Origin: Planctomycetota bacterium
Lineage (GTDB): Bacteria; Planctomycetota; Planctomycetia; Pirellulales; Pirellulaceae
DNA: 64,000 nucleotides
Assembly (NCBI GenBank): GCA_014381825.1
Contig: JACNKX010000116.1
Location: forward strand, 1-64,000
Direction: 5' to 3'
The translations under genes were made by a program, and so were the position numbers. Shown here piece by piece: positions 1 to 64,000 of the stretch; the stretch's first letter is position 1, and the number at the start of each line of letters is the position of its first letter. The notes beneath the pieces are model-generated. The model ran no database searches and was not told the DNA's origin. It was given only the letters and a program-made list of their open reading frames with translations.

Positions 1-326
1 GGGCGCGGGCCCGGCTCGAGTGCCGCCCCTCGGCGGTGGCTACCGATCGCGCCGGTGTTCGGTCGGGTGGCGACGACCTCCATGGACTGGTTGACATTGG
101 GTTGCGCCTGTGAACCGCCCCATTCCCCTTCGCCCATCACCAGCTCGAACCCCGGCCCCGCCGGGCGCCCCGACATAACGACACCGAAGATGACACCGCC
201 GCAGATCAGCATCAGCGTACCGCCGATTACCGCTATGGCAACGACGATGATCGTCACGTTGCTCGATTTTGTCGGCGGCCCAGGAAATGAATTCGGATCG
301 TCCGAGAAGTTATGAGGCGTGCTCAT
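1..326 (-). CDS. Membrane-anchored hypothetical protein, N-terminal part (runs off the left edge)
   Basis: An open frame starts at ATG 324-326 and stays open to the window edge, about 108 codons. The first 22 residues are polar and Pro/Ser/Asn-rich (begins MSTPHNFSDD). Residues about 23-51 form one strongly hydrophobic membrane segment rich in Val, Ile and Gly. The part after the membrane is Gly/Pro-rich. This suggests a single-pass inner-membrane protein with an extracytoplasmic tail, but no family is recognised. It lies 55 nt downstream of the DUF1501 gene on the same strand, so it may belong to the same transcript. The last 35 or so bases at the edge are much more GC-rich than the rest, so the terminal residues are less reliable. 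Confidence 0.55.
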   Translation of the reverse strand, partial: MSTPHNFSDDPNSFPGPPTKSSNVTIIVVAIAVIGGTLMLICGGVIFGVVMSGRPAGPGFELVMGEGEWGGSQAQPNVNQSMEVVATRPNTGAIGSHRRGAALEPGPR

Positions 327-381
327 GGCGATGTTCTCTAAGTTGCGGCCTGAGATAATCGTTTTACCGCATCGCGACCAC

Positions 382-1893
382 TTACGCCACGAGGTCTTTG
401 ATCACCTGCCCGTGGACGTCGGTCAAGCGGCGATCGATTCCGTTGTGGCGGACCGTTAAACGTTCATGATCGACGCCCAACTGATGAAGGATCGTGGCGT
501 GGATGTCGTAAACCTGGGTTGGATTCAATCGGTCCAGGGGTTTGTAGCCCCACTCGTCGCTCGGGCCATGCGTCACGCCGCCGCGAATGCCACCTCCGCA
601 AAGCCAGTTCGAAAATACATAAGGGTTGTGATCACGACCTTTGCTACCTTGCGTACTTGGCATACGCCCGAACTCTGTCGTCCACAGAACGATCGTCTCG
701 TTCAACAGCCCACGTTGCTTTAAATCCTTAATCATTGCCGCAGCTCCGACCGCCATTCCATAAGCCAGTGGCTTGTGATCGCGTTCAATGTCTTCGTGAC
801 TGTCCCAGTTGCGGCGCGGGAAGCTGTTGTCGTTTCCGGACCAAATCTGTACGAAGCGAACACCTCGTTCGAGCAACCGCCTCGCGATCAAACACTTGCG
901 TCCGAAGTATTCGATTTCCTCGGGAACATTGATCTCTTCCGGGTACGTCTTACCCTGTGTGTCGAGACCGTACATCTTCATGATGTGGTCGGGCTCGCCG
1001 GACAGGTCGAGCGCTTCCGGCGCGCTTAACTGCATCTTCGCCGCCAACTCGTAGGATCGAATGCGAGCTTCGAGTCGGGAATCGTCTGGACGTTGTTGTT
1101 GGTAGTCGCGATTCAAGTTGTTGAGTAGCGTTCGTCCATCCTGATCGCTAGCCCGCGTAATGAAGTCGCTGCGCGGTAGCAGATCTTCGATCGGGTTTTC
1201 GCGCTGAGGAAAGATCGCGGTCCCTTGTGTGTGAGTGGGCAGGAAGGCGGAACTCCAATTCTTTGGTCCGTTCGACGCAAAGCCGCGATGGTCCGGCAAG
1301 ACAACAAACGTCGGCAAGTTGTCGGTCAGGCTTCCGAGTCCGTAGCTGATCCACGCTCCCATTCCTGGAAAGCCTGGATCCTGGAAGCCCGTTGCTTGCA
1401 AGTATGTCGCTTGACTGTGAACGCCCGTCTTGCCGATCAGGTTGTGGACAAAGGCCATATCGTCGACACAATCACCCAATGGCGCAACGGCCTCGCTGAT
1501 CATCTTGCCACACTTGCCATACTCGCTGAACTTAAACGGCGACTTCATCCACGGTCCGAGTCCATTTTGAAACGCCTCGACATGTTCGCCAAAATCAGAC
1601 GCCTCGCCGTGATGTTTCTCGAGGGCTGGCTTGTGATCGAACAGATCAAGATGACTTGCGGCTCCGCCCATGAACAATTGAACGACACGGGTGGCTTTCG
1701 GAGGATGATGAAGGACTTTGACGACACCTCCAGCGCCATGCGATAGCGAGTTAGATTCGGCGTGGCTCTCGCGTTGCAGCATCGCAGACAATGCAAGTCC
1801 AGCGAATCCGCCACCGGTTTTCCAAAGGAAGTCGCGCCGCGATCTCTGAGGATCGCAGCTAGTCGCATGTGGAAATACAGATGGAGAGTGCAT
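382..1893 (-). CDS. DUF1501 family secreted protein (second copy of pair)
   Basis: A 503-residue DUF1501 protein, a sulfatase/alkaline-phosphatase-like fold abundant in planctomycetes and exported by Tat. The twin-arginine signal is at about residues 18-40 (SRRDFLWKTGG followed by a hydrophobic stretch). Family hallmarks seen are FMGGAASHLDLFDHKP near the N-terminus, the TTEFGRMP segment, and the C-terminal block ending LTDVHGQVIKDL. I chose ATG 1893, 13 nt after the TAA of the upstream PSD1 gene. A TTG at 1914 in the same frame would overlap that gene. DUF1501 genes are routinely cotranscribed with PSD1 cytochromes, as here. The biochemical activity is not established. The family assignment is secure. 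Confidence 0.93.
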   Translation of the reverse strand: MHSPSVFPHATSCDPQRSRRDFLWKTGGGFAGLALSAMLQRESHAESNSLSHGAGGVVKVLHHPPKATRVVQLFMGGAASHLDLFDHKPALEKHHGEASDFGEHVEAFQNGLGPWMKSPFKFSEYGKCGKMISEAVAPLGDCVDDMAFVHNLIGKTGVHSQATYLQATGFQDPGFPGMGAWISYGLGSLTDNLPTFVVLPDHRGFASNGPKNWSSAFLPTHTQGTAIFPQRENPIEDLLPRSDFITRASDQDGRTLLNNLNRDYQQQRPDDSRLEARIRSYELAAKMQLSAPEALDLSGEPDHIMKMYGLDTQGKTYPEEINVPEEIEYFGRKCLIARRLLERGVRFVQIWSGNDNSFPRRNWDSHEDIERDHKPLAYGMAVGAAAMIKDLKQRGLLNETIVLWTTEFGRMPSTQGSKGRDHNPYVFSNWLCGGGIRGGVTHGPSDEWGYKPLDRLNPTQVYDIHATILHQLGVDHERLTVRHNGIDRRLTDVHGQVIKDLVA

Positions 1894-1906
1894 GGTTGTT
1901 GGGTCT

Positions 1907-4900
1907 TTAGTCAAGGTAGACGAACTCGCTCAGGTTAAACAACACACGACAAGTGTTGGCGAGCCCATGCGTTTGGGCATAGGCTTCGAGTTGCTGGTGT
2001 TCCTTGGTGGTTGGCGAGCGGCTTGCAACTAATTGCATGGCGAGATCGATCTGTTTGGACAGCGTTGGCGCTTCGCCATCTATTCGTTCCGCGAAATGTT
2101 GTGCCATCACGAGACTGAATTTATTGTTCAGGAGCGACAACGCTTGCAGGGACGTGAGTGTTTCGTTGCGCAGCGGTGTGCTTTGTGACGAGTCGGCGCA
2201 GTCGAGCGTCGTCATGAACGGGTCGGGCTGCGAACGGGCGATGAAGCGATAGACCGAACGCCGATGCGATGCGCGATCATCTGGATCAAACAGATGATAT
2301 TCGTAGTGTGGTGAGTGGGCCGTCTTTTCTAGTACGAAAAGGTAGTAACCCGGACCTCCCATCGTGAAATTCATGCGACCGCTAACGGATAGGATCGCAT
2401 CTCGAATCTCTTCGGCCTCAAGTCGCCTGCGATTCATGCGCCACAGCAATCGGTTGCCGGAGTCCGCAGCGGCTGCCTTGGACGCGTCATCTAGTTTCGC
2501 GCTACTGGTTTGCTGATAGACGCCGCTGGTCACGATCAACCGATGTATCTCCTTGATCGATTGGCCGTTATCTCGCAATTCTGCGCCGAGCCAGTCGAGT
2601 AGCGCTGGATGCGATGGAAGTTGCCCCATCCGGCCAAAGTCATTCGGCGTGTCGACGATGCCCGTGCCGAAGTGGTACAGCCAGATACGGTTGGCAATCG
2701 ATCGCCATGTAAGCGGATGATCGTGATGCGTGATCCAATGCGCGAGTGCGGCGCGGCGCTCACCTTCGGTATGTCCGGTCGGCAACGCGAACTCCGGCCC
2801 GATCGATTCGAGGATTGGCAGAGTGCCCGGACGGACTTCATCGCGAGGCGAGGTGACATCGCCACGATGGAGCACTCGTACGGCGCGAGGCGTACCCATC
2901 GTTGGTTTGAAATTGCCTTGTGGATTGAAGTGCGTCGCGGCGGCATAGACCATGCGACCTTTCGGCAGGGCGGCAAGCGTTTGTGTCGCTGTCGCGATTT
3001 GCTGATCTAGTTTGGCTCGTTCGGCTACTCGCTCGGGCGTATTGATCCGGGCCAGGATAACACTTCGCTCCTGATTGGCATTTGCCAAGAGGCGAATTGC
3101 ATCGGGATCACCTGCCTGAGCCCAGATTCCATCCGTCAAATTCGATTTGGCCCAACGCACAGGCGCTTCAATCGAATCGAGAGATGTCACGCTCGCTTTC
3201 ATCGCGACGTTGTTTCCGTCTTCGTCAAAGACCTCGACCTCCGCCAAAGCAAAAATGAAATCGTTCTTTCGTTCCGCAAGCTTGGTCGCCGTGACTCGAA
3301 CGTAACGGGCCGTGATTTGATCAACTTCGATTTCGTGCGGCAAGAGACCAGGGTTGGGGAAGTCAGCTTTTGTCTGGTCGTCTAACGTAGTTCTGAGGCT
3401 CGGCGATGGAACTGCTGTTCCATTGGCGTCATCAGACGCCGCCAAGTCCGCGTCACGGAGTGCCGCGACTACATTGAACTGCACCGGGAATCCGAATCCC
3501 GCTCCAATCCCGCCGAAGTCATCGTGGCATGGGTGCAACAGAACTTTGCGGATGGCAACTTCTCGACCAAGATCAATCTGCACCCACTTCTTGTGACTCT
3601 GGTCACTTGCGATGCCGCTGTGATAACCGAACGCGGGATGCTTGTCCTTCGCGTTTGCTTTAGGTTTCACTTCCGCGATGCGTTTCTCAACGGCCGCGAG
3701 TTCCTCGCCGCCTTCCTTTTTGATGGCGGCGTCAATTGTGGCGAGCGCTGCTCTGGCGGTCTTCAACGAATCGTCTAGCTCTCGCCGCTGTTGGTCGACG
3801 GCCGGATCAAGGTCGTACGCTCGCTCGGCTCGATCGACTGCGGCAAACACCGATTGCAAGCTGTAGTAGTGCTTCTTTGTGAAAGGGTCGAACTTGTGAT
3901 CGTGGCAACGGCAACATTGAATGGTTGCGCTGGTGAATGTGTTCAAGGTATTGCTGACCATTTCGTCACGATCAATATGGCGAGCCACTTTACCGTCGAT
4001 CTTCGACTCAGGAACTTCGACATGTCCGATGAAATCCCATGGCCCGGCTGCGATGAATCCCAGCCCCAAGATTCCATCAGGCTCACCGGGGAAGAGTACA
4101 TCTCCAGCGATTTGTTCCTGGACAAAACGTTCGTAAGGTTTGTCTTCGTTGAACGACCGAATTACATAATCGCGATACGGCCACGCGTTCGGACGCAACT
4201 TGTCTTTGTCATAGCCACAAGTATCTGCGTACTTCACGACGTCCAACCAATGCCTCGCCCACCGTTCGCCGTATTGAGGCGAAGCCAACAAGCGATCAAC
4301 GAGCTGTTCGTAGGCTTGCGGCGAATCATTGTCGATGAATGCCGCCAGCTCTTCCGGCGTCGGCGGCAGGCCCAATAAGTCGAAGTACAGCCGCCGAGCC
4401 AATGTCCTGCGATCTGCCTTGGCGGACATCGAAAGATCGGTCTGTCGTAATCTAGCGGCGATAAACGAGTCGATCGGAGTTGTGATGCCACTCGCGTCGT
4501 CGGCGACGCTCGGCACCGCAGGACGCGAGAGCGGTTGCAACGACCACCAGTTCGTATCTGCAAGACTCTTGTCTTCGAGCCGCTTCGCTCCTGACCAATT
4601 GGCTCCCGCAACAATCCACGCTCGAATCGCCGCGACCTCGTCGCCGGACAGAGGATCTCCTTCCTTCGGCATTTCCGGTTCATCGCCCGAGACATACTCG
4701 AGTAGCGAACTGGCCGTCGGATCGGCGAGATTGATCACGGCGCCACTCTCACCGCCTTGGCGCAATGCCTCCTGAGATTGCAATGACAGTTGTCCCTCGC
4801 GCTCTTCGTCGTTGTGGCAGCCGACGCAGCGACGTTCAAAGATCGACGCCACCTTCGATTCAAAGAGGTCGTCAGCCGCATGGGATGGCGGCGCGAAGGA

Positions 4901-4948
4901 CGGAAACGCGGCTCCCAATAGCACGAGAGAGAACAGACGTGTGTTCAT
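1907..4948 (-). CDS. PSD1 and planctomycete cytochrome C domain protein (DUF1549/DUF1553), second copy
   Basis: A 1013-residue secreted protein. A Sec signal occupies residues 1-24 (MNTRLFSLVLLG...SHA). A heme-binding motif CVGCH lies at 41-45 in the PSCyt1 domain. DUF1549 follows, then a middle region resembling an F5/8 type C (discoidin) carbohydrate-binding domain (VQIDLGREVAIRKV), then DUF1553 at the C-terminus. A second CxxCH-type motif ([11 protein letters not shown]) is typical of DUF1549. The start was set at ATG 4948 because the upstream 29 in-frame codons do not look like a signal and precede the clear signal peptide. It is followed 13 nt later by its DUF1501 partner. A role in extracellular or periplasmic polysaccharide oxidation is often proposed for such pairs, but that is inference. 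Confidence 0.93.
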   Translation of the reverse strand: MNTRLFSLVLLGAAFPSFAPPSHAADDLFESKVASIFERRCVGCHNDEEREGQLSLQSQEALRQGGESGAVINLADPTASSLLEYVSGDEPEMPKEGDPLSGDEVAAIRAWIVAGANWSGAKRLEDKSLADTNWWSLQPLSRPAVPSVADDASGITTPIDSFIAARLRQTDLSMSAKADRRTLARRLYFDLLGLPPTPEELAAFIDNDSPQAYEQLVDRLLASPQYGERWARHWLDVVKYADTCGYDKDKLRPNAWPYRDYVIRSFNEDKPYERFVQEQIAGDVLFPGEPDGILGLGFIAAGPWDFIGHVEVPESKIDGKVARHIDRDEMVSNTLNTFTSATIQCCRCHDHKFDPFTKKHYYSLQSVFAAVDRAERAYDLDPAVDQQRRELDDSLKTARAALATIDAAIKKEGGEELAAVEKRIAEVKPKANAKDKHPAFGYHSGIASDQSHKKWVQIDLGREVAIRKVLLHPCHDDFGGIGAGFGFPVQFNVVAALRDADLAASDDANGTAVPSPSLRTTLDDQTKADFPNPGLLPHEIEVDQITARYVRVTATKLAERKNDFIFALAEVEVFDEDGNNVAMKASVTSLDSIEAPVRWAKSNLTDGIWAQAGDPDAIRLLANANQERSVILARINTPERVAERAKLDQQIATATQTLAALPKGRMVYAAATHFNPQGNFKPTMGTPRAVRVLHRGDVTSPRDEVRPGTLPILESIGPEFALPTGHTEGERRAALAHWITHHDHPLTWRSIANRIWLYHFGTGIVDTPNDFGRMGQLPSHPALLDWLGAELRDNGQSIKEIHRLIVTSGVYQQTSSAKLDDASKAAAADSGNRLLWRMNRRRLEAEEIRDAILSVSGRMNFTMGGPGYYLFVLEKTAHSPHYEYHLFDPDDRASHRRSVYRFIARSQPDPFMTTLDCADSSQSTPLRNETLTSLQALSLLNNKFSLVMAQHFAERIDGEAPTLSKQIDLAMQLVASRSPTTKEHQQLEAYAQTHGLANTCRVLFNLSEFVYLD

Positions 4949-5045
4949 GCCTTTACAATTCGTCGTGAGAATGCAGCGAGTACGATGAACTTCGTTGCTC
5001 CATTCTGACGCAAGCGAGTCCGCAAGCCAAGTCATCCCGTATTCT

Positions 5046-6518
5046 TTAGGCGAGGATCTCTTTCACGACTCGGCCATGCACGTCGGTCAAACGGAAATCG
5101 CGACCTTGATGCCGGAACGTTAGTCGCTCGTGGTTGATGCCCAGGCAATGCAAGATGGTGGCATTGAGGTCGTGGATGTGAACGGGATTTTCCTGCACGT
5201 TGTAACTGAAGTCGTCGGTCTCGCCATACACGACGCCCGGTTTGATACCGCCACCGGCCATCCACTTGGTATAGCAACGCGGATGATGATCGCGTCCGTA
5301 GTTCGTCATCGTCAGACCGCCTTGACAGTAAATCGTGCGGCCGAATTCACCTCCCCAGATGACTAGCGTGTCATCTAGCATACCGCGTTGCTTCAAGTCG
5401 TTGATCAACGCTGCACATGGCTGATCGATGATCCCGCATTGACGACGAATGTCATTCGGCAAGTTGCCATGTTGATCCCATTGTCGGATGAATACTTGCG
5501 TAAAGCGGACGCCGCGTTCAGCAAGACGACGGGCCAGCAAGCAATTCGCCGCGAACGTACCGGGCTTCTTGACGTCGGGGCCATACATTTCCAACGTGTG
5601 ATTCGACTCACTCGAGATGTCGGTTAGCTCGGGGACCGATGTCTGCATGCGATAGGCCATTTCGTATTGCGCGATTCGCGATTGAATCTCGGGGTCACCA
5701 ACCGCGTTGTAGCGTTCTTGGTTCAACTTCGACAGCTCGTCCAGCATCCGACGTCGCATCTGTGGTGTCATTCCATCGGGGTTGGACAGATACAGCACTG
5801 GATCACCAGTCGATCGAAGACTGACGCCTTGATGACGCGTGGACAAGAAGCCGGCTCCCCACAATCGTGCATAGAGCGCTTGGCCTCCGAACCCTCCGTT
5901 GACCGTCGAATGCAGCACGACGAACCCGGGCAGATTTTCATTCATGCTACCCAAGCCATACGACAACCACGCGCCCGTGCTTGGACGACCGGGAAGCTGG
6001 CTGCCGGTTTGGATGTAGGTGATCGCCGGATCGTGGTTGATCGCTTCGGTGTTGATTGTCCTGATGACAGCGATGTCGTCGACGATTTTCGCGGTGTGAG
6101 GCAATATCTCGCTGACCCAAGCTCCGTGTTTACCATGACGGTGGAACTTGAATGTCGACGGCGCAATTGGAAACCGCTTCTGGCCGGATGTCATCGTGGT
6201 AATGCGTTGGCCGTTGCGAACGGAATCAGGCAAGTCTTTGTCGAACCAATCTCGCATCTTGGGCTTGTAGTCCCACATGTCGAGTTGCGACGGCGCGCCT
6301 GACATGAACAAATAGATGACACGCTTCGCCTTGGGAGCAAAGTGCGGCAAGCTAGGGAGGCCCTGCAAATCGTTCGACGCGGACACATTGCCAGCCGTCG
6401 CACCGAACAAGCTTGGGTTGAGCAACGAACCGAGCGCAGCGGCTCCAATTCCCGCAGCTCCTCGACCAAAGAAATGGCGACGTGTTTCGATTAATTCGGC
6501 TTCACGGATCGGATTCAT
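5046..6518 (-). CDS. DUF1501 family secreted protein (first copy of pair)
   Basis: A 490-residue DUF1501 protein. The Tat-like signal is [23 protein letters not shown] at about residues 11-33. Conserved segments include [24 protein letters not shown], and the C-terminal [35 protein letters not shown], all family hallmarks. It starts at ATG 6518, 13 nt after the TAG of the upstream PSD1 gene. The second PSD1/DUF1501 pair has the same 13-nt spacing. Sequence similarity to the 382-1893 protein is clear but distant, so this is an old duplication or two independent paralogues. Confidence 0.94.
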
Positions 6519-6531
6519 AGCGTTGCCTCAT

Positions 6532-9500
6532 CTATCCTTTTGTCACGGTTTCGCTGAGGTTGAGCAGCAGGTGGACGATCATTGTCCACGCGCCCAATTC
6601 GTTGACATCCAACGCCTCGCTCCGAGGCGATTCGCCTGCGGCCAGCAGCGTCGTGGCTGCTTCGGGACTATTCTTGAACTCGGCATGGTAGTCGTTAAAT
6701 AACCGAGTAAGCGACTCTAGCTCACTTGAACTGGGACGCCTGGCAAGCACCGATCGGAACGCAAATGTTACACGCTGCCCAGCATCCGACCCGCCCTCGT
6801 TCATGACGTGCTCGGCGAACTTACGGGCGGCTTCGACAAACTGAACATCGTTCATCAGTACCAGCGCCTGCAGCGGTGTGTTTGTTCGTGCGCGGCGGAC
6901 TTGGCACGTTTCGCGATCCGGCGCATCAAATGTCGTCATCGTTGGAGGTGGCGATGTTCGCTTCCAAAACGTGTACATGCTGCGTCGATAGAGCTTATCG
7001 CCCTTATCTTGCACGAAGACGGAAGTGTTACTGCCACCAAAGCCGACCGGCTTCCAGAGTCCAGCTGGTTGATACGGTCGCACACTTTTACCGCCGATCT
7101 CCTCGACCAACAAACCGCTCAGCGCTAAAGCTTGATCGCGGATCACCTCGGCGTCCAATCGAAATCGCGGGCCTCGCGACACGAAACGGTTTTCCGGATC
7201 GACCGCCAGTTTCTCTGGCGATACGCGTGACGATTGGCGATAGGTCGCCGACATGACGAGCATCTTCTGCAATCGCTTCACGTCCCAGCCCGATTCAATG
7301 AAGTCGACGGCCAGCCAATCGAGTAAAGCGGGATGCGACGGATGCTCGCCTTGCACCCCAAAGTCCTCGGACGTTTTGACCAAGCCCGTTCCGAAGTAAT
7401 GCTGCCAGTATCGATTCACGGTCACTCGAGCCGTCAACGGATGCGTGGGGCTGACCAACCATTGTGCCAAGCCAAGTCGATTGGCAGGTGCTTCGGGTAG
7501 CGCCGTTCCCATCCATTCCGGAACGCGTGACGAGACCTCTTCTCGCTTCAACGTGTATTGGCCTCGTTCCAAGATGTGCGCTTGTCGCCGTTCCTTGCGT
7601 TCTTCCATGACGAGCGTCGCTGGAATTGCCTTTTCAACGTCGACAAGTTGTTGTTTCAGGCTCGCCTGCTGCTGGATCGGCTCCGTCAACACGGCCCGTG
7701 CATCAGGATGAACGTGCTGTAGGAAATATCGCGTGAGCTGAGTCTTCTGCTGATCGTTACGCTTACCTGCTTCGACATCGACGAGCTTCTTGATCTCGTT
7801 AGGGACGGCCGGGCCCTTGCCCGTCTTCTGAAACTGCTCCCAGGCGAACTGCGATCGTTTCTGTTCATCGGAGAGCGATGACGAAACGATGCCTGCCGCA
7901 TCCCAATGGACCGTGCCCTTCACTTGAGTAAACGCCCAGCCGTTAAGTTCCGAACCAGGCTTCAAGCCAACTGATGCCGCGCTCACCTCTAAACGAACCC
8001 ACTTCCCGGCCTCTGGAAGTTTTCCTACTACTCGGTTCGATACGTTGTTACGCCCGGCACCAAAGGCCTTGTCGGCCCCCCACGAAGCTCGATGCTCCCA
8101 CGTCCCATCATTAAACTGTAGTTGAATCGTGTCAGGCAAACTCTTTGGATCTAGATACACGTACGCGAACAGCCGCGAATTCTCTCCGATCTTCAGCTTG
8201 TCAGTCGCACCAGTAAAAAAGTGCTGCGTGATGGCGTCTCCTTCCGCGATTCGGACAGTCGACTTTTTCCCGCTGTGTACCGGATGATCAGGTGCCGCGA
8301 CGAACTGCCAGGGATTCGGTCCATTGCCCTCAGGCTTGGCACCGGCGGGCAGAGCATCATCGACCCAGATCAGATCCTCTTCACTCAACTCGCCCAATGG
8401 CGTTTCGGGCATGGGGTCGGTGTAGTTGAAATCCGCAAGGAGCTTCGCGATTTCTGCGTCTTTCTGCGCGAGTTCGGTCGTTAGCTTCTCCTTCTGCGCG
8501 GTTTGTTCGCCGGATGGAACTTTGAGCGAAGGGGGCGGCAGCAGAGCGTTCCCGTCCATCGCCTTTTCGGTCAGGCTGAAGAAATAGGAGAAGAGTTGAT
8601 AGAACTCTTTTTGGGTCAGCGGGTCGAATTTGTGATCATGGCAAGCGGCGCATCCTGCGGTCAGTCCGAGCCAAACGGTTGACGTCGTTTCAACACGATC
8701 GACGGCGTATCGCATGTAGTACTCTTCGTCGATCGAACCACCTTCGCTGGTCGTCACGTTGCAGCGATTGAATCCGGTAGCGACACGCTGTGCCAGCGAG
8801 GGATTTGGCAAGAGATCGCCGGCGAGTTGCTCGGTTGTGAATTGATCGAATGGTAGGTTGCGGTTGAAGGCATCAATGACCCAATCACGATACGGCCAAA
8901 TCGATCGTTCGTTATCCAAGTGCAAGCCATGCGTATCCGCATAGCGCGCGGCGTCCAACCAATTCCGAGCCATATGCTCGCCGTAGCGCTTCGAATCCAA
9001 TAAGCGATCGACAACACGTTCGAATGCCTCAGGCGAATCGTCGGCGAGAAAGTTGTCCACTTCTTGAATCGTCGCTGGAAGACCCGTCAGATCCAACGTC
9101 GCGCGGCGGATCAATGTCTCCTTGCTAGCCTGCGGATCTGGTTGCAAGTTCGCTTCCCGCAGTCGAGCGTGAACGAAATTGTCAATTGGGTTTACGCTTT
9201 GCCAATCTGCGACTTGTCCGGGAACGTCGGGTTTGATGGGCGTTTCAAAAGCCCAATGTCCTGACCATTCTGCTCCGCTGTCGATCCATGCTTTGATGCG
9301 CGCAATATCTTGGGGACTCAAAGTTTTTCCCGAATCAACGGGTGGCATGCGAAGGTCGGGATCTTTCGATGTGATCCGCTGATAGACCGCGCTCGCATCG
9401 CTCTTGCCCGGGATCACTGCCGTGTCGCCTGAGTCTAACTCGGCGAAAGCTCCTTCCGGCTCGTCGAGTCGCAAGCCGGCTTCGCGATTGCCCTCGTCCG

Positions 9501-9693
9501 GGCCGTGGCATTTGAAGCAGTTTTCTGACAGCAGCGGAAGAATGTCTCGACTGAAGTCGACCGCCGACTCGTCCGCATACAGCGACTTCACGCTGGACAG
9601 GCATATCCATGTAACGGAAAGAATAAAAACGGATACGTGTTTGCTAATACGTCGAATCGAGCGATTAGGACAATGAGATCTGAACGTTTGCAT
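6532..9693 (-). CDS. PSD1 and planctomycete cytochrome C domain protein (DUF1549/DUF1553), first copy
   Basis: A 1053-residue secreted protein with a hydrophobic signal segment at about residues 20-40 and a heme-binding CFKCH motif at 59-63. The sequence around this motif ([12 protein letters not shown]) is the classic PSCyt1 signature. DUF1549 and its [13 protein letters not shown] motif follow. The middle holds an extra beta-rich region with a Trp-containing [10 protein letters not shown] segment, probably a carbohydrate-binding-like insertion. DUF1553 ends the protein. ATG 9693 is the only good start. It is the first gene of the 9.7-0.4 kb minus-strand cluster, so the 140-nt region upstream should hold the promoter. 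Confidence 0.93.
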
Positions 9694-9832
9694 ACTTCAC
9701 GGCGTTTCTGGAGGGTATTAGGCAGGGAGGCTTGGGGGGGGTGAGTATTACACAGTGTACCTTGTCGGAACAAAAGATTGAAGTTTCTCCGAAGTGTGGG
9801 TAGTGACCCATTAAAAGGTGCTGGTAGTGGGA

Positions 9833-10057
9833 CTAATTCAGAATCGTCTCGTCAAAACACCAGACGAGCATCGCAAATCCAAAACAGAGCACAGCACCGA
9901 TGAACAAGAGACGACCAATAGACCACTTACCCTCGGAGGTTGTCATCGCCTGCTGAAAATCATCGTGCCGTTTAATCAGAATTAGTGACGCACACATCAT
10001 GGCGAGACCGGCCACGACGACAACAATTTGGACCACGAGCAGGATATTCTCCATCAT
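9833..10057 (-). CDS. Small two-helix membrane protein
   Basis: A 74-residue protein with two hydrophobic segments, about residues 4-27 and 48-67, separated by a short charged loop (KRHDDFQQAMTTSEGKW). The start is one of two adjacent ATGs (10055-10057 or 10052-10054), preceded at good distance by GGGAG on the minus strand. The SD match and the helix-loop-helix layout support a real gene. No family is recognised. It stands alone between the PSD1 cluster and the WD40 gene. Confidence 0.7.
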   Translation of the reverse strand: MMENILLVVQIVVVVAGLAMMCASLILIKRHDDFQQAMTTSEGKWSIGRLLFIGAVLCFGFAMLVWCFDETILN

Positions 10058-10374
10058 CGTTGGTTACTCCCATCTTTTAGGGCCGTAGTGTAGTGGGTGA
10101 TTAACTGCGCCTCTTCCCGTTCCGGGAGTGCCCCGATCGTATGCGGTCGGGATGGGGCTTGTATTGCTCGCTGGGCATTGTAGCACGGCGGAAACGACGG
10201 AATGAATGGGAATTGGGCGGCGCAGCAAGAGCCCGGCTAGTAGCCGTGACCTAGACGGTTGTGGCCGTACCCACGTGTACGTTCCAAGGCGCAGCCATGC
10301 AGGAACACTCTGCGTGAACGTCATCGTCACGTCGTGGCGTTCTTGTAAACTCTGGTCCGCGACGTCAGCGGGAG
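10058..10374. other. Intergenic region without a convincing gene
   Basis: Some 317 nt between two divergently oriented genes. A minus-strand frame of 88 codons exists (10064-10330), but its composition is Arg/Pro/Ser-rich, it has no SD site and it matches no family. Nothing else is recognised here apart from the promoter annotated just downstream. Confidence 0.4.
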
Positions 10375-10404
10375 TTCACGTGTGCCGCGAGACATCGGTA
10401 TAAT
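10375..10404 (+). promoter_or_regulatory. Sigma-70-type promoter for the WD40 gene
   Basis: A perfect TATAAT lies at 10399-10404, with TTCACG at 10375-10380 as a 4-of-6 match to the -35 box and 18 nt between them. The ATG of the next gene begins only 7 nt after the -10 box, where transcription would be expected to start. No SD site is visible. The transcript is therefore probably leaderless or nearly so. Confidence 0.5.
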
Positions 10405-10410
10405 TCGTGC

Positions 10411-11529
10411 ATGCCTATCGCGATTCGAGACATTACCGCCTTCGTGCTTGCTCTATCGGCGATGTATCTGCCAAATTCCATCCTGGCGGGAGATAGCGTA
10501 CACCAAGTCCGTCCAGTGTTGTCGCTTCCGCATGGTCACGATTCGTTCCGGTTCGCCTTCGCTGCGGACGGCGAGTTCTTCGTAACATGGGACGCGGTGA
10601 CGCGGAGTGCCGATGCGTCCATTGCTGTATGGAGGGCATCGGACTGGTGCCTAGTGACACGGAAGAACTTAAGGAAGGGACTCTGGGTTGATGCCAAGAC
10701 GCAGAGCGATTCGTCTCTGGTGGTTTCCACTCAAGTCCGGCATCCAAGTGGCAAGAGGCGGTACTACCGACTGTCGCTACCTGAACTAGAAGGTGTGGGA
10801 ATCGAACGAGAACCTAGGTCAGACATCATGTCTCCGGACGGTCGCATTCGCGTGTCGCGCGCACGTACATCTGCTGGAGATGAGAGTCCGACGGCAATTG
10901 AACTCCGCACTGCGCGATCTAACAAATTGGTTCTTAAATTTGAGCCGTACCGCCTACACACATCCGTCTCTGGTTTCTCCCCGGATTCGCGTTACCTCGC
11001 CTTCTCCGGCACGAATCATAGAGCGAGACGTTATAAGGACGTTCCGCCTCCCGAGGTCTTGGCAGAGCAAAAGGTCGAGCCGCCGTTCCGTCTATGGGAC
11101 GTGGTAGCAAATCGCGAATTCAGACATGCCGTTCGCGGCAGTTGGCGCTGGACAATTCTCCGATTTACGTCGGACAGCAAGAAGGTCGTCGTTCGGACGT
11201 CTGAGGAGATTCTGGTAACGGATTTCAGAACCGGAGAAATCGTCGCAAGGCACGGCGTTCAGGGAGTGCAATGGCCCCAAGTTTCAGGCGATGGGAGTCT
11301 GGTGGCATTTCACGAGGACAATCAAGCGGTCTTGTGGGATCACGCTGAAACACATCACTCGATCTGGAAGTGCCACGATGCCGATGGGCCGCGTACTTTT
11401 TTGTTCGCGCCAGGCAGGGAGACACTTGTGACGAAGGGCTTCGATGGCACACTGTTGATCTGGAGAGTCGAGGAGCTACTGTTACTCGCTACTCCCCAGC
11501 ACGGTTTGATGCGAAGTGCCAGTGAATGA
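10411..11529 (+). CDS. Secreted WD40/beta-propeller repeat protein
   Basis: A 372-residue protein with a signal-like hydrophobic N-terminus (residues 8-26, ending near SILAG). Degenerate WD40-type repeats follow: 'FRFAFAADGEFFVTWD', 'VSGFSPDSRYLAFSG', 'FRLWDVVANREF', 'LFAPGRETLVTKGFDGTLLIWRVEE'. The repeats predict a beta-propeller, probably for protein binding. No catalytic domain is fused to it. Translation probably begins at the first base of a leaderless message. It has no operon partner: the next 425 nt hold no clear gene. Confidence 0.8.
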   Translation: MPIAIRDITAFVLALSAMYLPNSILAGDSVHQVRPVLSLPHGHDSFRFAFAADGEFFVTWDAVTRSADASIAVWRASDWCLVTRKNLRKGLWVDAKTQSDSSLVVSTQVRHPSGKRRYYRLSLPELEGVGIEREPRSDIMSPDGRIRVSRARTSAGDESPTAIELRTARSNKLVLKFEPYRLHTSVSGFSPDSRYLAFSGTNHRARRYKDVPPPEVLAEQKVEPPFRLWDVVANREFRHAVRGSWRWTILRFTSDSKKVVVRTSEEILVTDFRTGEIVARHGVQGVQWPQVSGDGSLVAFHEDNQAVLWDHAETHHSIWKCHDADGPRTFLFAPGRETLVTKGFDGTLLIWRVEELLLLATPQHGLMRSASE

Positions 11530-11954
11530 GCCGAGAACTTCTGACAGCTTGTATCAACTTCGGTCAACGTTGCAAGTCTTCTGCGACCAACGCGAGAATG
11601 TTGGCGCGACCCCGCTGCCGTACATTGCCGCGAACGATTCGCCGAAGGCGAACCCAGCAACACCGCGATGTTGGCCGTCGCTATCCGCAGAAACGGCAAC
11701 TAGTGAACCGAACGTAATGACGAGTTCTCAGACGTTGCGAAGCTGCGAAGATTTACGCCGATGCCTAACGGTTCGATTGCTGGAAGGTCTCAGATGAGGT
11801 CGTTACGAGACCACACCTGGCGGCTCATGACACGTTCGCTTGTTCTGGGCCAAATGACGGTTTTTCAAACGCAACCCTAACATCCGCCGAGTTAACAGTT
11901 TTCTACTACTCCCAGGGAATTGGGTCTGTTAGGCTGAGGCGAAGAGGGTGATCC
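11530..11954. other. Intergenic region, possibly degraded coding sequence
   Basis: Some 425 nt between the WD40 and LRR genes. Short open stretches occur in several frames around 11560-11720 but none has an SD site, a family match or a consistent frame, so it may be decayed sequence. No terminator with a stem longer than six pairs was seen. Confidence 0.35.
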
Positions 11955-13217
11955 ATGGAAGTCTTATCTGTTCTCGCGTGTGTCGTGGCTGTGATCGCGT
12001 TGGCACTGCTGGTCGGAGCCACTCGTCGAGTGCGGCTGCTCGAAGACCAGATCAAACAAGTACTCGCGGGACGCGATGCTGACCAACTCCTTGCATCAGG
12101 CTCTCACGAGCTCGAGAGAACGCAGCGTCGGTGGCTATCGTTTCGCCTGCGGTCGCTGCTCATGTGGGTCGCCATCGCCGCGTGCTTGCTGGGCTGGTTC
12201 GGCAGCGAGTTGCGTCGTGCTAAGAGGCAGCGAGTAGCGGTCAATACTTTCGAGAGTCTCGGTGCTGCAATCACTTACAACTTTAACGAATATGACGCGC
12301 GGGATTGCTTTCCCTCTGATCGCCGTCCACCGTTACCGCGCTGGACGCGACAGTTATTCGGTGACGACTTTGGTTCTCGTGTGTTGGCCATAAGATTTGA
12401 GGCACCGTTGGGAGGAGGGTTCGGTGGGTGGCAATGGGGGACACCAGGCTTCGGAAACAAGAGCTTTGATCTGACGGATGACGATCTGAAACTCCTCCGC
12501 GACCTGCCAGACGTAACGTACGTCAATCTGTGCTACACGGATGTGACGGACGACGGCCTGCGCCACTTGGTCGGACTTCATGACCTGAAGCGACTCTCTC
12601 TGGCCAGCACTCACGTGACGGGAAGCAGGCTTGCTGAGCTGGAGATGCTACCACGACTTGATTGGCTGGATCTGAATGGGTCGAAGGCGACTGACCAGGC
12701 GATGACGGCGGTGAGCGCACTGCCCCATTTGACGGAGTTGATTGCTTCGCAGCACGTGACGGACGCGGGGCTCGCCGCGCTGAGCGCATCGACGACGATC
12801 GAAGCGCTTGACCTCACGCGAGCACCGATCTCGGACTCTGGTTTGCGGCACGTCGCGAAGATGCAGCAACTGACGGCTCTCAAACTAAACGAGACGATGA
12901 TTGGAAATGCCGGTCTGCAGCATCTTCAGCGACTGCCCAATCTAAAAGTGCTCCATTTGGACGGCACACAGGTAACCTGCGACGGTCTCGCACAACTGAA
13001 GGACCTGCCTCGGCTACATGCGCTCTCTCTGCTGTCGCTGAAGTTCGAGTGTGACCTGGTTGAACACCTCGCGGGTTTGGAACAACTGCAACAACTGTCC
13101 CTTCCCGCCGACTCGATTCTAGAAGACGAACGAGATCGACTACGGGCTAGCCTCCCAGATACTCGGATCGACTTTGCTGAGCCGTTGGGAATGATTGGCG
13201 GTGGCGGAGGATTCTGA
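11955..13217 (+). CDS. Membrane-anchored leucine-rich repeat protein
   Basis: A 420-residue protein. Residues 1-24 form a first hydrophobic segment. A second lies at about 64-83 within RRWLSFRLRSLLMWVAIAAC, the membrane anchor commonly seen in planctomycete LRR proteins. From about residue 170, LRR units of roughly 24 residues follow (for example VTYVNLCYTDVTDDGLRHLVGLHDLKRLSLAST and similar, down to about 400). These are of the 'D(A/D)GL..L..L..L..L.L..T' class, resembling the F-box/GALA-type arrangement. The protein ends in a Gly-rich tail. It likely presents a protein-binding surface at the envelope. No partner gene is adjacent. Confidence 0.88.
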   Translation: MEVLSVLACVVAVIALALLVGATRRVRLLEDQIKQVLAGRDADQLLASGSHELERTQRRWLSFRLRSLLMWVAIAACLLGWFGSELRRAKRQRVAVNTFESLGAAITYNFNEYDARDCFPSDRRPPLPRWTRQLFGDDFGSRVLAIRFEAPLGGGFGGWQWGTPGFGNKSFDLTDDDLKLLRDLPDVTYVNLCYTDVTDDGLRHLVGLHDLKRLSLASTHVTGSRLAELEMLPRLDWLDLNGSKATDQAMTAVSALPHLTELIASQHVTDAGLAALSASTTIEALDLTRAPISDSGLRHVAKMQQLTALKLNETMIGNAGLQHLQRLPNLKVLHLDGTQVTCDGLAQLKDLPRLHALSLLSLKFECDLVEHLAGLEQLQQLSLPADSILEDERDRLRASLPDTRIDFAEPLGMIGGGGGF

Positions 13218-13554
13218 AGGAAATTCTTTACTCCCCCCACGCGCTCAAGACTCATCAAAGCCGGCAAACCAGTCGTCGGATTGAAGCTCATGCAATATGG
13301 TGCTTCAATGATCGTGCTCGTTCTGCTAGTGGATCTTTGGCGATCGTCTGCATCGGTGGGCTGATTATCGTCGTCGGATTCGTAGTGCGACGGAAACGCA
13401 CAAAGTAACGCCCCTCACTGTTCCCCCACTACACGATTGTGGTGCCGTCGTCCGGTGTGATGTACTCTGAAGCACGGCCCGCGGGGAGTGAGTAGCGAGC
13501 GCCAACACATAAATGATTGATTTTCACCTTCGCCAATCCTCCACGAGAAACGTC

Positions 13555-14676
13555 ATGCGATCGATTTTCCTTGTTTCCCTTTGTTCATTTTGTTGCCAGT
13601 TCACGACCGCTGCCAATATCGCCGCTGCCAATATCGCCGCTGCCAATATCGATAGTGTGGCCGGTACGGGCCAACCCGACAACAACGGATCGACGGGAGC
13701 AGCGACCGCCGTGAATGTCGGTCAGCCCTTTGGCGTTGAAGTGGGTCCCGACGGCGCGTTGTATATCACCGAGGTGCAGAATCATCGCGTGATGCGAGTT
13801 GATCGCAGGTCGGGCGATTTAACAACGATTGCTGGCTGTGGACGAAAGGGCTATTCGGGCGATGGTGGCAAGGCGACCGAAGCTGAATTGAACGAGCCGT
13901 ATGAAGTTCGATTCGACAAACAAGGCAACATGTTCTTTGTCGAAATGCAGAACAACGTCATTCGTCGCGTTGATGCCAAGTCGGGAATCATTAGCACGAT
14001 CGCAGGGACCGGCGTTGCGGGTTATGGCGGAGACGGCGGGCCAGCACTTAAGGCGCGGTTCAATCGACCGCACAGCATCGCGTTAGATCACCGCGGTGGA
14101 CTTTACGTTGCCGACATTGGCAATCATCGAATTCGACGTATCGACCTAAAGACGGGCGTTGTCAATTCGATTGCCGGCGACGGAAGCAAGAAGCCACCAA
14201 AACACGGGCATCTCGCGAAAGGCAACGCCGTGGTTGGTCCTCGCGCGTTGTTCATTCATGGAGACACCATGTGGGTCGCGTTGCGCGAAGGCCACTCGGT
14301 ATGGACGCTCTCGCTGGAATCCGGCAAGTGGAGTCACGTTTCTGGTACCGGAAAGAAGGGATTCAGCGGCGATGGAGGTCTAGCCTCGCTCGCCACGTAC
14401 AATGGTCCGAAAGGCATCGCCGTGGGACCGAACGGAAACGTCTTCGTCGTCGATACGGAGAATCAAGTGATACGCATGATCGATACCGAAACCAACACGA
14501 TTTCAACAGTTGCGGGAATGGGGCCAGAGCATCGTGGTGGAGCTGGCGATGGCGGACTGGCAACCGACGCTCAAATGGATCGCCCGCACGGCATCTGCGT
14601 TGGGCCAGACGGCACGATCTACATTGGCGACACAAACAATCATCGCGTGCGGCGAGTGAGCACTGGTACTCCGTAA
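13555..14676 (+). CDS. Secreted NHL-repeat beta-propeller protein
   Basis: A 373-residue protein. The signal peptide is MRSIFLVSLCSFCCQFTTAA. I chose ATG 13555 rather than the in-frame ATG 13513 because the shorter form begins directly with the signal. Five or six NHL repeats follow, each with a G(D/V)GG.A..A..N.P.G....G..Y..D..NHR(I/V)R pattern and 'IAGTG..G..GDGG' linkers. Members form six-bladed propellers. Here no enzyme domain is attached. Just after the signal, three 15-bp in-frame repeats encode AANIA-AANIA-AANID. It converges on the P450 gene. Confidence 0.88.
   Translation: MRSIFLVSLCSFCCQFTTAANIAAANIAAANIDSVAGTGQPDNNGSTGAATAVNVGQPFGVEVGPDGALYITEVQNHRVMRVDRRSGDLTTIAGCGRKGYSGDGGKATEAELNEPYEVRFDKQGNMFFVEMQNNVIRRVDAKSGIISTIAGTGVAGYGGDGGPALKARFNRPHSIALDHRGGLYVADIGNHRIRRIDLKTGVVNSIAGDGSKKPPKHGHLAKGNAVVGPRALFIHGDTMWVALREGHSVWTLSLESGKWSHVSGTGKKGFSGDGGLASLATYNGPKGIAVGPNGNVFVVDTENQVIRMIDTETNTISTVAGMGPEHRGGAGDGGLATDAQMDRPHGICVGPDGTIYIGDTNNHRVRRVSTGTP
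13609..13653 (+). repeat. Three tandem 15-bp repeats at the mature N-terminus of the NHL protein
   Basis: The unit GCTGCCAATATCGCC occurs at 13609-13623 and 13624-13638 and, with a changed last codon, at 13639-13653. It is in frame, so slippage adds or removes five residues at a time without breaking the gene. It lies at the signal-peptide cleavage region. Confidence 0.85.
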
Positions 14677-14743
14677 CGCGAGTTTGGCTAGATTTTGGAC
14701 CCAGCGCAAGTTTGCGTACGAATACACCGGTCGCGTCGATCGG

Positions 14744-16183
14744 TCAAACGGTCTGCGGCGGCACGTGCAGAGCAGCACTGTCGGGAGACATTTCGATCGG
14801 TGTGGAGCAGCTCTCACGGCGGCGAAGTCGCACAGGGAGGCCACCTTTGATGTGGTTCGCCAACAGCGGAAGGCTGCGAGCGTACTCGTGGCCGGGCTGA
14901 ATCTCCATCGTGTATCTACGCAAAATTGTTGGAACTGCCAGCATGAATTCGATCATCGCGAATCGAGATCCAATACAAACATGGGGACCCATGCCGAAGG
15001 GAATGTATGTGTTTGGTTTGATCGTGCCGATGCGTTCAAGAGAAAACCGCTCCGGGTCGAACTTCTCTGGGTGTTCGAAGTTGTTTGGATCGCGGTGGAC
15101 GACGTAAGGGTAAATGTAAACCCAGCCACCTTTCTCGATCCAGTGATCCCCCAAGAACACATCTTCCAAGGCCTCGCGAGCGAACAACGCATAGGCGGGT
15201 GGGTGCAGTCGCAAAGATTCCTTAATGACCATCTCGGTGTATTTTAGATTTGGTAGATCGGACGATCGAAGTTGGCGGTTGCCGACCGTTTTCTCGACTT
15301 CTTCCACAATCCTCTGTTCCACTTCAGGATGCTTTGCCAGCAAATAGAAGGTCCAGGCAAGTGCGACACTGGTCGTGTGATGACTTGCGATGTAGATGGT
15401 GAGCAATTCGTCGCGTGCCTGTTGGTCCGTCATGCCCGTTTTGTCGCCTTCTTCATCAACAGCATTCAGCACGGCTGATAGCAAGTCGTCAGTTTGCCCG
15501 CCGGATTCGCGTCTTTCGCGAATCAGTGCGGAGACTTCGTTGTTGTACGCTTCGATGCCCTGACGTTTGGCCTTCTTTCCAGGCAAAGGCAACCAGTCCG
15601 GGAACCGGAAAATGGAGAACATTTCTCGTGAAAACGCTTCGGAGATTGATAGATTTGCCTTCGCCAAAACTTCAACTCGTTGACGTGGCTGTTCGCCGAA
15701 GAAGACGCGAGTCGTGACACGCACCGTTAGCCACATCATCTCCAGACTGACATCCACGATCGGCTTCTTGCCAAGAGCATCCCAACGGTCCAACAGCAAC
15801 TCAGTCTGTTCCACCATGCCGTCGGCATAGCCGTTCAGTTTTTGCGGCGAGAACGCCTGCTGAACGAGCCGCCGTTGCCGAAGCCAAAAGCTACCGTCGC
15901 TCGTCAATATGCCGTTGCCAGTCAACTGGCTGACCGCGCGCATCTGGCGATCGATCTTGCGGAACGCAATCTTTTGCGTCACCAATACTTGATGGATCAA
16001 GTTCGGGGCACTGACCACATACATACGGAGGTGGAACGCCCGGAAGAACGCAACAGGTCCGTACTTGCGATTGAGTTGGGCCACGAATTCTAGCGGTCGA
16101 AGCCAGAGGTTGAATAAGTGACGAGCCGTCAAGCCGATCGGTTCAAGGATGTTGCGAGGGCCGGGCGGATGTTTACGAATCAT
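14744..16183 (-). CDS. Cytochrome P450
   Basis: A 479-residue P450 monooxygenase. The heme-ligand loop FGMGPHVCIG has Cys403 as the axial ligand. The K-helix ExxR is in KESLR, and the I-helix reads IASHHTTSVALAW. An N-terminal PPGP-type hinge (HPPGPRN) is present without a long membrane anchor, so the enzyme is probably soluble and cytoplasmic. Two departures from consensus are visible: the usual Arg before the heme Cys is His, and the acidic/Gly part of the I-helix motif is S-H-H. No ferredoxin or reductase gene is near, so redox partners must be encoded elsewhere. The C-terminal 25 residues beyond LRRRES are unconserved-looking. The substrate is unknown. Confidence 0.95.
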   Translation of the reverse strand: MIRKHPPGPRNILEPIGLTARHLFNLWLRPLEFVAQLNRKYGPVAFFRAFHLRMYVVSAPNLIHQVLVTQKIAFRKIDRQMRAVSQLTGNGILTSDGSFWLRQRRLVQQAFSPQKLNGYADGMVEQTELLLDRWDALGKKPIVDVSLEMMWLTVRVTTRVFFGEQPRQRVEVLAKANLSISEAFSREMFSIFRFPDWLPLPGKKAKRQGIEAYNNEVSALIRERRESGGQTDDLLSAVLNAVDEEGDKTGMTDQQARDELLTIYIASHHTTSVALAWTFYLLAKHPEVEQRIVEEVEKTVGNRQLRSSDLPNLKYTEMVIKESLRLHPPAYALFAREALEDVFLGDHWIEKGGWVYIYPYVVHRDPNNFEHPEKFDPERFSLERIGTIKPNTYIPFGMGPHVCIGSRFAMIEFMLAVPTILRRYTMEIQPGHEYARSLPLLANHIKGGLPVRLRRRESCSTPIEMSPDSAALHVPPQTV

Positions 16184-16496
16184 GCAGTTTCCCTATGCGT
16201 CGTGACGCGGTTGCACGTGGACGAATCGTTAGTTGCGTGCGGCGACGCGTGGGAGATGATGCAACTGCTGCACCACACTCGGTTCTCGTTCGAATTGCCG
16301 TTAGAGAACGCACAACAGGGCGTTAGGCGTGTGCTGACACGGGTCGAAGCTCTCGCGGACGTTGCCTTTTGACAACTCGCGTTGTTGAAAACCAACCGGA
16401 CATAGCGAGCGAGTCCGACGGAGGTGCGTCGAATCCACGGTAGCCCAGTGCTCGTGGATTCACGCTCAGCGTTGGCGGAAGAAAAAGATTCTCGAC
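16184..16496. other. Intergenic region with a hairpin
   Basis: Some 313 nt between the SGNH hydrolase and P450 genes, both on the minus strand. No supported gene is seen. It contains one strong inverted repeat, annotated separately, and would also hold the P450 promoter, which I could not pinpoint. Confidence 0.4.
16431..16461 (-). terminator. Putative terminator hairpin downstream of the SGNH gene
   Basis: A perfect 9-bp inverted repeat, GAATCCACG (16431-16439) and CGTGGATTC (16453-16461), with a 13-nt loop. It lies 36 nt after the SGNH gene's stop on the minus strand. No T-run follows, so a factor-independent mechanism is uncertain. Confidence 0.45.
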
Positions 16497-17342
16497 CTAT
16501 TCCGCGCTTCTCTCGCGCAGCAGTTTCGCGAGGTACTTTGCCGTTTCGTCGGCGATCACATTGTATCCCGCAAGATTCGGATGTCGGTCGGAGTACCAGG
16601 CGGGTAAATGGCCGAGAATGGGGTCGAGTTCGTTGGCCATCACCACTACGCTGTTGCCGCTGACGAACGGTTCGACAAGATCGTGATATCGCGAGGGAAC
16701 TTTGGCCAGCGGGTAACGCCGGTAGTTCAGCATATTCGCCCCCTTCTTCAGCTCTGCGGCGTAGCGTGGATAGATGTCGAAGACCTTAAGGTTTTGCTTC
16801 ACCGCGACTTGGCGAACGAGATCGTTGATCTCCTTGCTGGCCGCCTCGTCCGCGAACGGAATCACGGTCATCGGAATCAACTGTGCTTTCGGATGATCTT
16901 GTCGCAGACGCTGTATCAGCTCATGGAAATCCTTGGGAAAGTTCTCGCCGAACTCTTTGATCCTCGCTCGGTCGTTCAGACCGTAACGAATGAAAATGTA
17001 GTCCAATCCGGGCAAGTGTTCCGCGTCGCGCGCGTAACGGCCCGAATCGATGAGCCTGCGGATGTACTCTCCGCTGAGGCTGGAATTGATCACGTGGCAT
17101 GGAGGCAGATCCGGTTCTGCGGCCAGCAGTAGCTCCAGCACCTTCTCCAGATGCGGGCCCTCGGGCTTCAGCCGCCGTGGCACACTCCCCTCGGTTGTGC
17201 TGTCGCCAAGCAATAGGATTTGGAGTTTCCCTTCATACTCCGCTTGGGCGCAGAGCGGCGAGAAGGCGATCAGTAACACCACGCCGCACGCGCGAGCAAG
17301 GAGAGGAAAGTTCTTCACCGCGAACAAGAGAGGATACTTCAT
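16497..17342 (-). CDS. Secreted SGNH/GDSL hydrolase
   Basis: A 281-residue esterase-type hydrolase. The start was set at ATG 17342, where the signal peptide begins (MKYPLLFAVKNF...CAQA); an upstream 30-codon extension is unlikely. Block I GDSTTEG has the nucleophile Ser48. Block III is YGLNDR, and block V DRHPN has Asp252 and His254 as the acid/base pair. Such enzymes usually deacylate polysaccharides or lipids outside the cytoplasm. It is divergent from the DUF3604-like gene, with about 110 nt between them that must hold both promoters. Confidence 0.88.
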   Translation of the reverse strand: MKYPLLFAVKNFPLLARACGVVLLIAFSPLCAQAEYEGKLQILLLGDSTTEGSVPRRLKPEGPHLEKVLELLLAAEPDLPPCHVINSSLSGEYIRRLIDSGRYARDAEHLPGLDYIFIRYGLNDRARIKEFGENFPKDFHELIQRLRQDHPKAQLIPMTVIPFADEAASKEINDLVRQVAVKQNLKVFDIYPRYAAELKKGANMLNYRRYPLAKVPSRYHDLVEPFVSGNSVVVMANELDPILGHLPAWYSDRHPNLAGYNVIADETAKYLAKLLRERSAE

Positions 17343-17436
17343 TGGATCGATCCAGTATGGTGTGGAATCGTCAAAATGCTTCCCCCGTATTCTGGCGGTT
17401 CCCGACGCCGTCGGGTAGGGTCTGAGTTGCATCGTC

Positions 17437-17443
17437 GAGGAGG
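17437..17443 (+). promoter_or_regulatory. Strong ribosome binding site of the DUF3604-like gene
   Basis: GAGGAGG lies nine nt before ATG 17453. This is stronger than at most genes in the window and fixes the start. Confidence 0.75.
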
Positions 17444-17452
17444 ACAGAATCC

Positions 17453-19744
17453 ATGCTGGTTATCAGTCGTGTTGCCCCAGGCAAACCGGAACTCCATCAC
17501 TGTTCCGACATGCCGGACGAAGAACGGTTACGGTTGCATGGGCGCGCGAGCCATACGCCGATCGACAAATTGACGGTCAGCCAGCCAACGGCAGTTGCTT
17601 TCGAGTTTGTCATTGGCGAGTACGCAGTTGTCACCGGCGGACGATTGATGGTTGTTTGGCGGTGGCCCTTCGATTGGAGCGATCTGCAAACGGTGAATCC
17701 CGCCGGCGATGGTTACATGCGGACGGATGTTGTTGCAGCGCACGGTCGCGATCATGGCGATGTTACGCTCGATACTAACTATAAATGGATCGCTGGTATC
17801 GAGCCTTGGCACCATGTGATCACCGTGAAGGTGACCGCTGGCGAGTTGCGGACCGGAGACACGGTACGAATCGTCTGTGGTGAAACGATTGGTGGCGGAC
17901 GCGGATGGTGCGCTCCAACGTGTGCGGCGCGACGAGCTAGATTCCTGATGCTGATCGATCACCAAGGCAATGGAAAGCGAATTCGACTGGTTGATTCGCC
18001 ACCGTTCAGGATCTGTGCCGATCAGGCGGTTCGTTTGGTAGCCTTCGCACCTTCCGACGCGACCGTCGATGCGCCGTTCGAAGTGACTGTTCGCACCGAA
18101 GACCGCTGGGGTAATCCGACCAAGCCGCCAACGCCAACGCAATTGTCAGACCCAGGATCCGGAGTGGCCGTCGAACGGGTTCCAACGCACGACGCGGATC
18201 CGCCGTTCGAGAAGTTTCGTGTCACGGCGTCCCACGCTTGCGAACTCAGCTTCCATGCATCCAATGGCGAGCTGACTGCGTCGACTAACAGGGTCCACGT
18301 ACACGCAAAAATGCCGCCGTGGCAGTTATTCTGGGGCGATGTTCACTCCGGGCAAACGGAGATTGGTTGCGGTGCCGGTTCGTTGGCCGAGCATTACGCT
18401 TTTGGTCGTGATTGCGCCGGCTTGCAGTTCACGACACACCAAGCCAACGATCACTATGTCACGCTCGACGAGTGGAATCACACTCGGCAAGTGACCGACG
18501 ACTTCTACGAGACAGGACGCTACGTACCATTCTTGGGTTGTGAATGGAGTGCGTTGACGAAGGATGGCGGTGACCGCAATGTCTTTTACTTGGAGGACGA
18601 GCCACGACTGCGACGGAGCGATCGATTCTTTGTGGAGAGCGAGCCCGATCCTGAACCGGATGTTCGCACGGGGCCTGAATTCGTCGACGTGTTCAGCGAA
18701 CTCAACGTCCTCGTTAACATCCACGTCGGCGGACGAATGACGAATCTCCAATGGCACGCACCCAAGATCGAGAAGCTATGCGAGATCCATTCAACCCACG
18801 GCACTTCCGAATGGTTCGTTCACGACGTTTTGAATCGCGGCTACCGCGTGGGAATCACCGCCGGAACCGATGGCGTGATGGGTCGACCTGGCGCGTGCCA
18901 TCCCGGACGACGCTTGATCCGGAACTTGCGGAACGGCTTAACCGCTGTCTATGCAAAGGAACTGACTCGTGAATCCCTATGGGAAGCTTTTCAACAACAT
19001 CGCTGTTACGCAACGACCGGCGAACGCATCCGATTATGGTTTGAAGTCAACGGTGCGGCGATGGGCTCCGAGATCCAGAGTGAAGGCGATCCTGAAATCG
19101 CTTTCCAAATTGAAGGGACGAGTGCGATCGAACGTGTCGAATTACTTCGTGGGACAGAAGTTGTCCACACATGGCAAGTCGCCCGATACAATTCTACCGA
19201 GCGCGATTCTGCCGATGATGGAGTCTTACTTCGGCTGCTGTGGGGAGGAACGGAGCGAAAAGGGACGGCCCGATTGCAGCGAGTGAAGTGGGACGGAACG
19301 CTTTCAGTCTCGAACGGCGAATTGGAATTGTTAGACACCGTCAACGTGCAATCTTTCGCCGACCGCGTTGAATCAACCGGTCCCGCTTCGATTCGCTGGA
19401 GCAACGCAACCGCCGGCAACACAACAGGGATCATTGTTCGAGTGCGCGGTGCGGAAGGAACGCGATTGCATTTTCAATCGCAGCCCGTCACGTGGGACGT
19501 CGATTTGAGCGAGGTTCGCGAAAACGAACAAGTGTTTGAAGCTGGTGGCATCAGTCGCTTCGTCAAAGTTGGTCCAGCACCTCGAACGGATGGCCCCCAG
19601 CAGTTTCATGCCGGTTGGGTTGATGCGAAGCGTCCAGCCGGAGTTGTCCCGTATTGGATTCGCGTTGTTCAAGTTGACCAAGCAATGGCGTGGAGCAGTC
19701 CCGTTTACGTTCACCGCTGCGATATCGATCCACCAGAACGCTAG
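17453..19744 (+). CDS. DUF3604-like (PHP-fold) protein
   Basis: A 763-residue protein without a signal peptide. The N-terminal half is a beta-rich region of two or three Ig-like segments. From about residue 290 a PHP-superfamily metal-binding region follows: WGDVHSGQTE (His298), then FTTHQANDH, GCEWSA, NIHVGG and GITAGTDG, the series of His/Asp/Glu motifs that would ligate metals. The C-terminus again looks beta-rich. DUF3604 proteins are annotated as putative hydrolases of unknown substrate. The strong SD site and lack of signal suggest a well-translated cytoplasmic protein. It stands alone on the plus strand. Confidence 0.83.
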   Translation: MLVISRVAPGKPELHHCSDMPDEERLRLHGRASHTPIDKLTVSQPTAVAFEFVIGEYAVVTGGRLMVVWRWPFDWSDLQTVNPAGDGYMRTDVVAAHGRDHGDVTLDTNYKWIAGIEPWHHVITVKVTAGELRTGDTVRIVCGETIGGGRGWCAPTCAARRARFLMLIDHQGNGKRIRLVDSPPFRICADQAVRLVAFAPSDATVDAPFEVTVRTEDRWGNPTKPPTPTQLSDPGSGVAVERVPTHDADPPFEKFRVTASHACELSFHASNGELTASTNRVHVHAKMPPWQLFWGDVHSGQTEIGCGAGSLAEHYAFGRDCAGLQFTTHQANDHYVTLDEWNHTRQVTDDFYETGRYVPFLGCEWSALTKDGGDRNVFYLEDEPRLRRSDRFFVESEPDPEPDVRTGPEFVDVFSELNVLVNIHVGGRMTNLQWHAPKIEKLCEIHSTHGTSEWFVHDVLNRGYRVGITAGTDGVMGRPGACHPGRRLIRNLRNGLTAVYAKELTRESLWEAFQQHRCYATTGERIRLWFEVNGAAMGSEIQSEGDPEIAFQIEGTSAIERVELLRGTEVVHTWQVARYNSTERDSADDGVLLRLLWGGTERKGTARLQRVKWDGTLSVSNGELELLDTVNVQSFADRVESTGPASIRWSNATAGNTTGIIVRVRGAEGTRLHFQSQPVTWDVDLSEVRENEQVFEAGGISRFVKVGPAPRTDGPQQFHAGWVDAKRPAGVVPYWIRVVQVDQAMAWSSPVYVHRCDIDPPER

Positions 19745-19881
19745 CACGATCCATCGCGGCAAATAGCCCAACAAACTTGAGCAATAATTCTGCGATCTCT
19801 CTTGACGATGTGAGTTGATTCTCGGAATATCCCTGCCTCATCTCGAAGTGTCTCTCCTTCTCTTGTCCCGGAGCGTGTGCG

Positions 19882-21582
19882 GTGCGCCACCCGTCTCTGT
19901 ACTCAATCGTTTGTCTTTGTCTGCTCGCGACAACTGTCTGCGCATCGCGAATCAGCGCGCAACAGCAAGAAGAAGGACGGGCGGCCAAGTTGCGGCGCGA
20001 GATGTCTTCGTCTCGCCGAGTTGGCTACCTACGGCAGCGAGAGGAAAGTGGCTCGGGAAAATCGGTCTTTGTCCTAAAGGACGCCTACGACAAGAAAACT
20101 TATCGAATTATCGAAGAGTCCGGGTTAGACCTTGCCGCTTTCGTCGACCGATATGTTTCGCTGCATGGAGATACCGAGAGCGAAGCGAGTGGGACTCAAA
20201 GGAGATTCAGCGTTGAACGCGTGACGGCGTTCGACGATCGAGAACCAGTTAGCGCTCGCGCTAGCATCGTTCGCCCCGCTGCGTTTGAGGCAGTAGACGC
20301 TCGACCAATTGAGCCTCCGTCGGAGCTGGACGACATTCGTGTCGCCGCTCTGACCGACGGCCTTCCGGCTCCGTCTGAAGTCCTTGGTCAGACCCAGGCG
20401 CCGCTGACGATCGATATCGACACGACGCCCGACAACTACGTGATCGAGGCACCGGTCACCGACTTCGATTGGTTACGGCCTCCAGCGACCGGAAACAATG
20501 GCCTTGGTGGGCGCGCCTGGATTCGTGGCGAGTATTTGATGTGGCTGACCGACAGTCTGCGCACGCCAGCCTTGATTACGACAAGCCCCACTGGCACTCC
20601 GCGCGCCATGGCGGGTGTACTCGGCGAAACCGACACGCGCAGTTTGTATGGCGGCAGCACGATCAACAATGATCCGCACACAGGTGCCAGGATACGCGGA
20701 GGCTTTTGGTGGGACGCGGCTCACAAGATGGGCCTCGAAGGCGAATACTTAATGCTCGACGAGCAATCGTCTGAGTACCAAGCAACGTCGACCGGCGATC
20801 CGATTATTGCACGTCCGTTCTTTGACATCGTCAATGGACAAGAGACTGCCGAGCTAGTCGCGTTCCCCAACGTGGTTGGCGGCAGCATCCGTGCGACGGC
20901 GCTAACGAATCTCCGCTCAGGCGGTGTTTGGATGCGATTTGATCCGCATGGAACGGGCAGCCCGTGTGAAGCTCGGTCTGGACGGAAGCTCGATTGGGTA
21001 CTCGGCTATCGGTACATGAAGTTGGAAGATGACATAAGGATCAGCGAAGATCTCGAATCGCTCGACGTGGCGAACCCGGGGACCTTCGTAATTGAAGATG
21101 GGTTCACGACCGACAACAAGTTTCACGGGGTCGAAGTCGGCGCCGTCTATGAAGCCGATCGCGGACCTCTGTTCATCGAAGCGCTCTCCAAAATCGCTGT
21201 CGGTAACAACCATCAAGTCGCCAACATCACCGGCTTCAGCGATATTACGGAGCTTGGTTTACTGGAGCGATTTCCCGGCGGAGTCCTCGCTCAGCGAACG
21301 AATATCGGTCACTATTCCCGCGACGAGCTGGCGATCATTCCACAGTTGGGTGTAACGCTCGGCTGGCGCATTACACGGCGATTCAGTCTGACTGCAGGCT
21401 ACACGCTGATTTACTTCAGCAACGTTGTTCGAGCGGGCGACCAGATCAGCACGGACGTGAATCCCAACCTCTTCCCACCAGAAGCTGTTCCTTTCTCGGG
21501 CGCTCTCCGTCCTGAGTTCGCGTGGCGCGAAAGCGATTTCTGGGCGCACGGCGCATCCTTCGGCGCCGACTTCCGGTGGTAA
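19882..21582 (+). CDS. BBP7-family outer-membrane beta-barrel protein
   Basis: A 566-residue protein with a signal peptide (residues 1-26, ...ASRISAQ) and an unstructured, charged linker. From about residue 205 comes a barrel region typical of the planctomycete BBP7 family: GGRAWIRGEYLMWL near its start, GARIRGGFWWD, WVLGYRYMKLEDD, and the C-terminal GYTLIYFSNVVRAGDQISTDVNPN ending FGADFRW. The last residue is aromatic, as expected of an outer-membrane barrel. The start is GTG 19882 with GGAG eight nt upstream. It precedes the large surface protein by 130 nt on the same strand, so both may be expressed together. Confidence 0.9.
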   Translation: MRHPSLYSIVCLCLLATTVCASRISAQQQEEGRAAKLRREMSSSRRVGYLRQREESGSGKSVFVLKDAYDKKTYRIIEESGLDLAAFVDRYVSLHGDTESEASGTQRRFSVERVTAFDDREPVSARASIVRPAAFEAVDARPIEPPSELDDIRVAALTDGLPAPSEVLGQTQAPLTIDIDTTPDNYVIEAPVTDFDWLRPPATGNNGLGGRAWIRGEYLMWLTDSLRTPALITTSPTGTPRAMAGVLGETDTRSLYGGSTINNDPHTGARIRGGFWWDAAHKMGLEGEYLMLDEQSSEYQATSTGDPIIARPFFDIVNGQETAELVAFPNVVGGSIRATALTNLRSGGVWMRFDPHGTGSPCEARSGRKLDWVLGYRYMKLEDDIRISEDLESLDVANPGTFVIEDGFTTDNKFHGVEVGAVYEADRGPLFIEALSKIAVGNNHQVANITGFSDITELGLLERFPGGVLAQRTNIGHYSRDELAIIPQLGVTLGWRITRRFSLTAGYTLIYFSNVVRAGDQISTDVNPNLFPPEAVPFSGALRPEFAWRESDFWAHGASFGADFRW

Positions 21583-21711
21583 CGATCAGATCAACTATGA
21601 CGATTTGATCAAGTTGCCGGATTGGCTCTCCGATAACTCAAACCGATGTGTTGCGGTTCGCGCTGCGCGCACCGCTAGCTACTCCTCTCCCATCAACAAC
21701 GCAATGTTGGA

Positions 21712-24700
21712 ATGACGATGATGCGATTTCGCCGAGCCGGTCAGAGCGTTTCGAAGGCACTCCGCCAGTGGATCACGGGCAACCGATCGCATCGACGGAG
21801 CCGACAAGCTCGCCGACAGATGTTGTTCGAACCGCTTGAGAACCGGCGTTTGTTAGCGGCCGGCACGGACTTGGCCGCCATCATCGGAACCGTCTTCGAT
21901 GACTTCAGCGGCGACGGTTTCAGCCCCGGCGAGGAAGTGGCCAGCGCGACGGTGAATCTCTATGCCGACACGAACGCCAACGGCACGTTTGAGCCGGGTG
22001 TGGGCGACGTGTTTCAAACGTCAACGACAACCAACGCCAGTGGCCAGTATCGGTTCAGCAATCTCACGGCGGGTAGCTATTTCGTCCAGCAACCTGCGCA
22101 GACTGTTTCCGGTTCGACGTTGTTGGCGGCCAACAGTATCGTGGCTGTCATCTCGGCGACGGACGTGCAAGGAACTGTGATTCGGACGATCGATACGTTC
22201 AATTCGACAACGCATTCGGTCAGCGATACGACAAACGATGCAGTTCCTGTAACGGACGTTGCCACGGCAACCGAAGCCATCGGCGGCGAACGCGACCTGC
22301 GAGTGAATCTGACTTCGGCCGTCGGAGCATTGCAACTCAGCTCGAATGATCCGTTAACGCCGGGCGTCCTGACATTCAACACGACTGGCGCCGCGACCGG
22401 CGAACGCGTTCTCACGTGGGATGGTACTGATGGCGATGCGACTTCGGTCAGCGATGCTGGGCTCGGCGGCATCGACCTGACTTCGACGGGCAGTGCGACT
22501 GGATTCAACCTCACGATCGGTGCCGACTTAGCCGGCGGAACGATTTCTTTGCGCGTGTATACCGACGATGGAGCAGCGGGGACCGCGAGCCGATTCTCCA
22601 CCGCAACGATCAACCTGCCAGTGACTGGCGGTTCGGCGACCGCGCTCGAGTACATTCCATTCAGCAGTTTCACGACCGGTGGCGGAGGTGGCGCTGACTT
22701 TACGAGCGTTGGAGCGATCGAAGCCGAGATTACCGGTGTCGCGAACTTCGATGGCGAGATTGATCTCGTCACGGTTGTCGGGCCGACGCTTGTCACGCGG
22801 GATTTCGCGAATTTCGAGTCGGCGGACCTAAGTCTGACCAAGACGGTCAGCAATACGACGCCGAACGTCGGCGACAGCGTCACGTTTACGCTGACACTTG
22901 CCAACGCGGGACCAGACGCAGCGAGCAATGTCACCGTCGGCGACACGCTTCCGGCAGGAATGACATTCGTCTCATCGACGCCCAGCCAAGGAACGTACGA
23001 CAGCGGAACCGGCGTCTGGACCGTTGGTTCGTTGACCAGCGGAAGCAACGCCACTTTGCAAATCGTCGCTTCGATTGCCTCGACGGGTGCAAAGACGAAC
23101 ACGACACAAGTGACCGCGGCGGAACAGTTCGATCCCGACTCGACGCCGAACAACAGCATCGCCATGGAAGACGATCAGGACGACGCTTCGCTGACGCCTA
23201 CCATCGCCGATCTCTCCCTGATCAAGACCGTAGATAATCCCAGCCCCAACGTCGGTCAAAACGTGACGTTTACACTAACGCTTGCCAACGCCGGTCCCGA
23301 CGGAGCCACCAACGTCACCGTCGGCGATACGCTGCCGACCGGTATGACGTTCGTTTCGTCAACGCCGAGCCAGGGCACCTATAACAACGGTACCGGCGTG
23401 TGGACCGTTGGCTCCGTGGCAAGTGGCAGCAACGCGACATTGCAAATTGTGGCCTCGGTTGATTCGACCGGAACGAAGACGAACACGGCGCAAGTCGCCG
23501 CGTCGGACCAGGCCGACTCGGACTCAACGCCAAACAACAGCGTCGCCATGGAAGACGATCAAGACAGCGCGGGGTTGACTGCCCCGATCGCCGATTTGTC
23601 GTTAACGAAGACTGTCGACAACGCCTCGCCAAACGTCGGAGAGAACATCACGTTCACGTTGACGGCGGCAAACGCGGGACCAGACTCCGCAACGAACGTT
23701 GCAATTACGGACGTGCTGCCTGCGGGTTTAACGTTTGTTTCGTCGGTGCCAAGCCAAGGAACCTTCGCCAGTGGAACGGGTGTCTGGACCGTTGGCACGA
23801 TCGCCAACGCCGGTAATGCAACCCTGCAAGTTGTGGCGACCGTCGGCTCGGTTGGCGCTAAATCGAACACCGCTCAAGTCACCGCATCCGATCAGGCCGA
23901 CTCGGACTCGACACCAAACAACGGAGTCGCCAGCGAAGACGATCAAGAGACTGTGGTTGTGACTCCGCAGATCGCTGATCTCTCGCTGACGAAGTCAGTT
24001 GACGTCGCGTCGCCGAATGTGGGCGACAACGTCACGTTTACCTTGACACTTGCCAACGCAGGCCCGAATTCGGCGACCGGCGCAATCGCGACCGATGTCT
24101 TGCCGACTGGATTGACGTTTGTCTCGTCGACACCCAGCCAAGGAACCTACGTGAGCGGAACAGGCGTCTGGACAGCTGGCACGATCACCAGCGGAGCCAG
24201 TGCCACGCTTCAGATCACAGCCACCGTGGCCTCCTCCGGCACGAAGGCGAACACGGCCGAAATCACCGCAGTCGACCAGGCCGACTCAGACTCGACGCCG
24301 AACAATAGCGTCGCTTCCGAAGACGATCAATCCGCCGTTTCGGTGACCCCACAAATCGCAGATCTTTCGATTGCCAAGACGGTCAGCAACGCGTCGCCAA
24401 ACGTCGGTGATAATGTCACGTTCACGGTCACCGTCAGCAACGCAGGGCCCGACTCGACGACGAATGTCTCCGTGATGGATACGTTTCCAGCTGGTATGAC
24501 TTTCGTTTCCGCAACGCCATCTCAAGGATCGTACGACAACGCGACAGGCATCTGGACGGTTGGCAGCGTTGCCAATGCAGCGAATCCGACGTTGTCGATC
24601 GTTGCGTCGGTGAGTGCCGCGATGAGTCAAACGAATTCGGTCGAGATCACTGCTTCCGATCAATTCGATCCAGATTCAACACCGAACAACGGTGTAACGA

Positions 24701-26310
24701 CGGAAGACGACCTCGCAAGCATTTCTCTAACTCCCACGGCAGCGGATCTCTCGTTGACCAAGACCGTTAGCGACGCGACACCGAACGTGGGTGACAACGT
24801 TACGTTCACGGTGACGGTCACCAGCGCCGGTCCCGATACGGCCACGAATGTTGTGGTTACCGATTTGCTGCCCCCAGATCTGACGTTCGTATCGTCGACA
24901 CCCAGTCAAGGAACTTACAGCGGTGTGACAGGGCTGTGGACGGTCGGCTCGGTCGGAAATGGAGCGTCGGCGAGCTTGCAACTTGTCGCGACCGTCGCAT
25001 CGACCGGGGCAAAGAACAACTCGGCACAAGTCACGGCTTCCGACCAACAAGATCCCGACTCGACCGTCAACAATGGCGTAGCGAGCGAGGACGATCAAGC
25101 CAGCGTCGCGGTAACACCACAATTGATCGATCTGTCGCTCGCTAAGACGGTCGACAACGCGACGCCCAACGTCAGCGATAATGTCACTTTCACAGTAACT
25201 GTCACGAACGCCGGACCGGACGATGCGACGGGCGTCGCCGTTCTCGACACACTTCCGACAGGGCTGACGTTCGTGTCGTCGACGCCAAGTCAGGGTTCGT
25301 ACGTCAACGGCACAGGTGTTTGGACGGTTGGATCAATCGCTAACGGTGCGAACGCGACATTACAGCTTGTTGCTAGTGTTGATGCGGCCGGTATCAAAAC
25401 GAATTCAGCGCAGGTCAGCGCTGCAGGCCAAACCGATGCCGATTCGACGCCTAACAACAGCGTCGCTTCGGAAGACGATCAGGCGAGCGTCACGTTGACG
25501 CCCCAGGACGCTGACCTTTCGTTGACAAATACCGTCGACGACGCGACTCCGACATCAGGTCAGAATGTGACGTTTACGGTGACGGTTTCGAACGCCGGGC
25601 CATCGAGTGCGACGAACGTCGTCGTCCAAGATTCGCTTCCCACCGGATTGACGTTAGTATCATCGACGCCAAGTCAAGGAACCTTCGACAGCGCGACGGG
25701 ACAATGGACCGCAGGCACGATTGCGAGCGGCGGTTCTGCGACACTTCAACTCGTTGCGACGGTCAGTACATCCGGCACGAAGACGAACACGGCCCAAGTG
25801 CTTAGTGTTGATCAAAACGATCCCGATTCAACACCGAACAACAGCGTCGCGACCGAAGACGATCAAGATGATACTGCGTTAACACCAGAGGTGGTGGACC
25901 TTTCGGTGACACAGACCGTCAACAACGCCATGGTAAACGTTGGCGACAATGTCATCTTCACCATTCAAGTCTCGAACGCCGGACCGCAAGACGCCACAAA
26001 CGTCGCTGTTCGAGACAACTTGCCAACTGGCATGACCTTCGTGTCTTCGACGCCCAGCCAAGGCGCGTTCGACAACGCGACCGGCATTTGGAGCGTAGGA
26101 TCGGTTGCCAACGGCGCTTCTGCTACTTTGACGATCACCGCCAGTGTCGACACTCTCGGCTTGAAGAGCAATACTGTCCAAGTCAGCGCCACAGATCAAT
26201 TCGACGTCGACTCCACGCCTGACAACAGCGTCGAGGCCGAGGACGATCAAGCTAACGTCCTCGTAATTCCTCCACGCACATTATCAAAGCGCGCGTTCTT
26301 GGCTCGATAG
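21712..26310 (+). CDS. Large secreted DUF11-repeat surface protein with SdrD-B-like domain
   Basis: A 1532-residue protein. The basic N-terminus carries the planctomycete motif 'EPLENRRLLA' at about residues 42-51, found in many of their large exported proteins. A SdrD-B/Cna-B-like domain follows (IIGTVFDDFSGDGFSPGEE...GQYRFSNLTAGSYFV), then a beta-rich region to about residue 370. Nine DUF11 repeats of exactly 128 residues come next, beginning '(A/I/V)DLS(L/I/V)' at residues 371, 499, 627 and so on. The protein ends in a basic tail, PPRTLSKRAFLAR, with no LPXTG or barrel domain. It is likely a fibrous cell-surface or matrix protein. Confidence 0.92.
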   Translation: MTMMRFRRAGQSVSKALRQWITGNRSHRRSRQARRQMLFEPLENRRLLAAGTDLAAIIGTVFDDFSGDGFSPGEEVASATVNLYADTNANGTFEPGVGDVFQTSTTTNASGQYRFSNLTAGSYFVQQPAQTVSGSTLLAANSIVAVISATDVQGTVIRTIDTFNSTTHSVSDTTNDAVPVTDVATATEAIGGERDLRVNLTSAVGALQLSSNDPLTPGVLTFNTTGAATGERVLTWDGTDGDATSVSDAGLGGIDLTSTGSATGFNLTIGADLAGGTISLRVYTDDGAAGTASRFSTATINLPVTGGSATALEYIPFSSFTTGGGGGADFTSVGAIEAEITGVANFDGEIDLVTVVGPTLVTRDFANFESADLSLTKTVSNTTPNVGDSVTFTLTLANAGPDAASNVTVGDTLPAGMTFVSSTPSQGTYDSGTGVWTVGSLTSGSNATLQIVASIASTGAKTNTTQVTAAEQFDPDSTPNNSIAMEDDQDDASLTPTIADLSLIKTVDNPSPNVGQNVTFTLTLANAGPDGATNVTVGDTLPTGMTFVSSTPSQGTYNNGTGVWTVGSVASGSNATLQIVASVDSTGTKTNTAQVAASDQADSDSTPNNSVAMEDDQDSAGLTAPIADLSLTKTVDNASPNVGENITFTLTAANAGPDSATNVAITDVLPAGLTFVSSVPSQGTFASGTGVWTVGTIANAGNATLQVVATVGSVGAKSNTAQVTASDQADSDSTPNNGVASEDDQETVVVTPQIADLSLTKSVDVASPNVGDNVTFTLTLANAGPNSATGAIATDVLPTGLTFVSSTPSQGTYVSGTGVWTAGTITSGASATLQITATVASSGTKANTAEITAVDQADSDSTPNNSVASEDDQSAVSVTPQIADLSIAKTVSNASPNVGDNVTFTVTVSNAGPDSTTNVSVMDTFPAGMTFVSATPSQGSYDNATGIWTVGSVANAANPTLSIVASVSAAMSQTNSVEITASDQFDPDSTPNNGVTTEDDLASISLTPTAADLSLTKTVSDATPNVGDNVTFTVTVTSAGPDTATNVVVTDLLPPDLTFVSSTPSQGTYSGVTGLWTVGSVGNGASASLQLVATVASTGAKNNSAQVTASDQQDPDSTVNNGVASEDDQASVAVTPQLIDLSLAKTVDNATPNVSDNVTFTVTVTNAGPDDATGVAVLDTLPTGLTFVSSTPSQGSYVNGTGVWTVGSIANGANATLQLVASVDAAGIKTNSAQVSAAGQTDADSTPNNSVASEDDQASVTLTPQDADLSLTNTVDDATPTSGQNVTFTVTVSNAGPSSATNVVVQDSLPTGLTLVSSTPSQGTFDSATGQWTAGTIASGGSATLQLVATVSTSGTKTNTAQVLSVDQNDPDSTPNNSVATEDDQDDTALTPEVVDLSVTQTVNNAMVNVGDNVIFTIQVSNAGPQDATNVAVRDNLPTGMTFVSSTPSQGAFDNATGIWSVGSVANGASATLTITASVDTLGLKSNTVQVSATDQFDVDSTPDNSVEAEDDQANVLVIPPRTLSKRAFLAR
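22822..26277 (+). repeat. Nine DUF11 repeats, each exactly 384 nt
   Basis: The first base of the '(A/I/V)DLS' codon lies at 22822, 23206, 23590, 23974, 24358, 24742, 25126, 25510 and 25894. All eight intervals are 384 nt. Each repeat has the landmarks TVxxxxPNVGxNVTFT, NAGPxxATNV, LPxGxTFVSSTPSQGxY and QxDxDSTPNNxVAxEDDQ. Nucleotide sequences have diverged widely but no indel has been fixed. Confidence 0.93.
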
Positions 26311-26319
26311 GACAGTTCG

Positions 26320-26553
26320 ATGCGGATCCCATACACGAAGCTGACGCCAGCGACGCTTCGAAGTGTTGTTCAGGAATTCGTCACTCGCGACGGCACGGAC
26401 CATTCGTCCGTTGAGCGGCGCGTCGAGCGTGTGCTGCGGCAGTTAGAGGCTGGTCGTGTCGAGGTGCATTTCGATGACGAAACCGCCACCTGCAACATCG
26501 TGAACGTCGAATCCGGCGCAGCTCCACCTGCGGACGGTGCAGGGGCGTGCTGA
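26320..26553 (+). CDS. UPF0270 (YheU-like) small protein
   Basis: A 77-residue protein with the UPF0270 pattern: MRIPYTKLTPATL at the start, QEFVTRDGTD at about residues 18-27, a helical middle with RRVERVLRQLEAG, and a C-terminal acidic strand FDDETATCNIV. The family is small, cytoplasmic and of unknown function, best known from proteobacteria. The last 12 residues are an Ala/Gly/Pro-rich extension. It begins 10 nt after the large surface protein and may be cotranscribed with it, although no functional link is known. It converges on the next gene. Confidence 0.8.
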   Translation: MRIPYTKLTPATLRSVVQEFVTRDGTDHSSVERRVERVLRQLEAGRVEVHFDDETATCNIVNVESGAAPPADGAGAC

Positions 26554-26607
26554 AAAACCTCGATTCACTGCAGAAGTTGGTCGCAGCGCGTTTTATCTCT
26601 TCGAGAC

Positions 26608-27993
26608 TTAGACGTTCAGGCGTGAAACGCCTTTCGACAGATCAACACATACGGTTACCTCACGTTCCTTCGCATAGTAAGTTCCCGGCACGAGGGAAAG
26701 AACCGAGGTAACTGGTTTCAAGGTCGCTGTGGTGCCATCTGATTCAAACTTCGGTGGACCGCCAGACAAGAGCGGCATTCGTACCGTGAAGGATTCACAA
26801 GCAAACGGAGCCGTCAGTTTTAGTTGATTACCGGATTGCTCGACGCCAGTCAGTTCCTTTGCTGCCCAGTAACGGGCGATCTCGCTGTTCTTCATCCAGA
26901 TCAAGTTGTCGAAGCGTTCGTGCAGCCGCCTGACGACTTCACGAAAGATCTTGAAGCCAACTTCTTCGCCGTTGAAATGAATTCCTGTCCAATGGCAGAC
27001 GATGATCGCTGGCTCGCCGCGAGTGATCACTTCGACCATGCGACCTGTCTCGAGATCCGGCGTGATGAATCGATCAAGTTGTCCGCGACTAGAGCAATCC
27101 CAGCCACCGGTCCAATCGCCAGTGCATCCGATAATCGACACGACACACTTAGGATCATCTGATTCCAGGCCGGAAGCGTATTCGACACGCGGCGCGACAC
27201 TTCGATCGCCTTCGGCGTATAAGTGACGGAAGTAATGTGGGATCTCGGCTCCGTAAATATCCCGACACGCCATTAATGTTGCCTGGGACAATTCAGGAAG
27301 CACACGATTGCCGAAACCGCCGGGTGTTGTGACACCCTCGCAAGGCAAATCGATGTTCTTCAGGATCTGTAACGCATACCGCATGTAGTCGGCAATTTGT
27401 TCTGCCGATTTGTCGTCGGTCCAACGCCAGTTTTCGACGTACTCCGGCCCGAACTTCGGATATGGGTGCCCAGTCTCAATGTCGATAACTCGAGTGTGTG
27501 TCACCATCTCGGGATGAATATCCCAGTTGGGAACCATTAGCTTTTGCACCAAGTCGATGCTGGCGACAAGCTCCTTGCGCGTCCACCCAGGGACTTCACG
27601 ATCAAGTCGCCCAACGCAAGCCGGATACGGCACGATGCTGTATTTTCCTTTGACGCCTTGCTCGGCACACCATTCACCGAACCGGCGCACGAAGCTGTCG
27701 GGAATCTCCAGCGGCATCTTCCGCCAGTCATGGGCATAGCGCTCATTATTCCACGCGGCGGCAAACTGTGGGATCGCGAACCGATTTAGATTCACGAGAC
27801 ATGTCGAGTCGTCGATGATCAGCGAGACGGGAACACGGTTGCGCGGATTGAGAACTTTGATCGAAGCATCTTGCTTTGGTCGCTCGCCTGGCATTTGAGC
27901 GATCGCTTGCTGTGATGCTGCCCCCAGTCCAGCACCGATTATCGTCGCTCCACTCGTCGCCAGGAAACTGCGTCGTGTATCGCGCCACATCAT
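26608..27993 (-). CDS. Tat-exported polysaccharide-deacetylase-like protein
   Basis: A 461-residue protein. The Tat signal MMWRDTRRSFLATSGATIIGAG is followed by AQA-type cleavage. The body resembles the NodB/polysaccharide deacetylase (beta/alpha)7 fold: an early LIIDD strand that could give the metal/catalytic Asp, a substrate-strand region GVTTPGGFGNR, and a late CHWTGIHFNGEE segment. The His-x-x-x-His metal motif is not obvious in its standard place, so deacetylase activity is an inference from the fold. A beta-rich C-terminal region of about 60 residues follows. It is divergent from the lactonase gene, with 114 nt between them. Confidence 0.65.
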   Translation of the reverse strand: MMWRDTRRSFLATSGATIIGAGLGAASQQAIAQMPGERPKQDASIKVLNPRNRVPVSLIIDDSTCLVNLNRFAIPQFAAAWNNERYAHDWRKMPLEIPDSFVRRFGEWCAEQGVKGKYSIVPYPACVGRLDREVPGWTRKELVASIDLVQKLMVPNWDIHPEMVTHTRVIDIETGHPYPKFGPEYVENWRWTDDKSAEQIADYMRYALQILKNIDLPCEGVTTPGGFGNRVLPELSQATLMACRDIYGAEIPHYFRHLYAEGDRSVAPRVEYASGLESDDPKCVVSIIGCTGDWTGGWDCSSRGQLDRFITPDLETGRMVEVITRGEPAIIVCHWTGIHFNGEEVGFKIFREVVRRLHERFDNLIWMKNSEIARYWAAKELTGVEQSGNQLKLTAPFACESFTVRMPLLSGGPPKFESDGTTATLKPVTSVLSLVPGTYYAKEREVTVCVDLSKGVSRLNV

Positions 27994-28107
27994 GATGACC
28001 CTCGTAGCCGTAGTTGTCGCTCAACGAGTCGATTAGAATACCACAGTTCGATTGACGAAGCACAAGCTTCACGCTCATCACACTGACATCGCGTTTGCGA
28101 GATCACA

Positions 28108-29094
28108 ATGCGTCACTTTCCACTGTCTACTTGTGCCCTGATTGTTTTTTGCCTCGCAGGACATGCATCGGCTGACGCCGGCGATATCTTCGTCGGCGAT
28201 GGAGAAGCACAACTTGTACTGTCCGAACATGCAGGCGAGGGGCCCGCGTGGGACCACAAGCTTGGCTTGCTGTTCAGTGGGCATGGCAGCATTATGCGAA
28301 TGGCTCGCGACGGTAGCGTCGATTTCCATCGCCAAGGTGCAGGCACTAACGGATTGCTGTTCGATAAAGACGGATCACTACTCGCCTGTGAACCCGCGCT
28401 GCGACGTGTGACTCGCACCAACACAGCCGGCAAATTGAAGGTGCTCGCCGAGGACTATGATGGAATGCCATTCAATCAGCCGAACGATATCACGGTTGAT
28501 TCGAAGGGCCGCATCTACTTCTCCGATCCCCAGTACGGCGAACGAAGCAAGATGAAGATGCTCGACGCTGAAGGTCGCCAAGTCGAAGGTGTCTATCGCA
28601 TCGACCCAGATGGCAAGGTCACCCGGGTCATCACGCATGAAGTCGATCGCCCCAACGGTCTAGTGGTGACGCCCGACGACCGGTTCCTGTTTGTTGCGGA
28701 CAACAATAATAACGAAGTTGGTGGAGCGCGAAAGCTCTGGCGATTCGCGATGAAGTCAAATGGCTCGGTCGATCTGGCGAGCCGGACTCTGCTATACGAT
28801 TGGGGCAATTCGCGCGGGCCGGATGGAATGGTGCTTGATGCGGCGGGCCGAGTGTACGTCGCCGGTGGAATCAATAAACCAAATCCACCCAACGAAACCG
28901 ACGAGAAGCTCGGCGGCGTTTATGTCTTCTCGTCGGAAGGCAAATTGCTGGCGTTCGTTCGCGTGCCGAGAGACGAGGTCACCAACTGCACCTTTGGCGG
29001 CGAAGACTTGAAGACACTGTTCGTCACCGCTGGCGGCACGCTGTGGAGCGTTCGCACGACAACGCCTGGCCAATTGCTATGGCCTCGTCGATAG
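28108..29094 (+). CDS. Secreted SMP-30/gluconolactonase family protein
   Basis: A 328-residue six-bladed propeller. The signal peptide ends near residue 22 (...LAGHASA). Family motifs seen are EGPAWDHKLGLLFS (the first metal-ligand Glu), NDITVDSKGRIYFSDPQYG, RPNGLVVTPDDRFLFVADN and GPDGMVLDAAGRVYV. These give the Glu/Asn/Asp set that binds the divalent metal in SMP-30 lactonases. Exported members hydrolyse sugar-acid lactones in the periplasm. It is followed seven nt later by the VTT gene and then by a sugar-acid dehydratase, which fits an oxidative, non-phosphorylating sugar pathway. Confidence 0.9.
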   Translation: MRHFPLSTCALIVFCLAGHASADAGDIFVGDGEAQLVLSEHAGEGPAWDHKLGLLFSGHGSIMRMARDGSVDFHRQGAGTNGLLFDKDGSLLACEPALRRVTRTNTAGKLKVLAEDYDGMPFNQPNDITVDSKGRIYFSDPQYGERSKMKMLDAEGRQVEGVYRIDPDGKVTRVITHEVDRPNGLVVTPDDRFLFVADNNNNEVGGARKLWRFAMKSNGSVDLASRTLLYDWGNSRGPDGMVLDAAGRVYVAGGINKPNPPNETDEKLGGVYVFSSEGKLLAFVRVPRDEVTNCTFGGEDLKTLFVTAGGTLWSVRTTTPGQLLWPRR

Positions 29095-29101
29095 GTTCCG
29101 T

Positions 29102-29785
29102 ATGAAACCTTTCATCCGCCCGATGATCGTGATGAGCTTGATCTTGCTCGTACCGATCGTCCCGTTCTTGTTGTTCGGTGCGGACTTTGAAGCTTGGGTT
29201 GAACGGTGGTCCGAACAGCCGTATTCGAAGCCGGTAACAGCGTTGTTCATTGTTGGTCTCTTGGCGACTGACATCTTGTTGCCAACACCATCGAGCATGA
29301 TCAGTACGCTTGGAGGATGGCAACTCGGTACGTTTGGGGGAACGCTAGCCTCGTGGATTGGAATGTCGCTCGGAGCTGTCATCGGATTTGTGCTGGCTAG
29401 AAAATGGGGCAGGCCGTTCGCCCTTTGGCTTTCGAGTGAAGAAGACCTCGCCCGGATGCACGGTTTAAGCGAGCGATTCGGACCAGCCGTTTTGATTGTG
29501 GGGCGCGGAGTCCCTGTTCTCGCGGAAGCAAGCGTCCTGCTCATGGGTGTTCATCGCTTGAGTTGGCGGCGGTTTCTGCCGGCTGTCTTGTTCAGCAATC
29601 TCGTCATCGCATTCGCTTACTCGGCGTTCGGGAAATTCGCCGAAGAGAATCAGTGGTTGCCGTTAGCGCTGGGTGTATCCATTGCACTTCCGGTTCTGTT
29701 GGCGACAATGGTAGCCCGCTTCCTGCCAACTTCGAATACTACCACTGAATCTGAACCAGAAACGACCGATCACAATGAGCAATGA
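29102..29785 (+). CDS. VTT-domain (DedA-like) membrane protein
   Basis: A 227-residue membrane protein. An N-terminal helix lies at residues 8-26. The VTT (SNARE-associated) domain spans about 45-210, with the helix-breaking [21 protein letters not shown] re-entrant loop, [13 protein letters not shown], and [26 protein letters not shown], the second re-entrant region with its Arg/Glu pair. DedA-type proteins act in membrane lipid transbilayer movement or ion/proton-dependent transport. The last 11 nt overlap the dehydratase start, so translation is coupled. A role in lactone or sugar-acid handling is suggested only by position. Confidence 0.82.
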
Positions 29786-31730
29786 ACTGCTTGATACGAA
29801 CGACGACTCGATCTTTGACATCCACACCAATGCGACCGGCCCGCAGGGCAAGTTGCCGTTGACCGACGAGATGTTGCGGAGTTGGTCGAGTGGCGATTTG
29901 TTTGGCCTGACGCAGAGTGCGGGGATGGGCTGGAAGCCGGAGGATCTGCTTGGCCCGCAGTACTTGTTGCTGAGTACGCAAGGAGGCGTTCGAGCGCCCG
30001 ATGGTCAGCCGATTGCGCTTGGTTATCACACTGGGCACTGGGAAGTTGGTCTGCTCGTACAAGCTGCGGCACACGAGATCAAGCGAGCGGGCGGCGTGCC
30101 GTTTGCAGCCTTCTGCAGCGATCCTTGCGACGGACGAACCCAAGGAACGACTGGCATGTTCGATAGCTTACCGTATCGGAACGATGCCGCCACCGTTTTT
30201 CGTCGCTTGATTCGATCTTTGCCGACGCGCCGCGGAGTGCTTGGCGTCGCAACTTGTGACAAGGGGATGCCGGCAATGATGCTCGCACTCTCCACGATGC
30301 ATGGCTTGCCGAGCGTGCTCGTGCCCGGCGGAGTGACTCTGCCGCCGACACACGGCGAGGACGCTGGCAAGGTCCAAACGATCGGGGCGCGTTACGTTCA
30401 CGGCGATATGACGCTCGATGAAGCATCCATCGCAGGATGTGCCGCGTGTGGAACTGCGGGCGGCGGGTGTCAGTTTCTCGGCACGGCAGCTACGTCGCAA
30501 GTCATCGGGGAAGCCCTCGGTTTATCAATGCCTCATTCAGCACTTGCACCGAGCGGGCAACCTGTCTGGCTTGACATGGCGACACGAAGCGCCAAGGCGC
30601 TGATGCAGCTTGCCGATCGCAAACTGACGATGCGAGACATTCTCACGCCAGGATCGATCCGCAACGCGATGGTTGTTCATGCAGCCGTTGGCGGTTCGAC
30701 GAATTTGTTGCTGCACATCCCTGCAATTGCCTTTGCCGCGGGCCTTGAGCGACCGACCGTCGATGACTGGAACAAAGTCAACCGCAGCGTCCCGCGCTTT
30801 GTCGATGTCTTGCCAAACGGTCCGACGAACCATCCGACCGTGCGAGTATTCCTAGCTGGTGGAGTTCCAGAAGTCATGCTTCACCTTTGCGGCATGGGTT
30901 TGCTTGATCTAGACGTGATGACGGTCTCGGGTCAACCGCTCGGCGAAATACTCGAGTGGTGGGAAACGTCGGAACGTCGAAGGCGGATGCGCGAGCTGCT
31001 GATGGAAATGGATCAAGTGAACGCGAATGACGTCATCATTCCGCCGGAGGAAGCTCGCCGCCGGGGCATGACCAGCACGGTTTGTTTTCCGCGCGGAAAC
31101 CTCTGCCCGGAAGGTTCAGTCATTAAAGCGACTTCCATCGATCCGGCGGTCGTTGATGATGATGGTGTCTATCGCAAGACAGGGCCAGCGCGCGTGTTTA
31201 CCAGCGAGCGCGAGGCGATTGCGTCGATCAAAGGGCAATCGGATGAACCTCTTAAGGCGGGTGACATCTTGGTCTTGGCTGGTCGCGGACCACTCGGTTC
31301 CGGGATGGAAGAGATCTATCAAATCACTTCGGCTCTCAAGTTTCTCAAGTGGGGACGCGAGGTTGCCGTTGTCACCGATGCGCGATTCTCTGGCGTAAGT
31401 ACAGGCGCATGCATTGGCCACGTTGGCCCCGAAGCGTTGGCAGGCGGGCCGATTGGTAAGCTAAAAGACGGCGACATCGTGCGGATCGTCATCGATCGAA
31501 CTACGCTCGACGGTACGGTTGATTTGGTCGGAGATGGAACTCGCGAGTTCACGCCCGAAGAAGGAGTCGCGATACTCGCGGACCGCCCGACGCGCGATGA
31601 CATTCGACCGGACCCCGATCTTCCCGACGACACGCGGCTATGGGCCGCGATGCAGCGCGTTGGTGGTGGGGCGTGGGGCGGTTGCGTCTATGACATCGAG
31701 AAGATCATTGAGACGCTTGAAAGTCGCTGA
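29775..31730 (+). CDS. YjhG/YagF-type sugar-acid (D-xylonate-like) dehydratase, IlvD/Edd family
   Basis: A 651-residue protein that matches the YjhG/YagF subgroup of IlvD/Edd along its whole length (E. coli members are about 655 residues). Characteristic segments are [85 protein letters not shown] and [28 protein letters not shown]. Cys118, Cys161 and Cys232 are the likely Fe-S ligands. The reaction would be dehydration of a pentonate or hexonate to its 2-keto-3-deoxy acid. The lactonase two genes upstream would supply the acid. The exact sugar is not decidable from sequence. Confidence 0.95.
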
Positions 31731-31738
31731 TCGTGCGC

Positions 31739-33196
31739 TCAATGATGCAATGTGAAAGCGACGCCTAGCGGTGCGGGCCCCAAATCGTTTTGGCGACCGT
31801 TCGCCCCTGCACGGCCTGTTCGTTGACCAGCCGCGACTAGCTGAAAGTTGCTAATTTCACGAGCCTGCTGATCGTAGACAACTCGACCGAAAAGCTTTGG
31901 TTGGTACGTTCGTCCGTCGCCCTCGAATTGCATTTCACCAGTAACGCGGAATATCACACGTTCACCCTCGCGATCGACGAGTTGTGTTCGCATCGCGCCG
32001 TGTCGTATGTGCTCCGGTTTCCAATCGCTGCATTGGCCACGAGCGCAATCTTTCAATGCGTGAGATACGAGTTCCTGCCAAGCCGATCTTGGAACTGGCT
32101 GCGGCGTTTCCGATTGGGTGACGAAGGCGGCGGCCTGTGGCGCCGTCAGATCAATCCACTTCGCGTTGTGAGAACAACGCTCGAATTCATTGCGACCCGG
32201 ATGCAACACTTCGCCGCGCGGAAGATCGCGAATCGCCGCCTCCAACTTCATCCCTCCGCGCTCGACCGGTTTGCCTAGCGTCTGCACGAGCTGCTCGGTT
32301 GGCACGGGTTGCGGCGTCCAGCCTCGTGCTCGCGACATCGTCTGGAAACGCTGCCAGCCGTTTTCGAGAACGTCTTGCGCACGATCCTTGAATGCCCACG
32401 CAAAGTAACCGGAAAGGTACTCGCCGTCGGCCGTCATGCAGTAAACGCCTTGCACGGTCGAACCACCAACCGGCACGACGCCGGGTGGCGCATCGGCGCG
32501 GTATTTCTTAAATAGATCGAGCCCGGCACGATCGTTCGGTTCCAGCCAGTGGCGCTGCAACCACGACGGTGGTCCTAGGACGAAAGCCTCATGCGTGGCG
32601 CAAACGAATTGTGAAGCAAGCTCTTGAATTCGTGGGTCTGACCAGACCTCTTTGCGCCCATTGACGCCATTGTTTCACGTCTCGCCACACGGGTTGCCGT
32701 TCATCGTCCAGAGAAGAATCGGCCTCTGCAGTCGGCGAGCTTCCTCTTGCGCCGTAGCAAGATTGTTGTGCCAACGAATGTCGCGCCACTTCAAATCTTC
32801 CTCCGTGGGGCGGATGAATGTTACCCACTCTTCAAGATTGTCATCTGTGACCACAGCAGCCGGCCAGCGAACCTCGCCGGCTACCGTGATTTGTGCTGAC
32901 GCAGCCGACGGACTCGCATTTGAAGCCGTTTCACTGCGTCCAGACATCTCCTGAGGAAAGTGCTCTTTCAGAAACGCCTGATCTGCATCGCTCAGGCTAC
33001 TGATGACGATTCGAGTCAGGCGGTCGCTGCCTTCTCGCTTGAGCGACACGACGCGGCCATCGATTTCGGCGACGGTCATCGGCTGGCGAGTCCGTCGTCC
33101 ATCACGCATTTGCCACTTGCGGAACTCGTTCTCTTGTGCGGAAACGATGGCCGTCACGCAAAGCATTAAGAATAAGGCAGCATTGTTTCGTGTCAT
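31739..33196 (-). CDS. Probable selenoprotein: secreted SHD1 plus thioredoxin-like protein with in-frame UGA
   Basis: One 485-residue frame from ATG 33196 to 31739, interrupted only by TGA at 32675-32677. The halves would be misread as two genes (about 173 codons before the TGA; a TTG-started 273-codon frame after it). The 38 codons between the TGA and that TTG are open and in the same frame. Signal peptide: residues 1-20. An SHD1-like domain lies at 23-78 (FRKWQMRDGRR...LSDADQAFLKEHF). A thioredoxin-like fold begins near residue 140: strand RPILLWTMNG, then P-C170-G-E-T-U174-N-N-G, which places the TGA at a redox active site. The fold goes on with VWSDPRI, GGSTVQGVYCMTADGEYLSGYF. A hairpin after the TGA resembles a bacterial SECIS. 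The alternative is a nonsense mutation or a sequencing error. No sel genes lie in the window. Confidence 0.72.
32635..32648 (-). promoter_or_regulatory. SECIS-like hairpin downstream of the in-frame UGA
   Basis: On the coding (minus) strand GGUCU-GGUC-AGACC forms a perfect 5-bp stem with a GGUC tetraloop. The stem begins 26 nt after the UGA and the loop 31 nt after it, within the range described for bacterial SECIS elements, which need a G early in a small apical loop. GGUC is also the apical loop of the E. coli fdhF SECIS. The same bases encode V-W-S-D-P, so both coding and structure would constrain them. Confidence 0.6.
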
Positions 33197-33215
33197 CGCG
33201 CTGTTCTCCGAGTTA

Positions 33216-33352
33216 GTAGCCATCACTCTCCGAGTGATGAGCCCTTTGAAGTTCGAGATGTCTAAACATTCGAACAAGGCGTGTTCCTATCGGTGTTGGT
33301 TCTGCGGGGAGCTGATCACTTGGAAAGTGATGGCTACGAATATGATGGCTAC
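33216..33352. repeat. Family A palindromic element, intercistronic copy 1
   Basis: The left end is GTAGCCATCACTCTCCGAG at 33216 and the right end is GTGATGGCTAC at 33327-33337. A second GATGGCTAC follows at 33344-33352. Each end carries its own small hairpin: ATCACTC-tcc-GAGTGAT on the left, ATCACTT-gga-AAGTGAT on the right, a compensated C-G to T-A change. It fills nearly all of the gap between the cyclase-like gene and the selenoprotein gene, and the extra right end supplies the TAG stop of the former. Confidence 0.8.
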
Positions 33353-34437
33353 CTTTGATACGCCGGCAGGTAGTGCATGTAAACCTCTAGGATCAACGTC
33401 GCCATGCTGGTGTAGTAAACTCGATTTACGCCGACAGTTCCTTCGCCTTCCGAAGTGCCGGGAGGTACGCTCCAACTGCCGTCGTCGTGTTGTTCTCGCA
33501 ACAACATCTTGCGCACGCGTGGATGCCAGTCGTCCCAGTACACGCCACCAGCCTGATAGTTCGCTTGCATCGCGTAGTAGTGGAAGTAGTAGTACCAATT
33601 CACGCCCCCTGAGTTTCCCCATTGCACCGGTACGTTTGACAAATAGTCGAGCGTCGGCTCGAGCAGCGGGTCGTCGTAATGACCGAGTAACTGCAGCGAC
33701 ACAACACCCGCCGCAGACATCGGCGGCGTGCGGCTTGGTCCTTGATATCCGAAGCCACCGTTCTGGCGAGCACATGAACGCACGTAGGTGACTGCGTCTT
33801 CAATCGTCTCCTCCGGAACAGCAATCGCGGCGTTGTTGGCTGCGCGCAGCGCGACGATTTGCATGACGGTGACACTCAAGTCTGAATCACCTGGGCGCGG
33901 TTGATAACGCCAGCCGCCGTTGTGCGATTGACTGTTCACGATTAATTGAACGGCATCGCGCAACGCCTCTTCCAAATCGTCATCGGGATCGACACCGTAC
34001 ATTTCTGCAACAGCGAGCGTCGTCAACGCTTGTTGGTACATGGGCCCCGAGCCGGCATTTCGTTCAGGTACGAACAATCCGTCATCGTTCTGCCGCGCGA
34101 GCGTGTACTGCTTCACCTTGCGAAGCACGTCACGATATTTGCCGCGTCCAGGAATATGGCCGCGTCCCATGAAAGCCAACATCGCAAGTGCGTTTGGTGC
34201 GTTGTTACCATCCCACGAACCGTCAGCACGCTGATGTTTCGCGAGGTAAGCCAACGATCGATCGACGGAAGCAGTGACCTCTTCCAGAACGGCAGGGTCG
34301 ACTTCGGCGGCGGGTTGGGCGAAGACAGACTTCGTGGTGATGCACACCACGGAGGCGAGAAGCAACGCGCATGACACCGCATGCCTCTTCGTCCCGCCTG
34401 TCCGTTTACCGTTTCTTGCGTCGCCTGACTGATGCAA
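33349..34437 (-). CDS. Prenyltransferase/squalene-oxidase-repeat (cyclase-fold) secreted protein
   Basis: A 362-residue protein with a signal (about residues 20-41, ...KSVFAQ) and four or more alpha/alpha-barrel repeats carrying QW-like motifs: LAKHQRADGSWDG, LARQNDDGLFVP, VNSQSHNGGWRYQP, SCARQNGGFGY, LREQHDDGSWSV. This is the terpene-cyclase/squalene-hopene-cyclase fold, but it is half the length of a true cyclase, is exported and lacks the DXDD motif. A catalytic cyclase role is therefore unlikely, and it may be a binding scaffold. The start is TTG 34437, supported by GGGAG seven nt upstream. The stop TAG lies inside a family A repeat end. Confidence 0.82.
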   Translation of the reverse strand: MHQSGDARNGKRTGGTKRHAVSCALLLASVVCITTKSVFAQPAAEVDPAVLEEVTASVDRSLAYLAKHQRADGSWDGNNAPNALAMLAFMGRGHIPGRGKYRDVLRKVKQYTLARQNDDGLFVPERNAGSGPMYQQALTTLAVAEMYGVDPDDDLEEALRDAVQLIVNSQSHNGGWRYQPRPGDSDLSVTVMQIVALRAANNAAIAVPEETIEDAVTYVRSCARQNGGFGYQGPSRTPPMSAAGVVSLQLLGHYDDPLLEPTLDYLSNVPVQWGNSGGVNWYYYFHYYAMQANYQAGGVYWDDWHPRVRKMLLREQHDDGSWSVPPGTSEGEGTVGVNRVYYTSMATLILEVYMHYLPAYQR

Positions 34438-34452
34438 CTTTATTCTCCCACT

Positions 34453-34481
34453 GGGCTCATCTCACAGAGCGAGATGGCTAC
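34453..34481. repeat. Family A palindromic element, half copy
   Basis: Only one end is present: GGGCTCATCTCACAGAGCG continuing to GATGGCTAC. Its small hairpin has changed to ATCTCAC-aga-GCGAGAT, keeping six of seven pairs. It supplies the TAG stop codon (34478-34480) of the vWA-like gene. Confidence 0.75.
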
Positions 34482-36772
34482 GAAAGACCGGTTAACCGCC
34501 GCATGCCAATGTCGGTGACGTAGACGGATGTCAACACTAACAAGATCAACCAGTTGTCCCAAATCGTGACTTCGCGATGGATCTGTTCATGATGCGGTTC
34601 GCCGCTTAGTTTCGCCGGCAACGTACTGAACTCGACTAATTCCAATAATTCGCCGCCTGATGTTGAAGCCAGTAACTCCAGTGTCGCGCGATCAACGTGC
34701 GGATGTCGATATTCGTCGGGAGCGAGTCTGGCTTGAATTGTCGCTTGAGCAGATTCAGTTCCATTGCCCGGCTGATAGAGCAAACGATGCGTGCCCGCTT
34801 CGCTAGGGGTGAACTTGGCGGTGTAACGCCCGGGCGTCTCTGGGTCGACCGACAGCTTAATCGGCTCGGTTGTATCGGCTCCCACGAAAGTAATGCGCTG
34901 CGTACGCTCGGCAAGTGGCGAGCCTTCTTCGTCGAAGGCCCACAACTCGATCTCTGCTTCCTCGCCGACACCGACCTGTACTGGATGAACGGCGATCCAA
35001 CTCTTCTTGCCAAGCTGATCCGCCCGCGCCACAAATCGAATGCTCTGGCCCCAGAACTTGTAGAAGTATCGGTCGGCGACATTCAACCGCCATCGCCAAG
35101 TCGCATCGGTGCCGACGAAGATGACTTTACCTTCGCCGGCGTGGTGCCATGCCATTAGCGGCATTTTTCCAAAGCGGCCTTCGACAGCCGAGTTCCATGC
35201 CAGGACTGTCGCCCCGGCCGCAGGGCGCTGTACCGCCGAGCACCAGAAGAACTCAGGCAACTCATCCCAAGCCTCTCTGTTCTGTACATCGTCATCTCGC
35301 AGTCGCATTCCATCGTGCAGCATGCCGTCTCCCGCCAGCTCGATCTTGAACGGCTCGTAGGCTGCCGCCTCGACTCCGGACTTTCCTGATTGCATCCGGA
35401 CAGGCAAGATGCTTCGGAAATCGGGATCAAATCGATGCGGCATCGCGTTTGGGCCAGCGGCTACGATCAATCCGACACCTTTCTCGCGAACGGCCTCGAT
35501 CAGCGTCTCGCGAAACGACGAATCGAATAAATCCGGCGAAACATCACCCAACACGATCACGTGGTACTCGCTTAGCTCTTCAACGGTCTGAGGGAGAGCG
35601 TCGTGTTGGCGTTGCTCGGACCAGCGTTTCCATTCCGTCTCGACGATCACGTCCGGCGGATTGTCATCGCGACCGGCCAGACCACCGTCACGATTCAAAG
35701 CGTTCTTCAGGAAGCGAAAGTCCCATCGAGGATGTCCGTCGAGGACGAGTACACGAAGCTTTTCGTCGGTGATCCGCACAAACGCCGTGTCGACATTGTT
35801 AGCGTGTAGCTCACGTGGTTCTGCAGCGAGTACGGGAATATTCACATCTAAGTAACTGGCTCCGACTTTCTCAGCCTCGAACGTCAATTCGATGCGTTGC
35901 GGGTGAGTACTGTCGAGCACGACTTGTTCTGTGTCGAGCAGCCGCTCGCCGTCTTTCAACTCCACCGTGATGGATTCACCATCCAGTTCGGTGGATTCGA
36001 CCGCAACGTTTACTCGCACGGTATCGCCAACGGTTACCAACGCCGATGTATCGACATCAACGATCGAGACGTCGCCCAGCGAGTAGTTCGAGTCGACCGG
36101 AATCGCGAAGACCGCTGCATCGGCGGCAGCCGCGAAGTGAGCCGCCTCCGAAACAGACGGACCACCCGTGTTCTGACCGTCCGAGATCAGCACGACGCCC
36201 GCGATCGACTCGGCGGCGGCATCGTCGACCACCTGTTGAATTGCTTCTCCGATAAACGAACTGTTTCCTGGTTTCGTTTCGGCACTCGCGATATCGTCAA
36301 TCGCCAACGGTTGCAGTCCGTCAGAGAACTCGAACACGCGGAGGGCGTAGTCCTCCGCAAGTTCTTCCAGCGTTTCGAGTCCATCGGCGAGCGCCTCTTG
36401 AGCCCGTGCGAATCTAGTCTGCGAGTGCGTCGTCGTAGTGGGATCGATCGGCAGCTGCATGCTTTGGGTGTTGTCGAGCAAGATCGCCAGGACCGGCTTC
36501 CGCTGGACGGTCATGTCCAGTCGCAAATAGGGCCCGGAGAGAATCAGGAGAATGACGACGGTGACGAAGACGCGCGCGATGTTCAGTATCAATCGGAATC
36601 GCGGCGACGGCGTGTCGAGATTCTGCTGCCGCCGCCAAATCAGATACGCCACGGGGATCAGTAAGAGCACTCCGAACCACAACACAACGGGTCGTTGAAA
36701 CGCCAGTTGAGCTTGGTCGAGATGCTCTAACACCTCGCCTTCGATGCCGATAGATTGGAGGAACCACGTCAT
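34478..36772 (-). CDS. Membrane vWA / glutamine-amidotransferase-like protein of the Bat-type cluster
   Basis: A 764-residue protein. Membrane helices lie at about residues 28-46 and 62-80. A vWA-like domain follows with a modified MIDAS (LLDNTQSM, Asp100-x-Thr-x-Ser) and VVLISDGQNTGG. A beta-sandwich region comes next, then a class I glutamine-amidotransferase-like fold (LRVLVLDGHPRWDFRFLKNAL, EYHVIVLGDVSPD, GLIVAAGPNAMP). The C-terminus is beta-rich with one more hydrophobic stretch. Such proteins occur with MoxR, DUF58 and BatA genes and probably form an envelope complex. The TAG stop is contributed by a family A repeat. Confidence 0.8.
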   Translation of the reverse strand: MTWFLQSIGIEGEVLEHLDQAQLAFQRPVVLWFGVLLLIPVAYLIWRRQQNLDTPSPRFRLILNIARVFVTVVILLILSGPYLRLDMTVQRKPVLAILLDNTQSMQLPIDPTTTTHSQTRFARAQEALADGLETLEELAEDYALRVFEFSDGLQPLAIDDIASAETKPGNSSFIGEAIQQVVDDAAAESIAGVVLISDGQNTGGPSVSEAAHFAAAADAAVFAIPVDSNYSLGDVSIVDVDTSALVTVGDTVRVNVAVESTELDGESITVELKDGERLLDTEQVVLDSTHPQRIELTFEAEKVGASYLDVNIPVLAAEPRELHANNVDTAFVRITDEKLRVLVLDGHPRWDFRFLKNALNRDGGLAGRDDNPPDVIVETEWKRWSEQRQHDALPQTVEELSEYHVIVLGDVSPDLFDSSFRETLIEAVREKGVGLIVAAGPNAMPHRFDPDFRSILPVRMQSGKSGVEAAAYEPFKIELAGDGMLHDGMRLRDDDVQNREAWDELPEFFWCSAVQRPAAGATVLAWNSAVEGRFGKMPLMAWHHAGEGKVIFVGTDATWRWRLNVADRYFYKFWGQSIRFVARADQLGKKSWIAVHPVQVGVGEEAEIELWAFDEEGSPLAERTQRITFVGADTTEPIKLSVDPETPGRYTAKFTPSEAGTHRLLYQPGNGTESAQATIQARLAPDEYRHPHVDRATLELLASTSGGELLELVEFSTLPAKLSGEPHHEQIHREVTIWDNWLILLVLTSVYVTDIGMRRLTGLS

Positions 36773-36809
36773 GGTTTTACCTTCCAGATCGTCGTCGAAA
36801 CCAGTCGAA

Positions 36810-39800
36810 TTACTTTGCTCCGGCTTGACTCAGTCTGATGAAGTAGTCGCGAATGAATCGTTGGTATCCCTTTGGACCACCTTGCCGCAGGCCCTGTAGT
36901 AAATCTTCGCGCTGATGGGGCTGCATTCGCATCAGTAGCGATGCTGCTTTTGGGTCGGTCTCGCCTAACTCGACGAGAATTTGCTCGACCGCTCCGTTCA
37001 TCGTTCGCGCGCCATCGGGGCTGCCTTGGGATTGCGCGAGTTGTGCAGTCGCATTGCGGGCGAGTGAAGGCGGAAGCTGCATTTCGTCCATGCGCTGTGA
37101 CATCTCCATCGCTTGTTGCATCGCGGGCGAGTTCAAGAGTTGGCCGAGTTGTTGCGATGATTGCGAGCTGGACGGCTGTTGCGAGTTCGTGGCTTGTGAC
37201 AGTTCGGAAATCAATTCACCGAGCGCTTGTTGGTCTGCTGCGAGACTTTCGGTTGCGCTACTCAACTGCTCGGCATGTTCCTGCTGTTGTTGAGCCAATC
37301 GCGCGCGCGGATCAATTGGACTTTGTTGTTCGGGACTTGGCTCGCCGGATTGACGTTCCGAGCTACTCGGCGCGGATTGACTTGGATTACCGCTTTCGCT
37401 CTCTTGTGCGGCATCCTGTTCCGCGCTCGGCTCGAACACGTCTTCCCAGTTTTCGAATTCTTCACTAGCAGCCTCTTCGTTCCCGTGAGCGTGTGGCTCG
37501 TCACTGGAAGATTCCTCGAAGCCTTTCTTCGAGCCGTCGATCGCTGGCTTGAACAAAGGCTCTTTCGATTTCGAGTCGAACGAATCCTCTTGCCGCGATT
37601 CGTCATGTTCGTGGCGTCCCCGTTCAGGTTCGCCAGCGTCTTCCCACAAGTCATCCATTCCGGAGTCCTCGTCAGCGGGCTCGAACGGGTTATCTACTTC
37701 AGCTTCCTCGCGGTCGGCATCTTCTTGGGCTAAGTCGTCGATTGCATCTGTGTTTAGTAGCTCCGATGCCTCTCGCAGGCCTTCTTGAGCGCGTTGTTCA
37801 AGCGATTCTTGCTGGGCAGCGAGCGAATCGATCGCTGGATCCGACATCTCCGCGTTGGTCTGCGAAGTGAGCTGTGTCTGCTGTTCACGATGCTGCTCCA
37901 AGTCCTCTCGTAGATCCTCGACGAAATCGCTCAATTCCGACAACTCACGCGCGGCTGCTTCGGCGTTCTGTTCAGTCAACTCTTGCTCGAACTCAGCCAA
38001 CGCCTCTTCAATACCATGCTGACTTGTTTCTTGAGCCCGTTGGATCGCTTCCAGCCTCGCCTGCAAGTCTGCAAGGTTGTCTTGCAAGTGATCACTCACG
38101 CGCTCGACCGTGGCCGCTTGCTCTCGGTTCGCCTCTGGCTGAGCCATCTGCGATGCCATTTGTTCGAGCTGTTCCAGAGGTTGTTGGACCAGCGGCTCGA
38201 TCGCTTGCTCGGCGGCTTCGATCTGTTCGGCGATTTCGGTCGGAAGCAATTGGGCTTCTGCAGCTTGTTCGGCAGCACGTTCCAATGCATGGGCCAACTG
38301 TTCCGCTAAATGGGCGTTCTGACGTTCGAGTCGAGCCAATTCGGTTCGTTCTTCGTCGCGTTCCCAGATGTCGTCGTTAGTACGATCGACCTGCGACTCA
38401 TCGCCGAAAGGATTGGTCTCGTGCTGTGGCTCTTCGCGGTCGGCGGTCTCGCCATGTGCTGAGGAATCGGCTCGCGCCAAGTCGCCAATGATCTCATCGG
38501 CGCGATTCTGTTCGCGGACAAGACTTTCGAGCATCGCCTCCACAGCTTTCAACTGTTCTTGTAGTTCAGCCAGCTCGCGATCCGCTGCTTCGCGCTCATT
38601 GGCGACGCGAACAATAAACGATTCGGATATAGCTACCTGGCCCTTTGTGTCACGGGCCTCGACGTGGCATTCGATTCGATCGTTAGCCCGCAGGCGTTGT
38701 TCCGCCAGGTCAAGCACGAATAACGCGTCTTCATTACGCGGCGGAAGAGCGGTTGCAAGCGGATGTGCCTGTCGCGAGACGCCCCAGTAGTTGTGTTCGA
38801 CGACTAGTGAGATGCCGTCCAATCCGAAGTCGTCAAACGCCGCAACCTGCACCGGGATTTCCATTGGTGACGTCACAACGATGTCTTTAGTTGGCCGAGC
38901 CAACACGACTTGCGGCGCGTTATCGGGAACGGCCGTTAGCTTGCCCTCCTTCATGTGTCGATTGGTGTGCCCGAGCGAGTTCTGTAGCACGATGCGGTAA
39001 TGGCCGTCTTGCTTTAAATCGAATGAGGCTTGTCTGTAGCCATCACTCTCCGAGTGATCAGCGCGACCCGCTCTAGGAGCGAGAGGGCCACTGTATTTGT
39101 GCTCGTCACTCGGAGCGTGACGGCTACTTTGCATCGCAACTGTTTCGACGACTGTGAACTCGCCGTCGGCACTTCGTGCTAGAAGCTCGATCTCGCCGTC
39201 AGAAACATCGCCTTCAAAGCTGACGGAGACCTCGACATGACTGCCGACGGGTCCCGTTATATCGACGGTGTCATCCGAGGAAAGTTTGGGTTGATCGATC
39301 CGCATGTATTCGGGGAAATGCACGGCGCTGTGCACCGACGTAATTCGCGGCCGGTCGAGCAGCTTGATCGCATACTGTTTGCTCCAGGTTCCGCCTCCGT
39401 GGACACGATAGGAGCACGGGTATTGCATCTCGTTCAAGGTGAGACTCACGTGATCTTCGCGCAATTGTCCGAAGTCGTACCAAACTCGACGACGCCCGCC
39501 GTCTTCCTCACTCACGTTCAATTCCAGCCGCAACGGATCAATGCCGCCCGGCGGGTCGACTTCTCCGTCTCGCAGTACGACCGTAAACTTCACGTCTTCG
39601 CCGCGTAAGATGTCGCAGTTGCCGGGTTTGCGGTTATCGGCGACTAGCACGTCGTACTTGACACCTGAATTCGGCGGGATGTCGGCCAGCGGGTTCACAA
39701 TTCGGGCGACGGCTGTTGGCATGCGATCCCCGAAGATGACTGCTGCCGCAGCGAATGCGATCAGGCCGCATCCGGCAAAGATGGCGGCTCGCTTCAATAG

Positions 39801-40289
39801 CAGCAAGTTAAGCACCTTGGTCGGCTGAAAGCCTCGAATGCGATCAATTGCTTCGATGACAAGTCGACGGTGAAAGACGGGCGAGCGCTTGGCCGCTTCG
39901 CTGTGGTCGGTCAGCTCAACGCAACTTACCAAACGATTGTGAATTCCTGGCAGGTGCGATTCGATTTTATGGGCGACTTTCACTGCCGACAGCCGCCGGA
40001 GTATCGGTACCAAGACGCCGGCAATGAACGCAACTGCTCCCGACGAGACGACAGCCAACCAGCCGGCGACACGAAGGAATGTCGATAGCGGCATCGCGAG
40101 GTCGACGACCGTCACAAACAGCAGCGCCGAGACGAAGACCCCGCACGTAATCGCCAGGCCAATTGTCGTCCAAGTTGAACGCAACAGCCGACGCGTGCGA
40201 GCGATCAGCCGCTCGATCGCATCGACATTGAGAGTTTCGACGACGTCGATCGCTTGTTGACGATTGGAAGATCTGCCGTTGGTAGACAT
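36810..40289 (-). CDS. Giant coiled-coil membrane protein (DUF4175-like) of the Bat-type cluster
   Basis: A 1159-residue protein. Three hydrophobic segments lie in the first 190 residues (about 41-63, 73-95, 167-187). Beta-rich Ig-like regions follow to about residue 560. A very long Glu/Gln/Ala-rich region from about 575 to 1110 has strong coiled-coil heptads, and the C-terminus ends in a short helical domain (RMQPHQREDLLQGLRQGG). The layout resembles DUF4175 proteins found next to MoxR/vWA genes. Around residues 388-418 a family A palindrome is read in frame, adding about 31 residues between two beta strands. The start ATG 40287-40289 lies 16 nt after the upstream gene, indicating coupling. 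Confidence 0.8.
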   Translation of the reverse strand: MSTNGRSSNRQQAIDVVETLNVDAIERLIARTRRLLRSTWTTIGLAITCGVFVSALLFVTVVDLAMPLSTFLRVAGWLAVVSSGAVAFIAGVLVPILRRLSAVKVAHKIESHLPGIHNRLVSCVELTDHSEAAKRSPVFHRRLVIEAIDRIRGFQPTKVLNLLLLKRAAIFAGCGLIAFAAAAVIFGDRMPTAVARIVNPLADIPPNSGVKYDVLVADNRKPGNCDILRGEDVKFTVVLRDGEVDPPGGIDPLRLELNVSEEDGGRRRVWYDFGQLREDHVSLTLNEMQYPCSYRVHGGGTWSKQYAIKLLDRPRITSVHSAVHFPEYMRIDQPKLSSDDTVDITGPVGSHVEVSVSFEGDVSDGEIELLARSADGEFTVVETVAMQSSRHAPSDEHKYSGPLAPRAGRADHSESDGYRQASFDLKQDGHYRIVLQNSLGHTNRHMKEGKLTAVPDNAPQVVLARPTKDIVVTSPMEIPVQVAAFDDFGLDGISLVVEHNYWGVSRQAHPLATALPPRNEDALFVLDLAEQRLRANDRIECHVEARDTKGQVAISESFIVRVANEREAADRELAELQEQLKAVEAMLESLVREQNRADEIIGDLARADSSAHGETADREEPQHETNPFGDESQVDRTNDDIWERDEERTELARLERQNAHLAEQLAHALERAAEQAAEAQLLPTEIAEQIEAAEQAIEPLVQQPLEQLEQMASQMAQPEANREQAATVERVSDHLQDNLADLQARLEAIQRAQETSQHGIEEALAEFEQELTEQNAEAAARELSELSDFVEDLREDLEQHREQQTQLTSQTNAEMSDPAIDSLAAQQESLEQRAQEGLREASELLNTDAIDDLAQEDADREEAEVDNPFEPADEDSGMDDLWEDAGEPERGRHEHDESRQEDSFDSKSKEPLFKPAIDGSKKGFEESSSDEPHAHGNEEAASEEFENWEDVFEPSAEQDAAQESESGNPSQSAPSSSERQSGEPSPEQQSPIDPRARLAQQQQEHAEQLSSATESLAADQQALGELISELSQATNSQQPSSSQSSQQLGQLLNSPAMQQAMEMSQRMDEMQLPPSLARNATAQLAQSQGSPDGARTMNGAVEQILVELGETDPKAASLLMRMQPHQREDLLQGLRQGGPKGYQRFIRDYFIRLSQAGAK
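39036..39127. repeat. Family A palindromic element inside a coding region
   Basis: It runs from GTAGCCATCACTCTCCGAG at 39036 to GTGACGGCTAC ending at 39127, about 92 nt. The right-hand hairpin is CGTCAC/GTGACG, a compensated variant of the usual ATCAC/GTGAT. The coiled-coil gene reads through it without a stop, giving the Arg/His/Ser/Gly-rich segment RHAPSDEHKYSGP to HSESDGYR. Confidence 0.82.
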
Positions 40290-40305
40290 GAGTATTTCTC
40301 CGACG

Positions 40306-42609
40306 CTAGGGCCGAGTCGTGTGGGTGAATTTTTCGTTTAACGGCGAGCCGAAGCCGGCGGCGTTTCGTCGACGTGTCGGCGCAGTCGCCTTCGGCTTGC
40401 CGTTAAACAATTGTGTGAGTGAGAATCGTGCTGGCAGGACTGCGTGCATCGCGCTGCCGCTTGGCGTGGCAATCAGCAGCTCGACGGAGATCACCGCCAA
40501 CGCGAGAAAGATCAACGTGCGCCACAACTCGCGTTTCGCACCGACTTGTCCATGACGCTGTTGGGCTTCCGGTGACGCGTCGATCATCGTGAGGTTTACT
40601 GCGGGCAGCATCTCGCTCAGCTGGCCTTGTGTCACGGCATCGAAATGTGATTCGTCAGCCGCTGTGTTGACGGCGAAGGCGAGAGTTTGTTCTTTAGGCT
40701 CCCCAGTCGAACCACCGCTGACGGTGACTCCATAGAATGCGGCTTCAATCGTATTGTCGAACGCGGCGACAATTCGGCCATTGTCGTGCTCGAACTCAAG
40801 TGGCGTGGCACCATGCGACTCGCTTAGCACAGAGCCATTGGCAGATTCCCACGACTCGTCGACAGAGATTTCGGCGATCCCTTCTGCCGGGATGACCGCC
40901 GCGACATTAACCTCGGGCCGCCTCTTCACATAAGCGGCCATTCGAAGAACCAGCGGAACGAATTCAGGTTGTAGAGGCAGGTTTGACCAACTCGCGTCGA
41001 ACGGTACTGCTGACAGCAAGACGCGGCCCTTGCCGAATCGTCCGGCAACGATCAGGGGTGAACCGTCAGCGAATCGAGCCAACGTCCATGTGTTCTTTGC
41101 CGATTTGGCGAGAGCTAGTTCATAGCGTCGATACGCTCGAGTTCCAGCCAGATAGTGTTCGTCCGGGTCACGAAAGACTGAAAAGACTGGGTGAGCGAAG
41201 TCCACGCCACCGAAACGATCAAACGCGGCGGTCTGACCAGCCGAGCCAGTGGCAGCACGCAACCGAACGGCCAGTAAATAACTCTCGGTGCTGGAGTTAG
41301 CTGCAAGTAGCGCTCGGTTGTACTCTCCAGGATCGACTTGCTCGCCAGGCAAGATCAACAAACCACCACCATCGGCGACGAACTTCCGCAATCGTTCGTG
41401 GGCCGTCGCAGAAAGCGCGCCGCAATCTGCCAAGATCACGACATCGGCCTCGCCCAGGTGTTCTGCGTTTAAACGCGATTGACGAACCTCTTTCAAGTGC
41501 AGCGACCGCACCTGATCTTCGTCGACCGAAAGTGCGCTGCGAAGGAACAGTCCGCGATCTTCAAGTGGATCGGATGACGGATGACCGTTGACGAGTACGA
41601 CGTTGACTTCGGAAGTGGCGGACAAAGTGAACCGGAACACGTTGTCGCCAGCGAAGCGGTCATCGGGGATCTCGTAACGAAGTCTCTGAATTCCGGATTG
41701 CTCGGGAGTGTAGATCACCTCGGCCTCGGCGGCCTTTCCGGGTTCAACGGTGATCGTCTTTCGAGCAACCTCTTCATCGCCGGCGAAGACGCTGATGGGA
41801 ACTTCGACGGATTCGACCGTCGAGAAATTGATGACTCGTGGCTGTAGCGTGACTGGCAAACCGGCGAGTACATGCTGATCGTCGGGAACGCCAGCGATGA
41901 TACCTTGGTTCTCGATCGGCTTGCTCGAGCCAACGTTGATCACGAACACCTCCGTGTCGGTGGGAATCAAGCCTGCGGTCTCGCCGGTCTTTAGTTCCCG
42001 CCAGCCTGTCTGCTGCATGTCGCTGATGACGTAGATTCGAGGGTTGGCCAATCGATCGGACTGAAATGTGTGCAGCAATGCGGCAAACCAGTTTGCTCGC
42101 GCCGCACCAGCTTCTAGCTGATCGATCGACTCGCGAATCGCATCGGGATTCGATGCGAAGCGACTGCAGATTTCTCCCGGGCGACTGGCGACGCGGATGA
42201 CGGTTACGCGATCTTGGCTGGGCAGATTCTCGACGATCGAACTGGCGGCTTGTTTTGCCTGCTGCATCGCGCTGCGACCGTCGGTGGTGATGCTCATACT
42301 GGCTGACGCATCGATCAGTAGCACATCGTCACGCCCCGAATCCATGCCCCCAAACAACGCGCCCCATTTACTGACCGCTGGTCGTGCGAGCGCCATTACG
42401 ATGAAGAGCAAAAACAACGTGCGAAGTACCGCCAGTAACATGTCTTCGAACTGAACCCGCCGACGACTGCGGACTTCGCCATCGAAGAGGAAGCGGTACG
42501 TACTCAGCTCGATCGTTCGCAACTTGTGCAATGTCAGCAAGTGCAAGATGATCGGCGCCGCGATGATAGGCACGAATGCGAGCAGTAATCCGAAGTGAAG
42601 GAAAGTCAT
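40306..42609 (-). CDS. BatA-like vWA membrane protein
   Basis: A 767-residue protein. The N-terminal BatA domain (MTFLHFGLLLAFVPIIAAPIILHLL, then RRVQFEDMLL and a second helix at about 57-76) is followed by a vWA domain with an intact MIDAS, IDASASMS (Asp100, Ser102, Ser104). Beta-sandwich segments and a GATase-like region (DVVILADCG...GGGLLILPGEQV) come next, and a membrane helix near the C-terminus (LWRTLIFLALAVISVELLIA). The start ATG lies five nt from a family A repeat. The last 25-30 residues are encoded by a family B palindrome and are rich in Lys/Arg/Thr/Pro. Confidence 0.88.
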   Translation of the reverse strand: MTFLHFGLLLAFVPIIAAPIILHLLTLHKLRTIELSTYRFLFDGEVRSRRRVQFEDMLLAVLRTLFLLFIVMALARPAVSKWGALFGGMDSGRDDVLLIDASASMSITTDGRSAMQQAKQAASSIVENLPSQDRVTVIRVASRPGEICSRFASNPDAIRESIDQLEAGAARANWFAALLHTFQSDRLANPRIYVISDMQQTGWRELKTGETAGLIPTDTEVFVINVGSSKPIENQGIIAGVPDDQHVLAGLPVTLQPRVINFSTVESVEVPISVFAGDEEVARKTITVEPGKAAEAEVIYTPEQSGIQRLRYEIPDDRFAGDNVFRFTLSATSEVNVVLVNGHPSSDPLEDRGLFLRSALSVDEDQVRSLHLKEVRQSRLNAEHLGEADVVILADCGALSATAHERLRKFVADGGGLLILPGEQVDPGEYNRALLAANSSTESYLLAVRLRAATGSAGQTAAFDRFGGVDFAHPVFSVFRDPDEHYLAGTRAYRRYELALAKSAKNTWTLARFADGSPLIVAGRFGKGRVLLSAVPFDASWSNLPLQPEFVPLVLRMAAYVKRRPEVNVAAVIPAEGIAEISVDESWESANGSVLSESHGATPLEFEHDNGRIVAAFDNTIEAAFYGVTVSGGSTGEPKEQTLAFAVNTAADESHFDAVTQGQLSEMLPAVNLTMIDASPEAQQRHGQVGAKRELWRTLIFLALAVISVELLIATPSGSAMHAVLPARFSLTQLFNGKPKATAPTRRRNAAGFGSPLNEKFTHTTRP
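40335..40408. repeat. Family B palindromic element read as C-terminus of the BatA-like gene
   Basis: Left arm CGTTTAACGGCGAGCCGAAG at 40335-40354, right arm CTTCGGCTTGCCGTTAAAC at 40390-40408. Nearly perfect 19-bp arms enclose a 35-nt GC-rich centre. It is fully inside the gene and encodes the residues just before the stop. Confidence 0.85.
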
Positions 42610-42614
42610 GTTTT

Positions 42615-42730
42615 GTAGCCATCACTCTCCGAGTGATGAGCCCTCTGCCGCGATAGTTGAAGGAATTCGCATGTTGTGAGTTCTTCGGGAAGTTCGTTCT
42701 GATGCTTATCACCCGGAGAGTGATGGCTAC
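42615..42730. repeat. Family A palindromic element, intercistronic copy 2
   Basis: GTAGCCATCACTCTCCGAG at 42615 to GAGAGTGATGGCTAC ending at 42730, 116 nt. It covers the gap between the DUF58 and BatA-like genes: TAG of the DUF58 gene is at 42727-42729 and the BatA-like ATG is five nt from the other end. Confidence 0.85.
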
Positions 42731-43611
42731 ATTCTGGACCTCTTATCTAGATACGCGGCGAGGAAGCGATCGTAAGGCTGGCTGGTGTTTGCCAGTTCGT
42801 AACTGATGCGTCGTTCAAGGCATTTCGTTTTGATATTGGTGATGAATCGTTGCATACGCTCGAGGTAACGCTGCCGCATCCGCTTTGGGTTCGCGATCAT
42901 ACGACTCGTGCCTTCGATGTCTTTGAAACGTGTCATGCGAGTAAAGGGGAAGTCGAGTTCGGCGGGATCCATTACCTGCAACGCGAGGACTTCATGACGG
43001 TTATGCCGGAAGTGTTGTAAGCCATCGGCCAATCGGCTTTCATCGTCGAGCATGTCGCTGATCACGATGACAAGGCTGCGGCGTTTGATTCGTTCAGCGA
43101 CATCATGCAGCACGACGCCAACGTCTGTCTCGCCACCGGGTTCCATGCCATCGAGTGAACTTACGATGCGGCGGAACTGTGACGGATGAGCTTTGGCTGG
43201 AATGAAGTCGCGGATTCCGGTATCGAACGTGACTAAGCCCACGGCGTCGTTCTGTCGCAGCAGCATGTAAGCCAACGCGGCCGCCAATTGGCCTCCGTAC
43301 GTCAGCTTGTCCACTTCGCCGCTGTTGAATGCCATGGAACGCGAGCAGTCGAGCAAGATGTAGGCCCGCAGATTTGTTTCGTCTTCGAATAACTTGACGT
43401 AGTACTTATTCGTACGAGCGACGATCTTCCAATCCATCCCTCGTAAGTCATCGCCGGGTGTGTAAGCGCGGTGATCGAGAAACTCGACGGAGAAGCCGTG
43501 GTATGGGCTGCGATGTCGTCCGGTGAGGAATCCCTCGACGACTTGTTTGGCAACAAGGGGCATGTTGCCAACGCGAGCCAGTCCGGCGGGATCAAGGAAG
43601 CGAGATTGCAT
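42727..43611 (-). CDS. DUF58 protein of the MoxR/Bat-type cluster
   Basis: A 295-residue protein starting at ATG 43611; 33 more upstream in-frame codons derive from the repeat and are rejected. The DUF58 signature PGDDLRGMDWKIVARTNKYYVKLFEDE lies at about residues 52-78, here as the usual D-x-R-x-(I/M)-D-W. A vWA-like fold follows with LLDCSRSM and VIVISDMLDD. These proteins lie between MoxR and BatA in the cluster and have no membrane segment here. The stop TAG is inside a family A repeat end. Confidence 0.92.
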   Translation of the reverse strand: MQSRFLDPAGLARVGNMPLVAKQVVEGFLTGRHRSPYHGFSVEFLDHRAYTPGDDLRGMDWKIVARTNKYYVKLFEDETNLRAYILLDCSRSMAFNSGEVDKLTYGGQLAAALAYMLLRQNDAVGLVTFDTGIRDFIPAKAHPSQFRRIVSSLDGMEPGGETDVGVVLHDVAERIKRRSLVIVISDMLDDESRLADGLQHFRHNRHEVLALQVMDPAELDFPFTRMTRFKDIEGTSRMIANPKRMRQRYLERMQRFITNIKTKCLERRISYELANTSQPYDRFLAAYLDKRSRM

Positions 43612-43617
43612 AGTAAC

Positions 43618-43728
43618 GTAGCCATCACTCTCCGAGTGATGAGCCCTTTCGAGGTGATCGTAACACTTGGTGCGTTGCCACGAGTAGCGGAGTGCGGTGG
43701 CGCTTATCACTCACAGAGAGATGGCTAC
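43618..43728. repeat. Family A palindromic element, intercistronic copy 3
   Basis: GTAGCCATCACTCTCCGAG at 43618 to GAGAGATGGCTAC ending at 43728, 111 nt. It spans the gap between the MoxR and DUF58 genes. The MoxR stop TAG (43725-43727) is within its end and the DUF58 ATG is six nt from the other. Confidence 0.85.
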
Positions 43729-44747
43729 CTTTCAATCAGCATGCTGATGATGTCGTCCGTCGCGATGCCGTCGCTTTCGGCGGTGAAGCTGGTGACGAGT
43801 CGATGCCGTAACACTGGATAGGCGACGTACGCGATGTCTTCAGTCGAAACGTGAACGCGACCGTCGAGGAGCGCATGTGCCTTGGCACCCATCAACATCG
43901 ATTGACATGCCCGAGGTCCGGCTCCCCAGGTCAGATACTTCTTGATGAAATCGGGCGATTCGTCGGATTCGGGTCGTGTGCCCCGCGCCAGCTGTACCGC
44001 GAACTCAGTCACGGAGCGAGCGATCAAGACGCGACGGACGACTTTCTGCAATCCGAGAATCGACTTCTTCTCGAGCAGGGGCGAGAGCGTGGGTAAGCCT
44101 TGGCCGGTCGTTGCTTCCGCAATCAGGACTTCTTCGTCATAGGTCGGATAGTTGACGTTGACGCGGAACATGAAGCGATCGAGTTGCGCTTCAGGCAGCG
44201 GATAAGTGCCTTCCTGTTCGATGGGATTTTGAGTCCCAAGAACCAGGAAGGGGGGTTCGAGCGGAAAGTCCTGCCCAGCGGTTGTGACTTTCGACTCTTG
44301 CATCGCTTGTAATAACGCAGCTTGTGTCTTCGGTGGCGTGCGGTTGATTTCGTCGGCCAGGATGATGTTGCCGAACAGTGGGCCTTTAACGAATCGCATG
44401 TGCCGCCGGCCGGTGCCCTCTTCTTCGTCCAGAATCTCCGTGCCGGTGATGTCGGACGGCATCAGATCGGGCGTGAACTGGATTCGGCTGAAGTTGAGCG
44501 ACAACAAATCGGCGAAGCTTGAAATCATCAACGTCTTGGCCAAGCCTGGCACACCTTCGAGCAGGCAATGTCCCTTGGAGAGCAACGCGATGAGAATTTG
44601 CTTGAGGACTTCGTCTTGTCCGATGATCACTCGGCCAAGCTCTTGCTTCAGTTTCGCGGCGACAACTGACAGTTGCTCGGCGGCTTTTAAGTCGCGTTCG
44701 TCTGCGGTGACGGTTTGCGTAGATTGAAGTAGTGTCTCGGTACTCAT
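43725..44747 (-). CDS. MoxR-family AAA+ ATPase
   Basis: A 340-residue AAA+ ATPase. Walker A GVPGLAKT is at residues 65-72 and Walker B NIILADEINR at about 127-136. Sensor 1 lies in LVLGTQNPIEQEGTYPLPEAQLDRF, the MoxR hallmark, followed by the lid domain. The start ATG has AAGGA six nt upstream. MoxR proteins act as chaperone-like motors on vWA partners. Here the DUF58 and two vWA membrane proteins follow on the same strand and are the probable clients. It is the first gene of the cluster proper, 87 nt after the PQQ gene's end. Confidence 0.95.
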   Translation of the reverse strand: MSTETLLQSTQTVTADERDLKAAEQLSVVAAKLKQELGRVIIGQDEVLKQILIALLSKGHCLLEGVPGLAKTLMISSFADLLSLNFSRIQFTPDLMPSDITGTEILDEEEGTGRRHMRFVKGPLFGNIILADEINRTPPKTQAALLQAMQESKVTTAGQDFPLEPPFLVLGTQNPIEQEGTYPLPEAQLDRFMFRVNVNYPTYDEEVLIAEATTGQGLPTLSPLLEKKSILGLQKVVRRVLIARSVTEFAVQLARGTRPESDESPDFIKKYLTWGAGPRACQSMLMGAKAHALLDGRVHVSTEDIAYVAYPVLRHRLVTSFTAESDGIATDDIISMLIER

Positions 44748-44834
44748 GTCCGTTCCTTCATAGCCATCGTGTGAAGAGGCTGTATGTTCTACGAGGCGAA
44801 TCTGTGAGTGGAAGCCCCAGCCACGAGGCTGTTG

Positions 44835-46604
44835 CTACGACCGCAGGTCGTAACAGACGATGTTTTGTTTGCGGCGTAGATAGAGCTTTCCATCGACGAT
44901 TGTTGGTGAGGTGCATTCGACGAGGCCCATGTTCTCCTCGTCAAGTCGTTCCAGACGATTCGTGTTTGTCCCGAACATCAGCAAGCGATTCTTGCCAACG
45001 GTTATCAACTTGTTGTTCGCGATGGCTGGCGACGAGTAGTTCGAGTTGCCGATGCCTTCACGCCACATGGTCTTGCCATCGGAAAGGCGGACGCAGAGCG
45101 CTGTGCCAGCGGCGGTCGAGTAGACGAATCCGTTGTAGACGACGGGTGTCGATCCATGACAATCGGCTCGCGAGGTCCATGTTTCTTCGGGTTCAGAATC
45201 GCCAAGTTGATAGGCACAAAGTGTGTTACTGCCGTGCAGGACGAGTTTGTCACCGGCAACAATCGGTGTGCTGTTGCCGCCGTGCGAGCGAATTTGCCAC
45301 TCGATTTCGCCGCTCTTCACTTCGATCGCCGTCAGCTGATTACCTGTGTTACAGATTACAAATGTATTGCCGTCGTATTTCCAAACGGCCGGCGAACTGT
45401 GTTCGGATTTAACTCTGCTCTGCGACCAAAGCTCCTCACCGGTCTCTGCATCAAGGCCAGTGACCGGCCCTGAAAGAACCACGGCGACGCCATCGGCGAC
45501 CGTAAAAGACGACGAGGTTTCTTTATTCGGTCGAGCCGTATTGGCTTGCCAGATCTCGCGACCGGACGTTGCGTCGATGCAGTAGACATATCCGCCGGAA
45601 CCCGAAGCGTAGACTCGACCGTTCACGACACAGGGCGTGCCGTTGGATGGTGTCGTGTGCGTGCCACCATCATTCTCGAACTTCCAGATCGATTCGCCGG
45701 AATCCGCGTCGAGGCAGTAGACGACGTCGAGACCACTGTACGCCGGCGGTTGCCTTTTGTTTGGCGGAATATTGACGTACGTATAGGTGCGACCGTTGGT
45801 AATTGACACGCTTCCCCAGCCGCCTTCCCATTCGCCGGGAATGCGATCGCTCGTCCACAGGGGCGGCGGACCGCTGGACGGCCACGAATTAAGTAGCGAC
45901 GGGCCAGCCGAGACTACGCCGTCTCGGCTGGGCCCGCGCCACATCGGCCAGTCAGCGGGAGTTGGTTCGGTGCTTTGTGGCTGTACTCGTTCGACGCGAC
46001 CAGCCAAAGGTTGCGCCGCGGATTCAGCTTGATCAGCGTTCGCATAGATTTGCTGCTGCTCAACAAGATCGCGATCTGCCTGGCTGAGCTTTGCCAGTGG
46101 CATCTCGATCTCGCGTCCGTCGTCTTGTCGTTTTAGGCGAACGGAACGGTCGTCGTGCGCGATATAAGCCAACTTGATTGACGAACGACGTCCGTCGATT
46201 GTCTGCCAAACGCGGTACTCGTTTCCGACGACGGAGTATCCGCCGATCAACATGCAAAACATCAGACTCAGGCCAACGACAACGGCGCTGGCCCGAGTTG
46301 TGAGCGGCCATCGCCAACGACGATCGCGATCATCGCGCCGATACGAAACCGTGTTTGCTGCGGTTGATGGTATCGTGTCTCGCGATGGGAATTCGCGGTT
46401 GGCTGGTTGAATCGTCGTAGCCCAACGATCGTCGTGACTTTGAAAGAACATGACGGCGACGTAATCGCTTGTGTCTTGCACTCGCTCCAACAGAACTGTC
46501 TGCGTGCAACGCGGGCACTTGAGTTGCTTACCATCGAGACGGCGGCTCTTAATTCGAAGTTGCGAGTTGCAATGCGGACAGCGCACATTGGTAACGCCAG
46601 ACAT
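44835..46604 (-). CDS. PQQ-propeller protein with N-terminal zinc ribbon, membrane helix and SHD1 domain
   Basis: A 589-residue protein. A zinc ribbon with Cys9, Cys12, Cys30 and Cys33 (CPHC...CPRC) is followed by a membrane helix at about 105-128 and an SHD1-like domain just after it (YRVWQTIDGRRSS...MPLAKLSQADRDLVEQQ). A PQQ-type beta-propeller fills the rest, with DWPMWRGPSRDGVVS at its start and AxSGREIW.. type blades. The ribbon would be cytoplasmic and the SHD1 and propeller extracytoplasmic. The start is ATG 46604 with GGAG six nt upstream. True PQQ-enzyme active-site residues are not evident, so it is probably structural. Its SHD1 domain matches the type in the selenoprotein. Confidence 0.86.
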   Translation of the reverse strand: MSGVTNVRCPHCNSQLRIKSRRLDGKQLKCPRCTQTVLLERVQDTSDYVAVMFFQSHDDRWATTIQPANREFPSRDTIPSTAANTVSYRRDDRDRRWRWPLTTRASAVVVGLSLMFCMLIGGYSVVGNEYRVWQTIDGRRSSIKLAYIAHDDRSVRLKRQDDGREIEMPLAKLSQADRDLVEQQQIYANADQAESAAQPLAGRVERVQPQSTEPTPADWPMWRGPSRDGVVSAGPSLLNSWPSSGPPPLWTSDRIPGEWEGGWGSVSITNGRTYTYVNIPPNKRQPPAYSGLDVVYCLDADSGESIWKFENDGGTHTTPSNGTPCVVNGRVYASGSGGYVYCIDATSGREIWQANTARPNKETSSSFTVADGVAVVLSGPVTGLDAETGEELWSQSRVKSEHSSPAVWKYDGNTFVICNTGNQLTAIEVKSGEIEWQIRSHGGNSTPIVAGDKLVLHGSNTLCAYQLGDSEPEETWTSRADCHGSTPVVYNGFVYSTAAGTALCVRLSDGKTMWREGIGNSNYSSPAIANNKLITVGKNRLLMFGTNTNRLERLDEENMGLVECTSPTIVDGKLYLRRKQNIVCYDLRS

Positions 46605-46830
46605 TTCGTTCTCCTTCAGAAGCATTCTGTTCCGAGGCTCAGATGGCCTGCGAAGGCATCACCGTGAAGTGACTTAAGGACGGCATTGAGTCAACCGTTC
46701 GCGTTGAGTCATCGGCCTTCACTGGGGTAATAACGAGTGCCGCGAATGCATTACAGAAAAGTTGAAGAAAGTTGTCGTCGCGAGAGAAAGGAGGCCGGAA
46801 CAAGTCTGCGCAGTTCCAGCCTATGCAAAG

Positions 46831-47628
46831 CTACTTCACAGGAGGATAAGTCTTCGCTTCACGTCGCGGTTTGTAGAATTCGCCCTTGTGATTGATCCCC
46901 TGGCCTTCGTCTTTGACGAGTGTGATCTTGTTCGCAACGCGTACGGAGCCCTTGAAGACGTGTACTTCGACATCGTTGTGCTTGTCGACGGACAAACCGA
47001 ATTCTGTGCCCAGATCGACGATCTCGATTCCTCCCGCGATCACCGTAAAGCCTTCCGCCTCGGGTGGCACGACGGCGCGCATGACGCCTCGATCAAACTT
47101 GAATCGGTTTGGCTCGCCGAGTAACTCAAAGTCAGCGGGGCCTTGCATGACGATAAGTACTCCACCACTGAGTTCGAGGTTGCCTCGACCGGCAACGATT
47201 TGGCCTCGACCGGGTTTGAGCGAGCCGTCCAATGGCTGATCGTCCGCGTTTTGCCATGCGAAATGAGAACCATCGATTAGTGTCGCGACGACGTTGCGAC
47301 CAGGGCCATAGTTGTTGTAAACGTAGTGAACGACGGCGAAAAGCAAGGAAGCGGCAATCGCGAATGAAATGAACGGCGTCCAGTTACTTTGCTGCGTCGG
47401 CAGAAGCTCACGAGTCGATTCCAACGGCATCTCGACCGTCGGTGTGCGATGATGCTGAAGCTCAAGCATCGCATGAAGACTGACATACTCGACGTAGTAC
47501 TCCCGAGAGCCCGCGTCGTTGTTAATGATTTCGTTTAACTCGTCTCGCTGCGCAGCATCTAAATCACCTTCCGTCACAGCGACGAGGAGTTCAATAAACT
47601 CAAGGGATGGCTGAAATTGTTCTGTCAC
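46831..47628 (-). CDS. FecR-domain transmembrane protein
   Basis: A 265-residue protein. The cytoplasmic N-terminus (residues 1-80) includes a helix pair like that of anti-sigma N-termini. A membrane helix at about 84-103 is followed by a FecR domain (NLELSGGVLIVMQGPADFELLGEPNRFKFDRGVMRAVVPPEAEGFTV, ending VHVFKGSVRV). Its ATG overlaps the TGA of the sigma factor gene as ATGA, so the two are translationally coupled. This fits a sigma/FecR regulatory pair in which the membrane protein senses an envelope signal. The usual LamG partner is missing downstream. Confidence 0.85.
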   Translation of the reverse strand: MTEQFQPSLEFIELLVAVTEGDLDAAQRDELNEIINNDAGSREYYVEYVSLHAMLELQHHRTPTVEMPLESTRELLPTQQSNWTPFISFAIAASLLFAVVHYVYNNYGPGRNVVATLIDGSHFAWQNADDQPLDGSLKPGRGQIVAGRGNLELSGGVLIVMQGPADFELLGEPNRFKFDRGVMRAVVPPEAEGFTVIAGGIEIVDLGTEFGLSVDKHNDVEVHVFKGSVRVANKITLVKDEGQGINHKGEFYKPRREAKTYPPVK

Positions 47629-48182
47629 AATGGTTCACACTTGCTTTGGATGCACTCCATTAGCATGGCTCGCAGGCGATGCAGTCGGACGGCGAGCCGG
47701 TTCGCTGATTGGCCAATTTCATTCGCCAAGTTCTTCACGGACCATCCGTCTCCGTAGCGACGATGGATCAAATTACGTCCATCGTCGGGAAGCTGCTGAA
47801 TACACTGCGTAAGCGCTGTTAACCGATCGTCGAAACGTTCCGATTGCGTTTCGAAAGCAGTCGCGATTAACGAGACCGCTTCGTCGTCGAATACATGCCG
47901 ATCGCGGCCTTGTTTTTGTCGAAGAGCCATCACTTGATACCGTGCGATTTGAAATGCCCAGGCCATGAAGTTGGTTCCCGGCTCGAAATCGTCGAGCTTT
48001 TCCCAAAGTATCAGGTTCGTCTGTTGCAGGAGATCGTTGGCTTGTTCGCGGTTTCCTACCAGCGATAGGATGAAGCCGAACAACCGATTCTGATTTGTCA
48101 GCATCAGCTGAACGGTATCGTTGGAAGACGGCACCGCGTTTGGTTGGGTCGACCGATGCCCATGGGGCGGCTGTTGCTGCAT
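47625..48182 (-). CDS. ECF-type sigma-70 factor
   Basis: A 185-residue sigma factor of the planctomycete/verrucomicrobial ECF type. Region 2 is at about residues 30-95 (NRLFGFILSLVGNREQANDLLQQTNLILWEKLDDF...FMAWAFQIARYQVMALRQK) and region 4 helix-turn-helix at about 125-180 (CIQQLPDDGRNLIHRRYGDGWSVKNLANEIGQSANRLAVRLHRLR). ATG 48182 has no clear SD site; the N-terminal 25 residues are unconserved. It overlaps the FecR gene by four nt. A 12-nt direct repeat lies 32-58 nt upstream of the start. Confidence 0.93.
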   Translation of the reverse strand: MQQQPPHGHRSTQPNAVPSSNDTVQLMLTNQNRLFGFILSLVGNREQANDLLQQTNLILWEKLDDFEPGTNFMAWAFQIARYQVMALRQKQGRDRHVFDDEAVSLIATAFETQSERFDDRLTALTQCIQQLPDDGRNLIHRRYGDGWSVKNLANEIGQSANRLAVRLHRLRAMLMECIQSKCEPL

Positions 48183-48790
48183 CGAGGAAGTCGTTTCAAG
48201 CTGGCTGGCTCAACGAATCAAACATTCGCGAATCAAACATCACGAACCTTCGTATGCAAATAACACTTGTTTCGATGAAATTACGGGAAATCTGTGAATT
48301 CGTGACGCGAAACTTCGCCGGTAACGCCGCCCTCTCGCTTGAATCTAAGTCGATCGACCGCACTCCTCGTTCTTCGAGGCACGAAATGCTGTGCTAAACG
48401 GAATCTCTCAAGGTGTCGACCAGAGTGGCAGCTTTCCCCAACGCCATAGTCAGCAGCGCGGCGCTTAATTCCATGGTCTTTCTACTTGTGGACGGAGATT
48501 TGCGGAACCCTTCCCAGTAACGCCTCAGCGTTATTGGTTAAGGTCGCTTAGCCTACCTAAGCCGTGACTATAACACGAATTGAAGAGCGTCTCTCCAGTA
48601 CCGGTGGCGAGCTTGGCTGGAAGTGTCATCTCCGACTATACTTAAGAGGTCTAGATATCCCGCCTCCCATACCCTCCGATCGTGTCGTCTCTTCAGCGAC
48701 TTCTACTCTAATCGCCACAACGATTGTGTCGATGTTGGGGTTCTATGTAACGACACATGGTTTCCATCCCTCCACTGACTCTCCCTGATT
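48183..48790. other. Long intergenic region between sigma and adaptor genes
   Basis: Some 608 nt between divergent genes. It holds the direct repeat near the sigma factor start and a weak hairpin TAACGC-ctca-GCGTTA at about 48522-48537. No frame has an SD site or family match. Both divergent promoters should lie here. Confidence 0.5.
48214..48240. promoter_or_regulatory. Direct repeat upstream of the sigma/FecR pair
   Basis: CGAATCAAACAT occurs at 48214-48225 and again at 48229-48240, a 15-nt period (ATGTTTGATTCG on the sigma strand). Its position 32-58 nt before the ATG fits an operator or an autoregulated promoter element. Confidence 0.4.
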
Positions 48791-50539
48791 ATGAACGCAA
48801 CACAATCCCCCAGCTTTTGGCAACTCGCATGGAAACCCGTGATCGGGCTCGCCATTCTGGCTTCAATTGTGGTGTTGGCGACGGCCAGCTGGAGCTTTTT
48901 CCAGGACATGGGCGACACGTCGCAAGCTTATGTCTATTACACGGTGCAACCTTCCGACTTGCCGATCGTCGTCACTGAGCGCGGGAACCTCGAAAGCCAG
49001 CTTGAGACCAAGGTCCGCTGCGAAGTCGAAAGCTCTTCTTTCGATCGCAGCAGTTCGAACGGCACTCAGATCATCTTCATCGTGCCCAACGGAAGTGCGG
49101 TCAAAGAAGGCGATCTGCTCGTCGAACTCGATTCGGCCGCGATCCGTGATCGGCTCGACAGCGAACAATTAACTTATGACAAGGCCGTCTCGCAACGAAT
49201 CCAAGCCAAGGCGACGTATGACAATCAGATTACCGAGAACCAGACGAACGAGGCGCAATCGGAACTGAAAGTCGAACTCGCTAAGCTCGAGCGCGAAATG
49301 TATATGGATACTGAGAACGGCACATTTAAGTTGGCATTGGAGGATATCGCGCGACAGATTGATGAATCGAAGAATTTGATTCTGGAGTCGCAGGCTGCTT
49401 TGGAATTGGAGAAGACGGAGAAGTCAGGCATCGAAGCGTTGTTCAAGCTGGGCTATCGAGGTAAGAGCGATATGGAGCAAAGTCGCTTTCGATTCTTGCA
49501 GGCGGAAGACAAGTTGGCTTCCTCTGTCAACCGGCTCTCAACGTATCAATCGACTCGTAAGCAGCTGAAAGACTACGAGTTTCGCATGCAGAAGATGCAG
49601 TTGGATGGCGACGTCTCGACGGCAGAGCAGAATTTGGTGCAGACCAAGACTTCCAACGAGGCGCAACTCGCCAAGGCCGAAGCCGCGAAGATTGAATCCG
49701 AAAAGACGGAAGAGAAACAAAAAGAGCGACTGACTAAACTTGCGGAACAGTTAACACGCTGCAAGATCCTCGCGCCGCACGATGGGATGGTCGTCTACGC
49801 TCGACCGAACAGCCGCTCCAGCACGAGTACCGAGATCGCCGAAGGCGTTACCGTTCGCGAGCGCCAACAACTGATTACGCTGCCCGATCTTTCGCAGATG
49901 CAGGTGAAGACTCAGATTCACGAAGCAGTTCTTGATCAGATTCGTGCTGGTTTGCCCGTGACCGTAAAGATCGAAACGTTTCAGAATCGTACTTACGACG
50001 GAATCGTCCACGAGGTCGCCGTCGTGCCGACGTCCAGTTACTACACCAGTATTAAGACCTACGATTGTGTGATTCGTATCCAAGAACGAGTAGAGAATCT
50101 GAAGCCCGGCATGACGGCTGTGGTCGATATCCATGTCGATCGCATCAGAGGCGTGCTGTCGATTCCCGTGCAAGCCGTTGCCCGCGTCAAGAAGGATACA
50201 TGGTGCTACGTTCATAGCGACGAAGGTGTTGAGCGACGGATGATCAAGCTAGGACGCAGTAATGACAAATTCGTTCACGTGACCGAAGGACTGTCGGCTG
50301 GCGATCGTGTCATTCTAAATACGGATGCGATCTTTGAGGAATCCGAAGAAGAAAGTTCGGAGATTACATCAGAAGGGGACGTCGAAGAGGCTCCCGATGT
50401 TCAGTTGCCACCAGCTGACGAAATGACGAAGGGTGGACCTCGAACGTCGTCTTCTTCGGAACAAGGAAAACGCACCGCCTCGCAAAGCGGGCGCCCCGAC
50501 CGACCACGCGGCAAAGGCAAAAGAACGCGTCCCGAATGA
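48791..50539 (+). CDS. HlyD/MacA-like efflux periplasmic adaptor
   Basis: A 582-residue adaptor. A membrane helix lies at about residues 13-36. A first lipoyl/barrel half follows (VVTERGNLESQLETKVRCEVES, GSAVKEGDLLVELDS). The very long coiled-coil hairpin spans about residues 125-325 (Glu/Lys/Gln-rich). The second half is CKILAPHDGMVVYARP, then barrel domain ITLPDLSQMQVKTQIHEAVLDQIRAGLPVTVKIE and membrane-proximal domain. The C-terminal 60 residues are acidic then Arg/Lys-rich and probably disordered. It precedes the permease by about 100 nt on the same strand. Confidence 0.92.
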   Translation: MNATQSPSFWQLAWKPVIGLAILASIVVLATASWSFFQDMGDTSQAYVYYTVQPSDLPIVVTERGNLESQLETKVRCEVESSSFDRSSSNGTQIIFIVPNGSAVKEGDLLVELDSAAIRDRLDSEQLTYDKAVSQRIQAKATYDNQITENQTNEAQSELKVELAKLEREMYMDTENGTFKLALEDIARQIDESKNLILESQAALELEKTEKSGIEALFKLGYRGKSDMEQSRFRFLQAEDKLASSVNRLSTYQSTRKQLKDYEFRMQKMQLDGDVSTAEQNLVQTKTSNEAQLAKAEAAKIESEKTEEKQKERLTKLAEQLTRCKILAPHDGMVVYARPNSRSSTSTEIAEGVTVRERQQLITLPDLSQMQVKTQIHEAVLDQIRAGLPVTVKIETFQNRTYDGIVHEVAVVPTSSYYTSIKTYDCVIRIQERVENLKPGMTAVVDIHVDRIRGVLSIPVQAVARVKKDTWCYVHSDEGVERRMIKLGRSNDKFVHVTEGLSAGDRVILNTDAIFEESEEESSEITSEGDVEEAPDVQLPPADEMTKGGPRTSSSSEQGKRTASQSGRPDRPRGKGKRTRPE

Positions 50540-50544
50540 TCCTT

Positions 50545-50613
50545 CGTTTAACGGCAGGCTATAGGCGACCGTGTTGTCGGTGGACGAAGTCGCCCACGGC
50601 TTGCCGTTAAACG
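50545..50613. repeat. Family B palindromic element between adaptor and permease genes
   Basis: Left arm CGTTTAACGGCAGGCT at 50545-50560 and right arm GGCTTGCCGTTAAACG at 50598-50613, 69 nt overall. It starts six nt after the adaptor's stop and ends 32 nt before the permease ATG. Confidence 0.8.
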
Positions 50614-50645
50614 AATTGAAGCACCCTGGCCAGCAGCACATCTAT

Positions 50646-51938
50646 ATGTACTGGAACACTTTCAAAGTCGGCGTCAAGAATTTGCTGCTGCATAAATTGC
50701 GCAGCTTGCTGACTGTACTTGGAGTAATTCTCGGTGTTGGCTCCGTGATTTCGATGGTGGCAATCACAGAAGGCTCGAAGAAGGAAGCTCTGGAGCGCAT
50801 TCGCCAGCTCGGCGCGACGAATGTAATCATTCGTAGTGTGAAGCCGATCGAAACCGGCGCCGGTGAAGAATCGGCAGCGACTACTGCCACGCAAACAAGT
50901 CGCGTTTTAGAGTACGGCTTGAAACATAAAGATCTGGATCGTTTGAAAGGTGCCTTGCCGACGATCAAGAAGGCTGTTCCGATCGCGCTCGTGGTGCAAG
51001 AAGCACAGCACTCGCATCGCCGAATTTCGAACGCTCGAATTCTGGGAACGATCGACGAATTCATCAAAGTGAAGCATCTGGAGGTACTTCGAGGACGCTT
51101 TATTACGGATGTCGATAACTATTCCACGTCCAACGTCGCCGTACTTGCAGCCGGTTCGGCCCAACGTCTATTCAGCTTCGAAGACCCAATCGGCGAGGAT
51201 GTTCTACTGGGAACCGACGTGTATCGGGTGATTGGAGTCCTCAAGCCTCAAGGGAGTGGCAACGCGACACCAGGCGGGTTCGGACAACAGAATTACAACG
51301 AAGACATTTACATTCCGTTAAGTTGCGCTCAGCATCGCTTCGGCGAGTTGCAGGCAATTCGCAGCGCGGGCAGTCGCAGTTACGAGATGACTCAGTTGAA
51401 CGAGATCACGTTGTCGGTAAACGATGCGAGCTTAGTCAGCCAAACTGCGTCGATGGCTCGAAAACTGTTACTATTATCTCATCCGCGAAACGACGATTTT
51501 GAGATTCAAGTTCCGTTGGAGCTGCTGCAACAAGCCGAAAAGGAAAAGCAGATCTGGAATCTCGTGATGGGCAGCATCGCTGGCATTTCTCTGGTTGTCG
51601 GGGGCATCGGCATTATGAACATCATGTTGGCGAGTGTCACCGAGCGGACTCGCGAGATTGGGATTCGACGAGCGTTAGGTGCCAAACGGTCGGATATCAC
51701 CTATCAGTTCTTGGTCGAAACAATTCTTCTCTCGTCGATCGGTGGAATTCTAGGAGTCATTCTCGGCATCGGCGTTCCGTTTGTCGTCAGCCACTTTTCG
51801 AGTATCGAGACGGCGATCAGCATCTGGGCGGTAGGCATTTCGTTTAGCATCTCGGTCGGCATCGGTGTAGTCTTCGGAATCTACCCGGCCCGTCGCGCGG
51901 CGATGATGGACCCAATTCAGGCTCTCCGACACGAGTAG
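50646..51938 (+). CDS. MacB-like ABC transporter permease (no ATPase domain)
   Basis: A 431-residue permease. The first helix lies in NLLLHKLRSLLTVLGVILGVGSVISM. The MacB periplasmic core domain follows (residues about 45-270), then FtsX-type helices (GSIAGISLVVGGIGIMNIMLASVTERTREIGIRRALGAKRSDI, ISSIGGILGVILGIG) and the C-terminal GIYPARRAAMMDPIQALRHE. It corresponds to the membrane half of MacB and needs an ATPase subunit from another gene, none of which is in this window. I set the start at ATG 50646; upstream in-frame codons come from the repeat. Confidence 0.9.
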   Translation: MYWNTFKVGVKNLLLHKLRSLLTVLGVILGVGSVISMVAITEGSKKEALERIRQLGATNVIIRSVKPIETGAGEESAATTATQTSRVLEYGLKHKDLDRLKGALPTIKKAVPIALVVQEAQHSHRRISNARILGTIDEFIKVKHLEVLRGRFITDVDNYSTSNVAVLAAGSAQRLFSFEDPIGEDVLLGTDVYRVIGVLKPQGSGNATPGGFGQQNYNEDIYIPLSCAQHRFGELQAIRSAGSRSYEMTQLNEITLSVNDASLVSQTASMARKLLLLSHPRNDDFEIQVPLELLQQAEKEKQIWNLVMGSIAGISLVVGGIGIMNIMLASVTERTREIGIRRALGAKRSDITYQFLVETILLSSIGGILGVILGIGVPFVVSHFSSIETAISIWAVGISFSISVGIGVVFGIYPARRAAMMDPIQALRHE

Positions 51939-51945
51939 CGGCGGC

Positions 51946-52215
51946 ATGACTCGATTTCTTTCGCCGCTGTGTTTGTTGTTAGCACTCGCCATGGTCATCG
52001 CAGGCTTCGCACTTTGGTCAGTGGATGCTCCAGAAGCTGGCATCGAATTGCATCGCGCTCGCGTTGTCGGGGATGACAGCTCCACAGAAGCCATGGAAGC
52101 GAAATTAGCGCAGCGACAGACCGCGAGGAAGGCATTGCTCGTTTGCCTATTTGGAGGGAGTGCCGCCATGACGCTAGCAGCGTTCGCAACGCTAGGCCGC
52201 AGTGATCCGAGCTGA
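51946..52215 (+). CDS. Small two-helix membrane protein of the efflux cluster
   Basis: An 89-residue protein starting eight nt after the permease stop. An N-terminal hydrophobic segment (LCLLLALAMVIAGFALW) precedes a charged loop, and a second helix (ALLVCLFGGSAAMTLAAFATL) closes the protein. The two-helix layout and tight spacing support a real gene cotranscribed with the permease. No family is recognised. Confidence 0.7.
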   Translation: MTRFLSPLCLLLALAMVIAGFALWSVDAPEAGIELHRARVVGDDSSTEAMEAKLAQRQTARKALLVCLFGGSAAMTLAAFATLGRSDPS

Positions 52216-52333
52216 CTCTGCGGATATTTGGCTCTCGATTCTCCGACCGATCAGCCGATGCTGATGAATACCGATCGGTGTTGTCTTTTCATTCAGGCCA
52301 AGTCAGGCCGCTGTTAGTTCGGGGAGATGCTGC

Positions 52334-55300
52334 GTGGCAGCAAATCTACGAGTCTGTTTGCTCGTCGTGTTGGCCATGCTAGCGGGCTGTTCGCGCAGTC
52401 ACTATCGGCAACGTGCCGATACCGATGCCTATTCGTTGATCCACGAAAAGGCAGGGCATACTCCGTGGGAAGTGCCGTACGATTTCGATGTTGTGGCAAC
52501 ACCAGGGTCTCGGCTTTACGATCCGACTGCGCTGGACGACCCCCAACTCCCGCATCCGGCCCCACAGCTTTATGCGTATGATCTTCCGCAACTTCCCGAG
52601 CGCGACCCGAGTCGTTTCCGGCAGCGACTTAGAACCAGCAGCCTTGAAGGTCCGACGGAGTTATTTCCTGCGGTGCATGTTGCTTCCCACCGTATCCCTT
52701 TCGAACGCCTCCCCGAATCGAATCGCCGGGAGGATGAATTCGCTCCAACTCGCGACCTGCAAGCGGTGTCTTATCTTGACCCCGCTGAGCAAAGTAACTC
52801 GTCGAGCGAGGTACAGAGCATAGAGCTGCCTGCCCCCGATGAACAATCGCCACGTGAAGCGGAAGACAATCAGCCAAAGCTTGCAGCAGTTCCTGCATCG
52901 GCGTGGGCCGATATTCCGCAGAGTTGTCAGCTTCGAATGTTCGAGTTCAAAAGTATCCGTGAAGAGTTTGGGCGATCTTTCGGCGAGCCTCCCAGCAATT
53001 CCGAACGCGATATTTCGCAGGCATTGGCTCTGGAAGACATCATCGAACTCGCTTTGCTGAATAGCCGCGAGTATCAGGCGCAGAAGGAAACACTTTACCG
53101 AACAGCTCTTCGGCTCTCCTTACAGCGATTCGATTACGATCTGAAGTTCTCGACCAGCGGTAATCGGATCGCCACGAACTATACGCACGCACGCGACGGC
53201 GGAATCACGGTCAACCGATTGCGAGGCCCGAGCGGCTATCAAGTCGACAAGATGTTGGCGACTGGCGGGACGGTGTTGCTGCGATTCGCTAACAACCTTG
53301 TACTCACCTTCAATGGAACGAACGGCTTCGCAACGGACATCGGATCAGACATCGTTCTGGACATCGAGCAAACGCTTCTGCAGATCGACGTGCAATTCGA
53401 ACCATTGACGCAAGCCGAACGGGATGTCGTTTATGCCGCGCGAAGCTTTGCTCGCTTTCGCAAAACACTCTATACAACGCTGGCAAGTCAGTACTACGCG
53501 TTGATCCGTTCCTATCGACAGGTCGAGATCGAATCGCAGAACTATTTGACGTTGGCGCGGGCGTTCGACCAAGCGGAAGCCGAGTACCGTAATAACCAAG
53601 AGCCTCGCTTCCAAGTCGACCAAGTCGAGCAAAATGTGCTTGACGGTCGTAGTCAATTGATTGGGACATGCAACAATCTGGAGCAATCGCTCGACAGCTT
53701 AAAAATTCGGATCGGTCTGCCAACCGAAACTCCAATCAACATCGACTTGACGGAGCTCGAACAGCTGACGAGTCACGATGAACTCGCCGTTCGACGCGAG
53801 CTTGTTCGGCGCGTACAGCAGCGACTCCTCGATGAACGAAACGCCACAGAGCCGGAGCGAGTCGTGATGCTGAGTTCTGCATTCGATCTCATCGATCGGA
53901 CGCTTGGTGCGTTTGATGTCTTACGGCGGCTTGGCGAAGAGCCGGAGGGCGAGCAGGACTTGCAAGAGCTGCGATCTCGAATTGGTGCGCAGCTTGCTCG
54001 AGCCGACGCGAACTCGGAACGAAGCGATCTCGAGAAAGAACTGGCAGTCGTCCCGCCAGACCACGCGAAGTTGTTCGGCAGAACGGCTGACTTGACCGAG
54101 CCGCTGCTCGCACTGATCGGTTATCAAATCGAACTCGTCAAGCTACTTGGCCAGCCCGACGAGTCGATCGCCAACATGCGAAGCACGGCTGCCGATCTTG
54201 GTCAGCGATCGGATCGGCTTGTCGACGAATACCGTCAGCTTGTAAAAAAACGCGCGGAAGCATCTGCTGACGCTGACGAAGAGTTTGATCACGATGAGTT
54301 TCTTGCCGAGTTGCGACGATTGGTCGAGGAAGTGAGTGCATTGCGACGGGCCTGTGAAGAATTGGTGCAGTTGCTCGATCAACTCGCTAACCTCGGCGGT
54401 GAGATCCAAGACCCTGTACAAAGGTTGGCGGAAACGGTTAGGGTCGTTGATGACTTAGCCGCGCGAACAGATCAACTCCTGAGTTCGATCGGTGGCGGGC
54501 TGGTACCGATTGAAACGGAAGTTGACGACGCGATGCTGACGGCGCTGGTCCTGCGCCTGGACTTGATGAATGAACGCGGCGCTTTGGCAGACGATTGGCG
54601 ACAGATCAAGCTTGCCGCGGACGATCTAAAATCAGTGCTGAATCTTCGCGCGACGCAGACGGTTCGCAGTCCGGGTGATAGCCCATTTGACTTTACCTTC
54701 GACGAGAGTCTTACCCAGTTAAACGCAACGCTTGACCTGCCGCTAAACCGTCGTTCCCAGCGTAACACGTTTCGTCAGAATTTGATCGACTATCAAGTAG
54801 CCCTTCGGCGGCTCATGGAACTCGAAGACGCTGTTAAGCTCGACGTTCGAAATGACCTTCGCGCTCTCGCCTTGGATCAAGAACAATATCAGGTCGATGT
54901 CGCCAGTGCCGGACTGGCGTTTGAGCGAGTTGTCAGTACACAACTCGAGCAACGCCTCGGAATAGGTAACGTGACCGCGCGAGACTTTTTGGAAGCACAA
55001 GACGATTACACGAACGCATTAAGTAGCGTCGCGAGCCGACACATTAACTACATCGTTGATCGAATGGAGCTGTTCCTGGACATGGAAGTCCTTGAGGTAA
55101 ACGAGCGGGGTCTGTGGGACGGCTTGTACGACGAATCGGTTCAGCCCACCCCGTATTATCAGCTCCCGCCACATGCCTATCCGTTCTATGGAGAGTTACC
55201 ACGGGGCTTGCACTTCTCGACCGACATTCGACGAATGGAGCAAGTGCCGCCGGGAACGTCGATGATTCATCGCGCGCCCGCTTCCGAGGAACTGCCACCG

Positions 55301-55345
55301 GTCCCTGAAGGTCTGGACGCGCCGAGCGTTGAAGCGGCGTATTAA
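52334..55345 (+). CDS. TolC-like outer-membrane efflux lipoprotein, unusually long
   Basis: A 1003-residue protein. The lipobox LAGC has Cys19, so a lipid anchor is likely. A proline-rich linker covers about residues 25-210. The outer-membrane efflux repeats are in ALEDIIELALLNSREYQAQKETLYRTALRLSLQRFDYDL and again from about residue 735. Residues about 505-725 form an acidic, Leu/Arg/Glu-rich coiled-coil insertion with no match to TolC, which is normally under 500 residues. The start is GTG 52334, with GGGGAG seven nt upstream. It closes the efflux set: adaptor, permease, small protein and channel. Confidence 0.85.
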   Translation: MAANLRVCLLVVLAMLAGCSRSHYRQRADTDAYSLIHEKAGHTPWEVPYDFDVVATPGSRLYDPTALDDPQLPHPAPQLYAYDLPQLPERDPSRFRQRLRTSSLEGPTELFPAVHVASHRIPFERLPESNRREDEFAPTRDLQAVSYLDPAEQSNSSSEVQSIELPAPDEQSPREAEDNQPKLAAVPASAWADIPQSCQLRMFEFKSIREEFGRSFGEPPSNSERDISQALALEDIIELALLNSREYQAQKETLYRTALRLSLQRFDYDLKFSTSGNRIATNYTHARDGGITVNRLRGPSGYQVDKMLATGGTVLLRFANNLVLTFNGTNGFATDIGSDIVLDIEQTLLQIDVQFEPLTQAERDVVYAARSFARFRKTLYTTLASQYYALIRSYRQVEIESQNYLTLARAFDQAEAEYRNNQEPRFQVDQVEQNVLDGRSQLIGTCNNLEQSLDSLKIRIGLPTETPINIDLTELEQLTSHDELAVRRELVRRVQQRLLDERNATEPERVVMLSSAFDLIDRTLGAFDVLRRLGEEPEGEQDLQELRSRIGAQLARADANSERSDLEKELAVVPPDHAKLFGRTADLTEPLLALIGYQIELVKLLGQPDESIANMRSTAADLGQRSDRLVDEYRQLVKKRAEASADADEEFDHDEFLAELRRLVEEVSALRRACEELVQLLDQLANLGGEIQDPVQRLAETVRVVDDLAARTDQLLSSIGGGLVPIETEVDDAMLTALVLRLDLMNERGALADDWRQIKLAADDLKSVLNLRATQTVRSPGDSPFDFTFDESLTQLNATLDLPLNRRSQRNTFRQNLIDYQVALRRLMELEDAVKLDVRNDLRALALDQEQYQVDVASAGLAFERVVSTQLEQRLGIGNVTARDFLEAQDDYTNALSSVASRHINYIVDRMELFLDMEVLEVNERGLWDGLYDESVQPTPYYQLPPHAYPFYGELPRGLHFSTDIRRMEQVPPGTSMIHRAPASEELPPVPEGLDAPSVEAAY

Positions 55346-55399
55346 GACCGGATATTAGAGTTGCCAATTGATGGAGCCCGAATTATTCCTATCTTCACT

Positions 55400-55420
55400 C
55401 TTTACCGCAACGCGGTAAAG
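55400..55420. terminator. Bidirectional terminator-like hairpin
   Basis: CTTTACCGC (55400-55408) and GCGGTAAAG (55412-55420) form a perfect 9-bp stem with a 3-nt loop. It lies between the convergent TolC-like and SppA-like genes, 55 and 85 nt from their stops. No T-run follows. Confidence 0.6.
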
Positions 55421-55504
55421 ATACGCAAACTCTCGTTCTCATTCATTGATCAACTCACGAACGTGGCACTAGGGCAGTACCGGTCGCTTGAGTTTCTGCC
55501 TTGT

Positions 55505-56638
55505 TCAGTTCTCTTTCCACAATAATGAATAGCTCGCCATCAACGGCGGCATCGAACTGGCGAGATAGTATGCGCGCGGCGATGTTAGCTCTAGCATTGA
55601 TGCGAGGTCAGGCCGACGATCGTTTGACATGACGAAGCCCGAGATATCAAAGAGACTTGCAGGGCGGAGATAACGGACAACTCTCGTATTATTCGCGTCA
55701 AGATTGGCGAGCGTCAACGCACGATCGATTGCTGATTCAAGGAATCCGATCTCATCAACTAAACCTGCCTCCTTTGCTTTTGTAGCCGTGAAGATTTCGC
55801 CAGTCGCCAGTTCATCTAAAGCAGCTTCGTTCTCGCGAAACGCAGGGCGTCCCTGCTTAACGATCGCTTTGAACCGGCCAAAGGATTCATCGACGTAAGC
55901 CTGAAGCAGCGCGCGATGATCTTCGGGGATCGGACGGGTCATCGCCAACATCTGTTTGCGAGGATGGCTAGCGATGGAATCGTCCTTGACGTCAAAGCGA
56001 GCCATCAGGCCGCTGAGGTCGTAGTGTGGAATGATCACGCCGATCGAACCTGTTGTTGTTGTGGGCTCGGCGTAGATGGAGTCCTCTTGGTCACCGACAG
56101 CCATCGACACATAATAGCCGCCACTTGCCGCAATGCTTCCCATGCTGACGACCAACGGCACACCCTTTTCCTCTCGAAGCTTGTTCAAGTGATGAAAGAT
56201 GTAATCCGACCCTGTGACGGTGCCGCCCGGCGAATCGACTCGTACAACAATCGCTTTCACGGACGCATCGCCACGAACGCGGTCGATCTGGTGCTTCACG
56301 TAGCCATCGCCACTCATGATCACGCCGTCAACCGAAATGATCGCTACTTTGTCATCCGCGAACATCGTTCCTGAATGATGTTTCTCGGTAATGCCGCCCG
56401 AAGTATCGAAGTAGTCCGACATCGTGAGAAGTTGACTGACGAGCAACAGCGCACACAAGGCAAAGGCCATCCAGCCAATCATCGCAAACGTTCCGAACAT
56501 CATCCCTCGGCTTCTGCCGCTCTGCTGGATGACGATCTGCTGTGGGGGTGCGACGGGTGAATAGTGTCCCGCAGCGACGTAGGCGGGGGTGACATTTGGC
56601 GGACTTCGGTGGCAATAATCATTCGAATCGTTGTTCAT
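55505..56638 (-). CDS. S49 family peptidase (SppA-like signal peptide peptidase)
   Basis: A 377-residue protein. A membrane helix lies at about residues 50-70 (FGTFAMIGWMAFALCALLLV), followed by a serine protease domain of the S49 clan. Motifs seen are VDSPGGTVTGSDYI, GSIAASGGYYVSMA (nucleophile Ser), and GSIGVIIPHYDLSGL. The length matches short planctomycete SppA forms of 300-400 residues. A basic Lys in DVKDDSIASHPRKQML may be the general base. Membrane-bound SppA cleaves residual signal peptides in the membrane. The start ATG has GAGGAG nine nt upstream. Confidence 0.85.
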   Translation of the reverse strand: MNNDSNDYCHRSPPNVTPAYVAAGHYSPVAPPQQIVIQQSGRSRGMMFGTFAMIGWMAFALCALLLVSQLLTMSDYFDTSGGITEKHHSGTMFADDKVAIISVDGVIMSGDGYVKHQIDRVRGDASVKAIVVRVDSPGGTVTGSDYIFHHLNKLREEKGVPLVVSMGSIAASGGYYVSMAVGDQEDSIYAEPTTTTGSIGVIIPHYDLSGLMARFDVKDDSIASHPRKQMLAMTRPIPEDHRALLQAYVDESFGRFKAIVKQGRPAFRENEAALDELATGEIFTATKAKEAGLVDEIGFLESAIDRALTLANLDANNTRVVRYLRPASLFDISGFVMSNDRRPDLASMLELTSPRAYYLASSMPPLMASYSLLWKEN

Positions 56639-56887
56639 CGAAGCAAACTCCTCAGAGTCTCAACAGCTATCAGCTAGCGATCTGTCAGTTCGACTGGCAA
56701 CCGCGTGAGCCGGGGCCAAGGCATCGCAGAAACGAGCAACTTCTATACTAATCAGACCTGGGGCGAAATTCTTGGGTGGAAATCCTTTGTCGCAACGGTG
56801 TTGCTTCAAAACGGCGAATGCCGCTAAGCTACTGCTCGCCAACTAGTTCGGCGCGTTTGGACGGAGCCTTTTCGAAAGGAAGACGAA

Positions 56888-57637
56888 GTGATCGTCGCTG
56901 CATCAACGGACTGCTATCGCGATTTGTCGTTGACGGATGCCATCAGCAAACTGACAGATCTAGAATATACGACTCTTGACATCACCATCCACGAGAGCGG
57001 CAATCAGGTTAAGCCGAGCAGCGTCGTCGGGGATCTCGACAAAGCTATCGCCTTATGCCGCGACACGCATCGTTTAAATATTGCGGCCTATTCGGTCGAG
57101 ATTGAAGCGGAAGGCGACGAGTACTATCGCCAATTCGCAGCGATCTGTCAGCTGGCCAAAGCGACGAAGGTCGTCACTTTGACTGTGCCTTCCGGCGAGC
57201 ACGGCACTCCGTTCAATGAGGAAGTTGAACGGCTTCGCAAGTTGGTTGCTATAGCGGAGTTAGAAGGAGTACGCGTCGGGATGCGAAGCCAAGTCGGGCG
57301 ATTGTCGGAGGATCCAGATACCGTTGCCGTGTTGTGCGACAACGTGAAAGGGTTGGGAATCACGCTCGATTCAAGTCATTACATCTGCGGCCCGCATCAG
57401 GGAAAGAGTATCGACAAGCTGATGAAGTACGTCTATCACGTACTGCTTCGCGATACGAAGAAAGATGAACTTCAAGTCCGTGTAGGGCAGGGCGAAGTTG
57501 ACTATGGGAGGCTGATTAATCAGCTGAGCCGCGTTAAGTATAACCGAGCCCTCTGCGTTCACATCACGGAAATGCCCGACGTCGATCACATGGTCGAGTT
57601 GCGCAAGATGCGGCTTCTGATGGATAGCCTGCTCTAA
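56888..57637 (+). CDS. Sugar phosphate isomerase/epimerase (AP endonuclease 2 TIM-barrel) family protein
   Basis: A 249-residue TIM-barrel protein, xylose-isomerase-like superfamily. It is short, lacking the usual N-terminal strand. The C-terminal half holds the family pattern LDSSHYICGPHQGKS, VYHVLLRDTKKDELQVRVGQGEVDYGRL, with the His and Glu expected to bind metal. The start is GTG 56888, preceded by AAGGAAG. The substrate is not predictable. Confidence 0.85.
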   Translation: MIVAASTDCYRDLSLTDAISKLTDLEYTTLDITIHESGNQVKPSSVVGDLDKAIALCRDTHRLNIAAYSVEIEAEGDEYYRQFAAICQLAKATKVVTLTVPSGEHGTPFNEEVERLRKLVAIAELEGVRVGMRSQVGRLSEDPDTVAVLCDNVKGLGITLDSSHYICGPHQGKSIDKLMKYVYHVLLRDTKKDELQVRVGQGEVDYGRLINQLSRVKYNRALCVHITEMPDVDHMVELRKMRLLMDSLL

Positions 57638-58064
57638 GTCTCTCTGTACGATGTCCTCATACATAAAAGAACGACCCTCGCCGCATAAAGAGGACGAGGG
57701 CCGTATAGATTCTTGAGAGAGCGGAACTGCTGGTCAGAACAACACGCCTTTGATTCAATCAAGCAATGCCCTTCTCGGGCTCGCCGCTTGCTCCAGCTCG
57801 CCTGTCGAACAAGGCAGAGCAATGTGACTGAAACCGCAGGACGACATCAAAAGCAAATCACTTCAAGCAACAGATCGGGGCCTCCGTGGAGGCAGTCTCT
57901 CGTTCAACTTGAATTAAGGCCTTGAGGTGTCACTGAACTGCGACGACCTCATAACAACATTCCTGGTGGATCTTGCATTAGCACCTCCCGTAGAAAGAGG
58001 AAAACACCAAAAACTCTTGTCCTCGAAAGGACCCTCGCATGATAACGACTTGCGTGGGTGCAAG
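57638..58064. other. Intergenic region with hairpins and a possible leader peptide
   Basis: Some 427 nt between convergent genes. An imperfect 10-bp inverted repeat lies at 57671-57680 and 57695-57704 (ACGACCCTCG / CGAGGGCCGT, one mismatch). On the minus strand a nine-codon frame (MQDPPGMLL, 57949-57978) follows GGGAGG at good spacing. Nothing larger is seen. Confidence 0.5.
57671..57704. terminator. Putative terminator hairpin downstream of the TIM-barrel gene
   Basis: A 10-bp stem with one A-C mismatch and a 14-nt loop, 33 nt after the TIM-barrel gene's stop. No T-run follows. Confidence 0.45.
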
Positions 58065-58066
58065 TC
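58047..58066 (-). terminator. Terminator-like hairpin at the end of the Nudix gene
   Basis: On the Nudix strand GACTTGC-acccac-GCAAGTC forms a perfect 7-bp stem with a 6-nt loop, beginning within the stop codon. A bidirectional role with the convergent TIM-barrel gene is possible. No T-run follows. Confidence 0.5.
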
Positions 58067-58628
58067 AAGCAAAATATTGCGATCTTTTTAACGCGACTTT
58101 CAAGATCAATACGCAGCTTGGCGCGTGAGTAATCTCATTCGTCATTACCATCTGCACAACTTGCTGAAACGGAATCTTCACGCATCGAATCTGTTCAGTT
58201 CCTTCCAATTCTTGTCGCCCGATAGTTATCGATCGCGCCATGTAAAGTCGTGTTGGCGAAACTACATTTGCGGTGAACGGATCAACCGTTCCGAGATCTG
58301 TCCACTGATCGGCCTCAATGCCAAGCTCTTCTCGCAGTTCGCGCTTTGCGGTAGCGAATGCGTCTTCTCCGATTTCAATTCCACCGCTGGCAGTCTCAAT
58401 CGTGACACGTCCAACGCCATAGTGAAACTCTTCGGTGAGGTAGGCATTGTCTTCATCATCGATTGCGAGAACGGACACACCGTGTTTGAGATCGACGACA
58501 CTGTAGGATCCAGGCTGGCCATCGGGGCGAATCACTTCGTCGCGCCGGAGGCTAGTCCAAGGGTCACGGTAAACTTCGTGCGAATCGATGATTTGCCAGG
58601 GGCCGTGCTGACGGGTTTTAGGTGGCAT
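58065..58628 (-). CDS. Nudix hydrolase (ADP-ribose pyrophosphatase-like)
   Basis: A 187-residue Nudix protein. A complete Nudix box runs from Gly82 to Ile104: G82-x5-E88-x7-R96-E97-L98-x-E100-E101-x-G103-I104. The N-terminal strand pattern (VVDLKHGVSVLAIDDEDNAYLTEEFHYGVGRVTIETASGG) matches the ADP-ribose/nucleoside-diphosphate-sugar subgroup, whose Gln-Arg-like element is replaced here by EEFHYG. Such enzymes remove ADP-ribose and related phosphate esters. It is a lone gene, divergent from the SGNH gene. Confidence 0.92.
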   Translation of the reverse strand: MPPKTRQHGPWQIIDSHEVYRDPWTSLRRDEVIRPDGQPGSYSVVDLKHGVSVLAIDDEDNAYLTEEFHYGVGRVTIETASGGIEIGEDAFATAKRELREELGIEADQWTDLGTVDPFTANVVSPTRLYMARSITIGRQELEGTEQIRCVKIPFQQVVQMVMTNEITHAPSCVLILKVALKRSQYFA

Positions 58629-58829
58629 GTCTTCTCGGAGCTTCTATTTGTGGGGAGTAATTCGTCTAACAGCAATGACCGTGCGACCATCGACGCGCGC
58701 TTCCGCTTTCATTAGAGTAAGAGGCGCTTGGGAAAATGATAGTCGTGGTTCGTTGCGCGAACCAAACGCGTCGATTGCGGAGCGATCAACGACAATGTCC
58801 GACCTTCGTCTTGCAGAGAGTATCCACTA

Positions 58830-60023
58830 ATGTCAAGTTTTCTCAAAAGTGTCGTCGCCATATTATTGGGTGCCGCGATCACAACGCCGTGTTTGCGCGC
58901 CGAGCCAACAGGCGATACGAATATCCATCCTCGAGGAACGTTTGCCAACGCGAGGCTGCGTTTTGAACAGGACAAACAGGGGCACGTCGCATTCATAGGT
59001 GGATCAATTACCGAAATGAACGGCTATCGGCCAATGGTGATGGAAGTTCTGAAACGGCGTTTTCCGGAGACGGAGTTCACCTTTACTGATGCCGGTATCT
59101 CTTCGACATGTTCCACGACCGGAGCCTTCCGTCTGGCCGAACATGTTTTGGACAAAGGTCCAGTCGATTTGTTCTTCGTCGAGTTTGCCGTCAACGATGA
59201 TCAAGATGCTGGGCACGCTCGTCGCGAGTGTATCCGAGGCATGGAAGGCATCATCCGGCAGACGCGAACACATAATCCTGGCGCTGACATCGTCGTTACT
59301 CACTTCGTCAATCCAGGAATGCTTGCGAAATGGCAACGCGGCGAAGTTCCATTGCCGGTTGCGGCGCACAACGCTGTCGCCGCGCATTATCAAGTCTCGA
59401 CGATTAATCTCGCTAAGGAAGTTGCCGATCGCATCACAGCCAAGACGCTGACCTGGGAGCAATTTGGGGGAACGCATCCAAAACCGCACGGCAACGCGAT
59501 TGCGGCCACAATGATCGATCGTTTGATTGAGCAGTCGATGAGCGACCCCACTCCGGCGAAGGCGATTCCTCATGCGATGCCCCAACTTCTAGATTCCAAG
59601 AGTTACGCTCGTGGGCGACTGCTTCAGCCCAATGTGGCAAGTGACCTGAAAGGAATGATGATTAAGGTGCCTGCGTGGAAGGAGTTGAAAGGGTCGAGTC
59701 GCGGTCGTTTCACGAAGGAACTTCTTTTGTGTGCCGAAGAACCGGAAAGCGAGTTAACGCTTAAGTTTGATGGGACAGCGATCGGAGCGTATGTACTCGC
59801 CGGGCCCGACGCAGGCATCGTCGAGACGAGTGTCGATGGCGGACCGTACCAGAAAACGAATCTGTTCCATCGCTTCAGTTCAGGTTTACACTATCCACGA
59901 ACGGTGCTCTTTGGCGCGGACTTAGCGACCGGAGCACACGTGCTGCGATTGCGAGTTGCCGATGCCAAACACGCAGATAGCATCGGTAACGCGATGCGAG
60001 TTCTTAACTTCGTCGCAAATTGA
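58830..60023 (+). CDS. Secreted SGNH/GDSL hydrolase with C-terminal beta domain
   Basis: A 397-residue protein with a signal peptide at about residues 1-24. Block I is FIGGSIT (Ser59), block III has FAVND (Asn122) and block V is GGTHPKPHGN (His216, likely with Asp or Pro context). The hydrolase domain ends near residue 235. A beta-sandwich of about 150 residues follows (GRLLQPNVASDLKGMMIKVPAW...), probably carbohydrate-binding. The pattern is that of the planctomycete acetyl-esterase-like SGNH proteins, whose substrates are sugar or polysaccharide esters. It precedes the FIST gene by 53 nt. Confidence 0.87.
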   Translation: MSSFLKSVVAILLGAAITTPCLRAEPTGDTNIHPRGTFANARLRFEQDKQGHVAFIGGSITEMNGYRPMVMEVLKRRFPETEFTFTDAGISSTCSTTGAFRLAEHVLDKGPVDLFFVEFAVNDDQDAGHARRECIRGMEGIIRQTRTHNPGADIVVTHFVNPGMLAKWQRGEVPLPVAAHNAVAAHYQVSTINLAKEVADRITAKTLTWEQFGGTHPKPHGNAIAATMIDRLIEQSMSDPTPAKAIPHAMPQLLDSKSYARGRLLQPNVASDLKGMMIKVPAWKELKGSSRGRFTKELLLCAEEPESELTLKFDGTAIGAYVLAGPDAGIVETSVDGGPYQKTNLFHRFSSGLHYPRTVLFGADLATGAHVLRLRVADAKHADSIGNAMRVLNFVAN

Positions 60024-60076
60024 CGACGACATATCGCAGACGACCACATTCTCTCATCGCTTTCCGGACTTGATTC

Positions 60077-61282
60077 ATGTCTCCTGCATTCGCTTCGGCC
60101 CTATCAACGAACCCCAACTCTCTTACCGCGCTGGACGAAGTCATTGCACTCGTCCAGGAACAGCTCGGTGACGATCCGACCTTCGTGGTGTTGTTTGTCT
60201 CCGTAAACCACATCGTCGCCGCAGCGAAACTTGCACCTCGAATTTGTGAACAACTAGGAACAGAATGCGTGATCGGCTGTTCGGGCGAATCGATAGTTGG
60301 CGTTGGAACTGAAGTGGAGATGGCGTCGGCAATGTCGTTATGGGCCGCGTCCTTGCCAGGAACCGCCGTTTTGCCGATGCGACTTGAGTTTGTTCGCGCC
60401 CCAGAAGGTGGCTCGATCGTCGGCTGGCCTGACGACTTGCCGGAAGCGTGGCCCGATGGGTCGGCCCTGTTAGCACTGGGCGACCCCTTTAGCTTCCCGC
60501 CTGAACTGCTGCTCGAACGCGTCAACGAGGATCAACCTGGTACTCCTGTGATCGGTGGCATGGCTAGCGCTGCGACTGAACCCGGGGAGAACTGTCTTTT
60601 CATGGGGCCAAACGCCTTTCACGACGGTGCGGTTGCAGCCCTAGTTCACGGCGACGTAGCGGTTCGTTCGATCGTCTCGCAAGGTTGCCGCCCGATCGGC
60701 GGCCACTTTGTGATCACGAAGGCCGAACGCAATGTAATCCAAGAGCTTGGTGGCGTTCCTGCTTACAAGCGGTTAATCGAAGTCTACGAAACGCTTGCAA
60801 CACATGAACAAGAGATGCTGCGCCGCGGGCTGCATGTGGGACGCGTCGTGAGCGAGTATCAGGCGACGTTCGAGCAAGGCGACTTCCTTGTGCGGAATGT
60901 TGTGGGTGTCGACCAAGAAAATGGTTCTATCGTGATCGGCGACTACGTCCGTCCTGGTCAGACCGTCCAGTTTCACTTGCGAGATGCGAACACGGCGGAT
61001 GGCGAGTTGAAGCAATTGCTCGCGTCGATCAAACAGCCTCCGGATTCCGAGCCTCGCGGCACGCTGCTATTCACCTGCAACGGTCGCGGAACACGCTTGT
61101 TCCAGGAACCAAATCACGACGCCGAAGCCATTGGTAAAGCGTTGGACAACGCTCCGCTCGCTGGCTTTTTCGCGGCAGGAGAAATGGGACCAATCGGAGG
61201 CACGAACTTCTTGCATGGGTTTACAGCCAGCATCGCCGTATTTGAACCGGCTCCATCTTCTCGCGCGCGTGTTGAGGAGTAG
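60077..61282 (+). CDS. FIST domain sensory protein
   Basis: A 401-residue protein with FIST-N (about residues 38-235) and FIST-C (about 250-390). FIST-N hallmarks are VIGCSGESIVG, GDPFSFPPE, and VIGGMASAA; FIST-C has the late LLFTCNGRGTRLF and GFFAAGEMGPIGGTNFLHGFTASIAVF. FIST proteins are predicted small-ligand sensors, possibly of amino acids, and are often fused or adjacent to signal-transduction domains. Here no fusion is present, but an Hpt gene lies two genes downstream. The start ATG 60077 is the first good one. Confidence 0.93.
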   Translation: MSPAFASALSTNPNSLTALDEVIALVQEQLGDDPTFVVLFVSVNHIVAAAKLAPRICEQLGTECVIGCSGESIVGVGTEVEMASAMSLWAASLPGTAVLPMRLEFVRAPEGGSIVGWPDDLPEAWPDGSALLALGDPFSFPPELLLERVNEDQPGTPVIGGMASAATEPGENCLFMGPNAFHDGAVAALVHGDVAVRSIVSQGCRPIGGHFVITKAERNVIQELGGVPAYKRLIEVYETLATHEQEMLRRGLHVGRVVSEYQATFEQGDFLVRNVVGVDQENGSIVIGDYVRPGQTVQFHLRDANTADGELKQLLASIKQPPDSEPRGTLLFTCNGRGTRLFQEPNHDAEAIGKALDNAPLAGFFAAGEMGPIGGTNFLHGFTASIAVFEPAPSSRARVEE

Positions 61283-61343
61283 CGAAGAGTTTCCCCGAGG
61301 CGCGACAACGTCTGACACCTGTACGAATGCGAAAGGGTTTCCG

Positions 61344-62846
61344 ATGGGCTCATCATTTGACCGCCGACAGCTCTTGAAGGCGGCCACCGTCGCAGGGTTT
61401 GGGACAGCGACCGCAACCGGCACCGAGCCGTCTAGTGAGCATGAGAAAGAGCTTGCAAAGCCAGGCTCGGTCGACTGGCAACTAACGCGCGCGAGAATCA
61501 ACCAAGGCAACTATCGGACGTCGCTAATCGAAGGCTACTGTTCGCATCAGTCGGTCGAGGTCGGCGACCAGCTGAAAATATTCGTCAGCACGGATCCGGC
61601 TCGCAATTTCAATCTCGACATCTATCGAATGGGCTATTACGAAGGAGCTGGCGCGAAGTTGATGCAGACGCATGGGCCGCTCACCGGAACGGTACAACCG
61701 ACACCAGAGATAGGCGACAAACGGTTGCGTGAATGCGATTGGGAACCAAGTCTTGAGATCGAGATTCCCGATTCGTGGATCAGCGGCGTTTACCTTGGAA
61801 AGCTAACGACCGTGCCAGAAGGCGACGAGCCGTATTGGCAGAGCTATGTCATCTTCATCGTGCGCGATCAACGCAAAGCCGATATCCTGTTTCAGTGTTC
61901 AGACAACACTTGGCAAGCCTACAATCGCTGGCCCGTCAACGAATCGCTTTACACGCATCCCGACGGAGCCCACGCGCCGGACGTGGCGTCTAGCTTCGAT
62001 CGGCCCTACGGAAAATATTGTCAAATCTTCGACCATCCGCTGTCGATTGGGTCCGGCGAGTTTCTGCTATGGGAGTATCCGCTTTGTTACTGGCTCGAGA
62101 AGCAGGGCTATGACGTCACCTATTGCAGTAACAGCGACGTTGTCGATCCGTCGTTCGTGACGCGCGCGAAGTGCTTTTTAAGCGTGGGCCACGACGAGTA
62201 TTGGGATTTGGCTCAGTATCAAACCATTGAGAGAGCGATTGATGAAGGTGTGAACGTGTTGTGGTTGAGCGGAAATTCGGTCTACATGGTCAGCGAGTTC
62301 TCAAACAACGCCAACAGTCAGCAGCGACGAAGGATCGAACGCGTCGCGAGCTATGGACCATTGCGCGACGAAGAGTTGAAAAGTTACGGAAAGATTCTGG
62401 GCCCGTTTGATACGAGCGGTCCCGATGAACGAAGGATCATCGGAGCAAGAACGGTCGTTCCCTTTAATGGAGGTGGCGATTGGGTATGCACCAAGCCGGA
62501 TCATTGGATCTTCGCCGGTACGGAAATGAACAGTGGTGAAGCGATCCCCGGCCTTATCGGCTGGGAGTTTCACGGCGATCCAGATGTTGCACGTGCTGGG
62601 CTGGAAATCGTTGGCGAGGGGAACGTATGGGCAGGCGGAACGCGTCGTGGTCAGTGGGCATCAACGATCTTTCCCGGACCGAAAGACAACTTCGTTTTCA
62701 ATGCGTCTACGATCTATTGGGCTCAGGGACTTGCATCACCGCCAGGGCATCTCCTTCCCTGGTCACATTGGTCACGGCCACACGGACCTGATTCGCGGGT
62801 GCAACAAATCACAGAGAATCTGCTGCGACGTGCTTGTAGCTCGTGA
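61344..62846 (+). CDS. N,N-dimethylformamidase-beta-like domain protein, Tat-exported
   Basis: A 500-residue protein. I chose ATG 61344, which starts the Tat signal MGSSFDRRQLLKAATVAGFG, rather than an upstream start that would overlap the FIST gene by 150 nt. A beta-sandwich domain is followed by the large DMFase-beta-type region (WQAYNRWPVNESLY, GEFLLWEYPLCYWLEKQGYDVTYCSNSDV, SVGHDEYWD, GNSVYM). The family is defined by the large subunit of dimethylformamidase, but many members are exported and their amide or other substrate is unknown. It sits between the FIST and Hpt genes with only 61 nt to the former. Confidence 0.85.
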   Translation: MGSSFDRRQLLKAATVAGFGTATATGTEPSSEHEKELAKPGSVDWQLTRARINQGNYRTSLIEGYCSHQSVEVGDQLKIFVSTDPARNFNLDIYRMGYYEGAGAKLMQTHGPLTGTVQPTPEIGDKRLRECDWEPSLEIEIPDSWISGVYLGKLTTVPEGDEPYWQSYVIFIVRDQRKADILFQCSDNTWQAYNRWPVNESLYTHPDGAHAPDVASSFDRPYGKYCQIFDHPLSIGSGEFLLWEYPLCYWLEKQGYDVTYCSNSDVVDPSFVTRAKCFLSVGHDEYWDLAQYQTIERAIDEGVNVLWLSGNSVYMVSEFSNNANSQQRRRIERVASYGPLRDEELKSYGKILGPFDTSGPDERRIIGARTVVPFNGGGDWVCTKPDHWIFAGTEMNSGEAIPGLIGWEFHGDPDVARAGLEIVGEGNVWAGGTRRGQWASTIFPGPKDNFVFNASTIYWAQGLASPPGHLLPWSHWSRPHGPDSRVQQITENLLRRACSS

Positions 62847-62918
62847 CAGCTGCCTTACCCCGCAGCAATGTGTCGCGTATGCTGTGAAGGGCAGATGGCA
62901 CTGGCGATGAGAAAATAA

Positions 62919-63281
62919 ATGGATAAGAAACTCGATTGGAATTGCGCTCTCGATGCGGTTGGTGGCAGCGCTGAACTACTGGTCGAATTGGTGACCATCT
63001 TTTTCGAAGAGTATCCCAAGTTGATCGACGGAATCCGATCTTCCATCGAGTCGCATGACTTGGTCGAACTTCGGAGATTTGCCCATACGTTGAAAGGCTG
63101 TTTGCGATACTTCGGCCCGACACATGCAAGCGACCTATCGTTCGAACTCGAAGCTATGGGACGCGATGGCCAGATTGAACGCGCGACCGAAGTGCTCAGC
63201 GATTTGCAAATCGAAATGGAAACTTTGTTTCCCGAACTGAAGGCATTCGTCGCATCACAATCTTCAGATTCCGACGCTTAA
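62919..63281 (+). CDS. Hpt (histidine phosphotransfer) domain protein
   Basis: A 120-residue stand-alone Hpt protein. The helical bundle carries the phosphoacceptor motif FAHTLKG with His56. No sensor kinase is fused; its partner must be encoded elsewhere. It follows the DMFase-like gene by 72 nt on the same strand. Its stop codon (63279-63281) lies in a TTAACGG stretch like the end of a family B repeat, and the next start is 13 nt away. Confidence 0.9.
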   Translation: MDKKLDWNCALDAVGGSAELLVELVTIFFEEYPKLIDGIRSSIESHDLVELRRFAHTLKGCLRYFGPTHASDLSFELEAMGRDGQIERATEVLSDLQIEMETLFPELKAFVASQSSDSDA

Positions 63282-63291
63282 CGGCGAGGCT
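63275..63291. repeat. Family B repeat half-site at the Hpt/deacylase junction
   Basis: CGCTTAACGGCGAGGCT matches one arm of the family B palindrome (CGTTTAACGGCGAGCC) with two changes. No matching second arm is seen nearby. It supplies both the Hpt stop codon and part of the next gene's SD region. Confidence 0.4.
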
Positions 63292-63294
63292 CCC

Positions 63295-64000
63295 TTGTTC
63301 GATACGATAATTCGCAACGGTGAAGTGATCGACGGAACGAATAGGCCTCGATTTCGAGCCGATGTTGGATTGCAAGGAGATCGAATTGCAGCGATTGGCG
63401 ATCTGACCAAGGCCACGGCGGGCGCGATCATCGATGCCTCGAACAAAATCGTAGCCCCCGGATTTATCGACGTTCATAACCATAGCGATGGTTGGCTGCT
63501 AAAGACGCCACACTTCACCGCCAAGACGCTGCAGGGTTTTACTACTGAGATTCTGATGGCCGACGGGATTTCCTACGCGCCGGTCAGCGCGAGTACCGCT
63601 TCGCAATGGATGTTTTATCTGCGAGCGTTAAACGGCTTGCGGCTCGACGAATATCGCGGATGGGAGAGTTGGGGCGAGTACATGCAGCAGCTGAATGGAC
63701 ACGCTGCGCAAAACGCGGCAGCGCATCTGCCGTACGCTAACATCCGCTCGATGATCTGTGGCTTTGGGCGAAACGTCGTCGATGATTTCCAGATGCGTCA
63801 GATTCAAAACGAGATACGTCGCGGGATGGAAGAAGGTGCCGTCGGCCTGTCGACAGGACTCGACTATATCGTGCAATGCTTCTCGACGACCGACGAGCTA
63901 GTCGAAGCTTGCTCGGCCATGTCCGATTATGGCGGCATCTATGTGACGCATGTTCGATACAAGAAGGGGCTGTTTCCTGCACTGAACGAAGCGATCGAGA
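63295..64000 (+). CDS. N-acyl-D-amino-acid deacylase / D-aminoacylase family protein, N-terminal part
   Basis: An open frame from TTG 63295 runs to the window edge, 235 codons and one base. The residues match the D-aminoacylase/amidohydrolase N-terminus: FDTIIRNGEVIDGT, then KIVAPGFIDVHNHSDGWLL, which holds the HxH metal site, and GAVGLSTGLDYIVQCFSTTDELVEAC and IYVTHVRY later. No ATG precedes the conserved start, and GCGAGG lies seven nt upstream of the TTG, supporting it. Such enzymes release D-amino acids from N-acyl derivatives. The catalytic C-terminal part is outside the window. Confidence 0.85.
   Translation, partial: MFDTIIRNGEVIDGTNRPRFRADVGLQGDRIAAIGDLTKATAGAIIDASNKIVAPGFIDVHNHSDGWLLKTPHFTAKTLQGFTTEILMADGISYAPVSASTASQWMFYLRALNGLRLDEYRGWESWGEYMQQLNGHAAQNAAAHLPYANIRSMICGFGRNVVDDFQMRQIQNEIRRGMEEGAVGLSTGLDYIVQCFSTTDELVEACSAMSDYGGIYVTHVRYKKGLFPALNEAIE

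Follow-up and report, generated by a model that had tools for sequence, protein, structure and literature searches.

Thioredoxin-fold proteins such as DsbD-gamma, AGR2/AGR3 and DsbH carry active sites of the CxxC type, a geometry in which the second active-site Cys stands three residues past the first. Where UGA is decoded as selenocysteine (Sec), this decoding competes with termination. Several described protein families place Sec in a C-x-U motif, as does the family presented below: rhodanese form 3 (NF041203), a UshA-like family (NF041198), ferredoxin-thioredoxin reductase (NF041072) and thioredoxin-like Sec.1 (PF13192), all entered in Table 1 of PMC13188914. The bacterial SECIS (bSECIS) model described in the same paper has a stem of 4-16 bp and a loop of 3-9 nt with G in its first two places, as well as a spacing of 16-37 nt and a minimum free energy (MFE) of -7.5 or lower. 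According to a 2022 review (PMC9312934), homologues in which Cys replaces Sec exist for almost all selenoproteins.

Here we analyse a gene in a stretch of 64,000 nucleotides from a Planctomycetota bacterium, hereafter the window. Two adjacent minus-strand open reading frames (ORFs), separated by a single TGA, had been read from the letters alone as one selenoprotein gene, and we followed this proposal through homologues, the Sec machinery, RNA structure and protein models. From this evidence we regard it as almost certain that Sec is inserted at the UGA of codon 174. The whole explanation, a single selenoprotein gene whose product is probably exported and has a predicted thioredoxin fold, also appears very likely.

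The locus and its predicted product

Translation of the minus strand from 33196 to 31739 gives 173 codons, a TGA (32677-32675), 311 further codons and a terminal TGA. The sequence-only reading had this layout right: both ORFs lie in one frame with the single TGA at 32675-32677 between them, the 38 codons that follow it are open up to the first TTG of the second ORF, and Cys and TGA fall at codons 170 and 174 as claimed. The features of the locus, with what each rests on, are as follows.

31739..33196, minus strand: complete predicted selenoprotein gene, 485 residues, Sec at 174, normal TGA stop at 31741-31739 (translation; relatives' frames continue past the same TGA)
33137..33196, minus strand: signal-peptide-like N-terminus MTRNNAALFLMLCVTAIVSA, residues 1-20 (judged by eye)
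32957..33124, minus strand: SHD1-like segment, residues 25-80 (SHD1 profile from the same genome; mostly low pLDDT)
32315..32833, minus strand: predicted thioredoxin-fold domain, residues 122-294 (AlphaFold2 domain model and Foldseek)
32687..32689, minus strand: Cys170, candidate partner of Sec174 (translation and family table, with the partnership itself presumed)
32675..32677, minus strand: predicted Sec-UGA, residue 174 (translation and same-position TGA in homologues)
32654..32667, minus strand: second predicted hairpin, GCGUC-AAUG-GGCGC, between the UGA and the SECIS loop (RNA prediction)
32635..32648, minus strand: putative bSECIS upper hairpin, GGUCU-GGUC-AGACC, loop 31 nt past the UGA (identity within the clade, geometry)
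31748..32251, minus strand: C-terminal region, residues 316-483, with long end strands (397-483) and no recognised fold (model)

Such a frame is unusual in its surroundings. Only three same-frame pairs of consecutive open segments, each of at least 170 codons with one stop between them, occur in the 64 kb window, and TGA separates this pair alone; the separating stop of the other two, at 44835 and 33287, is TAG. TGA also terminates eight of the 28 non-overlapping window ORFs of at least 300 codons (ORFs rather than proven genes) as well as the selenoprotein gene itself, and it is therefore still a stop codon in the window. Standard gene calling would be expected to split members of the family into two broken genes.

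A hydrophobic stretch near the possible start is shared by many of the relatives printed among the 15 homologous loci described below, and the protein is probably exported. The SHD1 label that the sequence-only reading gave to the N-terminal part fared less well. Pfam's SHD1 model (PF03983) gave no match to the window protein at E <= 10, and no SHD1 match was listed in a Pfam scan of 87 family members (E <= 0.01); a profile built from eight SHD1 stretches of the same genome did reach residues 25-80, marginally (17.4 bits, E 1.3e-4 among 548 sequences with filters off). The label thus stays weakly supported by sequence comparison. Eight SHD1 matches above the Pfam cut-off occur in the window's genome, and another SHD1-like segment lies in the window at 46050-46217, on the minus strand within the ORF 44835-46625 (21.9 bits against the Pfam cut-off of 23.7).

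The gene starts 152 bases downstream of a run of minus-strand genes (33349-42609) that comprises a prenyltransferase-like gene, a VWA-like gene, one for a long protein with no Pfam match and one for a BatA/VWA-domain protein. The neighbourhood of the window copy is not conserved among 118 named loci of the family: only the prenyltransferase-like neighbour was matched, at three of the 118, and the commonest neighbour group of all, frames overlapping the family gene being excluded, occurs at seven.

The same genome holds a second likely selenoprotein gene (L091; G000:C73:52000-54300, minus strand), a frame of about 367 codons with a TGA followed by a long open stretch. Its motif reads RPIDDERC-U-VFAAATREVVF; a weak profile match makes it thioredoxin-like, and it reached no NCBIfam cut-off. 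Two relatives of this locus, L171 and L172, also have the TGA.

Conservation of the in-frame TGA and the Sec machinery

With the downstream half as query, a first search of 199 genomes of the bacterial family found matches in 14, the window's own genome included. The 15 homologous loci first obtained (L005-L019), 14 of them in other genomes from that family or genus and one a paralogue in the window's own genome, all have TGA at the residue matching 174 (15/15), and their commonest motif is M[ND]GHP[LFM]GCT-U-[GN]NG. When a profile was built from 16 members and run against a phylum-wide sample of 392 genomes, at least 128 gave a match (E <= 0.001); such counts are lower bounds because at most four candidates were scored per genome.

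In this wider sample the Sec column holds TGA in 135 of 143 alignment rows, Ser in six, Asp in one and Pro in one. The rows come from automatic loci and 100 chosen stretches, cover part of the profile matches listed, and include three repeats of a locus (L039, L040, L091). A few rows, for example those of the RC-U group, represent looser relatives. Ser in the second copy of L075 and in L076 and L077 depends on the alignment, since residues are inserted just before the column. Among the matches listed in the phylum sample, Cys was found at the Sec column in none of the 143 rows; the family profile treats U as Cys, so Cys homologues were not disfavoured.

A wider net was cast with a DNA pattern approximating M[ND]GHPx[GA]Cx-(TGN)-xNG, applied to genomes of 84,980 species. 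At least 118 matches resulted, and all 118 listed have TGA, none having the Cys or Trp that the pattern equally allowed; Cys homologues with other flanks are missed by such a pattern. Every listed locus also matched the family profile (E <= 9.4e-30). Record labels assign 69 of these loci to Planctomycetota, 20 to Verrucomicrobiota, nine to Armatimonadota, three to Latescibacterota and two to Fidelibacterota, with 12 unassigned; single matches are labelled Chloroflexota, Actinomycetota and a methanogen, possibly from mis-binned contigs. The contig bearing the family member L277, from a metagenome-assembled genome labelled Methanoregulaceae archaeon, is probably a mis-binned bacterial one. Two listed matches lie in complete chromosomes, those of Planctomycetes bacterium Pla163 and of K23_9.

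Alignment at residue 174, as the sequence-only reading had proposed, thus returned TGA in nearly all homologues, and the Trp or Arg that would have spoken against Sec appeared in none of those seen. The Cys homologues that it expected were not found among the 143 rows and the 118 listed pattern matches, the eight rows without TGA having Ser, Asp or Pro. These eight relatives (L073, the second copy of L075, and L076-L081) also have no Cys at position -2. A selA match is absent from three of their genomes (G295, G371, G491) and present in five.

The window's assembly (9.69 Mb in 238 contigs, listed completeness 99.93%) carries the Sec genes that the sequence-only reading had proposed to look for: selA (565 bits) and, adjoining it on contig C59, selB (352 bits), both above cut-off; two selD matches above cut-off; and a tRNA-Sec gene (67 bits against a gathering score of 47), called tRNA-SeC with anticodon TCA by ARAGORN. 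One selD copy has an in-frame TGA itself and reads CASCAG-U-AGKLP, and the other is a 741-codon frame, roughly 300 codons of which match selD, so that it resembles a fusion (the two loci are L181 on G000:C135 and L037 on G000:C45). Across the 392 genomes, treated as unrelated, selA (E <= 1e-40) is found in 81 of 84 with a TGA-bearing member (E <= 1e-30) and in 165 of 308 others (one-sided Fisher p = 1e-15). The three exceptions, G410, G460 and G475, have listed completeness of 67, 91 and 87%. At five of the 118 pattern loci (L185, L193, L239, L252, L270) selA, selB or selD lies in the same stored stretch, of up to 8 kb, as the family gene.

Downstream hairpin, predicted Sec site and alternative readings

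The hairpin downstream of the window's UGA fits the bSECIS geometry, with a stem of 5 bp, the loop GGUC and a spacing of 31. Folded alone it reaches -4.7 kcal/mol, weaker than the -7.5 limit, and the region as a whole reaches -12.7, within that limit. Twelve of the 14 members of the window's clade (support 99) share its 14-mer exactly. The eight clade members among the aligned named loci (L213, L225, L230, L240, L247, L249, L279, L286) have only 34-43% domain identity with the window protein. The 14-mer contains the Ser codon TCA, which accounts for 4% of the other 166 Ser codons in the downstream frames of those 12 genes. An exact 14-mer with a rare Ser codon, kept at such protein divergence, argues for selection on the RNA, and we take this hairpin to be under such selection. 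Hairpins are also predicted at about the position of the second one in L144, L146, L147 and L158. An Rfam scan of 32400-33300 gave no match.

In the family at large, the MFE of the 45 nt past the UGA is modestly low (mean z -0.38 +- 0.09, with same-gene control stretches at -0.30 and -0.24), and tests specific to register and silent sites were therefore used. Nine doubtful loci (L041, L090, L091, L163-L166, L171, L172), short stretches and sequences more than 90% identical were left out. Numbering the UGA as nt 1-3 and taking non-redundant members, the 38 without Trp at +11/+12 have a complete 5-bp stem at nt 17-21/27-31 in 79% of cases against 12 +- 5% for the null, and the 64 with Trp have one at 21-25/31-35 in 33% against 2 +- 2%; the null consists of 200 synonymous-codon randomisations, with maxima of 26% and 8% respectively, and both registers were chosen as best on the same data, which biases the comparison in their favour. 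Paired double changes are only somewhat above the null in the group of 38 (0.163 against 0.114), where one stem pair occurs as G-C in 21 members, C-G in 11 and T-A in two. They show no excess in the group of 64 (0.006 against 0.007), of which 43 have one stem pair mismatched. When 175 non-redundant sequences are taken together, 59% show bSECIS geometry with a hairpin energy of -5 kcal/mol or lower, against 23 +- 3% for the null, and 39% show it with -7.5 or lower, against 10 +- 2% (20 null draws).

The predicted structure supports what the sequence-only reading had seen, a thioredoxin-like fold with a central strand just before residue 174. A search of the PDB with the whole-chain model by Foldseek returned nothing at E <= 0.001, and the domain at residues 122-294 was therefore modelled by itself (AlphaFold2, pLDDT 93.8, pTM 0.90). 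Its Foldseek matches include 3ira, 3f9u, DsbD-gamma, AGR2/AGR3 and the DsbH domain of Bab1_2064 (probability 1.00 and E 1.5e-4 to 1e-2 for DsbD-gamma, AGR2/AGR3 and DsbH). The matches are moderate, with query TM-scores of 0.43-0.54 over the top 20 rows; four PDB chains stand at E <= 0.001, with probability 1.00 and query TM-scores of 0.46-0.54. Sequence-profile matches to the PDB are weak only (best 0.11-0.2). In the full model a strand (160-165) leads through a loop to a helix from 175, which puts residue 174 at the helix start. The residues invariant in 16 members not selected by motif include W142, P159, M165, G167, P169, Sec174, N176, G177, R181, Q249 and G250; in the 87-row alignment, from which 25 of the 118 pattern loci were omitted for incomplete frames although all 118 were scored by profile, several invariant columns are imposed by the search pattern itself.

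The usual family motif is C-x-U (GHPLGCTU), whereas the window protein has its Cys at -4 rather than -2 (PCGETU). With the duplicate loci L039, L040 and L091 and one row of too short left flank set aside, Cys occupies position -2 in 110 of the 131 Sec rows and is missing there from all eight non-Sec rows (Fisher p = 1.5e-6, rows being treated as unrelated). It is absent from the window protein and 20 other Sec rows, so that a C-x-U selenenylsulfide is not universal. Position +3 after Sec, where the second Cys of a CxxC would fall, is taken by Gly in 122 of the 131 Sec rows, by Val in four, by Ala in four and by Cys in one, which suggests that the partner Cys of Sec lies upstream in this family. 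Cys at -4 is common to the window protein and L075; one tree makes the two sisters (SH-aLRT 85), while in a tree of the downstream half the remaining 13 clade members group without L075, with a support of 10.

We propose that tRNA-Sec and SelB insert Sec at UGA 174 under the direction of the coding-sequence hairpin that closely follows it. Sec would then sit at the N-terminus of a helix in the modelled thioredoxin fold, the usual active-site place, in a motif [C-x-]U-[NG]-N-G. After export, Sec174 may attack, as a selenolate, oxidised or disulfide substrates in the periplasm; the preceding Cys, 172 in most members and Cys170 here, could close a selenenylsulfide, which a DsbD-type donor would reduce, and the conserved C-terminal region may recognise the substrate. 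Thiol or peroxide redox activity of this kind is in our view somewhat more likely than not; that the window protein runs through this particular selenenylsulfide cycle is rather doubtful.

Sec might instead take no part in thiol redox and bind a metal or metalloid or hold selenium, the thioredoxin fold serving as scaffold only. The 21 of 131 Sec rows lacking Cys at -2, the predominance of Gly at +3 and the replacement of Sec by Ser, Asp or Pro, never by Cys in 143 rows, would suit such a role; the fold, nearest to DsbD-gamma, AGR and DsbH structures, and the confinement of Cys at -2 to Sec rows count against it, and we consider it unlikely.

In a further reading, the codon mostly acts as a stop and yields a 173-residue protein, readthrough with Sec occurring only when selenium is plentiful. 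Competition between decoding and termination at Sec-UGA codons gives this some plausibility, but a protein of that length would break off at the domain's catalytic position, and conservation among relatives takes in both halves and spans about 310 residues past the TGA. Regulated termination thus seems improbable.

The window protein is divergent, with an end branch of 1.33 and 16-36% identity to 86 relatives, as might be expected if a recent nonsense change or a sequencing error had broken the frame. Its relatives nevertheless have TGA at the same codon in many separate assemblies and several phyla, both halves are conserved, and so are the silent sites of the hairpin; we hold a pseudogene or error to be very improbable here, and for the family as a whole the TGA shared across assemblies and phyla refutes it. 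Insertion of an ordinary amino acid at the UGA, such as Trp by a suppressor or recoded tRNA, for which we found no supporting point, can be set aside as next to impossible, given that TGA terminates eight of 28 long window ORFs, that no Trp homologue was seen in 143 rows and 118 listed pattern matches, and that the TGA tracks selA across genomes.

The selenoprotein reading therefore came through the computational tests proposed with it, on Sec genes, residue 174 and fold. The C-terminal half, in a single-protein scan of genome contigs, gave no confirmed relatives.

Relation to known families

As far as seen, members of this family either retain Sec or have lost it altogether, with Ser, Asp or Pro in its place, and none has exchanged it for Cys. 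That Cys could not replace it is a view to which we give slightly less than even odds; similarly tentative is our picture of the family as one of Sec-only, probably exported thioredoxin-fold enzymes, common in Planctomycetota and present in Verrucomicrobiota, Armatimonadota and others. If the Sec-only view is true, the chemistry would require selenium and would give lineages that are largely aerobic, as those carrying the family are, a reason to retain the Sec system. A near-obligate Sec family across phyla would offer a natural case for asking why some enzymes need selenium, and an added marker for Sec-using bacteria. The members in the complete chromosomes of Pla163 and K23_9 are open to direct testing.

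No family cut-off in Pfam or NCBIfam was reached by the members scored singly (six against Pfam, four against NCBIfam). Thioredoxin_7 (PF13899) gave the window protein 18.8 bits, below its gathering score of 27, and appeared in the Pfam scan for nine of 87 members at E <= 0.01 (best 5.6e-4), Thioredox_DsbH doing so for five. Among NCBIfam models at E <= 0.01, the 87 members matched NF041383 (nine members), with two further single matches. Models of the C-x-U families NF041203, NF041198, NF041072 and PF13192 matched none of the 87 at E <= 0.01. Table 1 of the 2026 inventory (PMC13188914), which covers 119 families, shows no fitting entry. We found no description of the family in the open-access literature; an earlier listing is possible, for example in table S9 of PMC4807772, which covers selenoprotein candidates.

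The nearest described selenoproteins resemble the family in general plan and differ in detail. Like the window protein, the Trx7/PDZ (seleno)protein NF041199 has a Thioredoxin_7-like domain with Sec, and it matches residues 141-200 weakly (E 0.026); the window protein nevertheless scores 13.4 bits where the cut-off is 300, the motif listed for NF041199 is CxxU and that of our family CxU, and the PDZ domain of NF041199 has no counterpart among the Pfam matches of the 87 members. The VPGUxxT thioredoxin-like (seleno)protein NF041383 shows weak similarity to nine of the 87 members of our family (best E 7.4e-4), but two members scored 14.3 and 13.4 bits, far below its cut-off of 275, and the Sec motif differs. 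DsbD-gamma, AGR2/AGR3 and DsbH share the fold of the window domain's AlphaFold2 model, but at 11-16% sequence identity. Judged from these sequence comparisons, the gene very probably belongs to a new and widespread selenoprotein family, apparently Sec-only; the copy in the window is a divergent form of it with its Cys at -4, not -2.
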